39,844 nt of DNA from Parachlamydia sp. (GTDB lineage Bacteria > Chlamydiota > Chlamydiia > Chlamydiales > Parachlamydiaceae). The notes under the pieces were generated by a model. It saw only the letters and a program-made list of their open reading frames with translations, was not told the origin of the DNA and did not search any database. Shown one piece after another: positions 1-39,844 of the stretch (its first letter is position 1; each line of letters starts with the position of its first letter). Made by a program: the position numbers and the translations under genes. Where the stretch lies: NCBI GenBank assembly GCA_021372155.1, contig JAJFUZ010000398.1, positions 1 through 39,844 of the forward strand. The letters run 5' to 3'.

Positions 1-353
1 AGAAGCTTGTGAAGGGTCGTTTCAAAAATTACGAGACGCCTGGAGCAGGCGCAACGATCATACTGAAGAAGTATCATGAAAAATACATGCCAATGTTTAC
101 GAAGAAAATGGCTGATGGGGAGGTTTACGAAATCCCACTATATGTCGCAAGGCACTTGAATGGTATAGACGTCACCGCGGAAGGTGTGGATGGTAAGATA
201 AACTCATGCGGGTACCTCGTACATAGCTTTATAACAAACCCCGATGGGACATTAAAGAAAGCCGACCACGACAACTCTGGGAATCCGGTACCGATTTTCA
301 CAAATAAGTATCAAAGACGCTATGGCTTTGAGTCGCTTGAGTTTGGTAACTAA
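1..353 (+). CDS. C-terminal part of a capsid-associated protein (5' partial)
   Basis: The frame is already open at base 3 (K-L-V-K-G-R-F), so the start lies outside the window; about 116 residues are visible before the stop at 351-353. Visible segments include YETPGAGATI, PLYVARHLNG and the C-terminal RRYGFESLEF. Small proteins with a VARHLN segment and an F-x-SLEF end are, from memory, common between the capsid and adaptor genes of podovirus-like phages; their function is unknown. The 40-codon fragment at 39725-39844 is probably the N-terminal part of the same gene on a circular genome, giving a protein of roughly 157 aa. The next gene (496) is a likely adaptor, which fits a head-associated role. 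Confidence 0.75.
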   Translation, partial: KLVKGRFKNYETPGAGATIILKKYHEKYMPMFTKKMADGEVYEIPLYVARHLNGIDVTAEGVDGKINSCGYLVHSFITNPDGTLKKADHDNSGNPVPIFTNKYQRRYGFESLEFGN

Positions 354-367
354 CACCACTAATAGGG

Positions 368-473
368 ATGGCCTAAATTCGCATTCTTTTGACCATAGCG
401 CGATTTTTCGATGTTTGGGCCATTTGTACCTTTGGCTTAGATTGACCCCGTGTAGGGCGAATTAGATGCCAAG
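368..473 (+). other. Structured intergenic segment with two hairpins
   Basis: The 142-base gap between the stop at 353 and the start at 496 holds a 10-bp stem (368-377 ATGGCCTAAA with 414-423 TTTGGGCCAT, one G-U pair). A second stem follows (431-436 TTTGGC with 468-473 GCCAAG) with an inner CCC/GGG pairing. No U-tract follows, so it is not a typical Rho-independent terminator. It may be a processing site, an attenuator or a small structured RNA. The structure is read directly; the role is unknown. Confidence 0.4.
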
Positions 474-495
474 AAAACGATTCTGGAGATAACAT

Positions 496-1575
496 ATGTC
501 AGCACCAAGCACCTTAGCTACTATTCGAAACAAGATTCGTAGGATAACGGGCCGTCCATCCAACACATCAATCACTGATGCTCAGATCGATGAGTCTGTA
601 AACACATTCTATGTTTTCGATTTCCCCGAGCATCTTCGTCTCCAGAATCTGAGGGTAAACTATCAGTTTTTAACCTCAGCCAATATTCCTGTCTACGACT
701 TTCCTACAAATCTTTTCTTGACAGTCATGCCACCTATTTTCATAGCTGGCTATCAAAGTTACATGACGCAGAGTAGGGAAAACTTCTTTAGGCTTAACCC
801 AGCGCTCAATTATCTCCAGCAAAGCGTGGCAACAGGTACGGGTGTTATCTCGACCTACACGTTTACATTGGCAAACGGAAACATTCTTCGAGGATTTAAG
901 CAAAATCCTCCAGGGGCTTATTCTGATTACACAGCCTATGCATTACCAGCAGCTCCATTTAAGACAAACACCTTAAACTGGAACGTCATGTTTTCAGGCC
1001 TTGATGCACTTGGCAACTCAGTTTCGCTCGTGGATGATGGCCTAGGCAACCTTTGGCTTCCAAATGAGGACATTGCTTGGGATGCGGGGTTAGCTCAGAC
1101 AATCCCATTACCCAGAGGCTCAATTAACTATATCACAGGCGCTGTTTCAATCACCTTCCCGACAGCCATTGGACTAGGTAATCCAATAAGCGCCCAATAT
1201 GTGCCCTTTGTTCCAGCACGGCCTATGAGCGCTTGTTTCTTCCAAGACCAGATCTCTATATATCCAATCCCCAATTCAGCCTACACAGTATCCTTTGAAG
1301 CATATAAGTATCCAACGGCCCTCCTTCAATCTGGAGAATCTCCCCAATTGGCTGAGTGGTGGCAAGCATTGGCTTATGGAGGGGCTGATAAGATCTTCAC
1401 AGATAATGGAGACATGGAAAACGCTGCCAAATACAGGCCCTTGCTAGATGAGCAACTTAGGCTAATCATGCGAAGGACAATCGTTCAGCAAACCAGCGAA
1501 CGAACTTCCACGATCTATACAGAGCAGACTTCGCCCATGGCTCAGTTTCCATTCGGGAATAATTTTGGTTTCTAA
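496..1575 (+). CDS. Putative head-tail adaptor / virion structural protein
   Basis: 359 aa, start ATG 496 with GGAG at 485-488. The N-terminus (TIRNKIRRITGRPSNTSITDAQID) has the layout of phage adaptor-type proteins: a short helix pair followed by 'T-D-x-x-I-D-E-x-V-N-x-F-Y'. The rest is beta-rich with aromatic-rich loops. In podovirus-like genomes a protein of this length and opening usually lies after the capsid block and before the large stabilisation protein, as here. The adaptor role is inferred from position and general pattern; no catalytic motif is visible. It is followed by a 70-base gap with a possible promoter. Confidence 0.6.
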   Translation: MSAPSTLATIRNKIRRITGRPSNTSITDAQIDESVNTFYVFDFPEHLRLQNLRVNYQFLTSANIPVYDFPTNLFLTVMPPIFIAGYQSYMTQSRENFFRLNPALNYLQQSVATGTGVISTYTFTLANGNILRGFKQNPPGAYSDYTAYALPAAPFKTNTLNWNVMFSGLDALGNSVSLVDDGLGNLWLPNEDIAWDAGLAQTIPLPRGSINYITGAVSITFPTAIGLGNPISAQYVPFVPARPMSACFFQDQISIYPIPNSAYTVSFEAYKYPTALLQSGESPQLAEWWQALAYGGADKIFTDNGDMENAAKYRPLLDEQLRLIMRRTIVQQTSERTSTIYTEQTSPMAQFPFGNNFGF

Positions 1576-1592
1576 AAAATAGTTCTTCCTTT

Positions 1593-1621
1593 TTGGTAAT
1601 TCAAAAAACTTCTATTATACA
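1593..1621 (+). promoter_or_regulatory. Candidate sigma70-type promoter
   Basis: TTGGTA at 1593-1598, a 17-base spacer and TATACA at 1616-1621 lie just upstream of the gene at 1646, which has its own TAGGAG ribosome site at 1630-1635. The match is fair but the region is AT-rich, so it may be chance. Confidence 0.35.
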
Positions 1622-1645
1622 GAAAAATATTAGGAGTTTACCAAA

Positions 1646-2236
1646 ATGGTTTACAAGCCAACTATCCCAGCTGCCAACGATAGGCCCGCCCAATCTCAAT
1701 CAGAGATTCAAGAGAACTTTACGCAGGCTAATACTCAAATCACCCGCGAGCACAATGCCTTCGACTCTGCCGCAGCGGATGGTAAGCATAAGTTTGTTAC
1801 TCTCCAGAGGTCTGCTGGTGTTCCTCCAGCTGGAACGGACATTATCCTAGCCCAGGCCCTAACTGTTGCCGGTAACCCATATGCTCAGATTGTCTATCCA
1901 GGCAATGCTTTTCTCATACCCCTCGTACGTTTTCACCAGGCGGCCATCCCCGCAGGTTCCGGCACAAGGAATATCTTTAACTTTGGTACATCGTCATTAG
2001 TTCCACAATCAGGTACGATCGAAGTATACGACATGGGAACTAACTCTGGCATAGTCTTTGGTCTATTTATATGGGATGGTGTCAACCTCAATGTACCGGG
2101 CGCAACAAATGCTCAGCTTGGCAACTCAAGTACATACGTGAAGCTCCAGAATGCAGGCGCGATGTTACAGCTAGTTGTCTCAGGATTAGGTGCTCCCACC
2201 AATATTTCAGTTAAAATTATGGGTACGGCAATATGA
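1646..2236 (+). CDS. Virion structural protein of unknown function
   Basis: 196 aa, ATG 1646 with TAGGAG upstream. It opens with YKPTIPAANDRPAQSQSEI followed by a Q-E-N-F-x-Q-x-N-T-Q stretch and an H-x-A-F-D segment. That opening, 'N-P-T-I-P-x-x-N-D...S-Q-x-x-I-x-x-N-F', recurs in podovirus virion proteins encoded beside the tail stabilisation gene. The C-terminal two thirds are beta-rich and glycine/alanine-rich, compatible with a fibre or knob. Its stop overlaps the start of the next gene by 4 bases (ATGA), implying translational coupling. Confidence 0.65.
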   Translation: MVYKPTIPAANDRPAQSQSEIQENFTQANTQITREHNAFDSAAADGKHKFVTLQRSAGVPPAGTDIILAQALTVAGNPYAQIVYPGNAFLIPLVRFHQAAIPAGSGTRNIFNFGTSSLVPQSGTIEVYDMGTNSGIVFGLFIWDGVNLNVPGATNAQLGNSSTYVKLQNAGAMLQLVVSGLGAPTNISVKIMGTAI

Positions 2237-4524
2237 GTTATCAGCCCTATTACATTGCGGCTTTTGAGCAAAATAGTGGGTTAAATACATACTACGAGCC
2301 ATTCCTTATTCCAGAAAAGGCCTTCCCTAATCTTGAGGATTGCTTTTGCTTTAGAGGAAAGGTTATTCGTAGACAGGGGTTTTCCCTTCTTGGAAGGCTT
2401 AGAAGGGTATTCTCACAATTCAGCATGACGGCTATTGACTCAACGACTACGTCCATTAACTTGCTTACAGGGGAATTAGGACTGACAGGGGAGCCTAATG
2501 CTCAAATTGAACCAAAGACCCTTGTAGTAACAATTGCAGCCCCAATTTCGCAAACACTAACTGATGTGAACGGAAATGGAATCCTCACCATAGCTCCAGC
2601 TGGTATAATAACAGATGCTAGCATTGATTATAATACAGGGGTCCTAACTCTTGTCTTTTCAGGAGCGGCGGCAGCATCGGCGGCCTTGATGGATGTAGCT
2701 TACTTTCCCGGCTTACCTGTTATGGGGCTTCGAACTGAAGAACTGCTTCCCATCAACGAAGAAAACACGATCGCTTTTGATACAAAATATGCCTATCAAT
2801 TCGACCCTGTAGCCGAAGAGTTTGAGGAATTGCCCGCAGCGACGCCCACGATATGGAATGGGGCTAATTTCAACCTATTTTGGACCACGAACTACTACAA
2901 AGATAAGAGCGGACCTCTATTTTGGGCAACCAACACCAATCTAGGAGCAACGCCTGATCCTCTTCGCTACTACAATACTAACGATTGGACGACTTTCGAG
3001 CCTCTAGTTAACCCAGGAGTCTATCTTGAACAGGCCGAGGTGATCTTGCCATACAAGGATCGGCTGCTCTTCATGAATACATGGGAAGGGGCGGATTTAG
3101 CGAACACAACCCAATATCCACAGAGAATTAGATTCAGCTGGAACGGGGACCCTCTCCACGTAGACGCTTTTAGGGATGATATGCCCGGCCATGGAGGCTA
3201 TATCGATGCTCCTACAAGTGAAGTCATTGTAAGCGCTGAGTTTATCAAGGATACGCTCCTAATCAAGTTCGAACGATCGTCATGGAAGCTTGTATATACA
3301 GGGAACGAGACCCTGCCCTTTGTCTTCCAAAAGATCAATACGGAGCTTGGAGCTGAGAGTAAATTCAGCTTGATACCGTTCGATAGGGGCGTTTTTTGCG
3401 TAGGAAACTATGGAATCACCTCTGACGATAGCGTGAATGTTGAAAGGATCGATACAGCAATTCCCAATCTAGTGTTCGATTTTAGCAATGACGCAGAGGG
3501 AGTGCTAAGAGTTTACGGTATCCGGGACTTCACGAACGAGTTAGTCTACTGGGCCTATCCCGATGATACAGAAGACGTGGTTTATCCTAACAAGGTCTTA
3601 CTATACAACTATCGCAATAGCACCTTTGCTATCCTCAATGATAGCTTCACATGTTATGGCTATTTTCAAAAGCAGCTAAATGTACCATGGTCAAAGCTTC
3701 CATTTCCAACATGGGCAGAATGGCAATCGATCTGGTCTTCGGGACTGCTCCAAGAGAAGTATCCTTTGATTGTAGCTGGAAACCAACACGGTTTTGTCGA
3801 ATATTTCGATGATACAGTCACCAATGATCCTTCTCTATTCATAAAATCGATTAACTTTGCTCCTGGAGATCCCACATTTGTTGTTCCAGACCACAATCTC
3901 AATACAACTGATGTAATCGAGATAACAGATATAACAGGAGGCGGTACTGTTGACCCTTCGGCCTTGAATGGACATACATTCCAAGTGAGTCGTGTTGACA
4001 AAGACACTATCACCATTCGAGGCTTTTCAGTTGGAGCGTTTACGAACATAAAAACTCTTGGCTGGGTGGATACTGGAAGTCTCTATACAGGAGCCGGGCA
4101 GATACAGAAGATCAATGGCCTCACCATAAGTACAAAGGTGTTCTCCCCATTTTATGAACAAGGAGGACAGTGTCGCCTTGGCTATATAGACTTCCTTCTT
4201 GACAAGACAACGAGTGGTGAAATCACTTCAAATGTGTATGTGGACGAAGACTCGTCCAATTCAGTCACTGATGCGGTAGCTAATCCTTGTCTTGTAGGAT
4301 CATCCACACTCTATACAAAGCCTGAAAATGCTACGCTTTTGCCTCAGCAATTAGCTCAAAAGAAGATCTGGCATAGGCAGTTTGTACAAACAATTGCTCA
4401 GAACTTCCAGATTGTCCTCAGCATGACTCCAGAGCAGAAGGCTGACCCCGATATCGCAGATGCTAATGTTATTTTGCATGCGCTCGCATTCTACATTTCA
4501 CCCAATGCAAGGTTGACACAATAA
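2233..4524 (+). CDS. Large tail/stabilisation-type virion protein
   Basis: 763 aa, ATG 2233 overlapping the previous stop. The N-terminus (GLNTYYEPFLIPEKAFPNLE, then CFCFRGKVIRRQG) is typical of large podovirus tail/stabilisation proteins that begin with a 'P-F-L-I-P-x-x-A-F' segment and a basic 'R-x-G-F-x-L-L-G-R' stretch. Middle parts are aromatic-rich and beta-propeller-like. Around residues 553-600 there is an FCCH-like segment (D-H-N-L-N-T-x-D-V-I-E-I ... ALNGHTFQV ... D-x-D-T-I-T-I), a module often seen in phage tail proteins. It is the largest virion protein in the window. The role as tail hub or stabiliser (P22 gp10-like position) is inferred from size and order. Confidence 0.65.
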   Translation: MSYQPYYIAAFEQNSGLNTYYEPFLIPEKAFPNLEDCFCFRGKVIRRQGFSLLGRLRRVFSQFSMTAIDSTTTSINLLTGELGLTGEPNAQIEPKTLVVTIAAPISQTLTDVNGNGILTIAPAGIITDASIDYNTGVLTLVFSGAAAASAALMDVAYFPGLPVMGLRTEELLPINEENTIAFDTKYAYQFDPVAEEFEELPAATPTIWNGANFNLFWTTNYYKDKSGPLFWATNTNLGATPDPLRYYNTNDWTTFEPLVNPGVYLEQAEVILPYKDRLLFMNTWEGADLANTTQYPQRIRFSWNGDPLHVDAFRDDMPGHGGYIDAPTSEVIVSAEFIKDTLLIKFERSSWKLVYTGNETLPFVFQKINTELGAESKFSLIPFDRGVFCVGNYGITSDDSVNVERIDTAIPNLVFDFSNDAEGVLRVYGIRDFTNELVYWAYPDDTEDVVYPNKVLLYNYRNSTFAILNDSFTCYGYFQKQLNVPWSKLPFPTWAEWQSIWSSGLLQEKYPLIVAGNQHGFVEYFDDTVTNDPSLFIKSINFAPGDPTFVVPDHNLNTTDVIEITDITGGGTVDPSALNGHTFQVSRVDKDTITIRGFSVGAFTNIKTLGWVDTGSLYTGAGQIQKINGLTISTKVFSPFYEQGGQCRLGYIDFLLDKTTSGEITSNVYVDEDSSNSVTDAVANPCLVGSSTLYTKPENATLLPQQLAQKKIWHRQFVQTIAQNFQIVLSMTPEQKADPDIADANVILHALAFYISPNARLTQ

Positions 4525-5009
4525 TGACATACGCACCCATCAATTCTAAAACAGCTTATCTCTCGACAGCCGAGACATTACCCAAGGATCAAGGGCAACT
4601 CCTCGTTAAGCTAACCTCATTGTTCACAGACATCGCAAATGCTGTCAATGTCCGGCAGATAAGTATCTATCAACAAAACCTACCAGTTTTGACAGGACAG
4701 CAGTTTTCCGTGCCGGGGTCGAATCAACAAAAAAAGACCCCATACAGGCAGGTGTACTACTTTGGAGCGATTGCAGCAGGCGCTACTTTAAACATTGCCC
4801 ACAACATAACTGGCCTTGTTGAGCTAACTAATGCCTATGGGACGTGTGTGACTGTGAACGACTGGCGAACAATTCCATCAACATCAACTGTTGCTTTGAA
4901 TCAACAAATTTCCTTACGTGTGACCGCGGCAAATATAGAGATAATTAACGGAGCCGCTTGTCCAAACATCACGTCCGGAAAAGTGGTGCTGGAGTACTTA
5001 TTAACATAA
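4524..5009 (+). CDS. Small virion protein (tail-associated)
   Basis: 161 aa. The ATG at 4524 overlaps the previous stop (TAATG), so it is probably translationally coupled. It contains YRQVYYFGAIAAGATLNIAHNI, then 'TNAYGTCVTVNDWRTIP', ending in a beta-strand. The 'R-x-V-x-x-F-G-x-I...H-x-I' pattern is recurrent in small podovirus virion proteins next to the tail hub. No enzymatic motif. Virion localisation is inferred from the operon. Confidence 0.6.
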   Translation: MTYAPINSKTAYLSTAETLPKDQGQLLVKLTSLFTDIANAVNVRQISIYQQNLPVLTGQQFSVPGSNQQKKTPYRQVYYFGAIAAGATLNIAHNITGLVELTNAYGTCVTVNDWRTIPSTSTVALNQQISLRVTAANIEIINGAACPNITSGKVVLEYLLT

Positions 5010-5128
5010 TCCACACTGTCTTAAGAAGAAGACAAATACAACTATGACTCTTCTTCCTTAGGGTAAGTTGAAGTTGTTTATAAAAAAATATTGATAGTTG
5101 TACTATGAAGAAAAACTTATGAGGCAAT

Positions 5129-5860
5129 ATGTCTTGGCAACCTTTAGCAACGATAGGAGCAGGAGCTTTAGCCGGTTCCTTTGGCGGAAAAAGCAGTACT
5201 TGGAGTGGTCAGAAGGAGAAAATTGAGAAGTTATCAACATTGCTTCCCCAACAAAAGCACATGCTTGAAAAGCTTCTCAAACATCCTGAGCGGCAATACT
5301 CCGACATAACGCAGAATCCAAACTACCAATCAGGATCAAACTATATCAACCAGATCCTAAGCCAGAACCCCGAAATGATGAAGCAATTTGAAGCTCCTTA
5401 TATGAGGCAGTTCAATGAGCAGGTCGTTCCCGGCATATCGGAAAGATTCAGCGGCCTAGGGGCCCAGAGATCCTCTGGATTCAACCAAGCCATGGCTCAG
5501 GCTGGTAGTGGTCTATCTGAGCAATTGGCCGCAATGCGAGCGAATCTGGGCATGCAAGCATTGGCTCCGGCATTAAGCTACTCACAGATGCCATTTCAAC
5601 AACAATACATGCAAGGCTCCCAAGATCTAGATCGAATGCGATTAGGCTTAGGAACTCCAGCTTTTGGGTATCACGTGACAGACGCGCAGCCCGGGATAGG
5701 TCAAGGCGTATCTGGCTCACTATTAAAAGCCGGCGGGTCAGGCCTCATGGATATGTTTTCAAGTTGGTTTGGTGGCGGGAATAAAGGTTCAGCTTCTCCT
5801 GCTGATCAAGGTTCAAGCACTCCTAAGAGTACATCTATCTGGGAACGACTATTTTCATAG
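5129..5860 (+). CDS. Internal virion / ejection-type protein 1
   Basis: 243 aa, ATG 5129 preceded by GAGG at 5119-5122. It opens with a short Gly/Ala-rich hydrophobic segment (ATIGAGALAGSFGG). A long glutamine- and methionine-rich region follows (Q-N-P-E-M-M-K-Q-F, M-A-Q-A-G-S-G-L-S-E-Q-L), and it ends in a glycine-rich tail with SSWFGGGNKG. Small G/Q-rich proteins before two larger ones are the usual pattern for podovirus ejection proteins (P22 gp7/gp20/gp16 order). It is the first of three consecutive genes of this kind. The role is inferred from composition and order. Confidence 0.55.
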   Translation: MSWQPLATIGAGALAGSFGGKSSTWSGQKEKIEKLSTLLPQQKHMLEKLLKHPERQYSDITQNPNYQSGSNYINQILSQNPEMMKQFEAPYMRQFNEQVVPGISERFSGLGAQRSSGFNQAMAQAGSGLSEQLAAMRANLGMQALAPALSYSQMPFQQQYMQGSQDLDRMRLGLGTPAFGYHVTDAQPGIGQGVSGSLLKAGGSGLMDMFSSWFGGGNKGSASPADQGSSTPKSTSIWERLFS

Positions 5861-5878
5861 TCAATATATAGGTAAAAA

Positions 5879-7081
5879 ATGGCATTCACACTACACACGG
5901 CTGGCACGCCCACTATGGCGGCAACGATGGGACAGGCCCTTGAGTCTGGAGCGCAAGCAGGGCTTCAGATGAAGCTTTCCCAGATGATGGAAAAGCAACA
6001 GCAAGACCAAATCATGCAACGCAATGCTGAAATAAACAAAAAAATGTTTGGCATTGATTCTGGAGTAGATCCGCAGATTGCTTTTGGTCTCCATAAGCTG
6101 ATAGTTGAGCATGGGGGGATGCAACGTGCGAATAGAGCCGCAGCAATCGCCGCCGGACTCCCCGTTGAGCCTGAAGGCGCTGAACTTGAGGAAGAGAAGC
6201 TACCCAAAAAGTACGATCTAAACGGCCCATTTCCAGAAGATCAGCCGAAACCTCCTGCAATGCCTAAAGGTCCAGCATTCGGATCTCTGGATGATTTAAA
6301 GAATCGAAGGACCCTCCTTATGCAAGAATACAACAAGGAGAAAGATCCAACAGTTAAGAAAGAGATAAATACGTCCCTAAAAGATGTTAATAACCAGATA
6401 ATGAAAGAAAGAGAAGTATCTTCTAAAGAACAAGCGCAAAGATTTAAGTATGAAGAAGAACCAAGAAAGTATATTAAACAGTTAAGTGATGATTACAATT
6501 CTACATTGAAAAAGCGACCCATTTATAAAATACTTGAATCTAAAGCACCAGAACTGCAACCTCGATCGACCCTTAGACGATTCCTGATGGAAAGATACGA
6601 CCTTCCAGCTGGGCTACTATTAAATCCTACCGAAGAAGCTCTAGAAAAAGTATCTCAACAACTTCTTAGAGGTATAAGTTCAGATTATAAGGGAAGAATT
6701 TTACAGAGCGAAGTAGAAAACTATGTAAAATCTAATCCATCCCTTTTGAATTCACCAGAAGGTATGCAAAAACTCGCAAAGATGCAAATGGCTATGGATG
6801 AGGTGGCGGAGAAAAAGTGGAAGTATGCAAAAGATCTTAGGAAAGATTTCAGGAGTAAAGGCCAAGCTCTTCCCGAGGACTTTGAGGAAATGGTCCTAGA
6901 TAAGGCAAGTGAGTTCCAAGATGAATCTTATCAGAAAATAAACGATATTTTGAATCTTAAGGGTCTTCAAAGTGCGATTCCAGAAGGCAAAGTCAGAGTT
7001 CAGGATAAAGAAGGCAACGTTGGATTGATCGATTTAAATAGGCTGGACGAGGCTATATCTAGAGGTGCCAAAAAAATATGA
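5879..7081 (+). CDS. Internal virion / ejection-type protein 2
   Basis: 400 aa, ATG 5879 with AGGTAAAAA just upstream. The N-terminal 45 residues are Ala/Gly/Met-rich (AATMGQALESGAQAGLQMKL) and followed by a Q/M-rich helix. From about residue 125 it is a highly charged, mostly helical protein (KNRRTLLMQEYNKEKDPTVK), with no enzymatic motif. Such amphipathic N-terminus plus charged helical body is typical of proteins ejected with phage DNA. It overlaps the next start by 4 bases. The function is an inference from position. Confidence 0.55.
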   Translation: MAFTLHTAGTPTMAATMGQALESGAQAGLQMKLSQMMEKQQQDQIMQRNAEINKKMFGIDSGVDPQIAFGLHKLIVEHGGMQRANRAAAIAAGLPVEPEGAELEEEKLPKKYDLNGPFPEDQPKPPAMPKGPAFGSLDDLKNRRTLLMQEYNKEKDPTVKKEINTSLKDVNNQIMKEREVSSKEQAQRFKYEEEPRKYIKQLSDDYNSTLKKRPIYKILESKAPELQPRSTLRRFLMERYDLPAGLLLNPTEEALEKVSQQLLRGISSDYKGRILQSEVENYVKSNPSLLNSPEGMQKLAKMQMAMDEVAEKKWKYAKDLRKDFRSKGQALPEDFEEMVLDKASEFQDESYQKINDILNLKGLQSAIPEGKVRVQDKEGNVGLIDLNRLDEAISRGAKKI

Positions 7082-8772
7082 CAAGCTCGCTTTCAGATTT
7101 AGGATTTACGCCAGAAGAAAAAGCCGAGACTCCTTCTCCATTTATGCCATCTTCACTTGCAGATATTGGTTTTCAACCAGAGGCTTCTACATCAGAGAAG
7201 CCTGGCATAGGGGCATTAGGTCAATTTGCAGCGGGTGCAGCAACCTATTTAACTTGGCCAGCTGATGTTTTGAAAAGCGCTGTTCAGCAATCGGGAATTG
7301 ACACGCTCAAAGAGCTCGGAGAAGATACACCAGAAGCTCGTGCTATTGTCAATAAAATGGCAAATAAGATTCCAGTCCAAGAAGATCTTGAAAGATATCT
7401 AGAGACAAAAACAGGAAAAAGTTTTAAGCCTCAAGGCTTTGGAGAAGAATCTGCTCGAGCCGCGGGAACTTTCTTTAACCCCAAAGGCATCTTAACAGGA
7501 GGAGCCAAGCAGATAGGTAAGACATTGGCTAAACGGGGTCTTACTGCAGCTGCTGGAGGTATCGGTCAAAAAACTCTTGAAGAAGAGGGCGTTCCTTCGA
7601 TAGTTGCTGGATTAGCTGGGGCCGGGATTTCTTCCATTGGAGACCTCGAGAGGAAGTTTTCCGCAGAAGGAAAGGAGCTTAAAGATCTAGCCCAAAAGCA
7701 TGCGCTTCGTGAATCTCAGTATATAGCCAAGGAGAAGTCCAAAATCTTGCCTCTTATCACTAAGGGACATGCTGAAAAGATTAAGAGTGAAGTTGCTGAG
7801 ACATCGAAGCAGGCGATTGAAAGAATTGTCAATGCAAAGCATCCCATATCAGATTTAAGGAAACAGGGAATCAACATCGACGCCTTTTCTGAGAAGCTTT
7901 TGAATAAGACCTCAGAGGCGGCCAAGAAGAGTACTAGGGAGTTGAATCTTGAACCTTTAATCGAATCTATAGACAAAAAAATAGACGAAGTACGGGCTTC
8001 GGCACCTTCACTCTCAGAATCTGATAAAAAATTTATAGACATTCTTGAAACGAAGAAAGAAGATTTTGCAAAACAACAGTTCATTAAGCATGAGCAGTTT
8101 TTAAATCAATATAGAAAGAACAATAAAGATAGATTCGATTTTTATAAGAATCCCCAAACGACACATTTACAAGATGCTGCTAATTCGGCCTATGGCTTTG
8201 TAAATGAAGAAATGGTGAAACTTGCGGATGTGCAAGCAGACGAAGCTTTTATGAAACCATTCAAGGCTTCAAATAAAATCTATTCAGAAAAAAGCGATTT
8301 AAATAAAGTCGAATCAATTCTACAACCTTTCTTTGACGATCCAACAATAGACAATCTAAATAGTATTCTGAAAAATGATAAAAAGACCGCTTGGCTTAAG
8401 AAGAAACTTGGCCCTGATGGTCTAAACGAAGTCATGAAGATCGGCAAATACGCCAAGAGGGCTCAAGATAAACTAAACGAACAGTTTCACCAACATGGAG
8501 ATAGCTGGGTATCAGTTGCACGAGATATCGGACTGGCCTCGTTTCTTTCCATTGCACACCCAGATATCACTAAGATGCTAGACCTAGGAATAGGGGCGTC
8601 CTATGCAAGAGGATTGGTGCTATCAAATAAAACCATGCGTGGCGATCTGATAGATTTTGAGAAAGCCCTGGCAAGTGGGAGCAAACGAGCGATCAGACTC
8701 TATTCAACAAAACTGAATGAAGATTTTGATAAAACATTAGGAAGTCCGGAAGATCTAATATCTAAGGATTAA
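7078..8772 (+). CDS. Internal virion / ejection-type protein 3
   Basis: 564 aa, ATG 7078 overlapping the previous stop (ATGA). Two short 'S-S-L-S/A-D-L/I-G-F' repeats lie at residues 3-9 and 24-31. A Gly/Ala-rich segment spans about residues 40-60 (GIGALGQFAAGAATYLTWPA) and another about 150-185 (AAAGGIGQKT...AGLAGAGISS), both able to insert in membranes. The remainder is charged and helical. This is the expected make-up of the largest ejection protein of a podovirus-like phage. No lytic transglycosylase motif was recognised, so cell-wall entry activity is not apparent here. It ends the left virion operon and is convergent with the gene at 8834. Confidence 0.55.
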   Translation: MTSSLSDLGFTPEEKAETPSPFMPSSLADIGFQPEASTSEKPGIGALGQFAAGAATYLTWPADVLKSAVQQSGIDTLKELGEDTPEARAIVNKMANKIPVQEDLERYLETKTGKSFKPQGFGEESARAAGTFFNPKGILTGGAKQIGKTLAKRGLTAAAGGIGQKTLEEEGVPSIVAGLAGAGISSIGDLERKFSAEGKELKDLAQKHALRESQYIAKEKSKILPLITKGHAEKIKSEVAETSKQAIERIVNAKHPISDLRKQGINIDAFSEKLLNKTSEAAKKSTRELNLEPLIESIDKKIDEVRASAPSLSESDKKFIDILETKKEDFAKQQFIKHEQFLNQYRKNNKDRFDFYKNPQTTHLQDAANSAYGFVNEEMVKLADVQADEAFMKPFKASNKIYSEKSDLNKVESILQPFFDDPTIDNLNSILKNDKKTAWLKKKLGPDGLNEVMKIGKYAKRAQDKLNEQFHQHGDSWVSVARDIGLASFLSIAHPDITKMLDLGIGASYARGLVLSNKTMRGDLIDFEKALASGSKRAIRLYSTKLNEDFDKTLGSPEDLISKD

Positions 8773-8833
8773 TAACAATCAAACAACCACGCTATTGATA
8801 CAAAAACAAAAAAATAAACTATTGCCATTCAAA

Positions 8834-9112
8834 CTATCCCTTCTTTTTACTTTCGAGTTCATACATTTTATTTTGAAACATTTTCATATCTTCACGAATG
8901 CCGGTAAGAACCGCATTGGTTTCAGTACGCATAGTCTCGACTTTCCCTTCAATGGCACCAACTTTCTCTTCTATTGCCTTGACTCTAGTGTCAGTAGCCT
9001 CTGAGTATATCTTAATCATCTCTGCCGTATCCGTTTTGAACCATCGTAGGATAAGCAAAATACTTGCAAACATCCCTAAGATCTTAGCGAGTTCAATATT
9101 CTCTGGTGTCAT
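8834..9112 (-). CDS. Small membrane-anchored coiled-coil protein
   Basis: 92 aa, start at 9112 with AGGAG on the minus strand about ten bases upstream. Residues 9-24 form one hydrophobic segment (AKILGMFASILLILRWF). It is followed by a heptad-like coiled coil with two near-repeats (VKAIEEKVGAIEGKVETM) and a lysine-rich tail. The layout (N-terminal anchor, coiled coil) resembles haemolysin-XhlA-like or inner-spanin-like phage proteins, but no specific family is certain. It is the last gene of the minus-strand operon that starts with the helicase. Confidence 0.6.
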   Translation of the reverse strand: MTPENIELAKILGMFASILLILRWFKTDTAEMIKIYSEATDTRVKAIEEKVGAIEGKVETMRTETNAVLTGIREDMKMFQNKMYELESKKKG

Positions 9113-9183
9113 AAATCATTGCTCCTATTTACGCCTCAATGATACAAGATTGTCTGATTTATTGCAATTTATATCAAATGTTG

Positions 9184-9558
9184 TCACATTCGCCTCCCTG
9201 ATACAAATCTTTTAAAATTATCGAGTTCATCATCAAAATTAATAGCACCTCTATCTATTTGTTTAATTTTTACTCCAGACAAAAGTTGCATTATAGTACA
9301 AAGTTGTGTTTCTGTAAAAATATCTTTGATTGTAAAATTTTTAGTAATTTGAGTTCCAATGGCATAGCAGGATTCATTCAGCAATCTCGCAAATATTACA
9401 CAGACCAAAAAACTTACATCCGACCCTGGAACATCGTATTTCTCACGCATATCTTGCAGTATTTTCATAGTAGCAAGTTTAAAATGTCTATGGACAAGCA
9501 AGGAAAATTCTTTATTGTTTTCTTCCTTGTTTAGCTCTTCTGTCCAACTCATATTCAC
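9184..9558 (-). CDS. Hypothetical small protein of the helicase operon
   Basis: 124 aa, start at 9558 overlapping the upstream gene's stop by 4 bases. It is helical, with a central segment 'I-L-Q-D-M-R-E-K-Y-D...V-S-F-L-V-C-V-I-F-A-R-L-L' that resembles the 'E-K-Y...hydrophobic helix' layout of the paralogous proteins at 10760-11689. It may be a longer, diverged member of that set. No catalytic motif. AT-rich compared with the virion genes. Confidence 0.55.
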   Translation of the reverse strand: MNMSWTEELNKEENNKEFSLLVHRHFKLATMKILQDMREKYDVPGSDVSFLVCVIFARLLNESCYAIGTQITKNFTIKDIFTETQLCTIMQLLSGVKIKQIDRGAINFDDELDNFKRFVSGRRM

Positions 9559-9761
9559 GTCTCCATTTGTGTATTTGACTTAAACGTCTCTTTCCACATA
9601 TAACTCTTCAAGGCCCTTAGCTCACAGATTAAGTTATCGCATTGGTCCACAATTTCCTTATTTTCTTCCACGAAATGGTCATGCTTTATCTGTGTGAGAC
9701 AAAAAATGTACATATTGAATCTATAGTCGATATTTATCATGTCTTCTGTTATCTTAGTCAT
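9555..9761 (-). CDS. Hypothetical small protein
   Basis: 68 aa, start at 9761, overlapping the upstream gene by 8 bases and the downstream start by 4. Predominantly helical with three cysteines (F-C-L-T-Q, D-Q-C-D-N-L-I-C-E-L-R) and an acidic centre. Not recognised. Support comes from tight packing in the operon rather than similarity. Confidence 0.45.
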   Translation of the reverse strand: MTKITEDMINIDYRFNMYIFCLTQIKHDHFVEENKEIVDQCDNLICELRALKSYMWKETFKSNTQMET

Positions 9762-10068
9762 CCCCGCATTCCTTCAGGAAACGTTCCTCATCGCTCATAG
9801 ATTCCTCTGGATATCGTGGGTCATGCTTCATCGTGATGAAATTGATTATTTGAATGATTCTGTGTGGAACGATGACACTTCGCTTGTCAATAGAACTGTC
9901 GATTGGGTAAATCAGTGGCTTAATATCCATCTTGCCATAGTCGATGCTCCATTCGCACCTATAGTAGCATCCCTCAAGGCGAAATAGGTCTGTATATCGA
10001 CCTATGGATATGCAATCAATCGGAATGTCAGCCTTTTTTAGCTTTTTGATGAGGTTGACGTGTAGCAT
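9754..10068 (-). CDS. Hypothetical protein
   Basis: 104 aa, start at 10068. Unlike its neighbours it looks like a mixed alpha/beta fold (F-R-L-E-G-C-Y-Y-R-C-E-W-S-I-D, then P-H-R-I-I-Q-I-I-N-F) with an acidic C-terminus. No family recognised. It lies two bases from the preceding gene's stop and overlaps the next by 8, so it is part of the same transcript. Confidence 0.5.
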   Translation of the reverse strand: MLHVNLIKKLKKADIPIDCISIGRYTDLFRLEGCYYRCEWSIDYGKMDIKPLIYPIDSSIDKRSVIVPHRIIQIINFITMKHDPRYPEESMSDEERFLKECGDD

Positions 10069-10069
10069 A

Positions 10070-10252
10070 TCATTCTGTCGGGCCCTCTCTATAGAGGGAT
10101 AGATTTAATTCGAGAGCTGATCTGGTTACAGCCTTGGCGAGGTCATAGGAGATCTCGTGTTCGATGACCATGAGAGATACCTGTTCGCCTAGCCAATTGG
10201 CCAAAAGAGTACTCATATAGGCCTTGAGGTGGAGTTCGTCTTCTCGATTCAT
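10070..10252 (-). CDS. Hypothetical small helical protein
   Basis: 60 aa, start at 10252, overlapping the upstream stop by 4 bases. Two amphipathic helices (LKAYMSTLLANWLGEQVSLM, then A-K-A-V-T-R-S-A-L-E-L-N). The arrangement is loosely like the paralogous helical proteins further upstream in the operon. The ribosome site is weak, which suggests coupling to the previous gene. Confidence 0.5.
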   Translation of the reverse strand: MNREDELHLKAYMSTLLANWLGEQVSLMVIEHEISYDLAKAVTRSALELNLSLYREGPTE

Positions 10253-10431
10253 GGCGCTTCGTAGCCTCGTGAAAGGGCTGGAGCCACGATCTTGGCATAA
10301 AGGAGGTTGTCTTCTGGAGATGGTTTGGATAAATCCTCGATCTGTGGGGAGCGAATGAGCGGATATCCCTCTAACATGATGGAGTTGTAGAGAGATATCC
10401 TATCATCATTCGTGAGGGCAGATACAATCAT
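10249..10431 (-). CDS. Hypothetical small protein
   Basis: 60 aa, start at 10431 with AGGTAA upstream on the minus strand, three bases from the preceding stop. Features 'L-T-N-D-D-R-I-S-L-Y-N-S-I-M-L-E-G-Y' and a proline-rich middle (R-S-P-Q-I-E-D-L-S-K-P-S-P). Not recognised. Confidence 0.5.
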   Translation of the reverse strand: MIVSALTNDDRISLYNSIMLEGYPLIRSPQIEDLSKPSPEDNLLYAKIVAPALSRGYEAP

Positions 10432-10433
10432 TT

Positions 10434-10760
10434 TTATTTACCTGATTCGTCTTGAACGTTTGGTTCTGTCTTGGCCTTGAGGTAATAGTCTATATCCCAC
10501 ACAATATTGTTCACAAGATCTTCTCGGAAATTCTTATCAGGCACCTTAGCAATCATCTTTGCTGTATGAAGACATGCGGCTTGTATATAAATCAATTTCC
10601 GCATCTCTTCTGAACGATCGAAATGTTTAGAAAAGACCTCTTCGGAAATCTCTTCGCACATTTCCAAGCCTTTCCTGAACACCTCAATATCTGAACGAAA
10701 TTGTTCCACAGAAACATTTTCGTCTTCCAACACTTCTTTCATGGATTTTAGCTTCTTCAT
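10434..10760 (-). CDS. Hypothetical acidic helical protein
   Basis: 108 aa, start at 10760 (start overlaps the upstream stop; AAGGA upstream). Acidic and helical (V-E-Q-F-R-S-D-I-E-V-F-R-K-G-L-E-M-C-E-E-I), with a hydrophobic helix (LIYIQAACLHTAKMIA) and a 'R-E-D-L-V-N-N-I-V-W-D-I-D' end. The hydrophobic helix followed by an 'R-E/D-x-L...I' amphipathic helix is the layout of the paralogous family immediately upstream, so it could be a distant member. Confidence 0.55.
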   Translation of the reverse strand: MKKLKSMKEVLEDENVSVEQFRSDIEVFRKGLEMCEEISEEVFSKHFDRSEEMRKLIYIQAACLHTAKMIAKVPDKNFREDLVNNIVWDIDYYLKAKTEPNVQDESGK

Positions 10761-11026
10761 TATCGGTCCTTACTTAGATCAAAGGTTCGGATCATCTTGA
10801 TTATTTCATCCCGAAGGCCTTCTCGGAAATCAAGGACAACATGATGAAGACTCACGTCTAAGATGCTAACGCCTATGGAAACGGCCATTGATACAGCTTT
10901 TGTAGTTGGCGTTTCGCCATACTTTTCCTTGACCGATTCGATGACATCTGCAGTCACGTATGAGATAAAGTCTAGTTCTTTCTCTTTCGATGGATCTCCG
11001 GTTACGTCTGTCACCTCTATGCCCAT
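10760..11026 (-). CDS. Small helical protein, paralogous array member
   Basis: 88 aa, start at 11026 with GAGGAG upstream. Pattern: 'F-I-S-Y-V-T-A-D-V-I-E-S-V-K-E-K-Y-G', then a Thr/Pro break, then a hydrophobic helix (AVSMAVSIGVSILDVSL). It ends with a charged helix 'R-E-G-L-R-D-E-I-I-K-M-I-R-T-F-D'. The same four-part pattern occurs in the next four genes upstream. Function unknown. It overlaps the neighbouring upstream gene by 10 bases. Confidence 0.65.
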   Translation of the reverse strand: MGIEVTDVTGDPSKEKELDFISYVTADVIESVKEKYGETPTTKAVSMAVSIGVSILDVSLHHVVLDFREGLRDEIIKMIRTFDLSKDR

Positions 11027-11262
11027 AAATTCTCCTCACCGTCATCTGAATCATAGTTCTTAATTATATTAATAAGTGTTTCTTTACACTTTTCTCTCGC
11101 ACAACCTTTGGCCTCCAAAGGAGAAATCAAAAGGCACAGTCCCAATTTTACCATCGTCGCCGTAATTTTTGGAGTTAACTTTTCTCCATAATTCCTGGAG
11201 ACTTCTTGATATATATGGTCAAGTATAGAACAAACAAACATGGGATCCGCGCCTTCATCCAT
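11017..11262 (-). CDS. Small helical protein, paralogous array member
   Basis: 81 aa, start at 11262, overlapping the upstream stop; GAGGTG precedes it. Pattern: 'D-P-M-F-V-C-S-I-L-D-H-I-Y-Q-E-V-S-R-N-Y-G-E', then 'T-P-K-I-T-A-T-M-V-K-L-G-L-C-L-L-I', ending 'K-E-T-L-I-N-I-I-K-N-Y-D'. This matches the pattern of 10760-11026 and 11262-11501 without strong sequence identity. Probable diverged tandem duplicate; function unknown. Confidence 0.65.
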   Translation of the reverse strand: MDEGADPMFVCSILDHIYQEVSRNYGEKLTPKITATMVKLGLCLLISPLEAKGCAREKCKETLINIIKNYDSDDGEENLWA

Positions 11263-11501
11263 TATTTCACCTCACTTTCGTCTAAATCAAAGTTTTGGAT
11301 TGCTTGAATCCATGTGGCTTTAAGCTTTTCTGCAACACCAGGGGGCACCTCTCGATAAATGTTGTATAGAATAATCATCGAAAGACTGCTAAAGATTGGC
11401 AAATATAGGGTCGGCTCATACGATCTATATTTTTCGTGGAGTGAGTCATAGATCTCTCTGGCTGAGTCTTCGATGAACTTAATGTCTTCGTCTTTAATCA
11501 T
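11262..11501 (-). CDS. Small helical protein, paralogous array member
   Basis: 79 aa, start at 11501 with AAGGTG upstream. Pattern: 'I-K-F-I-E-D-S-A-R-E-I-Y-D-S-L-H-E-K-Y', then a hydrophobic helix (FSSLSMIILYNIYRE), and 'L-K-A-T-W-I-Q-A-I-Q-N-F-D-L-D'. The last segment parallels 'I-I-K-N-Y-D-S-D' and 'I-R-T-F-D-L-S' in the two paralogues downstream. Function unknown. Confidence 0.65.
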   Translation of the reverse strand: MIKDEDIKFIEDSAREIYDSLHEKYRSYEPTLYLPIFSSLSMIILYNIYREVPPGVAEKLKATWIQAIQNFDLDESEVK

Positions 11502-11509
11502 TTTTCACC

Positions 11510-11689
11510 TTATCCTTCTTTGTTAGCATTGGACATGTTATAAATTAGTCGTAATACATTTATTCCGGCATAAACGGCAGTAGACGCAGCTGCTGCTGGA
11601 GACGTATTATCGGGATATCTTTCTTCGATTGCATCAAAGACATCATTGACTAGCCGCAGGACAAACTTTGGGTCAAGCTTTTCTTCCAT
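11510..11689 (-). CDS. Small helical protein, paralogous array member
   Basis: 59 aa. I place the start at 11689 (MEEKLDPKF) because AGGGG lies nine bases upstream; an in-frame ATG at 11704 would overlap the previous stop and is possible. Pattern: 'D-P-K-F-V-L-R-L-V-N-D-V-F-D-A-I-E-E-R-Y-P', then an Ala/Val-rich helix (AAAASTAVYAGINVLRLIY). It lacks the final charged helix found in the other members, so it is a short form. Confidence 0.6.
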   Translation of the reverse strand: MEEKLDPKFVLRLVNDVFDAIEERYPDNTSPAAAASTAVYAGINVLRLIYNMSNANKEG

Positions 11690-11700
11690 TTTTACCCCTA

Positions 11701-11931
11701 TCATTTTCGAACGCGCTCTTCAAAATCATTGATCATGTCGAGATAGGTTTTTTTCAAACCTTTTCTATATTTGCACGCACCATAGACACTGTATAAAAGA
11801 CCCATTGCCAAGCAGATAACGGTCTCTCTATAAGCTGCTACTGAAATTTCATCGGACTTCTTTGCAAGTTCTTCGACTACCATTTTGAGGGTCTTTTTAG
11901 ATAGTTCAAAGTGAAATTCACTTTCGTCCAT
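11701..11931 (-). CDS. Small helical protein, paralogous array member
   Basis: 76 aa. Start taken at 11931 (MDESEFHF) with GAGG upstream; it lies inside the 3' end of the helicase gene (14-base overlap). Pattern: 'S-K-K-T-L-K-M-V-V-E-E-L-A-K-K-S', a hydrophobic helix (RETVICLAMGLLYSVYGA), and a charged end 'L-K-K-T-Y-L-D-M-I-N-D-F-E-E-R'. It is the first member of the array after the helicase. Confidence 0.6.
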   Translation of the reverse strand: MDESEFHFELSKKTLKMVVEELAKKSDEISVAAYRETVICLAMGLLYSVYGACKYRKGLKKTYLDMINDFEERVRK

Positions 11932-13279
11932 TCGAAAACCTCGTCGTGTTTCTCTCATATTTGAGAATGATCGAGCCTACCCTACCACATCGGTTTTTAG
12001 CAATGATGATTTCGGCCTCACCTGGACGATCTTGCGAGTCATAGTAATCTCTGCGAAAAAGGAACAAAACGACATCGCTATCATGCTCAATTGCCCCTGA
12101 TTCTCGAAGATCCCCTAAGACAGGTCGATGGCCTGGCCTGTCATCCACTTTACGGGAAAGCTGAGCAAGGCATAGAATTGGTATCTCTAGCTCCCGGGCT
12201 AGAAGCTTCAAGGCTCGTGAGATAGAGGCCACGTCTGTTTGTCTATTGTCACTTGCTCTGGACGATGCGGGCTCAACAAGCGTAAGGTAATCTACGACAA
12301 GCAATCTAATCCCAAAGCAAGCTTTGAGTCGCCTTGCTTTACGCCTAAGCTCTTGGATCTTTGGGTGGGATCGATCATCAATGATGATGGGAGCGGCTTC
12401 GATTTTAGGCAACTCCTCGCGTATCCTTGCCAACTGCTCGTCTGTAAGATTTCCGGTCACCAAAGCTTCAGATGGAACGCCAGATCTAGAACAGAGAAGC
12501 CTATAGGTTAATTGCTCAGCGGTCATTTCGAGGGAAAAGACACCAACTGGTAGGCCAAGCTCGCAGGCCACATGATCGACGACATTGAGGGCAAAGGCTG
12601 TCTTGCCAACAGAGGTGCAAGCGGCTAGCATGACGAGATTGCTTTCGTTTAAACCATTGATTGCCGTGTCCAATTCCGGAAAGCCCGTGGAAAGCCCTGT
12701 AATTGGAGGCTTGGATGGGTTTGTTTTATACTGCTCACGTCTTTCGTCGAGAATATCGGCTATGGGCTTGGCTGAATCCTTATACTTACCTTGCACAATA
12801 TCCCCTACTCTCGTGCCTAGTGACTTATCAGTGACAAAGGCTATGGAGCAAAATTGTCTTTGGATATCATCAAGGAGAACTCCGCAGTCAACGGGGGACG
12901 ATTGAGCTGATTCGATGGCTTTATTTGAAGTAGAAATGATATCTCTATATACTCTTTTGCCTCGAAGAATTGAGCAATACTCCTCCGCATAGGCTGTCGA
13001 TTGGTGATTCTGGCACATGGTTATGAGGGTAGGAACGCCGCCTATGACCTCCAGGAGGTTATCTGCTTTTAAGCGATTAGCAATAATATGGACATCGACA
13101 GGGGTGCCTGATTGACAAGTTTTCTTTATAGCTTCAAATATGATCTTGTTCTCTTCAAAGAAAAAGTCGTCAAGCTCTAGGATATCTATGCACGAATTCA
13201 ATTGGTCTTGACTTGTAAGCAAGGAGGCCAGGATAGCCTCCTCAGTTTCTCTTGAGCATGGCAATTCTTTTTTTCTCAT
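11918..13279 (-). CDS. dnaB: Replicative DNA helicase, DnaB family
   Basis: 453 aa from ATG 13279 (GTAGG upstream; a TTG at 13297 would add six residues). The N-terminal DnaB domain (residues 5-110) starts 'P-C-S-R-E-T-E-E-A-I-L-A-S-L-L'. A linker leads to the RecA-like C-terminal domain: 'I-T-G-L-S-T-G-F-P-E-L-D' (194-204), Walker A AACTSVGKT (219-227), and Walker B 'L-L-V-V-D-Y-L' around residue 327. A 'A-Q-L-S-R-K-V' stretch follows, with 'D-L-R-E-S-G-A-I-E-H-D-S-D' near the end. It unwinds the phage fork 5'-3' as a hexamer. It heads a leftward operon of small genes. No primase or DNA polymerase is recognised in the window, so host enzymes are probably recruited. Confidence 0.95.
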   Translation of the reverse strand: MRKKELPCSRETEEAILASLLTSQDQLNSCIDILELDDFFFEENKIIFEAIKKTCQSGTPVDVHIIANRLKADNLLEVIGGVPTLITMCQNHQSTAYAEEYCSILRGKRVYRDIISTSNKAIESAQSSPVDCGVLLDDIQRQFCSIAFVTDKSLGTRVGDIVQGKYKDSAKPIADILDERREQYKTNPSKPPITGLSTGFPELDTAINGLNESNLVMLAACTSVGKTAFALNVVDHVACELGLPVGVFSLEMTAEQLTYRLLCSRSGVPSEALVTGNLTDEQLARIREELPKIEAAPIIIDDRSHPKIQELRRKARRLKACFGIRLLVVDYLTLVEPASSRASDNRQTDVASISRALKLLARELEIPILCLAQLSRKVDDRPGHRPVLGDLRESGAIEHDSDVVLFLFRRDYYDSQDRPGEAEIIIAKNRCGRVGSIILKYERNTTRFSNGRK

Positions 13280-13545
13280 TATAAACCTACTTTTCAAAGT
13301 TTGCCCTTGATATGCACGAGAGGTTAATTACCCACAAGTAGTAAAGAATTCTCCAAGCAAACATAAGAACAATTATCAGACTCAACATGTTTATTTAATT
13401 ATGCGAAACTACGCACTACTCCATTGATGCTTTTTGTTACAAGACCTAAACATTAATTGAATTTAGGCGTTTGTGAATCATATCAAAAAACTGCTTGCTT
13501 TGTCTAGTAAAAATTGGAATAGTGGCGAAAAACAAAGGATGGATT
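13280..13545. promoter_or_regulatory. Divergent intergenic region between helicase and methylase operons
   Basis: 266 bases without a gene separate the leftward helicase operon from the rightward methyltransferase operon, so it must carry both promoters. It is AT-rich; I could not pick out a convincing -35/-10 pair on either strand and saw no long palindrome. Confidence 0.4.
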
Positions 13546-13728
13546 ATGCCTCAAAAACTATCTCCCCTTAGGGCTATTAAGGCGTTTTGTCGGAACTGTA
13601 AATACGTCGTCGATGCGTGTTCGACAAGCACGTGTCCCTTGCACAAATATAGATTAGGGAAGATGCATGGACCTAAGACTAGGCACACATGGTCTAAGAC
13701 TAAGGAGGCTAAATCTGATGAAGCCTAA
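13546..13728 (+). CDS. Small zinc-ribbon-like phage protein
   Basis: 60 aa, ATG 13546 with AAAGGA six bases upstream. Motif: 'S-P-L-R-A-I-K-A-F-C-R-N-C-K-Y-V-V-D-A-C-S-T-S-T-C-P-L-H-K-Y-R-L-G', i.e. C-x2-C...C-x4-C-P-L followed by Y-R-x-G. This is a widespread small phage protein with four conserved cysteines that likely bind zinc; its function is not established. Here it precedes, and overlaps by 11 bases, the first of two methyltransferases, so it may act with them or simply share the transcript. Confidence 0.75.
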   Translation: MPQKLSPLRAIKAFCRNCKYVVDACSTSTCPLHKYRLGKMHGPKTRHTWSKTKEAKSDEA

Positions 13729-15346
13729 AAATGAAGTGAATCTTGTCTGGCCAGGTAAGGACGTATGGGAAGCTCCTGCGCCTCATGTCCTATGCGAGAA
13801 AGAGTTCTACTCCTCGCCAAAGTGGGGACTCAATGACAATCTCCTAATCTATGGAGATAACCTACTCGCCCTCAAAGCTCTTGAAAGAGACTTCACCGGG
13901 CAAGTCAAGTGTATATACATAGACCCTCCATACAACACAAAGAACAAACTCGAGCACTATGGCGATAGCTTTGGACATGGTGCATGGCTTGACATGATGA
14001 AGGAGCGGCTTGTAATCCTGCGTAGATTGCTAAAGGAAGATGGGACGATATGGATCTCGATTGATGATGAGGAATGCCATTATCTCAAGGTTCTATGCGA
14101 TGAGATCTTCGGGAGACAGAACTTTGTGGCTAATGTGATATGGGAAAAGAAATACTCCTCGCAAAATGATGCGAAGTGGCTGTCAATCAGCCATGACCAT
14201 ATTCTGGTATATGCGAAGAACAAGGTCTTAAAGAAATCGGATAAGGACAGTAAGAAAGGCCTCAAGCTATTGCCAAGAACTGCAGAGATGAATGCTCGAT
14301 ACAAGAACCCAGACAAAGACCAAAGAGGGCCCTGGATGGCTGATAACTTGACTGTAGGTATGTCTAAAGAGCAATGTCCTAATCAATATTACGCCATCAC
14401 GGACCCCGACTCTGGATGTCAATTTTGGCCCAATACAAGAAGAGTTTGGTCCTACATTCCTACTTCAATGAATAAGCTAATTCAAGCAGGGCAAATCATC
14501 TTCCGCAAGCATCCATCCGGAAGACCATTACTGAAGAGATTTTTGCCAAAAGACCCAGCAGGCGTCGCAGCTAGAACAATCTGGAAACACGAAGAAATAG
14601 AGGATAGCTCAGAAGACGAAATCCCAAGAAGAATCAATTTATTGCCAAGAACCGAAGAAATGGATGATCGCTATAGAAATCTTGATAAGGATCTTCGAGG
14701 GCCCTGGAAACCGGGAGATCTTTCTGTAAAAACATATTCTTCAGCTTGTGATTATCAGATTAAAACTCCTTCAGGACGTATAGTAGAACCTCCTCCAGGA
14801 AGATGCTGGCGAGTCTCAACCAAAAAGTTCGATGAATTGTGTCGAGACAACCGAATTTGGTTTGGACCAGAGGGCAAGAATGTCCCAAGAATAAAACGTT
14901 TTTTATCTGAGGTTCAGGATGGAAGCGTGGCTAGAACTCTCTGGTCCTATAAGGATTGCGGAAGCACCGCAGAGGCCAGAAAAGAGAGCCTCGCCCTCAA
15001 TTCGACGGATGTATTTTCTACGCCCAAGCCCGAGCGTCTTATTCAAAGAATCCTTTACCTTGCCACCAATGGAGGAGATCTAGTCCTAGATTGCTTCGCC
15101 GGCTCTGGTACAACTGGAGCTGTAGCGCATAAGATGGGGAGGCGTTGGATTATGGTTGAGCTCGGCAAGCATTGCCAAACCCACATTATACCACGTCTGC
15201 AAATGGTCCTAGATGGAACCGACCAGGGGAAGGTGAGCAAGGATTTAAGCTGGCAAGGTGGGGGAGGATTCCACTACTATGAGCTTGTCCATGAAGCAAG
15301 CGACGTAAGTGATAAGGAGCCTCTGCTAGATGAACTTCAAGGATAG
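13718..15346 (+). CDS. Adenine-specific DNA methyltransferase (beta class) with duplicated central module
   Basis: 542 aa, ATG 13718 with AAGGAGG at 13702-13708. Catalytic motif IV DPPY is at residues 69-72 (Y-I-D-P-P-Y-N-T) and SAM-binding motif I is near residues 459-466 (FAGSGTTG). The motif order IV-then-I marks the beta class, as in type III Mod and related N6-adenine enzymes. The insert between them, which should read the target, contains two tandem copies of one module. They start 'L-L-P-R-T-A-E-M-N-A-R-Y-K-N-P-D-K-D-Q-R-G-P-W' (about residue 183) and 'L-L-P-R-T-E-E-M-D-D-R-Y-R-N-L-D-K-D-L-R-G-P-W' (about 307), each ending 'K-R-F-L'. The neighbouring methyltransferase has one copy. No restriction enzyme is adjacent, so protection against host restriction is the likely role. 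Confidence 0.92.
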   Translation: MKPKNEVNLVWPGKDVWEAPAPHVLCEKEFYSSPKWGLNDNLLIYGDNLLALKALERDFTGQVKCIYIDPPYNTKNKLEHYGDSFGHGAWLDMMKERLVILRRLLKEDGTIWISIDDEECHYLKVLCDEIFGRQNFVANVIWEKKYSSQNDAKWLSISHDHILVYAKNKVLKKSDKDSKKGLKLLPRTAEMNARYKNPDKDQRGPWMADNLTVGMSKEQCPNQYYAITDPDSGCQFWPNTRRVWSYIPTSMNKLIQAGQIIFRKHPSGRPLLKRFLPKDPAGVAARTIWKHEEIEDSSEDEIPRRINLLPRTEEMDDRYRNLDKDLRGPWKPGDLSVKTYSSACDYQIKTPSGRIVEPPPGRCWRVSTKKFDELCRDNRIWFGPEGKNVPRIKRFLSEVQDGSVARTLWSYKDCGSTAEARKESLALNSTDVFSTPKPERLIQRILYLATNGGDLVLDCFAGSGTTGAVAHKMGRRWIMVELGKHCQTHIIPRLQMVLDGTDQGKVSKDLSWQGGGGFHYYELVHEASDVSDKEPLLDELQG

Positions 15347-16541
15347 CATAGAATTAATCTGGCCCGCGAAAGACAAATGGGAGCCTCTAGAGCCCCACAC
15401 TTTACTCGAAAAACAAATGTACGTATCTGGAAGGGAAGGAATAAACGATAATCTCTTGATCTATGGCGACAATTTACTTGCGATGAAGGCACTAGAGAAG
15501 GATTTTACTGGTAAAGTAAAATGCATCTATATCGATCCTCCCTACAATACCAAAAGTTGCTTCGAACACTATGACGATAGTTTTGAGCATTCCGTCTGGC
15601 TGAATATGATGAAGGAGAGACTGATTATTTTGCAGAAATTACTAAGTGAAGACGGATCGATTTGGATAAGTATTGATGATGAAGAGTGTCATTATCTGAA
15701 GGTAGTGTGCGATGAGATTTTTGGTAGAAAAAATTTTTTAGAAAACGTGATTTGGCAACATAGCGTGCAAGGGAAGGGATACTTGGGAATTTTTTCGACT
15801 CATCACAATCATATCTTATCCTACAAAAAATCGAATCTTTTCAAATTGAATTCGTGTCAAAGACTAGAAAAACACAATAAAGCCTATTCTAATCCCGACA
15901 ACGACCCAAAAGGGCCCTGGAGAACCGGTGACGTCCGCAATTCTCTATATAGAAAAAACTTAATATATGATCTAGTCACGCCATCAGGCAAAACAATCTC
16001 ACCTCCTTCAAATGGATGGAGATGGTCTAAAGAAACTATGCAAAGAAAGATCGAAACAGGTGAAATCGTCTTTCGAAACAACGAAAATAACATAATTAGA
16101 AAAATACATTTGTGCGATCAAAATGGACGAGTTCCTGAGTCAATATGGTTTGCTGATGAAGTCGGAACAACACGCGAGGCAGATAGCGAATCGAAAAAAC
16201 TTTTTGACGCAAATAACAAATTCTCGACCCCTAAGCCAGAACGCCTCATTCAACGCATCTTACACATAGCAACAAATCCGGGAGACTTGGTCCTAGACTG
16301 CTTCGCAGGGTCCGGAACAACGGGGGCGGTGGCCCACAAAATGGGCCGAAGATGGATCATGATCGAACTCGGCGAACATTGTCTCACTCATATCATCCCT
16401 CGCCTCCAGAAAGTCATCGACGGGACGGATCAAGGTGGTATAAGCGTGGCAACGAATTGGTTAGGTGGTGGGGGCTTTAGATACTACGAACTTGTCAACC
16501 AAGCATTGGAGACAAATAATATGGAGGAGCACAATGAATAA
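15330..16541 (+). CDS. Adenine-specific DNA methyltransferase (beta class), paralogue of the upstream gene
   Basis: 403 aa, ATG 15330 with AAGGAG upstream, overlapping the previous gene by 17 bases. DPPY at residues 69-72 and FAGSGTTG near 325-332, with N- and C-terminal parts closely parallel to the upstream enzyme (for example 'N-D-N-L-L-I-Y-G-D-N-L-L' in both). The central recognition region holds one copy of the 'Y-x-N-P-D-N-D-P-K-G-P-W' module instead of two, and is otherwise divergent, so a different target sequence is likely. The DNA is more AT-rich in the central part than in the flanks. Confidence 0.92.
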   Translation: MNFKDSIELIWPAKDKWEPLEPHTLLEKQMYVSGREGINDNLLIYGDNLLAMKALEKDFTGKVKCIYIDPPYNTKSCFEHYDDSFEHSVWLNMMKERLIILQKLLSEDGSIWISIDDEECHYLKVVCDEIFGRKNFLENVIWQHSVQGKGYLGIFSTHHNHILSYKKSNLFKLNSCQRLEKHNKAYSNPDNDPKGPWRTGDVRNSLYRKNLIYDLVTPSGKTISPPSNGWRWSKETMQRKIETGEIVFRNNENNIIRKIHLCDQNGRVPESIWFADEVGTTREADSESKKLFDANNKFSTPKPERLIQRILHIATNPGDLVLDCFAGSGTTGAVAHKMGRRWIMIELGEHCLTHIIPRLQKVIDGTDQGGISVATNWLGGGGFRYYELVNQALETNNMEEHNE

Positions 16542-16686
16542 GGATGATATGCCAATTGATGAGGCGATCGTGGAGTATGGCTGGAGTGGTTATCTCTCTC
16601 CAGCTCTTGTTTTCTTATCTATACCGCTACTTGTTCTTCTTCTGTGGTCTCTTGTGAGGGGGATTCGTCTTTTCTTTTCGGCTTGA
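16534..16686 (+). CDS. Small single-pass membrane protein
   Basis: 50 aa, ATG 16534 with GGAGGA at 16523-16528, overlapping the methyltransferase stop by 8 bases. One transmembrane helix (YLSPALVFLSIPLLVLLLW) with an acidic N-terminus and basic C-terminal flank (R-G-I-R-L-F-F). The last 68 bases lie antisense to the gene at 16619, which lowers confidence. It could be a lysis-associated membrane protein, but nothing specific shows this. Confidence 0.5.
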   Translation: MNKDDMPIDEAIVEYGWSGYLSPALVFLSIPLLVLLLWSLVRGIRLFFSA

Positions 16687-17032
16687 AGGGTGCGCCTGTA
16701 CGAAGATCTCGGCCATCTTCCCATCGTTGAAGGAGCTTACGAACCTCTGGCTCTTGTGTTCCAAGTAACTGTACGGCTTCTTTTTGGTCTAGATAGTGTT
16801 TACCAAGCCATATGAGCATGGTTGGATTTCCCTCTAATGCTTTTCGATATTGCATGCGACGAAGGCTGCTCTTACCATGACTACGGCCTTCTTTTATGAT
16901 ATCCGAGTAACGATTTTCGAGAGTATCTACGCTGCAACCCATTACATGAGAGATTTCTTCCATCGTGCATTGAATTTCAGCGAGTTCTTTGATTTGACGT
17001 TCGTCTAAGTTGTGTTTTATAGGTCGTGCCAT
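16619..17032 (-). CDS. HTH DNA-binding protein, possible small terminase subunit
   Basis: 137 aa from ATG 17032 (MARPIKHNLDERQIKELAEI). Helix-turn-helix: 'Q-C-T-M-E-E-I-S-H-V-M-G-C-S-V-D-T-L-E-N-R-Y'. It is followed by 'S-S-L-R-R-M-Q-Y-R-K-A-L-E-G-N-P-T-M-L-I-W-L-G-K', a signature that recurs in phage proteins often annotated as small terminase-like. The C-terminus is charged and disordered-looking. The large terminase is 10 kb away on the other strand, so assignment rests on the sequence pattern only; a transcription regulator is the alternative. Its start faces the gene at 17196 across a shared regulatory gap. Confidence 0.6.
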   Translation of the reverse strand: MARPIKHNLDERQIKELAEIQCTMEEISHVMGCSVDTLENRYSDIIKEGRSHGKSSLRRMQYRKALEGNPTMLIWLGKHYLDQKEAVQLLGTQEPEVRKLLQRWEDGRDLRTGAPFKPKRKDESPSQETTEEEQVAV

Positions 17033-17104
17033 ATACCAAGTTTTTATTTTTATTCTCTCCAATTTTCCATATTTTAATCAATAGTATTTTCTTTATTTCT
17101 CCTT

Positions 17105-17152
17105 TTGACGCTAAACGCTTGTTGTATATCTAGTGTTGTGCAATACTAGATA
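17105..17152 (+). promoter_or_regulatory. Promoter with overlapping palindromic operator
   Basis: TTGACG at 17105-17110, a 16-base spacer and TATCTA at 17127-17132 form a sigma70-like promoter for the gene at 17196. The -10 lies inside a dyad: TATCTAGT (17127-17134) and ACTAGATA (17145-17152), with inner TTG/CAA arms also pairing. That makes a nearly complete 26-base palindrome. A repressor binding there would block the -10; which protein binds is unknown. Confidence 0.5.
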
Positions 17153-17195
17153 CGTGCCGGGTAGAGATTAACAAACAAATCAAGAAGGAGTATTT

Positions 17196-17447
17196 ATGGA
17201 CCAGGAGCAATTAAAAAAACTGGAACAATTTGATAAAGGAGTCGACACAGCAAACGCGATCCTTAAGTTGATTAAGGAGCGACATCCGAATATCAATGAG
17301 GACATCGAGGCCATAGCGGACTCGCTAAGAATATGTCTAGTTACCATTTTGGACGAACAATGCTCAAAAGCCTTGTTTGCAGATATAATGTCAAAAGCTA
17401 AATGCATTGAAGAAGCAAAGGAGAAAGCGAATGAAGAAACAAGATGA
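17196..17447 (+). CDS. Small helical protein, resembles the paralogous array
   Basis: 83 aa, ATG 17196 with AAGGAG at 17184-17189. Pattern: 'N-A-I-L-K-L-I-K-E-R-H-P-N-I', a hydrophobic helix 'I-A-D-S-L-R-I-C-L-V-T-I-L', and a charged Lys/Glu-rich end. This echoes the small-protein layout seen at 10760-11931. First gene of a rightward operon leading into the YqaJ nuclease. Function unknown. Confidence 0.65.
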   Translation: MDQEQLKKLEQFDKGVDTANAILKLIKERHPNINEDIEAIADSLRICLVTILDEQCSKALFADIMSKAKCIEEAKEKANEETR

Positions 17448-17679
17448 GATACATGATTCTAAAGCAAAACTTCTGGACTTGGCCAAGCGATATATCAAGT
17501 TACGTTCAGGTAAAGAGACCGAGATACCCGATGAGGAGTTGTGGATCTTAGTCGAAAAGTCAATGAGCCAAACGCTGATGTCAAAGGTCCTCAATAAGGA
17601 AGAAGCAATGTCGTTTGCGGCTGCTGCAGCTAAATTTATAATGGAAAAGGAGATAGAAGAAACAAATGAAGATAATTAA
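17431..17679 (+). CDS. Small helical protein
   Basis: 82 aa, ATG 17431 with AAGGAG upstream, overlapping the previous gene by 17 bases and the nuclease gene by 14. Charged helical N-terminus, then 'E-L-W-I-L-V-E-K-S-M-S-Q-T-L-M' and an Ala-rich helix (EEAMSFAAAAAKFIM). No known domain. Tight overlap with the nuclease suggests co-translation. Confidence 0.6.
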   Translation: MKKQDEIHDSKAKLLDLAKRYIKLRSGKETEIPDEELWILVEKSMSQTLMSKVLNKEEAMSFAAAAAKFIMEKEIEETNEDN

Positions 17680-18526
17680 CCTAGAGCAAAATACCCCCGA
17701 GTGGCTCGAGTTCCGTCGGGGTAAGATTGGTGCAAGTGATGCGCCTATCATTATGGGTGTTTCCCCATACAGGACAGCATATGAGCTGTATCTTGACAAA
17801 ACAGAGGGGATAACCCAAGCCAAAAACGAGGCTATGAAGCGAGGCTCATTTCTCGAAGATGATGCTCGTCGTCAACTCAAGTTAGACTTAAGGCTATCAG
17901 GAGATATTGGGCCAGCGGTGCTGCAATCAGAGGAGCATGAGGAGTTTATAGCTAGTCTAGATTGTTTTACTCCAGAGACTGGCTTTATGTCTGAGATCAA
18001 ATGCCCTAACGAAGCAGACCATTTGATGGCCGTTGCGGGGAAGATTCCAGAGAAATACTATCCTCAATTGCAGCATCAAATGTACGTGGCTGGAGCAAGT
18101 TCTAATATCTACTACAGCTATCGCCAAGGGCAAGGAGTCTTTGTTGTCTGTCCTAGAGACAATGAGTATATCGCGAAGCTTGTGCAAAAAGAGATGGAGT
18201 TCATTGAGAATGTTCGAGCAGGGATACCGCCAGCTCTTAGCGATAAGGATTTCGTGGAGAGGTTCGATATGGAGTTCCTAACCTATGCTAGGTCATTCGA
18301 GTTGCTCAAGGAACAGATTAGTGAGTTGCAAACAAAGGAGCAGGCCCTCAAGGACAAACTCATTGAGATTGCCGCGGGCCAGAATTGCCGTGCTGGAAAT
18401 GTTCGTGTATCGAAGAGGTTTCGCAAAGGTTCTGTGGAGTATGCAAAGATCCCACAATTAGCGGAAATAGATCTCGAGCAATACAGAGGTAAACCTACGA
18501 GCTATCACGTGATAACTGTATGTTAA
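17666..18526 (+). CDS. YqaJ-family viral exonuclease
   Basis: 286 aa, ATG 17666. N-terminal signature 'E-W-L-E-F-R-R-G-K-I-G-A-S-D-A-P-I-I-M-G', then 'S-P-Y-R-T-A-Y-E-L-Y'. Nuclease residues sit in 'A-S-L-D-C-F' and 'M-S-E-I-K-C-P-N' (D...E-x-K core), followed by 'Y-P-Q-L-Q-H-Q-M-Y-V-A-G'. This is the lambda-exonuclease-like (PD-D/E-x-K) fold that makes 3' single-stranded ends. Its natural partner is the Bet annealing protein at 20095-20967, here on the opposite strand about 2 kb away rather than adjacent. Confidence 0.93.
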   Translation: MKIINLEQNTPEWLEFRRGKIGASDAPIIMGVSPYRTAYELYLDKTEGITQAKNEAMKRGSFLEDDARRQLKLDLRLSGDIGPAVLQSEEHEEFIASLDCFTPETGFMSEIKCPNEADHLMAVAGKIPEKYYPQLQHQMYVAGASSNIYYSYRQGQGVFVVCPRDNEYIAKLVQKEMEFIENVRAGIPPALSDKDFVERFDMEFLTYARSFELLKEQISELQTKEQALKDKLIEIAAGQNCRAGNVRVSKRFRKGSVEYAKIPQLAEIDLEQYRGKPTSYHVITVC

Positions 18527-18662
18527 AATGGCCCTGTTACTTGAAGCAATTTATCTTGCTACACGCACCCATGCAAACAGCCTGTTAGCACCAGGGCCAC
18601 ACTCATCTAAAAAGGACGAGCATAGGCTAATCCCCCGAATCCATTTAATGCAACGCATTTAT

Positions 18663-18705
18663 GGGGGAGGGGGGGGGCCGGGGGCAAAGAGGGGGGGAGG
18701 GGGAA
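18663..18705 (+). repeat. Cluster of G-runs
   Basis: Five runs of 5, 9, 5, 7 and 5 guanines occur within 43 bases. The strand could form a G-quadruplex. No similar tract exists elsewhere in the window. It may be a genuine structural site or an assembly artefact (poly-G miscalls). Confidence 0.6.
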
Positions 18706-18794
18706 AGAAGATACATGGCTCTTGACGGAAGTCCAATAGTTCTTATCTTCTTAACTCCCTAACTCCTTTACTCCTAGAGTCCCGATCTTTATCT

Positions 18795-18834
18795 GTTCAC
18801 TAGGAACAATTGTTCATTTTTTATTGAACAGTTC
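18795..18834. promoter_or_regulatory. Cluster of GAAC/GTTC dyads
   Basis: Three inverted arrangements lie within 40 bases: GTTC-N5-GAAC (18795-18807), GAACAATTGTTC (18804-18815) and GAACAGTTC (18826-18834). GAAC-N4-GTTC is the core of the LexA box known from Gram-positive bacteria, but a phage repressor operator or an origin-associated site is equally possible. Confidence 0.4.
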
Positions 18835-18985
18835 CTTACACCATACAGTTCCAAAAACGCACAGAATCGGGCTACAATGAACGATCGTACCATCAAACGT
18901 CTTTACACTCATTTTTCTCATTATAATTCAACCTTATTCAAATTAGAGGCCTTCCTATTGATTATACGACACCTACCCGATCCCA

Positions 18986-20050
18986 TTATGCATGCTCCTC
19001 GTATGAATCACTCCAGTCGCTTAGATCTATGTCTTTGTTTCTTCCATTCCCACGAACGAATCGCTCCACGATTGCGAAGAACCCATCTTCTCCATAGTCC
19101 ACCGAGTTAACACCTTTGTCATTTATGAGATAAACTGAGTAGTCACTTACAGAGACCCCTTGTGATGCATCAGGGTTTTCCTTCACGAATTTTTCCATGA
19201 TTCTTTTTCTCCTAGTCCTTTTCTCCATATCTGGAGGTGTTGTAGATTGAGGCTCTTTGGTGGTTTTTGTTTGTTTCCTATCTAGTTTCTTTTGATTATC
19301 TTCTGAGTAGAATTCCCATATTATATCAAATAAAGTCTTATCCTTGAATCCATTAGGGTATTTAGCTATCGATTTTCGTGCATTACTATAGTATTTCTCG
19401 AAGTTATCTCTACCCATTCTGGCAAGGAGTTGTTCCTCCTCCTGTCTCGTTAGCTCTGCTATTACTCGAGGTTTCTTGGGAGGAGGTTCTAAAGGTTTGG
19501 GTTGTGTTCTTTTGATTTTTTGGGAAGAGGTAGGTTGAGGTGCTTTGCGAGCTTCCACAGCAACTGCATTATTACCTATACCTACCTTTTCTTTAGATAT
19601 ATATATATCATTTATCTTATTGGGTGCACTCCAGTGCATGGGGGTATGCACTCCAGTGCGTGGGTATAAAATCTTTGATTGAATTTCTTGGTCAGCATCA
19701 AATGTTTTTTTTATTTCATCTCGACGGGACCATGTTTCAGGTGTCCAAATTTTTCTTTCATTTCCGTACTCTATTTCAACAATTATGAGACCGAGGCGTT
19801 TGAATTTGCTTATCATTTCCTGGATTCTTCGGGGCTTTTTATTGCACAGTTTTGCAAGGTAGGCATTGGACGCCCAGCAGAACCCATATTTATTCATCAG
19901 GGAGTAAATCGTTCCATAGAATATTTTTTCTGAGTCGAGGAGTGAAGGATCACTTGAGATAAATGTCGGGATTAGGTTAAAGTAGTGCTGCACAAGTTTT
20001 CCTCTTGTAGTGAAGTGGGTAAACTGGGGCGAAGCTTCTACTTCGCCCAT
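18986..20050 (-). CDS. Replication initiator, HTH-36-like (lambda O-type organisation)
   Basis: 354 aa from ATG 20050 (an upstream TTG at 20059 is possible). Residues 36-115 form a winged-helix/HTH domain: 'L-L-D-S-E-K-I-F-Y-G-T-I-Y-S-L-M-N-K-Y-G', 'S-N-A-Y-L-A-K-L-C-N-K-K-P-R-R-I-Q-E-M-I', and 'R-L-G-L-I-I-V-E'. This is typical of phage replication initiators. A low-complexity linker (Pro/Lys/Thr-rich) follows, then a helical region ('N-A-R-K-S-I-A-K-Y-P-N-G-F') and a C-terminal part. The codons for residues 131-142 contain a palindromic repeat pair flanked by an AT-rich tract (see 19585-19663), as in lambda O, where the origin lies inside the gene. It probably recruits the DnaB helicase. 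Confidence 0.75.
   Translation of the reverse strand: MGEVEASPQFTHFTTRGKLVQHYFNLIPTFISSDPSLLDSEKIFYGTIYSLMNKYGFCWASNAYLAKLCNKKPRRIQEMISKFKRLGLIIVEIEYGNERKIWTPETWSRRDEIKKTFDADQEIQSKILYPRTGVHTPMHWSAPNKINDIYISKEKVGIGNNAVAVEARKAPQPTSSQKIKRTQPKPLEPPPKKPRVIAELTRQEEEQLLARMGRDNFEKYYSNARKSIAKYPNGFKDKTLFDIIWEFYSEDNQKKLDRKQTKTTKEPQSTTPPDMEKRTRRKRIMEKFVKENPDASQGVSVSDYSVYLINDKGVNSVDYGEDGFFAIVERFVRGNGRNKDIDLSDWSDSYEEHA
19585..19663. repeat. Candidate replication origin: two iterons plus AT-rich tract
   Basis: TGCACTCCAGTGC occurs at 19625-19637 and 19647-19659, with a 22-base period and similar flanks (R-TGGG). Each copy is itself a dyad (GCACT/AGTGC). Immediately to the left is an AT-rich stretch with an alternating AT run (19585-19620). 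The block lies inside the initiator coding region just after the HTH domain, the same arrangement as the lambda origin in gene O. Confidence 0.6.
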
Positions 20051-20094
20051 TTTTTTCAAACCACCAAACTCTACAGCGCAAACAGAATTAACGT

Positions 20095-20967
20095 CTAGCC
20101 AACATTTCTAGCATCATCTTGATTTTCTCGATTGAGGGACCAATCAGTTAAAGCGGTGAGGAAACTTTCTCTAGAGGATGGACCACCTTTCTTGATCCTA
20201 TCCAAGATATCTATGTTTGGATAATTCTTCTGGAAATCAGTTACATAGGCAAAAATATCCTCAGCTCCAACAAAGTCCATGTCCATTTTCTGGCTCTGTA
20301 GGTACTGGAAGATCTGTACCGCAAGCATCATGGTATCAGACTTAGCCGCTATGGGCTCTATAGGTTGTACAGATTGCATAGGCTCTGCAGACTCATTAGG
20401 GATAAAAAATTGTTCCTCGACACTATCGCATTCTTCTAGCTGATCGATTTTACCCTCTTTGCCAACTTCCTCAACGGTGTATAGGCCAGCAACTTTTGTG
20501 CTAAATGCTCTGCGCAGAGCCCTAGACTCAGCGCATTTTTCCAACATAACGGACGGCATTTGCTTCCACATCGGCCCTGAACTCTTCCCATACTCACACA
20601 TTAGGGCTGTAGCCGAAACTTCATGCCACGTCCCGTCCATGGTTTGTTTCTTTACGAAAACCTTTGCAGCTTGCAGGTTGCCTGCCTTGTCATAAGCAAA
20701 TTGGGTGTCTCTACCTGGTGCATATCTCCCTGTTCGCTCTGCGATAGCCCTCAATCCATCAATTGTGACGATCATGGTCATTTTGCCGCCCATTTTGACA
20801 AACTGGAGTTGTCTCATAAATGGATTCAGCTTGTAGAGCTTACAGCAATGGAAAAAAAACTCGCACTCCTCTGGCGATGAGCCTTTGCAGTAGAGCTCTT
20901 GGATTAAAGCCTTTTTGGCCTCTAGCCCCCTATCGAAGCTATCTTCTCTCACGGTCATTTCGTTCAT
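20095..20967 (-). CDS. bet: Phage recombination protein Bet (single-strand annealing)
   Basis: 290 aa, ATG 20967 with AAGGGGA upstream. Bet/RecT-type signatures: 'C-K-L-Y-K-L-N-P-F-M-R-Q-L-Q-F-V', 'T-I-D-G-L-R-A-I-A-E-R-T-G-R-Y-A', 'W-K-Q-M-P-S-V-M-L-E-K-C-A-E-S-R-A-L-R-R-A-F', and 'G-L-Y-T-V-E-E-V'. It anneals complementary single strands made by the YqaJ exonuclease. The C-terminal third (from about residue 190) is acidic and less conserved. It lies 45 bases upstream of the initiator gene in a leftward operon. Confidence 0.93.
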   Translation of the reverse strand: MNEMTVREDSFDRGLEAKKALIQELYCKGSSPEECEFFFHCCKLYKLNPFMRQLQFVKMGGKMTMIVTIDGLRAIAERTGRYAPGRDTQFAYDKAGNLQAAKVFVKKQTMDGTWHEVSATALMCEYGKSSGPMWKQMPSVMLEKCAESRALRRAFSTKVAGLYTVEEVGKEGKIDQLEECDSVEEQFFIPNESAEPMQSVQPIEPIAAKSDTMMLAVQIFQYLQSQKMDMDFVGAEDIFAYVTDFQKNYPNIDILDRIKKGGPSSRESFLTALTDWSLNRENQDDARNVG

Positions 20968-20984
20968 CTTGGGTCCCCTTTAAA

Positions 20985-21218
20985 TTATGCGCAATGTATG
21001 CTTTTATGCGTTTTATATGCATCTTTGTAAATATTTCTTTCTTCCTCTGTGATCATCAGCAGGAATTCCAGTCGTGAAATCTGGGCTTCGAGATGGAAAA
21101 TCTCTCGCTCGTAAAATTCATCCCTTGGTATGCTAGTTAAACTTGGTGCCGCTACCTCGTGCATCTTGTGACCGCTCAGGCGATTCTGGCTAAGGGTTGT
21201 TTGGGCGGTGTTATTCAT
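20985..21218 (-). CDS. Small coiled-coil protein
   Basis: 77 aa from ATG 21218 (MNNTAQTTL), with AAGGAGAG upstream. The C-terminal half is a heptad-type coiled coil ('E-R-E-I-F-H-L-E-A-Q-I-S-R-L-E-F-L-L'). The phrase 'I-F-x-L-E-x-Q-I-S-x-L' also occurs in the protein at 22866, suggesting shared ancestry or convergence. Unknown function; same operon as Bet. Confidence 0.6.
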   Translation of the reverse strand: MNNTAQTTLSQNRLSGHKMHEVAAPSLTSIPRDEFYEREIFHLEAQISRLEFLLMITEEERNIYKDAYKTHKSIHCA

Positions 21219-21220
21219 TT

Positions 21221-21481
21221 TTACTCTCCTTCCTCTTCTTCTAGTTCTTCCTTTTTCGCAATCTTTCGAATGGCGCCGATACTGTCTAGCCAATCTGATT
21301 TAAATCCACGGTATTCGACCTCAAAGTCTTCATTTCGGAACGCTGTGACGTCGCTTTTGGTAACCATGGGATTCTCGCGCCTTCCTGGCTTGAATTTAGA
21401 CATACACAACGCACGTGTTATTGGGCAATCAGGATAAAATATTTGCCCTAATGGCGATGCTGACTTGATACGTATTTTCAT
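21221..21481 (-). CDS. Hypothetical protein, first gene of the Bet operon
   Basis: 86 aa from ATG 21481 (MKIRIKSASPLGQIFYPD); the minus strand has AAAGGAGG nine bases upstream, which fixes this start rather than a longer upstream one. Contains two cysteines ('D-C-P-I-T-R-A-L-C-M') and an acidic Glu-rich C-terminus. Not recognised. Confidence 0.6.
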   Translation of the reverse strand: MKIRIKSASPLGQIFYPDCPITRALCMSKFKPGRRENPMVTKSDVTAFRNEDFEVEYRGFKSDWLDSIGAIRKIAKKEELEEEEGE

Positions 21482-21508
21482 TTTATAGCCTCCTTTGTAT
21501 TGGCTCAT

Positions 21509-21538
21509 ATTGCACATTGTACGTTGCACATTGTGCAT
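21509..21538. promoter_or_regulatory. Repeated palindromic operator candidate
   Basis: TTGCACATTGT occurs at 21510-21520 and 21524-21534, and TGCACATTGTGCA (21525-21537) is a perfect 13-base dyad. It sits in the 153-base gap between divergent starts (21481 leftward, 21635 rightward), the expected place for an operator controlling both operons. Confidence 0.45.
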
Positions 21539-21634
21539 CATGCGGGACATTTGTGTCATCAACAAAGACAATAAAAAAACAATTGCATCAAAACATCTTT
21601 TTATCTATGAGAAGAAAAAAAGAAGGTGTAATGC

Positions 21635-22231
21635 ATGTTTTCTTTTGAATTAAAGGGAGATCCAATCCCATGGAAGCGTCCTGGACGAAATAATAAGACG
21701 GGTGCCATATACGACCAGCAAAAGTTCGAAAAAGAACAGCTTCGCTGGTTGCTTAAAAGTAGATATCGTGAAGAGCCTCTCAAGGTGCCCGTAGAGGTTC
21801 AATTCACGTTTTATATGCCGATACCAAAATCCACAAGTGGTCCACGAAGACGAGACATGCTATATGGTGTGCTTAAACATATGTCAAAGCCTGATTGTGA
21901 CAATATGTGTAAGTTTTATCTTGACGTGATGAACGAAACAATTTATGAAGACGATTCGCAAGTTTTTAAGCTATCGATGCAGAAACTCTATGCGACAGAG
22001 CCTTGTACATTGATTGAGATCAGTCCATATGTGTGTGATTTTGCTAAACAAATGGAGGCGAAAAAGGCTCATGAGGATGATACAGGAGAGGGTGGAGAGG
22101 GAAAATTTCCTGGAGTTTGTCCTCGCAAGTCGGGAAATACAATCCCTTTTCTGCCAAAAGATCGTATCGATGGAGGGGGAGATCGAGGGGGTTGTCTACC
22201 AGATAGGGATTCGACCCACGACCCTGAGTGA
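21635..22231 (+). CDS. rusA: RusA-type Holliday junction resolvase
   Basis: ATG 21635 with AAGGTG upstream. N-terminus 'F-E-L-K-G-D-P-I-P-W-K-R-P' and the acidic catalytic region 'S-K-P-D-C-D-N-M-C-K-F-Y-L-D-V-M-N' with D87 and D89, then 'Y-E-D-D-S-Q-V' (D106/D107), match RusA. RusA proteins are usually about 120-140 aa; here the frame runs to 198 aa. The last 60 residues are glycine-rich, unlike a folded domain, and lie over another reading frame that looks more protein-like. A base-level indel or true overlap is possible. It resolves branched DNA before packaging. Confidence 0.9.
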   Translation: MFSFELKGDPIPWKRPGRNNKTGAIYDQQKFEKEQLRWLLKSRYREEPLKVPVEVQFTFYMPIPKSTSGPRRRDMLYGVLKHMSKPDCDNMCKFYLDVMNETIYEDDSQVFKLSMQKLYATEPCTLIEISPYVCDFAKQMEAKKAHEDDTGEGGEGKFPGVCPRKSGNTIPFLPKDRIDGGGDRGGCLPDRDSTHDPE

Positions 22232-22262
22232 GGATTATGAACCAGTAAAAAAGGAGGAACCA

Positions 22263-22418
22263 TTGCCATTAATTAAGAGCGCAAAGCCAGCGGCTATTGC
22301 CAAGAATATAGAAGAAATGCAAGCAGCAGGGCACCCGCACGACCAAGCAGTTGCAGCGGCTATGACCACTGCCAAACAGTCCAAGAAGGCCAAGAAGAAA
22401 AAGAAAAAAGGTAGATAA
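22263..22418 (+). CDS. Small basic phage protein (PLIK family pattern)
   Basis: 51 aa from a TTG start at 22263, chosen because AAGGAGG lies at 22250-22256. Sequence begins (M)PLIKSAKPAAIAKNIEEM and ends in a Lys-rich tail. Small phage proteins with 'P-L-I-x-x-x-x-x-x-A-I-x-x-N-I-x-x-E/M' and 'Q-A-V-A-I/A-A' are common and of unknown function. The same frame is open back to 22071, so a 115-aa version starting at ATG 22071 is also possible. Confidence 0.65.
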   Translation: MPLIKSAKPAAIAKNIEEMQAAGHPHDQAVAAAMTTAKQSKKAKKKKKKGR

Positions 22419-22419
22419 A

Positions 22420-22590
22420 ATGCAGAACGAACGAAAAGAGCTCCCCAGCGTAGAATTGAGCTTAAAGTTTTTAGCGTGGGATGTAAAGCAAATGAAGGAA
22501 GTCTTCATTGACCTAAACAACAATATCAAGATCCTAATCGGAATGTCGCGGGCAAAATCGGCCTCTCCTCATGATGCGCCCCCATTCTAA
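22420..22590 (+). CDS. Hypothetical small protein
   Basis: 56 aa, ATG 22420, one base after the previous stop, with AAAAGG upstream within the previous gene. Helical ('L-S-L-K-F-L-A-W-D-V-K-Q-M-K-E-V-F'), C-terminus Pro-rich. Not recognised; supported by packing and followed by a terminator-like hairpin. Confidence 0.5.
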   Translation: MQNERKELPSVELSLKFLAWDVKQMKEVFIDLNNNIKILIGMSRAKSASPHDAPPF

Positions 22591-22745
22591 GGAAGCGTTG
22601 GCGCTGAGACATCAGCGTCAGTTTTCGTTTCCGTAGTTGGCGTCGAGTCGACTACATCATCAGCAATGCCGTGGGTATCGGTCATAATGATACTCACGGT
22701 GCATCCAGAGCAAATAGTTAAGCAAACAAGTAAAGAAATAAGCAT
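22587..22745 (-). CDS. Small lipoprotein candidate
   Basis: 52 aa, ATG at 22745. N-terminus MLISLLVCLTICSGC is a hydrophobic signal ending in a lipobox-like C-S-G-C; the rest is Thr/Asp-rich and short. The size and Cys-anchored design recall outer-membrane spanins, but it lacks an obvious inner-membrane partner overlapping it. It overlaps a terminator-like hairpin and the end of the plus-strand gene by 4 bases. Confidence 0.5.
   Translation of the reverse strand: MLISLLVCLTICSGCTVSIIMTDTHGIADDVVDSTPTTETKTDADVSAPTLP
22599..22634 (+). terminator. Terminator-like hairpin
   Basis: Stem GGCGCTGA (22600-22607) with TCAGCGTC (22612-22619; one G-U pair), loop GACA, then AGTTTTCGTTT. It lies just after the rightward operon ending at 22590. 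Confidence 0.5.
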
Positions 22746-22865
22746 ACAATCCACATAGTAAAGATTTTATTTTAAATATCTTTTCTTATCATAATCTTGT
22801 GCATAATTCAAACGCAGTACTAAACTCTGTGTTTCGACATATATCATCATAATTTCGAGGCACAC

Positions 22866-23102
22866 ATGCAAGCGGAACAGATCGAATTGTTCGAGTTGAC
22901 AGAAACCGATATCCTGAAGAAAAAGATCTTCTTGTTGGAATCACAAATATCAAACTTGCGTAAAGGGATCTTCGTTCGTCACGATACCTTGTTCAAAATG
23001 TATGTTGAGATGAAGAACGAACTGGAAGATCTGAGGAAAATAGTTGCTCCCCAGAATATCGAGCCGCTAAATTGCCAGAGGATACCCTTTAAGCAATCTT
23101 AG
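22866..23102 (+). CDS. Small coiled-coil protein
   Basis: 78 aa, ATG 22866 with GAGG upstream. A leucine/isoleucine-rich coiled coil ('I-L-K-K-K-I-F-L-L-E-S-Q-I-S-N-L') followed by 'Y-V-E-M-K-N-E-L-E-D-L-R-K-I'. Shares the 'I-F-x-L-E-x-Q-I-S-x-L' phrase with the protein at 20985-21218. It ends inside the 3' end of the convergent tail-fibre gene (14-base overlap). Function unknown. Confidence 0.6.
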   Translation: MQAEQIELFELTETDILKKKIFLLESQISNLRKGIFVRHDTLFKMYVEMKNELEDLRKIVAPQNIEPLNCQRIPFKQS

Positions 23103-24237
23103 AGAACTGAACTTGGCTATGAGCCCCGGCAGCGGCTCCTATACCCATAGTCTTTGCCCCAGTACCTACTTGCACGACTATTGTCAATGTATCACCAACC
23201 GCACAGGGAACTAACCCCACGCCTGAAACTGAGAACTGAGCTCCCGCGTCTTGCAGAAGAGCAGGGTTGAATTGGGTTTGCCACCATATATCCGCGTTGC
23301 GAACTATGCGAAGGTTGCCTGCAGTTTGGCCGCCGGTGGTATTGATGAATAAAATCAACGCCGAGACAAGATAGATCCCGGCCTTTGTGCAAGTAAACGC
23401 CCCCGTTAGGGGATCGTATTCAGACTGGATGTCATAGTCAGTGGTATCGAAGAGAACTGTATAGGAAGTTAGGTCCCCGGTAACGTTCGGTATGTCCACG
23501 CTGCAATAAGCAGAAGCATTGCTATTGCTAGGGAGGGTCACAATCCCTACTGAATCTGCTTGGATGAATGGGCTGGAGACAACTGTGTTGTTAGCACTCG
23601 AAAGAAGAACCTCTCCCGCGGTTGTTGTTGCCGGATAGGTGGCCGTAGTATAGGCGGGATCGGCGGCAGCTCCCGCAGACTGCAAGATCTGGCCTGCAGA
23701 GCCTGCAGCCGTTGCGGCCATGGCAGAAGATGTCCCTTCTCCAATAATCACACCATGAGCCGTCTGTGTGCCTAATTTAGCCGCTAGGGCACTTGATGTA
23801 ACGGCATTGGCCGAGTCTGTCCCGGCAATGGCTTGAGCGTTAGTTGCTAATGTGACTACACCATTTTGGATGGTTGTAGATTGCGCAACTGTAACCTCTG
23901 CTGTCCCTGGCACAGGTTCGAAGGTGGAGACACCTTGAGTAGCATTCCCTGTGAGTGTGATTACCCCGGCTATAGGATTGACTAGATTGGCGTCATCCAA
24001 GAGAAGTTCCGCTACAGCAAGTGCTCCGCCCCCGCAATTAATCCAATAGGCAACTTTACTTACTACGCTGCCTAGAACCCAGAAGTCATTTGTAGCCGTG
24101 TTTATCCACCTAGTCCCTGGTTGGAAATGGATATCTGTTGGAAGAGGATCTCTTCTCTTGAAGACATCTTGGCCAGGGTTTGTGTAGTTTGTGCCTAGAT
24201 ATCCTGTAGGATTGTAAGAGGGGTTTTGACTACTCAT
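23089..24237 (-). CDS. Tail fibre-like protein with C1q-like C-terminal domain
   Basis: 382 aa, ATG 24237. N-terminal region (residues 28-70: 'R-R-D-P-L-P-T-D', 'P-G-T-R-W-I-N', 'F-W-V-L-G-S') resembles that of the fibre-like protein at 25646, probably the virion attachment part. The middle is Ala/Thr/Ser/Val repeat-like beta-rich. From about residue 240 a C1q/TNF-type jelly roll is suggested: 'Y-T-V-L-F-D-T-T-D-Y-D', 'A-G-I-Y-L-V-S-A-L-I-L-F', and 'V-G-D-T-L-T-I-V-V'. It likely trimerises and binds the host surface. First or last of the minus-strand tail block. Confidence 0.7.
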   Translation of the reverse strand: MSSQNPSYNPTGYLGTNYTNPGQDVFKRRDPLPTDIHFQPGTRWINTATNDFWVLGSVVSKVAYWINCGGGALAVAELLLDDANLVNPIAGVITLTGNATQGVSTFEPVPGTAEVTVAQSTTIQNGVVTLATNAQAIAGTDSANAVTSSALAAKLGTQTAHGVIIGEGTSSAMAATAAGSAGQILQSAGAAADPAYTTATYPATTTAGEVLLSSANNTVVSSPFIQADSVGIVTLPSNSNASAYCSVDIPNVTGDLTSYTVLFDTTDYDIQSEYDPLTGAFTCTKAGIYLVSALILFINTTGGQTAGNLRIVRNADIWWQTQFNPALLQDAGAQFSVSGVGLVPCAVGDTLTIVVQVGTGAKTMGIGAAAGAHSQVQFSKIA

Positions 24238-24278
24238 ATTTAGAACTTCTGGACTCCTAAAGTTGCGAAGTTTTAAGA

Positions 24279-24506
24279 CTATTTCTTTTTGAGCTTCTTA
24301 GCTTCTCTTTCGGCGATCTCCTTGCGGAATGCCGAGAATCCAAAAGCTATTCTCGCTTCTCTTTCGGAGTCCTTTTTCATTTCAGGCTCATGCCTTCGGG
24401 CTTCCTGCTTGGCTTTCTTCATTGCATAATTACCTTCATTTTCAGCGAGAGTCGCGTATCTTTTTTGCCTAGAGACTACGCCTTTGATATCACTATTTTT
24501 GCTCAT
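24279..24506 (-). CDS. Small highly charged protein
   Basis: 75 aa, ATG 24506. Lys/Glu/Arg-rich and helical ('A-M-K-K-A-K-Q-E-A-R-R-H', 'I-A-E-R-E-A-K-K-L-K-K-K'). It overlaps the membrane-protein gene at 24493 by 14 bases. Possibly a DNA- or virion-associated helical protein. Function unknown. Confidence 0.55.
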   Translation of the reverse strand: MSKNSDIKGVVSRQKRYATLAENEGNYAMKKAKQEARRHEPEMKKDSEREARIAFGFSAFRKEIAEREAKKLKKK

Positions 24507-24663
24507 CGGGTCCGCTCAAGTCCACATTGGAACCTGTTTCTGTTTGAATGATCGTCTCGCAAGCTTCCTCTATGGCATTATCTTTGCCAAAATAAAGAGA
24601 GCTTACATAACCAACTGCTCCAGCAGCGGCTACGATAATTGCGCCAATAATGTATTTATTCAT
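24493..24663 (-). CDS. Small membrane protein
   Basis: 56 aa, ATG at 24663. N-terminal transmembrane helix (YIIGAIIVAAAGAVGYV) then an acidic segment ('A-I-E-E-A-C-E-T-I-I-Q-T-E-T-G-S-N-V-D-L-S'). Small phage proteins with one N-terminal membrane helix and 'E-x-A-x-E-x-I-I-x-x-x-T-G-x-x-V-D-L-S' are common near tail or lysis genes; function unknown. Confidence 0.65.
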   Translation of the reverse strand: MNKYIIGAIIVAAAGAVGYVSSLYFGKDNAIEEACETIIQTETGSNVDLSGPDEQK

Positions 24664-24673
24664 ATTGTCCTTA

Positions 24674-25288
24674 TTAACAAACTAAATATCCATAAACCCA
24701 TGTATACAACTCTGTACCTAGAGCAGCTCCGTAAATACTCCAATCCTTTGCGTTAGCCACTGAAAGCATGGTAAAATAAAAAGAGGCCGTATCGCCTGCT
24801 GTCATTGGAAGCAAAGTAGCAAAATTATTGAAGGCGGTGCTGGAGACCGCACCTCCATATGTATTCTGCCGGTATGTATAGGATGTGCTTACAAGCGAAA
24901 ATAGTCCTCCATTGTCTTTTGTAGCGCCACTTGCGTAAATTTGTCCGCCTAGTAAATACATTCCCGTGACAGGAGCAGTGAAAACACCAGTAGTTGAAAA
25001 AACTGTTCCTTGGTTTTTAACTAAGGTGAAAGGCTGTCCAGATCCTATTCTAAAACTAGTCAGATCTCCTGTTACGTTGATATCCTGTGCGCTTAGACAA
25101 GCTAAAAAAGCTGGCTGGCTCGTATTGGTCTCCCTATTGGAAGCATCAATAAGAGCTGTAGTTGAGGTAACAAGACTAGTCCCGTTGTACTTGACGATCC
25201 CATTAGTAGTACTGAAGCTTGACGCTCCAGTACCACCATTTGCAATCGAAACAGGGAGTCCTACTGTAGCAACTTGAATCTGCGACAT
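24674..25288 (-). CDS. Tail/receptor-binding-type protein with C1q-like domain
   Basis: 204 aa, start at 25288, overlapping the upstream stop by one base. The N-terminal 'V-A-T-V-G-L-P-V-S-I-A-N-G-G-T-G-A-S-S-F' is the G-G-T-G tail-fibre motif. From about residue 60 a C1q-like jelly roll: 'N-V-T-G-D-L-T-S-F', 'F-T-A-P-V-T-G-M-Y-L-L-G-G-Q-I', and 'M-T-A-G-D-T-A-S-F-Y-F'. 'N-V-T-G-D-L-T-S' also occurs in the 23089 gene, so the two C-terminal domains are related. Confidence 0.7.
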   Translation of the reverse strand: MSQIQVATVGLPVSIANGGTGASSFSTTNGIVKYNGTSLVTSTTALIDASNRETNTSQPAFLACLSAQDINVTGDLTSFRIGSGQPFTLVKNQGTVFSTTGVFTAPVTGMYLLGGQIYASGATKDNGGLFSLVSTSYTYRQNTYGGAVSSTAFNNFATLLPMTAGDTASFYFTMLSVANAKDWSIYGAALGTELYTWVYGYLVC

Positions 25289-25635
25289 TAGGTCCCTCCG
25301 TCTGCGTACATTACACTCAAGGTCACCTTACCAGAGCCGGGGGCCCCAGCAGAGCCTTGCTTGACCCAGAATTGGGTTTCTCTATGCACGAACAGTCCAT
25401 CATCACGAACTTTATTAGCCGTGCAATCAATTATTAGACCTGTATTGGAAGGGAGGGAAATCTCTGTTGTTATCCCATCGTCTGAGATAAGGACTTCCTT
25501 GTCAGTTGAGTTGAAGAATTGGAGCATTCTTGTATGATGCAGTGTAGGCCCTCCTATCACTGCAAAAGCTGCTCCTATTCCACCAAAGGCAAGAGATCTA
25601 AGCTCTTCCCATCGAAGGCGCGTTCCGAATGCCAT
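25288..25635 (-). CDS. Podovirus-type virion protein
   Basis: 115 aa, ATG 25635. 'R-L-R-W-E-E-L-R-S-L-A-F-G-G-I' at the N-terminus, 'S-D-D-G-I-T-T-E-I-S-L-P-S-N-T-G-L-I-I-D', then 'F-W-V-K-Q-G'. This pattern is a frequently seen short virion protein of podovirus-like phages. Its exact place in the particle is unknown; here it lies between two fibre-like genes. Confidence 0.65.
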   Translation of the reverse strand: MAFGTRLRWEELRSLAFGGIGAAFAVIGGPTLHHTRMLQFFNSTDKEVLISDDGITTEISLPSNTGLIIDCTANKVRDDGLFVHRETQFWVKQGSAGAPGSGKVTLSVMYADGGT

Positions 25636-25645
25636 AGATCACTCC

Positions 25646-26464
25646 TTACGCTGACTCAACGAGAAGCCAATCTATGATCGAAACATCGTCTGTTTCGATT
25701 GAAACTGTATTGTCGTATGAGTTAATTGTGAATCCAACACCAACTGAAGGAACAGCTTCTAGCCATCCTATCCCTATGGACGCATTTATGCTGGTTCGTG
25801 TGACAAAGATTCGTGTGTTTGCAGTTACAGAGGTGTTAGCAACGGCAATCGTTCCTGCAACTAAAGTTGCTTGTCCTATGCGAGCATTGGCACCAGCTTT
25901 GAGAGAGATACCCTTCCCAGCAGTCCCAAACAGGAGATTCCCGTCTGTTATAGTCTCGTGTCCGCTAGTCAATGTAAGGTCCCCTGCGGTCAGGGTGGCA
26001 TTACCAGAAGTTAAGACCAAGTTCCCAGAGGTTAGAGTGGCGTTACCAGAGGTTAGGATTAAGTTTCCAGAGGATAGGGTGACGTTACCGGTGGTGAAGA
26101 CGGTATTTCCGGCCCCTTTGGGGGTAAAGGTGAAGCCAATCGCCGCGTTAGCTCCCGTGCCTGTAAAGACGTTCCCTGAAGCCAAGGTAATGGCATTTGC
26201 GGTTGTGGTCAGATAAGAGCCAGAAGTCAAGGTAGTGAATGTTGAGGTAACGTTCCCTAGAGTTGTCCAAGTAGCAGAGCCACCAGAAACAGAAGCGAGG
26301 CCAAAGTAGGCGCCAGTTGACTTGTTGGCCCATAGTTGACCTGGAGCATAGCCAGTATCATGAGTTGTTGGGTCTCGTTTGGCAATGACTGGAGTAGGAT
26401 TTTGTCCGCTCAGTGGTTGAGGTAGCCCATATAGGCTCTCAGCTTGCGGTTTAAGTCTTGACAT
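25646..26464 (-). CDS. Tail fibre with tandem 7-residue repeats
   Basis: 272 aa from ATG 26464 (AGAGG upstream; an upstream in-frame start at 26509 is less likely). N-terminal attachment region: 'K-R-D-P-T-T-H-D', 'P-G-Q-L-W-A-N', 'Y-F-G-L-A-S'. Middle: about seven repeats of a 7-residue unit of the form x-x-T-L-T-S-G, suited to a triple beta-helix. C-terminal domain: 'N-A-R-I-G-Q-A-T-L-V-A-G-T', 'F-V-T-R-T-S-I-N-A-S-I-G', and 'F-T-I-N-S-Y-D-N'. This is a common C-terminal module of phage fibres. It probably contacts the host surface. Confidence 0.75.
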   Translation of the reverse strand: MSRLKPQAESLYGLPQPLSGQNPTPVIAKRDPTTHDTGYAPGQLWANKSTGAYFGLASVSGGSATWTTLGNVTSTFTTLTSGSYLTTTANAITLASGNVFTGTGANAAIGFTFTPKGAGNTVFTTGNVTLSSGNLILTSGNATLTSGNLVLTSGNATLTAGDLTLTSGHETITDGNLLFGTAGKGISLKAGANARIGQATLVAGTIAVANTSVTANTRIFVTRTSINASIGIGWLEAVPSVGVGFTINSYDNTVSIETDDVSIIDWLLVESA

Positions 26465-26546
26465 ACATACCTCTATGTTTGGTATTAATAATTTTAATTT
26501 ACCATGCAAAGAAATCTATGTCAAAAATTTTTTTTAAAGGCTTTAA

Positions 26547-27845
26547 ATGAATAGCTTGTCAGATAAACAACTCGACTCCCTCAGCGAATCTAATGCCAAG
26601 ATTAACATATGGGAGGGAGCTGTCAGGTCTGGGAAAACATATATAAGCCTCTGGCGATGGATGAAAGAGCTTACCTATGGCCCTGCCGGCGAATATTGCA
26701 TAATCACGAGGACCTACGATACTTTCAAGAGGAACATCCTACCCTTGATCACGAACATGGTTGGTGCGGATGCCAGATACTATGCTGGAAGGCGTGAAAT
26801 GAATATGTGGGGGAAGACGATCCATATCATCGGGGCGGACGATTCTTCAGCTGACTCGAAGATTCGCGGAGCAACCTTCTCAGGGGCCTATGTAGACGAA
26901 ATTACAATGATCCCAGAAGCCGTGTTTAGGATGCTCATCTCTAGGTGTGCTATGGGAGGGGCTAAAATCTTTGGGACAACCAACCCTGATTCTCCATTCC
27001 ATTGGCTTAAGAAGGACTTCCTTGATGATAATCCAGACGTGAAGAGCTGGAAGTTTACCCTCAATGACAACCCAAAGTTGACGAAGGAAGAGAAGGATTA
27101 CTTGTGTAGACAATACAAAGGGCTCTGGTTTCAAAGATTCATCGAAGGAAGGTGGGTTCAAGCTGAAGGGGCCATCTATGACTTCTTTGATCCGACACTC
27201 CATGTGATAAACTTTGAGCCAGGTCTTCCTGAGTATTGCATAATCGGGATTGACTACGGGACGACCAACCCATGCGCCTTTGTGAGCGTATCTGTTAACA
27301 GATCAAAGTACCCAAACATGTGGGTGGATTCAGTTTACTACTACGATTCGAAGATTCACCAGCGACAAAAGACAGACTCCGAGTATGCGGTTGATCTGAT
27401 CAAATTCATCAAGGATAAGCCCGTGAAGGCAATCTATGTTGACCCATCAGCTGCAAGCTTTAAACTAGAGCTATCTAGGAATGATGTCTCCAACCTATAC
27501 GATGCCGAGAATGAAGTTATAGATGGAATTAGGTTAGTCTCTAAGTTCTTCAACAATGGTACAATTAAGATCTGTCGAAGCTGCGATGTATTGATAAAAG
27601 AGATGCAGGGATATGTTTGGGATCCTCATTGTGCAAAAACAGGCAAGGAACAGCCCCTAAAACATGCGGACCACGGTATCGATGCCCTCAGGTATAGCCT
27701 CTACACGCATTTCTTTGGGAAAGATGGGAACAAAATGACAGCTAGACAGCTCGATAGTTTATATAATGAGAGCCGAGGCAGGGGGCCAGAGTTGCCAGCT
27801 CCATTTAGGCCAATTGAGGAGTTGGATAGATATCAGTGCTTTTAA
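26547..27845 (+). CDS. terL: Terminase large subunit (PBSX/phage type)
   Basis: 432 aa, ATG 26547 with AAAGG upstream. Walker A at residues 22-31 (WEGAVRSGKT), Walker B 'Y-V-D-E-I-T' at about 115-120, coupling motif 'G-T-T-N-P-D-S-P-F-H-W'. The nuclease domain shows 'G-I-D-Y-G-T-T-N-P' (about residue 233), 'V-D-P-S-A' and 'H-A-D-H-G-I-D-A-L-R-Y' near the C-terminus. It is the packaging motor and cutter. The portal is 2.8 kb downstream on the same strand. Confidence 0.95.
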   Translation: MNSLSDKQLDSLSESNAKINIWEGAVRSGKTYISLWRWMKELTYGPAGEYCIITRTYDTFKRNILPLITNMVGADARYYAGRREMNMWGKTIHIIGADDSSADSKIRGATFSGAYVDEITMIPEAVFRMLISRCAMGGAKIFGTTNPDSPFHWLKKDFLDDNPDVKSWKFTLNDNPKLTKEEKDYLCRQYKGLWFQRFIEGRWVQAEGAIYDFFDPTLHVINFEPGLPEYCIIGIDYGTTNPCAFVSVSVNRSKYPNMWVDSVYYYDSKIHQRQKTDSEYAVDLIKFIKDKPVKAIYVDPSAASFKLELSRNDVSNLYDAENEVIDGIRLVSKFFNNGTIKICRSCDVLIKEMQGYVWDPHCAKTGKEQPLKHADHGIDALRYSLYTHFFGKDGNKMTARQLDSLYNESRGRGPELPAPFRPIEELDRYQCF

Positions 27846-28078
27846 TCAAATGCAACCTTGTTAAGCTCAGAGATGAAAGCCTCGATATATCTCACCCTCT
27901 CCGCTCTTTCTACACTTTTTAGGGTACACAGGATCACCTTCAGAAGAGAATCTACCACGATGGTTCTTTCGTAGCTATCGAATCTTCTAAATCTCGTTTT
28001 GTATGCTGCCAATACCGTTCCCGCTACCTTATCTGACAAGCAGCACATCTGGAGTAAGTCTTCATCATCAAAATCCAT
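27842..28078 (-). CDS. Hypothetical small helical protein
   Basis: 78 aa, start at 28078, overlapping the upstream gene's stop by 11 bases. Acidic N-terminus then 'F-R-R-F-D-S-Y-E-R-T-I-V-V-D-S-L-L-K-V-I-L-C-T-L' and 'R-Y-I-E-A-F-I-S-E-L-N-K'. Two-helix layout with a hydrophobic helix resembles the array at 10760-11931. Ends 4 bases into the terminase stop region on the other strand. Function unknown. Confidence 0.5.
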   Translation of the reverse strand: MDFDDEDLLQMCCLSDKVAGTVLAAYKTRFRRFDSYERTIVVDSLLKVILCTLKSVERAERVRYIEAFISELNKVAFD

Positions 28079-28262
28079 CAGGGTAATCCATTAAGGGTAT
28101 AGTCTCGCGCGATTTCTTGAACTCCGTTAACTCGATGTCCAACTGACGATCTGCCTCATATTCAAGATAGAGGTATGCGCAGAGAAGCAAACAGAAAATG
28201 GCAAAGACGGTTAGGATGAATGTTGTCCAAAATTTTAATTCCTCGTCAAATGATGAGAGCAT
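28068..28262 (-). CDS. Small membrane protein, spanin- or holin-like shape
   Basis: 64 aa, ATG at 28262 with AGGAG upstream. One transmembrane segment (FWTTFILTVFAIFCLLLCAY) after a 10-residue acidic N-terminus; a charged helix follows ('L-E-Y-E-A-D-R-Q-L-D-I-E-L'). The shape fits an inner-membrane spanin or a regulator, but no lysin is nearby to support a lysis role. Confidence 0.5.
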   Translation of the reverse strand: MLSSFDEELKFWTTFILTVFAIFCLLLCAYLYLEYEADRQLDIELTEFKKSRETIPLMDYPDGF

Positions 28263-28403
28263 ATTGATATCTCCTGAAATTTCTAGTTATAGCAACTTTT
28301 TTTTAGCCATGCATTACATTTCGGTTGACTTGTGCGAAGTTGGCGGGTTATTGGTGTTATGAAAGCAGTCTTGCTTTTTTATCGAAACAAAAAAAGGAGA
28401 AAT

Positions 28404-29162
28404 ATGGAAAATCTAGAAAATTTGCGCAGGTTTCTCGAGGTGTCAGCGGAAGCTCTCAAGACCATTACGGTGTATATGGAAGACTTTGACATTTCCGAAA
28501 TTCGTCTAACGATGATGCATCAAGAAGATGCCCCCACTATGACGGGAGAAAAAGAAAAAAAAGAGAAAAAGGAAGTAAAAACGAAAGCAAAAGGCCCCAA
28601 AAGCCTTGTCTCAAGAACAGAAAGGCAGTTGAATGATAGGAAAAATGCCTGCAAATTTTTCGATGAATGCTGCGAGAAGAAGGCAGCTTCGTATATCAGT
28701 ACAGCAGATCTCCATAAAAAATATCTCGCTTGGATCCTTCGGAAGAAGGCTGGACATCCTGTGCGAGAGACTGTTCTAGGAAAGTATCTATCAAAATACA
28801 AAAATATACGAAACTACCAAACAAGAGCCCTGAAACACTATGCCAGTTTCTACAAAGGAATAGCCTTTAAGGACCGTTCTATCAAGTCGTCTGGAATTAG
28901 TGTAGGCGAACTCCTGAAATTTTTCCAAACTGAAATTCAGCCATCGAACTCAGCAGGTGAGATAGCCGTGGATGCTATTTATCACACCTATAAGTCTTGG
29001 TGTGAAAAAGAAGACGTCAAGCCCGTGGCATATCGTTGGTTCTATAAGTACTTGTTAAAGAGTTTTCCTAAGAAATTTTTCTCTCAACATGATCGTACAA
29101 CCACCCAATGTAAACGTCGTTGGTTGAATGGGCATAGTGTTCGGAATCTAATCGGAGTCTAA
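28404..29162 (+). CDS. Double winged-helix (D5-like) protein
   Basis: 252 aa from ATG 28404, chosen because AAAAAGGAG lies at 28391-28399 (upstream in-frame sites lack one). After an acidic N-terminus and a Lys-rich linker there are two copies of one fold pattern. The first, about residues 85-150, runs 'S-T-A-D-L-H-K-K-Y-L-A-W-I-L-R-K-K' and 'V-L-G-K-Y-L-S-K-Y'. The second, about 175-245, runs 'A-V-D-A-I-Y-H-T-Y-K-S-W-C-E-K-E' and 'F-Y-K-Y-L-L-K-S-F'. The second reads like the winged-helix domain found at the C-terminus of D5-type primase-helicases. A DNA-binding regulator is my inference. It ends at a strong terminator. Confidence 0.55.
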   Translation: MENLENLRRFLEVSAEALKTITVYMEDFDISEIRLTMMHQEDAPTMTGEKEKKEKKEVKTKAKGPKSLVSRTERQLNDRKNACKFFDECCEKKAASYISTADLHKKYLAWILRKKAGHPVRETVLGKYLSKYKNIRNYQTRALKHYASFYKGIAFKDRSIKSSGISVGELLKFFQTEIQPSNSAGEIAVDAIYHTYKSWCEKEDVKPVAYRWFYKYLLKSFPKKFFSQHDRTTTQCKRRWLNGHSVRNLIGV

Positions 29163-29165
29163 AAT

Positions 29166-29188
29166 AAAGCCGGAGAAATCCGGCTTTT
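29166..29188. terminator. Bidirectional Rho-independent terminator
   Basis: Stem AAGCCGGA (29167-29174), loop GAAA, TCCGGCTT (29179-29186), then TT. A-rich on the left side and T-rich on the right, so it can serve both converging genes (28404 and 29192). Confidence 0.85.
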
Positions 29189-29191
29189 CAC

Positions 29192-29659
29192 TCAATAAGA
29201 TGTGCTTTCTGTTGATTCGCTAAGAGAGAAATCCTCTGGATTAGCATACTCGTTGCCATTTACTTGGCCTCGCAGAAAGTTCTCGACCGCATCTATAGCC
29301 TTCTTGCCTTCCTGGCACCAAAATAGAAGCCCTATCATCTGGAGCCTTCCTAGATCGTTAACCTTTTTAGCACTAGTTTCAACTACAGACGGCTTTTCAA
29401 AGCTACATTCATCGGCATGTTTGAGGAAGAAATTCAGATTCTTGAATATCTTGTGACACTTGGGGCACCTGAATCTCAACGACTTATGTATAGTTGACCG
29501 ATAGCGGCGAACTATATCTTTCCCAAATATCGCGCTTCCACCGTCACACTTAAGGCTAGCCGTCTGATAGGTAGATCCCGAGGAGCTAACAGAATCTACC
29601 TTAGAAACGGCCGGGAGAAGAGAGCACAGGCATAGGGACAAAAGTACAATTTTTTTCAT
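29192..29659 (-). CDS. Secreted protein with one C2HC zinc finger
   Basis: 155 aa, ATG 29659 with AAGGA upstream. Signal peptide (KKIVLLSLCLCSLLPAVS) with likely cleavage around residue 19. Residues about 64-84 read 'C-P-K-C-H-K-I-F-K-N...H-A-D-E-C', i.e. C-x2-C-x3-F-x5-F-x2-H-x3-C, the classical zinc-finger frame. A helical acidic C-terminus follows ('D-A-V-E-N-F-L-R-G'). An exported zinc finger is unusual for a phage; it could be an envelope or secreted effector-like protein. It shares a leftward operon with the NAD-salvage-like genes. Confidence 0.6.
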   Translation of the reverse strand: MKKIVLLSLCLCSLLPAVSKVDSVSSSGSTYQTASLKCDGGSAIFGKDIVRRYRSTIHKSLRFRCPKCHKIFKNLNFFLKHADECSFEKPSVVETSAKKVNDLGRLQMIGLLFWCQEGKKAIDAVENFLRGQVNGNEYANPEDFSLSESTESTSY

Positions 29660-29660
29660 A

Positions 29661-29873
29661 TCAATCCTTCCAGTTACGTATCCCTATAATAGAAAGAATT
29701 GTATAAATTCCAAAGAGAAAACCTTGTGCTACCGTTCCACCCAGAAAGTTAATTACGCAAAAACATGAATTCGAGATAAGCCAATAATAAAATCCTGTCT
29801 TATCTTGGTTTACATTTAAGTATGTACCGTACAGGGCTATAAAGGTAATAATCCAACTGATTCCTTCGAGCAT
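29661..29873 (-). CDS. PnuC-like small membrane protein
   Basis: 70 aa from ATG 29873 (AGAGG six bases upstream; a longer start is not favoured). Three hydrophobic helices: 'I-S-W-I-I-T-F-I-A-L-Y-G-T-Y-L-N-V', then 'F-Y-Y-W-L-I-S-N-S-C-F-C-V-I-N-F', and 'G-F-L-F-G-I-Y-T-I-L-S-I-I-G-I-R-N-W'. Short proteins of this pattern are annotated PnuC (nicotinamide riboside/mononucleotide transport) or SemiSWEET-like. PnuC itself is about 230 aa, so this would be a half-size unit. Its gene follows the NadR-like gene by 7 bases, which supports the NAD link. Confidence 0.6.
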   Translation of the reverse strand: MLEGISWIITFIALYGTYLNVNQDKTGFYYWLISNSCFCVINFLGGTVAQGFLFGIYTILSIIGIRNWKD

Positions 29874-29880
29874 ATGACCT

Positions 29881-30471
29881 CTACCTATTGAAAATGTGTT
29901 CAAAGAATTTAGTGTTGTCTCGGGAAAAGACATCATCCGCACTCATGTGCAGGTATCTTTTTCCTCCATGACTGTCGTGAAGATCATCGAGATAGTACGA
30001 AGAGTCGAAATCAACATCAGCTAATAGTTCTGAGAATAGAGTGTTGATCTCTTTTCGAAACTTTGGGTCAGGGCTCCTAATACCATCCGATATAATCTCT
30101 TCAGAAGAAGGTCGTATATGGATGAGCATATCGTATGAGTTAAGCCACTCTTTCGCAAATTTGAATATGTTTGTGTTTTCTATTTCCCAGCCTAGCTTGT
30201 TCACCAAATAGACCATAGGATCAAGTGCAGACCTGTCGCAAATGATAAACTTAGCCTTTCTAGACAAAGCATCCAGCTCAAGCCGTATATGCTCACACAT
30301 GATCCAAATAGCAGATTCTGATGTAAAACCATCGTTGAGGGGAAAGGGGCAATTCCTGGCGACTTCGTGTATTAGACGGGCATTTTGCCCTACACGGCTT
30401 GCATGAGCAAACATTTGGGCTGCAAAGGTTGATTTACCTATGCCATGGGTTCCAAGAATCGCAATTTTCAT
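29881..30471 (-). CDS. P-loop NTPase, NadR-kinase-like (AAA_28 type)
   Basis: 196 aa, ATG 30471. Walker A at residues 7-15 (GTHGIGKST). 'H-E-V-A-R-N-C-P-F' follows, then 'F-I-I-C-D-R-S-A-L-D-P-M-V-Y' (the D-R-S/T...D motif of AAA_28/NadR-kinase proteins), and 'H-I-R-P-S-S-E'. NadR's kinase domain phosphorylates nicotinamide riboside; other AAA_28 proteins phosphorylate different small molecules. With a PnuC-like transporter downstream, an NAD-salvage role is the best guess. Its start faces the portal gene across 139 bases. Confidence 0.6.
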   Translation of the reverse strand: MKIAILGTHGIGKSTFAAQMFAHASRVGQNARLIHEVARNCPFPLNDGFTSESAIWIMCEHIRLELDALSRKAKFIICDRSALDPMVYLVNKLGWEIENTNIFKFAKEWLNSYDMLIHIRPSSEEIISDGIRSPDPKFRKEINTLFSELLADVDFDSSYYLDDLHDSHGGKRYLHMSADDVFSRDNTKFFEHIFNR

Positions 30472-30610
30472 ACGTCACGACCTCCTGTCTTTTTTGCCTT
30501 GTATAGACCTGTTTTCACATTTATCCAAGAAAAAAATAAGATGTCTTTTTGTAAAAAAATCTTTATATGGCGTAAATTGAGGTAAAGAAATACTTTAACA
30601 AAGCTGAGCC

Positions 30611-32626
30611 ATGAGCCTATATCCCCAGTTAACTGATACGTATTATGTAGATAACGACCATAATATTTTGAAATTGATGGACTATACCTATGCAAAAAAT
30701 ATTACGATTAACCAAAGTTTTTGGTCGGAAGCTGATATAGACACACGTTTCAAGGCCGGAGACCAAACCCTTTGGAACGACATTTATGGCAATCTTCCAG
30801 CTTTTAGGCGACGTCAATTTAACTTCAATCGCATAAGAAGAGTTGTCAACATGCCGGCTGGGTATCAGCGTCAACATAGAAAATCAACTATTGTTACTCC
30901 AGTCCTCCCACATGCCCAGCAAGGCGCAGACGACTTCACCAAGTTGCTATACTATGCCAACAATAACGCCTCGATTGATTTTACTCTATCAGATGCCTTC
31001 GAAGGGGCTCTCACAACCGGCATGAATATGTTGTCTGTTTGGATGGACTTCCGAAACGACCCTGTCAATGGAGAAATTAAAGTTGACAATGTATCCTATA
31101 ACGGCTACCTCATCGACCCTTATTTCAAAAATATGGATATGTCTGACTGCAACAATATTTGGACCCGAAAATATCTTACACAGAAGACTGTGGCGGGCCT
31201 ACTTCCAGGTCGTGAGGATGAAATAAAGAGTATCAAAGGATATGCCTCCAGAGACGGGAAGTTTCAGTTCCAACCAGAGGCATATAATTATGGACAACAG
31301 GATCTCCTTATCTATGATGAATTCTGGTACCTAGACTCACGCAAACAGACCCTTATCGTAGACGTGACTACAGGCGAATGCATGGAATGGCAAGGCCATG
31401 ACGATGATCTAGAGACATTTCTCAAGACCTATCCCCAATTGACAACGATCAGTCAAGAGATACCAACAACAAAACTAGCTGTCGTCGTTCAGGGAAAGGT
31501 TATGTATCACGGACCAAATCCGTTAGGCATAGATCGATACCCCTTCGTGCCTGTGTGGGCTTACTATGAGCCCCAAATGCCGTACTTTCCGTGGCGTGTA
31601 CAAGGTATTGTGAGAGGAGTTCGCGACGCGCAAGCGCTCTATAATCGAAGAAGAATGATCGAGCTCGATATATTGGAGTCTCAAGTTAATTCTGGATTTA
31701 AATATAAGGAAAATGCCCTCGTAAATCCAAAAGATGTCTTCTTACAAGGTCAGGGTAAAGGGTTAGCTTTAAAAGCTGAAGCCCAAATGACTGATGTAGA
31801 GAAAATCATGCCAGCTGATGTTCCTCCATCAATGATTCAACTGTCAGAACTGCTTGGACAAGAAATTTCTCAAATCTCAGGAGTTAATGAAGAGCTTTTA
31901 GGTAGCGCTGAAGACGACAAAGCGGGCATTTTGAGCATGATGAGGCAAGGGGCTGGACTTACCACTCTGCAGGGATTGTTCGACAACCTAGACCGCTCGC
32001 AAAAGTTACTTGGATTGATGTGCATTGAATTAATGCAGGCGCATTGGACTCCCGGCAAGGTTGAAAGGATTCTTGGCAGAGCTCCCGCAGATGAGTTCTA
32101 CAATAGAGCGTTTGCCAAGTATGACGTAATCGTTGAGGAAGCCCCCCTCACATCAACTCAGAAGCAACTGGCTCTACGTCAGGCCCTATACCTCAAGGAG
32201 ATTGGAATACCGATTCCATCCTCTTATCTGCTTGACAATATGCAAATTCCAGATAAAGACGACCTCATCAAGCAAATTGACGCTCAAGAGCAAGCCCAAC
32301 AGCAACAGCAGCAGCAAATGGCACAACTCCAGATGCAGCAACTCCAAGTGGATAATGAGACAAAGCTTGCCTATGCAGATTCTCAGAAGGCGTTAGCCTC
32401 GGAGAGGATGAATAAAGTTCGATTAGATGCTGCCCTATCTGCAGAAAGGATGCAACGGGCAGATGAGGATAGAACAAACGCTGTGCTAAATCTAGTAAAA
32501 GCGGCTAGAGAGATACAGGGAATGGATCTAGCTCAGCTAGAACAGGCGATAGGAATAGTTAAGAGTCTTGAAGGCGAAGAGATGGCGCCTACCAACACAA
32601 ATCAGACAAAACAAACACCTGTGTAA
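30611..32626 (+). CDS. Portal protein (P22-like)
   Basis: 671 aa, ATG 30611. N-terminal half matches P22-type portals: 'F-N-F-N-R-I-R-R-V-V-N-M-P-A-G-Y-Q', 'L-S-D-A-F-E-G-A-L-T-T-G', then 'P-F-V-P-V-W-A-Y-Y-E-P', 'G-V-R-D-A-Q-A-L-Y-N-R-R-R', and 'Q-I-S-G-V-N-E-E-L-L-G'. The C-terminal 100 residues are a Gln-rich coiled barrel (positions about 560-585 with runs of Q). Forms the dodecameric ring for DNA entry/exit and docks TerL. It starts the rightward head operon. Confidence 0.9.
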   Translation: MSLYPQLTDTYYVDNDHNILKLMDYTYAKNITINQSFWSEADIDTRFKAGDQTLWNDIYGNLPAFRRRQFNFNRIRRVVNMPAGYQRQHRKSTIVTPVLPHAQQGADDFTKLLYYANNNASIDFTLSDAFEGALTTGMNMLSVWMDFRNDPVNGEIKVDNVSYNGYLIDPYFKNMDMSDCNNIWTRKYLTQKTVAGLLPGREDEIKSIKGYASRDGKFQFQPEAYNYGQQDLLIYDEFWYLDSRKQTLIVDVTTGECMEWQGHDDDLETFLKTYPQLTTISQEIPTTKLAVVVQGKVMYHGPNPLGIDRYPFVPVWAYYEPQMPYFPWRVQGIVRGVRDAQALYNRRRMIELDILESQVNSGFKYKENALVNPKDVFLQGQGKGLALKAEAQMTDVEKIMPADVPPSMIQLSELLGQEISQISGVNEELLGSAEDDKAGILSMMRQGAGLTTLQGLFDNLDRSQKLLGLMCIELMQAHWTPGKVERILGRAPADEFYNRAFAKYDVIVEEAPLTSTQKQLALRQALYLKEIGIPIPSSYLLDNMQIPDKDDLIKQIDAQEQAQQQQQQQMAQLQMQQLQVDNETKLAYADSQKALASERMNKVRLDAALSAERMQRADEDRTNAVLNLVKAAREIQGMDLAQLEQAIGIVKSLEGEEMAPTNTNQTKQTPV

Positions 32627-32699
32627 CTTTTTTGTGAAAAAAATTCAAAAAATAAGTATTTTGTGGTAATTGTAAAGAAAAATGAGAAAAGGAGAAAAT

Positions 32700-32903
32700 A
32701 TGAGTAAAGGTTTCGCAACTGGTCACGACGAACATATCGGTCGATCAGATCGAGCAGGCATGCCTAATGAAGTCAAAATGACTGATTATCCCCCATGCAG
32801 AAACTATAAAGGCAATGTCATGGATGACACCCTAGGTGGAATTGATGAAGTCAACTCCAGAACTGAAGGCAAATCATCTAAGTACATTTCCAATCAAAAG
32901 TAG
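32700..32903 (+). CDS. Hypothetical small protein
   Basis: 67 aa, ATG 32700 with AAAAGGAG at 32687-32694. 'S-K-G-F-A-T-G-H-D-E-H-I-G-R-S-D-R-A-G-M-P' and a Lys-rich end. Hydrophilic, no hydrophobic core, perhaps a virion-packaged accessory. Not recognised. Confidence 0.55.
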   Translation: MSKGFATGHDEHIGRSDRAGMPNEVKMTDYPPCRNYKGNVMDDTLGGIDEVNSRTEGKSSKYISNQK

Positions 32904-32909
32904 GTTTTT

Positions 32910-33041
32910 ATGGTCATGATTAGGCCCAGAGGAAAGGCCCAAAAAGTGGCCGAAAGAGTAATGAAAGGTAAGGCCGTCAAGGTTCAGACCCCAAAAACGT
33001 CTAAGAAAACAGCCTTGACCGGCCCTTACTTACAACACTAA
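32910..33041 (+). CDS. Small basic protein
   Basis: 43 aa, ATG 32910, six bases after the preceding stop. Lys/Arg-rich (about a third of residues), e.g. 'R-P-R-G-K-A-Q-K-V-A-E-R-V-M-K-G-K'. First of three small basic proteins in a row. Possibly DNA-binding or capsid-packaged; no family certain. Confidence 0.5.
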   Translation: MVMIRPRGKAQKVAERVMKGKAVKVQTPKTSKKTALTGPYLQH

Positions 33042-33060
33042 GGAATATCTAGGAACAACA

Positions 33061-33228
33061 ATGAAGCATGATGACGCACTTGAGGACAAGAAGCTTATCC
33101 ACAGTATGCTTAAGAAAGCATTGCCTGGGAAGAAGGTTGCCTCCCATTTGAAGAAGGACATTGGCGAAAGCAAGAAGAGCATTCATGAGGATAAAAAGCT
33201 CATGAAGTCCCTCAAGAGGGCGAAATAA
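33061..33228 (+). CDS. Small basic helical protein
   Basis: 55 aa, ATG 33061. Two similar Lys-rich helices: 'E-D-K-K-L-I-H-S-M-L-K-K-A' and 'E-D-K-K-L-M-K-S-L-K-R-A', an internal repeat. One base before the next start. Function unknown; a role in condensing DNA or lining the head is possible. Confidence 0.6.
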   Translation: MKHDDALEDKKLIHSMLKKALPGKKVASHLKKDIGESKKSIHEDKKLMKSLKRAK

Positions 33229-33229
33229 T

Positions 33230-33403
33230 ATGGCAAAGCAATGGATTGCCAAAGCCATAAAGCACCCTGGAGCTCTTCATAAGGCGCTTCATGTTAAAAC
33301 TGGCAAGACTATTCCAGCAAAAAAGCTTGCCTCCGCGACCAAGAAGGGCGGGAAGCTTGGCAAGAGAGCCAGACTTGCTGAAACCCTAAAATCATTTCAT
33401 TGA
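33230..33403 (+). CDS. Small basic phage protein (conserved pattern)
   Basis: 57 aa, ATG 33230. 'W-I-A-K-A-I-K-H-P-G-A-L-H-K-A-L-H-V' then 'G-K-T-I-P-A-K-K-L', 'K-G-G-K-L-G-K-R-A-R-L-A-E-T-L-K'. This exact layout is common in short proteins near phage portal/capsid genes; function unestablished. Confidence 0.75.
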   Translation: MAKQWIAKAIKHPGALHKALHVKTGKTIPAKKLASATKKGGKLGKRARLAETLKSFH

Positions 33404-33419
33404 GGTAGGTAAGTCTATT

Positions 33420-33881
33420 ATGAAAAGAAAAAAAGAAACGATCTGGTACCAGATTAAGTCCTCACCGATGATCCTGAATGATTCTTGGATTTCTGCTCTT
33501 GGATATAAAAATATATTTATAATCCTAATTTCGATTGGTCTTTGCTCAGGTTGCTCTATCTACATGGCAGGCAAGAAATCCGGCACTGATATAACCCGGG
33601 TGCAAAGATGCAGCACTCGCGTCCAGTTTCTCAATCTAGGGGCCACGATTCTCAAATCTGAGCGTCTCCCAGATGGTAGTCTCGTCGAGATCTACCAATT
33701 CAAAAAAGAGAAAGGCTCTACATCAAGAGCCCTAATGCATGGTGTCTTAGATGCATTAACTGGTTGCACATGGGAACTCATCGGGACACCCATGGAGCTT
33801 TATATCGATAGCGAAGAGTTCATCACGATTCGTGTCACATATGGGCAAAATGACACAGTCCTAAGTGCAGAGTTTAATTAG
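33420..33881 (+). CDS. Phage lipoprotein
   Basis: 153 aa, ATG 33420 with GAGGTAGG at 33403-33410. A long N-region then hydrophobic 'I-F-I-I-L-I-S-I-G-L-C-S-G-C' with lipobox-like L-C-S-G-C. After the cysteine: 'S-I-Y-M-A-G-K-K', 'L-V-E-I-Y-Q-F', 'G-V-L-D-A-L-T-G-C-T-W-E-L-I-G-T-P-M-E'. The last phrase resembles the 'D-x-x-T-x-x-x-W-E-x-x-G-T-P-x-E' region of small bacterial lipoproteins. Might alter the host envelope, e.g. block superinfection. Overlaps the next gene's GTG by one base. Confidence 0.6.
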   Translation: MKRKKETIWYQIKSSPMILNDSWISALGYKNIFIILISIGLCSGCSIYMAGKKSGTDITRVQRCSTRVQFLNLGATILKSERLPDGSLVEIYQFKKEKGSTSRALMHGVLDALTGCTWELIGTPMELYIDSEEFITIRVTYGQNDTVLSAEFN

Positions 33882-34387
33882 TGGATAGTAACGACCCTAA
33901 ATACTATTACGCTAAGCACGGAATGAAGGGTGCTAGAGTCGGACAAGCCGTTAGTGATATTACTAGCAAGGATCAACCCACCTATACTGTTGGCGAGATC
34001 CTCGATGGCTTTAGCGCCCGCTTTGCTCAAGAGCTTGAGGTGTCAGTCAATGATGGCCTTAAGAAATACAAGAGTCCATTCTATGTTCTCGCTCTTACAA
34101 AAAAAGAGTTTTGGGCTGACAATATAGTTCGAAACTGGTTCATCCCTCGCCAAACAGCTCCTCATGCCCTTGAGTTAATGCGAAAGCATCCTACATGCAC
34201 AAAAACTCTCTATGTTGTCGAAGGCAATCGTGGGGACATCAAGGTCGCTTGGTCGATCCCGGCCTATGAGGATTGTATCTCTATTATGAAAAATCCATCT
34301 ATACATTCTCCAGAACTCATCCGATGGATAAAAGATTGTTTCGAAGGGAAACTAGATCTTGATTCATACGACTACTTATTCAAGTAA
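33881..34387 (+). CDS. Hypothetical protein
   Basis: 168 aa from GTG 33881 (overlapping the previous TAG); an ATG at 33923 (M-K-G-A-R-V) is an alternative start. Mixed alpha/beta composition: 'T-V-G-E-I-L-D-G-F-S-A-R-F-A-Q-E-L-E-V-S-V', 'S-P-F-Y-V-L-A-L-T-K-K-E-F-W', 'T-L-Y-V-V-E-G'. No family recognised. Lies between the lipoprotein and the scaffold. Confidence 0.55.
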   Translation: MDSNDPKYYYAKHGMKGARVGQAVSDITSKDQPTYTVGEILDGFSARFAQELEVSVNDGLKKYKSPFYVLALTKKEFWADNIVRNWFIPRQTAPHALELMRKHPTCTKTLYVVEGNRGDIKVAWSIPAYEDCISIMKNPSIHSPELIRWIKDCFEGKLDLDSYDYLFK

Positions 34388-34396
34388 AATCAATAT

Positions 34397-34467
34397 TTGA
34401 CAAAAATCTCCTTACACTGATATTTCTAAAATAACTTTTCAAATAATTCGTTGGCACCGTTAGTGCC
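34397..34467 (+). promoter_or_regulatory. Promoter and 5' hairpin before the scaffold/capsid genes
   Basis: Perfect -35 TTGACA (34397-34402), an 18-base spacer and TATTTC (34421-34426). Downstream is a small hairpin GGCAC/GTGCC (34453-34457 and 34463-34467) in the leader. It would drive scaffold and the intron-split capsid gene. Confidence 0.5.
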
Positions 34468-34524
34468 TATTTGAGAGGTGTTTAAAAAAAAGCGTAAAAG
34501 ACTTCGCAAGTCAAGGAGTGCCAT

Positions 34525-35220
34525 TTGTCTGATGAGGAAACCCAGGTCGTAGAACAGACCGATCAATCTGTTCAGGCTGTCGACCAAGCCGCCGATTCGG
34601 AAGGACAGCATGACGAGCCGCAGGAACGCCAAGCTATACAAGCTACCCCGCGCAAAGGAGCTGAATATAACTGGGCCGAACTTAGGCGAAAACAGGCTGA
34701 GAATGATCGAAAGATCCAGGAACAACAAGAGCTTATCAATCGGCTTACTGCTCAAAAGTCTCAGGAAGAAGAGCTATCCACAGATGACCTTTTAACGGTC
34801 GGACACTTGAATAAAGTGAATGCAAAGAGGGATCAAGCCACCTACCTAGAGCTCCAGAAGCAGAAAGAAGAGATTATGAGGCTTCGCTATCCAGATATGG
34901 AGAAAGTTCTCAGCCCCGAAAATCTGGAACTTTTTGAACAACAAGAACCAGAACTTGCAGAGACACTAGTTGCCCTTCAGGGTGACCCACTTAAAATGAA
35001 GGTAGCTGCATATAAAATGATTAAGAAGACCATCAAGCAAGATACGCCTCCATCTATGGAGAAACAAAAGGCAGAGAGTAACTCGAAAAAGCCCGTATCA
35101 GTGCAATCAGTGGGCAAACAATCAGTTATAGGCAACATATCGGCTTTTGAAAATGGACTCACTCCTGATTTAGCAAAACAGCTTTATAAGGAAATGATGG
35201 AAGCGGCTAAACGCGCTTAG
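34525..35220 (+). CDS. Scaffold protein
   Basis: 231 aa from TTG 34525, chosen because AAGGAG lies at 34513-34518. Strongly acidic, glutamine-rich N-terminus, a coiled-coil middle (Q-E-Q-Q-E-L-I-N-R-L-T-A-Q-K), and an acidic middle followed by a Lys-rich segment and a short basic C-terminal helix ('L-A-K-Q-L-Y-K-E-M-M-E-A-A-K-R-A'). This is the usual layout of internal scaffolds placed right before a major capsid gene. Assignment is by composition and position. Confidence 0.7.
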   Translation: MSDEETQVVEQTDQSVQAVDQAADSEGQHDEPQERQAIQATPRKGAEYNWAELRRKQAENDRKIQEQQELINRLTAQKSQEEELSTDDLLTVGHLNKVNAKRDQATYLELQKQKEEIMRLRYPDMEKVLSPENLELFEQQEPELAETLVALQGDPLKMKVAAYKMIKKTIKQDTPPSMEKQKAESNSKKPVSVQSVGKQSVIGNISAFENGLTPDLAKQLYKEMMEAAKRA

Positions 35221-35280
35221 TCATGTAAACTTTGTCAAGTAATTGTTTCTCTTGCATTTCTGGACAAATTAGGAAAAATG

Positions 35281-38200
35281 ATGAGTATAACAACTACATC
35301 GTTGCTTCCAGCTCCGGTAGATGGTTGCCGAGCATAAACCCTATTTAATTGACTTGGAAACCCATATGAATGATTGGATCAATATTGAGACTCAACTACC
35401 TAGAGAGGGTGATACAATCCTGGCTAGGTTTAGAGGATGTAAAATTGGTGAGATCTTCCTTATGACCGTTCGTGAAGGCGAAGGATTAAGCCATATCATT
35501 GAGTGGAAACTCGTGGGCGACAAGGGGCAAGATTGTGGAGTATAACAACATATTGATTCTGGAAAGGAAAGGTAAGCAGATTATCTTCCTCTTAGGAAAT
35601 GGAGAAAGTCTAAGTCTAGACAATATTGTGGATGTGTTAATACACGATCAGCCTGAACGACTAAACAATGGGGGCGCTGATAAAGACGGCGCATGTGATA
35701 GTCTGAGCCACGAAAATATATAAAATCGTGGAAGATGACCCGAAGAGGTTGTCTCGCCTATTATTGAACTACATTTTCTCTAGAGTTAGTGCAGCCCTCA
35801 ATACTAGGTCAATAAAGTAACAGCACTGACAACAGTCCTTCAGCTATAAATTGCTGTCGGTACCAGTTCCCTACATGATCCACAAGATCCCGAGTGAGCT
35901 GAAAGCAATGCCACGTAATGGTGGTACGACCCTTGACATATACTAGGGGTCGATAAATCTTCTCTAATTGACTTGAAAATCTGACTGGCTATATAAGCTA
36001 AAAGATAACAAGGGGCAAGTAAATGGATTGGATATATATAAGAGATAAAAAACCAGATTATGGACAAAGAGTCATAGTTTGTAATACATATCATTGTACT
36101 TACGATGGAAAAGGAAACAAAATATCAGATTGTTACATTACCGAAGATCAATACATGGGAGACGATGGTGATTTTCCTGATGATGAACAAGGCCACAGTG
36201 CGTTTTCTGATAGTGGTTATAATGTTGAATATTGGATGCCATTACCCAATCCTCCACAGCCTGAACGTAGCAAGCGAGAAGGCCCCGAAAGGGGATGCGG
36301 TGCTCTGGACTCTATGGAAACATAGAGACTTAGGCAGAGATGACCTAAGCGCCTCTATATAAAGAGGTCAGCAAGTAACAGAATGTAGAATGAGACGATA
36401 TAACCCATTGGCTACCGCTCCGGTACCTTTGGGCAATAGTGGGATAACCCCACCTCCGCAGACATTGACATCTATTAACATAGATGCACAGATGAATTTT
36501 TACGGAACCTATATTTTGCTGAACGAGCAAGTCACTCTCCAGAATCAGGATCCCGTCCTGAACGAGGCTGCAGCAAGATTAGGGGTTTCGCTAAGACAAA
36601 CCGAAGATGAATTGATGAGAGACATGCTAGCGTCAACATCTTCTTTCATCAACTGTGTTGGTGGAACCAACGGTAGACAAGATTGGGAAATTGCCGTTGT
36701 AAAATCTTCTCTGATTGACTTGGAACTCCTCGCAGCATAGGCTAAGGATAACAAGGGGCAAGATATGATAAAAGAAGATCTTCTACAGTTTCTTAAAAAT
36801 GATAACGAGTTCGATTTTGACTTTGATTATTATTATTGGGAACTTCTAGAAAAAACAATAAATAAATTCTTTGAACAATATCAGCCTGAACGACTAAATG
36901 AGAAGACCTCGAAAGAGGATGCGATAGTCTGAACTCTATGGTGACATAGAGAGTCTGATCCGAAGAGGTCGGACCGCCACACAAGTGGTCAATAAAGTAA
37001 CAGAAAAATGGATAACCCAACCGAGATCACACGTGCAGACGTGGATACCGTCGTGAGAGCACTGAGAGGGAACAATGCGTATAGGATGAGCTTTGCGCAT
37101 TTAAAACCTTGGGTAATTGACTTGAAACTCCTCGCAGCTTAATGTGAGGAAAACAAGGGGCAAGGTTATGACAATATACGAAATTGATAGAGCTCCTCCA
37201 AAAGTGGGGGAACGAATGTTGCTATACAAAAAAGGATCAAGGTTATTTTGGTCCGGAGGGAAACACCCGATAGCACGAGCAACCTTTTTAGGATACGACT
37301 CAATTTCGAATCGACCCCTTTGGGGCGATGTAGACTTTTGGGACGAACCAACTCATTTTGAGGGAATGTCTCGAAGATACGAAGGTAAATGTTACAACCA
37401 GCCTGAACGACTAAATCCCGAGGCTCCGAATGGACTTTGATAAGACAAAAGATGAATTACTAGCAAGATTGAGATTGCTTAGAAGAGGAAGAACTGAAGA
37501 TACAGAGCCAGCATCAGTTGCAGAGGCAATTGATTGCCTAATCTCAAGCGTAGAGTTCGTCTTAAAGAACTATGATCCAAAAAGTCCACTAGGAGATGCG
37601 ATAGTCTGAACAACGCGTATAGATAAATGCGTTGAGGAGGTGCCGAAGAGCCCTCCCGCCAACTATTCGGAATTTCCGAAGTGTTGGTCATAAAAGTAAC
37701 AGAATTGATAGTTTCTTATCAGGTGTTGAAGGTGAGAATAAATTCGGCACAGCACCGGTACGTGACGCCTACTTTGGCCTTGGATCAACTGACCTGATTG
37801 GCCAAATTGACCAGTGTCAAGGATTTATTCAAAAGTGGTCATACCCCAATCAACAGAGCACTTTGGATGCAGAATGGGGCACCGTTTCGAATGTAAGATT
37901 TCTCTTAAGTTCGATCGGTAGCGTAACTCCGAACGCATCTTTGCTTGGAAATAGTGTTTACAATATCTTCATCCAGGGAAGAGAAGCGACCGCTAGTATA
38001 GAACAGGACGGGTATTCGGCACAATTCAAATACCGTAAAGAGTGTGCGGTATCAAAATCTTTTCTAATTGACTTGGAGCTCCTCGAGGCTGCTTGAGGAA
38101 AACAAGGGGCAAGATCATGAAATGGACTCACATAATGGACGGACAACCTGAAGATGGCGAAGAAATCGTACAGGTTAATCCTGAATACGAAGGCCATCAT

Positions 38201-38571
38201 TGTATGGGGCAACGCACATATAGCAAGTATTGTCCATTCGATGTGGTGGTTAAATATTATCGAGATAATGACTTAGGGGATCCAAATTTTTGGTGGATTT
38301 CTGCTAAGAATTTTCCATTTCCAGATCAGCCTGAACGACTTAACGAAAAGACCCCGAAAGGGGATGCGCAAGTCTGAACTCATAGGCAACTATGAGAGAG
38401 TGGATCGAAGAATCTGCTCCGCCTAGGAAACTAGGTCATACAAGTAACAGAATGCCACCTATTTATGATTCGCCCTTAGCCCTGAATGCATCGTGCGGAT
38501 ATACGTTCGCGGAAGTGCCCAGGATATTGAACGATACATGGCTCTTTAATTTACGCTGCACGTTAGCATAG
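35281..38571 (+). CDS. Major capsid protein, N4-gp56 family, split by five group I introns
   Basis: Exons 35281-35318, 35829-35933, 36386-36674, 37011-37080, 37708-38036 and 38455-38571 join into 948 nt, 315 aa. The joined protein is continuous with the N4-gp56 capsid pattern: 'T-T-T-S-L-L-P-A-P-V', 'R-R-Y-N-P-L', 'G-N-S-G-I-T-P-P-P-Q', 'L-N-E-Q-V-T-L-Q-N-Q-D-P-V-L-N-E', 'F-G-T-A-P-V-R-D-A-Y-F', 'S-S-I-G-S', 'P-P-I-Y-D-S-P-L-A-L-N-A-S', and 'L-R-C-T-L-A' at the end. The second of two tandem ATGs (35281) is preferred because AGGA lies six bases upstream. Without splicing every exon runs into stop codons within the introns. Exon 4 has only 70 nt. Neighbours (scaffold before, FCCH-like virion protein after) agree with a capsid gene. 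Confidence 0.93.
35366..35545 (+). CDS. DUF551-like intron-encoded protein (intron 1, P2 loop)
   Basis: 59 aa, ATG 35366. 'W-I-N-I-E-T-Q-L-P-R-E-G-D-T-I-L-A-R-F' has the W-I-x-x-x-x-x-L-P-x-x-G-x-x-I/V-L opening of DUF551 phage proteins, then 'I-I-E-W-K-L-V' where DUF551 has its W-x-P-L-P end. It lies in the loop of P2, unlike the other intron ORFs, and runs through the AAGGGGCAAG core segment to its stop. No RBS is obvious. Confidence 0.55.
   Translation: MNDWINIETQLPREGDTILARFRGCKIGEIFLMTVREGEGLSHIIEWKLVGDKGQDCGV
35535..35723 (+). CDS. Intron-encoded small protein (intron 1, second ORF)
   Basis: 62 aa from GTG 35535. The core segment GACAAGGGGCAAG (35519-35531) lies just before the start and can act as its Shine-Dalgarno site, as in the other introns. 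Sequence: 'N-I-L-I-L-E-R-K-G-K-Q-I-I-F-L-L', then 'H-D-Q-P-E-R-L-N-N', encoded by the P7-forming segment. Not a recognised endonuclease. The start overlaps the end of the ORF at 35366. Confidence 0.45.
   Translation: MEYNNILILERKGKQIIFLLGNGESLSLDNIVDVLIHDQPERLNNGGADKDGACDSLSHENI
35934..36385 (+). ncRNA. Group I intron 2 (452 nt)
   Basis: 5' junction after U35933. Guide GGGGTCG (35946-35952) pairs over 7 bp with CGACCCU, including the U-G pair. P2 ATCT (35979-35982) with AGAT (36003-36006). P7 here differs in sequence: AGCA (36269-36272) with TGCT (36301-36304), a double-sided change from GACTA/TAGTC that preserves pairing. P8 is CCCC-GAAA-GGGG, P9 CTCTATG/CATAGAG. Ends in G36385. The joined codons are ACC-CT|T-AGA. 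Confidence 0.92.
36023..36325 (+). CDS. DUF551-like intron-encoded protein (intron 2)
   Basis: 100 aa, ATG 36023, directly behind the core segment AACAAGGGGCAAG (36007-36019). Opens 'M-D-W-I-Y-I-R-D-K-K-P-D-Y-G-Q-R-V-I-V' and has 'Y-W-M-P-L-P-N-P-P-Q-P-E-R', the DUF551 terminal W-M-P-L-P signature. The Q-P-E-R residues fall on the segment before P7, so protein end and ribozyme core share bases. The tail past Q-P-E-R (Gly/Arg-rich) reads through P8. Function unknown. Confidence 0.7.
   Translation: MDWIYIRDKKPDYGQRVIVCNTYHCTYDGKGNKISDCYITEDQYMGDDGDFPDDEQGHSAFSDSGYNVEYWMPLPNPPQPERSKREGPERGCGALDSMET
36675..37010 (+). ncRNA. Group I intron 3 (336 nt)
   Basis: 5' junction after U36674. Guide GCCGTTG (36693-36699) pairs fully with CAACGGU. 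P2 TCCT (36727-36730) with AGGA (36745-36748). P7 GACTA (36892-36896) with TAGTC (36925-36929). P8 CCTC-GAAA-GAGG, P9 CTCTAT/ATAGAG, and a terminal CCAC/GTGG hairpin. Ends in G37010. Smallest of the five; restores GGT|GAT. Confidence 0.92.
36765..36932 (+). CDS. Intron-encoded acidic small protein (intron 3)
   Basis: 55 aa, ATG 36765, four bases after the AACAAGGGGCAAG core segment (36749-36761). Very acidic and aromatic ('N-E-F-D-F-D-F-D-Y-Y-Y-W-E-L-L-E-K'), then 'Q-Y-Q-P-E-R-L-N-E-K'. The stop is the TGA of the conserved AGTCTGA at P7. It lacks the DUF551 opening and may be a reduced or different ORF. Confidence 0.5.
   Translation: MIKEDLLQFLKNDNEFDFDFDYYYWELLEKTINKFFEQYQPERLNEKTSKEDAIV
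37168..37440 (+). CDS. DUF551-like intron-encoded protein (intron 4, first ORF)
   Basis: 90 aa, ATG 37168, directly behind AACAAGGGGCAAG (37152-37164). 'M-T-I-Y-E-I-D-R-A-P-P-K-V-G-E-R-M-L-L-Y' has the P-P-x-x-G-E-x-x-L opening of DUF551-type proteins, with 'F-W-D-E-P-T-H' and a C-terminal 'N-Q-P-E-R-L-N'. Overlaps the next ORF by 11 bases. Function unknown. Confidence 0.6.
   Translation: MTIYEIDRAPPKVGERMLLYKKGSRLFWSGGKHPIARATFLGYDSISNRPLWGDVDFWDEPTHFEGMSRRYEGKCYNQPERLNPEAPNGL
37430..37609 (+). CDS. Intron-encoded small protein in the P8 loop (intron 4, second ORF)
   Basis: 59 aa, ATG 37430. Helical: 'K-T-K-D-E-L-L-A-R-L-R-L-L-R-R-G-R', then 'V-A-E-A-I-D-C-L-I-S-S-V-E-F-V-L-K'. The stop is the TGA of AGTCTGA. 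The only ORF of the five introns placed in P8, so likely a separate insertion event. Not recognised. Confidence 0.55.
   Translation: MDFDKTKDELLARLRLLRRGRTEDTEPASVAEAIDCLISSVEFVLKNYDPKSPLGDAIV
38037..38454 (+). ncRNA. Group I intron 5 (418 nt)
   Basis: 5' junction after U38036. Guide GCGGTA (38046-38051) pairs with TACCGU. P2 TCCTC (38080-38084) with GAGGA (38095-38099). P7 GACTT (38337-38341) with AAGTC (38370-38374), a compensatory change against introns 1, 3 and 4. P8 CCCC-GAAA-GGGG, P9 CTCATAG/CTATGAG, then CCTAG/CTAGG. Ends in G38454, restoring CGT|CCA. Confidence 0.92.
38117..38377 (+). CDS. DUF551-like intron-encoded protein (intron 5)
   Basis: 86 aa, ATG 38117, directly behind AACAAGGGGCAAG (38101-38113). 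'M-K-W-T-H-I-M-D-G-Q-P-E-D-G-E-E-I-V-Q-V' and 'N-F-W-W-I-S-A-K-N-F-P-F-P-D-Q-P-E-R-L-N-E-K' match the DUF551 opening and its W-x...P-F-P region. Stop is the TGA of the P7-associated AGTCTGA. Function unknown; no HNH, GIY-YIG or LAGLIDADG pattern. Confidence 0.6.
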   Translation: MKWTHIMDGQPEDGEEIVQVNPEYEGHHCMGQRTYSKYCPFDVVVKYYRDNDLGDPNFWWISAKNFPFPDQPERLNEKTPKGDAQV

Positions 38572-38584
38572 GAGGCTAAATATA

Positions 38585-39562
38585 ATGAGTTCACCAGTTA
38601 ACGCACAAGTATCAGGTACTTTTACTACACCAGCAACCCTGGTGCCGGTCAATATATCCATTCCAAGTGGGTATACTGAACTAGATTTAATTAACGTAAC
38701 CGACTACAACACCCCAGCCGCAACAATCATAAAGGCGACTGGAAGGTCGTCTGGAGCTGCTGGAACAGCGGAAATTTGGACAGGTAACGGTGCTACACCT
38801 AACGTCCTTACTCCTGCTGTAGCTATCACTGGAGGGTTCACCTTCATTTCTGATAGTTCTGGCACAGCTCTTGGAGCTCCAGTAGTTGCAACTGCAATTA
38901 CCGCTGCAACACCAGCCGTAGTATCAACTGCGGCCCCATTAGCTGTGGGTGATGTCGCCAGGAACTATGCAACAACAGGTATGTTGCAAGTAGCTGGCAT
39001 GGATTTCACAGTTACGGCTATTGCTGCGGGTGTTTCGCAGTCATATGGTTACTTGCCAGCAGCTGGATTTGCTGCTCCTGCTACGGCAGGGATTTTCCGA
39101 CGAGTGCCTTTTGATCCTAGGTTCTATCCAAGACGTAGGTTCATCACGGCTATTTCGGCGGCAAACCCGGCACGTATCCAGTTGTCAGTGACCCATGGTT
39201 TTGTAGTAGGCGAACGAGTAAGGATAATTTGTCCCGATGCGTTTGGCATGACGCAAATCAATGGATTGCTTGGCACAGTTACAGCCGAATCGCACACGAT
39301 TGGAACAGGCACGAACTGGATCGAGGTAGACATCGACAGCACAGCCATGACGGCTTTTGCCTTTCCAACTTCTGCTGTAGCAGCTCTTGGGGTCACATTT
39401 GCACAAGTAGTCCCTGTAGGAGAAGCTGCAACAGTTCCCTACGCGAATTTACTTGATGATGCCACAACCAACCTCTCCTTTAGTGGAGTGCAGATTGGTA
39501 CTGGTATCCTGGTCGCTTCTAAGAACTACCAATGGGTAGCTAGACGCGGAACCGCGATCTAA
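38585..39562 (+). CDS. Virion protein with FCCH-like domain
   Basis: 325 aa, ATG 38585 with AGGAGG at 38570-38575 (the site overlaps the capsid stop). Beta-rich, Ala/Thr-rich. Residues about 190-245 form an FCCH-type unit: 'T-A-I-S-A-A-N-P-A-R-I-Q-L-S-V-T-H-G-F-V-V-G-E-R-V-R-I', 'M-T-Q-I-N-G-L-L-G-T-V-T-A', 'W-I-E-V-D-I-D-S-T'. Such domains occur in phage virion and tail proteins. Possible head decoration or fibre, given its position after the capsid gene. Ends at a strong terminator. Confidence 0.7.
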   Translation: MSSPVNAQVSGTFTTPATLVPVNISIPSGYTELDLINVTDYNTPAATIIKATGRSSGAAGTAEIWTGNGATPNVLTPAVAITGGFTFISDSSGTALGAPVVATAITAATPAVVSTAAPLAVGDVARNYATTGMLQVAGMDFTVTAIAAGVSQSYGYLPAAGFAAPATAGIFRRVPFDPRFYPRRRFITAISAANPARIQLSVTHGFVVGERVRIICPDAFGMTQINGLLGTVTAESHTIGTGTNWIEVDIDSTAMTAFAFPTSAVAALGVTFAQVVPVGEAATVPYANLLDDATTNLSFSGVQIGTGILVASKNYQWVARRGTAI

Positions 39563-39567
39563 CCAAT

Positions 39568-39600
39568 GGGGCCCTCATTCTGGGGGCCCTTCTTTCTAAT
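39568..39600 (+). terminator. Rho-independent terminator
   Basis: Nine-bp stem (39568-39576 with 39582-39590, mostly GGGGCCC/GGGCCC, two G-U pairs), loop ATTCT, then TCTTTCT. It closes the head operon. Confidence 0.85.
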
Positions 39601-39724
39601 TGATCTCTTCTTCTCTTCGCTTCCCTTATCAAATACATACTTTTTTCTTTAATTCAGCCTTGTCGTAAAGAAAAATTTTGTTTATATAGTCGAATATCGT
39701 GTTAAAATAAAATTTAAGGTATAT

Positions 39725-39844
39725 ATGGCGAAATTAGACAAGGCGATTGCAGAAGAAAAACCAACAATTGAGTTTTCAGTAGAGGCAGCGTCAGTAGCTG
39801 AATCTCCTCAAGCAAAATTGCTCCGAATCATGGAGGAGGAAAAG
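39725..39844 (+). CDS. N-terminal part of a virion-associated protein (3' partial)
   Basis: 40 codons from ATG 39725 (AAGGTATAT upstream) to the window end with no stop: 'M-A-K-L-D-K-A-I-A-E-E-K-P-T-I-E-F', then 'A-K-L-L-R-I-M-E-E-E-K'. It probably continues into the fragment at 1-353 (K-L-V-K-G-R-F), the pair forming one small protein in a circular genome. One extra base at the junction would keep the frame. Confidence 0.65.
   Translation, partial: MAKLDKAIAEEKPTIEFSVEAASVAESPQAKLLRIMEEEK

Follow-up and report, generated by a model that had tools for sequence, protein, structure and literature searches.

A major capsid gene of a small phage interrupted by five probable group I introns

The capsid gene yields one family protein once five inserts are removed

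Does a phage capsid gene that spans 3291 nt still encode a working protein, and if so, what are the five inserts that divide it? If they are introns, the most abundant virion protein of a 40-kb phage would need five RNA splicing events in a short infection. The window, meaning the whole stretch of DNA analysed (39.8 kb), corresponds to the complete contig C388 in a metagenome bin of 4.0 Mb; since 8% of that bin is contamination, the host was not taken from bin membership. Genes for a P22-type portal, a terminase, a DnaB helicase, a RecT-like protein and two DNA methylases mark the window as a phage of about 40 kb. Two overlapping open reading frames (ORFs) at 13667-16541 each match the N6_N4_Mtase DNA methylase family, and a phage ORF on the minus strand (23089-24237) matches a C1q domain (E 2e-6).

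The capsid gene, of the N4-gp56 type, lies at 35281-38571 on the plus strand and consists of six exons and five inserts. An earlier note, made from the sequence alone, had proposed a 948-nt coding sequence spread over these 3291 nt, and its insert lengths (510, 452, 336, 627 and 418 nt) and coordinates proved exact. Removal of 35319-35828, 35934-36385, 36675-37010, 37081-37707 and 38037-38454 leaves a 948-nt frame of 315 codons plus stop, with no frameshift and no internal stop. The spliced protein scored 123.9 bits against NCBIfam TIGR04387 'N4-gp56 family major capsid protein' (cut-off 60), with a match covering positions 1-320 of 324, which places it within the N4-gp56 family. It also matched PHROG 1357 'major head protein' (E 6e-22). 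The exons, all on the plus strand and placed by spliced alignment and intronless relatives, are as follows.

35281-35318, plus: exon 1, 38 nt, with ATG at 35281 (an alternative ATG at 35278 is possible as start)
35829-35933, plus: exon 2, 105 nt
36386-36674, plus: exon 3, 289 nt
37011-37080, plus: exon 4, 70 nt
37708-38036, plus: exon 5, 329 nt
38455-38571, plus: exon 6, 117 nt with the stop codon

Codon-position constraint was seen in all six exons, with 53-65% differences at third positions and 3-15% at second positions. In every exon compared with relatives, third-position differences were at least four times as frequent as second-position differences. This excess argues that the gene is under selection as a protein.

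Empty sites and shared insertion sites define the exon boundaries

A scan of IMG/VR returned 80 relatives. In about 40 of them the gene is uninterrupted, at 70-89% amino acid identity. The spliced window DNA aligned with 14 intronless relatives free of gaps at all five junctions, and a purpose-written spliced-alignment program, which required only a U before each insert and a G at its end, gave ten boundaries identical to those of the earlier note. One further locus (L036:5001-5946) carries a one-base frameshift, possibly a sequencing error, in an otherwise uninterrupted capsid gene.

The inserts follow nucleotides 38, 143, 432, 502 and 831 of the spliced gene. An intron at nt 38 was also present in L045, L047 and L250, at nt 143 in L065 and L286, at nt 432 in many other phages, at nt 502 in L075, and at nt 831 in L141 and L327. 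Since each site is occupied, to the exact nucleotide, in one or more further phages, the five inserts are not an assembly artefact. The related phage contig L286 (CAIYHQ010000095.1) was binned in a Methanomicrobiales genome; bin membership is no proof of host.

Covariation and guide pairing point to group I introns

Stop codons lie in the exon frame within the inserts, the first at intron position 11-64, which rules out inteins (protein splicing). Over 118 introns, in-frame stops cluster in the P5 loop; we make no claim of a special role for them, as the clustering may just follow core conservation.

The earlier note had proposed the Rfam model RF00028 (cut-off 50 bits) as a check. We ran it on the window and on relatives, and it gave no match to the window inserts up to E=10. 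The same model left known introns below its cut-off (Tuc2009 43.2, T4 nrdB 35.7, LittleE 30.7 and Baka 28.6 bits) and gave no match to the T4 td intron. As known introns fail this model too, its miss is uninformative and does not count against the window introns. Elsewhere in the assembly, a group I-like match of 43 bits, below the cut-off, lies at G000:C75:3423-3617 on the minus strand (L001), a locus that also holds tRNA-Arg and tRNA-Met genes and has no match to the model described next.

We built a covariance model, R1, from eight introns of other phages, all without endonuclease and none taken from the window. Each of the five inserts was matched by R1, with a top score of 142.9 bits (E=6e-35), and the rest of the 39.8-kb window and of the 4.0-Mb assembly gave no match. 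In ORF-bearing introns the two halves were usually matched separately. Across 45 kb of T4 DNA, R1 matched only the nrdD and nrdB introns (17.9 and 14.5 bits) and missed td; in LittleE, Baka and Tuc2009 DNA its matches fell only at the annotated introns (LittleE 22.7 bits, Baka 20.7 bits).

The conserved core of P3, P4, P6, P7 and P8 was recovered with P3 and P7 in pseudoknot order, and covariation was seen for P3, P7, P4 and P8. Over about 107 distinct cores, P7 was canonical in 100% of those that could be scored (about 98), with 47 doubly changed cells and three covarying pairs; its first pair, at the guanosine-binding site, was an invariant G-C in 98 of 98 cores. P3 was 97% canonical (176 doubly changed cells) and P8 96% (118 doubly changed cells) over 107 cores, where the doubly changed cells are not independent events because the introns are related to each other. 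When one strand was slid by one or two columns as a control, canonical pairing fell to 51-59% for P3, 23-41% for P7 and 32-42% for P8.

The boundaries carry the expected bases. All five introns follow a U and end in G, as the earlier note had said; the aligners preferred or required these bases and so are not alone independent evidence for them, and the intronless relatives fix the place within a few bases. A P1 helix of at least 6 bp formed in 83% of 118 introns, compared with 6.3% when exons were shuffled among introns. In the window, the guide sequence pairs with the 5' exon, including the U.G at the splice site, over 7 bp in introns 2 to 5. The pairing claimed in the earlier note thus stands for these four; intron 1 has four contiguous pairs, or seven with one bulged C (by eye), so that a bulge interrupts its P1. 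With the core, the guide pairing and the comparison with proven phage introns in agreement, the earlier reading of five group I introns in a capsid gene is borne out, and we put the probability that all five inserts are group I introns and that the exon-intron map is correct at about 95%. The introns and the landmarks of intron 3 are listed below.

35319-35828, plus: group I intron 1, 510 nt, site nt 38; R1 match 35582-35754, 34.6 bits
35934-36385, plus: group I intron 2, 452 nt, site nt 143; R1 matches 35955-36054 and 36248-36349
36675-37010, plus: group I intron 3, 336 nt, site nt 432; R1 match 36702-36974, the best match given above
36693-36700, plus: intron 3 internal guide sequence GCCGUUGU (3' strand of P1)
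36705-36711, plus: intron 3 P3 5' strand UCUUCUC, pairing with GAGAAGA at 36900-36906
36892-36896, plus: intron 3 P7 5' strand GACUA (guanosine site), pairing with UAGUC at 36925-36929
37081-37707, plus: group I intron 4, 627 nt, site nt 502; R1 matches 37104-37254 and 37566-37656, with an additional weak match 37353-37443
38037-38454, plus: group I intron 5, 418 nt, site nt 831; R1 matches 38055-38181 and 38225-38419 (73.2 bits)

P3, P7 and P8 are paired in intron 1, and P7 of intron 2 is paired via compensatory changes. A single-sequence fold of intron 3 yields P3, P4, P5, P6 and P8. P3 and P7 of intron 4 are gapped in the automatic alignment and were paired by eye using the R motif at 37404.

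The introns carry small ORFs and no recognisable endonuclease gene

Seven small ORFs lie within the five introns, two each in introns 1 (L5 and L6) and 4 (L6 and L8).

35366-35545, plus: small ORF 1a, P5 loop of intron 1, MNDWINIETQLPREG..., DUF551-like by eye, no Pfam match
35535-35723, plus: small ORF 1b, P6 loop of intron 1, GTG start after AAGGGG
36023-36325, plus: DUF551 ORF, P6 loop of intron 2, Pfam DUF551 E=1.5e-7
36765-36932, plus: small ORF, P6 loop of intron 3, extending into the core
37168-37440, plus: small ORF 4a, L6 of intron 4, no Pfam match
37430-37609, plus: small ORF 4b, L8 of intron 4, no Pfam match
38117-38377, plus: small ORF, P6 loop of intron 5, DUF551-like by eye, no Pfam match

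Pfam detected no endonuclease among the six ORFs scanned (all but ORF 1b), and in this respect the window introns do not conform to mobile group I introns, which carry a homing endonuclease. Content followed length in a subset of the sampled capsid genes: introns below 300 nt had essentially no ORF; between about 300 and 640 nt, the class of the window introns, most held a small ORF, as a rule in the P6 loop; and above 650 nt almost every intron had a LAGLIDADG-type frame on one strand or the other. We scanned six full-length frames of this type, and each matched one of Pfam's LAGLIDADG families; two scores exceeded the curated cut-off, and the other four fell short of it. Some of these long introns of relatives occupy the same sites as window introns.

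DUF551 was considered as a general identity of the small ORFs and rejected, with matches in only 3 of 29. Pairs of small ORFs from different sites and phages were 47-66% identical, with dN of 0.2-0.5 and dS high or saturated, which argues that at least some of them are real proteins travelling with or between introns. The ORFs starting at 35535, 36023, 36765, 37168 and 38117 begin 6-7 nt after the AAGGGG of the P4/P6 core strand, and this core stretch may double as their ribosome site. A broader proposal, which we hold to be speculative and quite unlikely as a whole, is that a group I family unseen by Rfam repeatedly invades the head genes of many small environmental phages, and that those members without an endonuclease house small conserved proteins, some of them DUF551, in their ribozyme loops. 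With AAGGGG as the ribosome site, a capsid message could either be spliced or have its cargo translated, but not both, which would time or limit capsid production. Homologous small ORFs (Cys-rich and others) with a purifying pattern were also observed at different sites in introns of L080, L111, L106, L129, L054, L060, L125 and L150.

Proposed splicing, its alternatives and the origin of the introns

In the proposed mechanism, exogenous GTP would attack after the exon U, and the freed exon would then attack after the intron's terminal G. Five such events would yield the 945-nt coding sequence. Judging from sequence comparison, all five introns are likely to splice in the cell, and we infer that virion assembly would depend on five self-splicing events. 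Some of these group I introns may splice poorly on their own, or only with help from a protein of the host or phage, such as an intron-borne small protein, so that splicing limits or regulates capsid production. The bulged P1 of intron 1 and the conserved small ORFs within the introns would suit such a case, and group I splicing is known to be assisted by proteins of the host and of introns (PMC3984707). Yet the tested core helices are paired in all five introns (intron 4 by eye), and none of the window's proteins has a known role in assisting splicing; we regard this variant as unlikely, though deserving of serious consideration. Far less credible is a decaying pseudogene or an assembly chimera, with a second, intact capsid gene serving the virion. 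It would explain why an essential gene bears the heavy load of five interruptions, on a contig from a contaminated bin. But it must also accommodate codon-position constraint in every exon, a spliced frame without frameshift or stop, the same insertion nucleotides in independent assemblies and a full protein above the TIGR04387 cut-off, and we consider it almost certainly wrong.

The presence of the same core motifs in all five introns could also reflect repeated copying of one intron within this genome. A core tree, which rests on a short alignment and is weak, places the window introns nearest to introns of other phages, and same-phage pairs were no closer than random pairs (means 0.93 and 0.86), which favours separate acquisition over copying within the gene. 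We therefore consider copying very unlikely; the five introns, members of one family, were probably acquired separately, and their sequences suggest that they are probably related to the phage introns of T4 nrdB and nrdD, Tuc2009 and LittleE. As the introns of relatives suggest, separate acquisition may have proceeded by endonuclease-driven homing. The window introns look like endonuclease-free forms, now with small non-nuclease ORFs in their peripheral loops. We infer both this homing history and any role of the small ORFs. The capsid intron family would thus offer a natural experiment on intron spread, endonuclease loss and cargo gain.

Five introns in one gene extend a known pattern

We counted introns in 194 distinct capsid genes of relatives: 89 had none, 58 one, 24 two, 15 three, 6 four and 2 five. 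Five is the maximum in this sample, which is biased: the intron motif itself served to retrieve part of the loci, and the protein scans retained the genes with the highest scores, which are less interrupted. L286 adds one gene with three introns (nt 143, 350 and 824). The other gene with five introns belongs to L172 (IMGVR_UViG_3300044697_000087), where the inserts sit at other positions (about nt 182, 255, 328, 501 and 808) and all match R1, one of them with a LAGLIDADG gene; for distant relatives such as this one (about 40% identity), the counts rest on R1 matches too and boundaries may be off. About 55 insertion sites are used in the capsid genes, with sites within 3 nt merged and some assigned approximately.

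Several introns per phage gene have precedents. In the crAss-like Zeta group phage OLRF01000054, the capsid gene likewise lies in several pieces (five fragments), and three of its four interruptions have group I intron-type domains (PMC7886860). It differs in having four interruptions, in that the introns were recognised via endonuclease domains, and in being an unrelated, larger phage. Twort orf142 and the polymerase and terminase genes of Bastillevirinae also hold several group I introns each, mostly IA-like (PMC11878797), but at most three per gene, outside capsid genes and mostly with homing nucleases. Jug phages average 18.5 group I introns per genome, with splicing supported by metatranscriptomes for 37 of 76 (PMC12363816). 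The earlier statement that five introns lie far beyond the one to three usual in phage genes was therefore overstated, given the published five-fragment capsid gene and the genes with three, four and five introns counted here. A literature query on intron number returned nothing; five in a 948-nt gene is the highest number that we found for a phage gene in the open-licence literature, and it extends the known pattern.

Capsid introns were already known in LittleE and Tuc2009 (PMC3706429). The LittleE capsid intron and the Baka tail intron, from Cluster J mycobacteriophages, are group I introns with U before and G at the end, as in the window, and their splicing was demonstrated by RT-PCR (PMC3706429). 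A LAGLIDADG-like frame lies antisense in the LittleE intron. Both introns differ from the window in occurring once per gene, and their R1 scores show only a distant relation. The Tuc2009 mp4 intron, from a Lactococcus phage, is likewise a group I intron in a capsid gene and is matched by R1, but it is single and comes with an HNH gene. The T4 nrdB and nrdD introns (group IA) share the R and S core motifs of the window introns, but occur once per gene, in nucleotide-metabolism genes, with I-TevII (GIY-YIG) and a defective I-TevIII (HNH), and score weakly with R1. Within the open-licence literature search, we found neither this family of introns, nor such a concentration of it in a single gene of small phages, nor the non-nuclease ORFs that it carries, described in PMC3706429, PMC11878797, PMC7886860 or PMC12363816. 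Standard annotation (Rfam RF00028, ORF callers) misses such genes, and the capsid genes of many environmental phages may stand recorded as fragments or as missing.

The same intron core was found in unrelated phages, in P22-like coat genes (PHROG 283), other major head proteins (PHROG 9953, 1328 and 4523) and portals (PHROG 156). A possible preference of the family for head genes is a lead. The closest match among isolates was in a Desulfovibrio phage, adjoining an apparent anaerobic ribonucleotide reductase gene. Members of the family also occur two or three to a locus in P22-like coat genes, and in or adjoining portal genes (L101, L137, L207, L212, L103, L107, L142; L054:193-360, L143, L148, L160).
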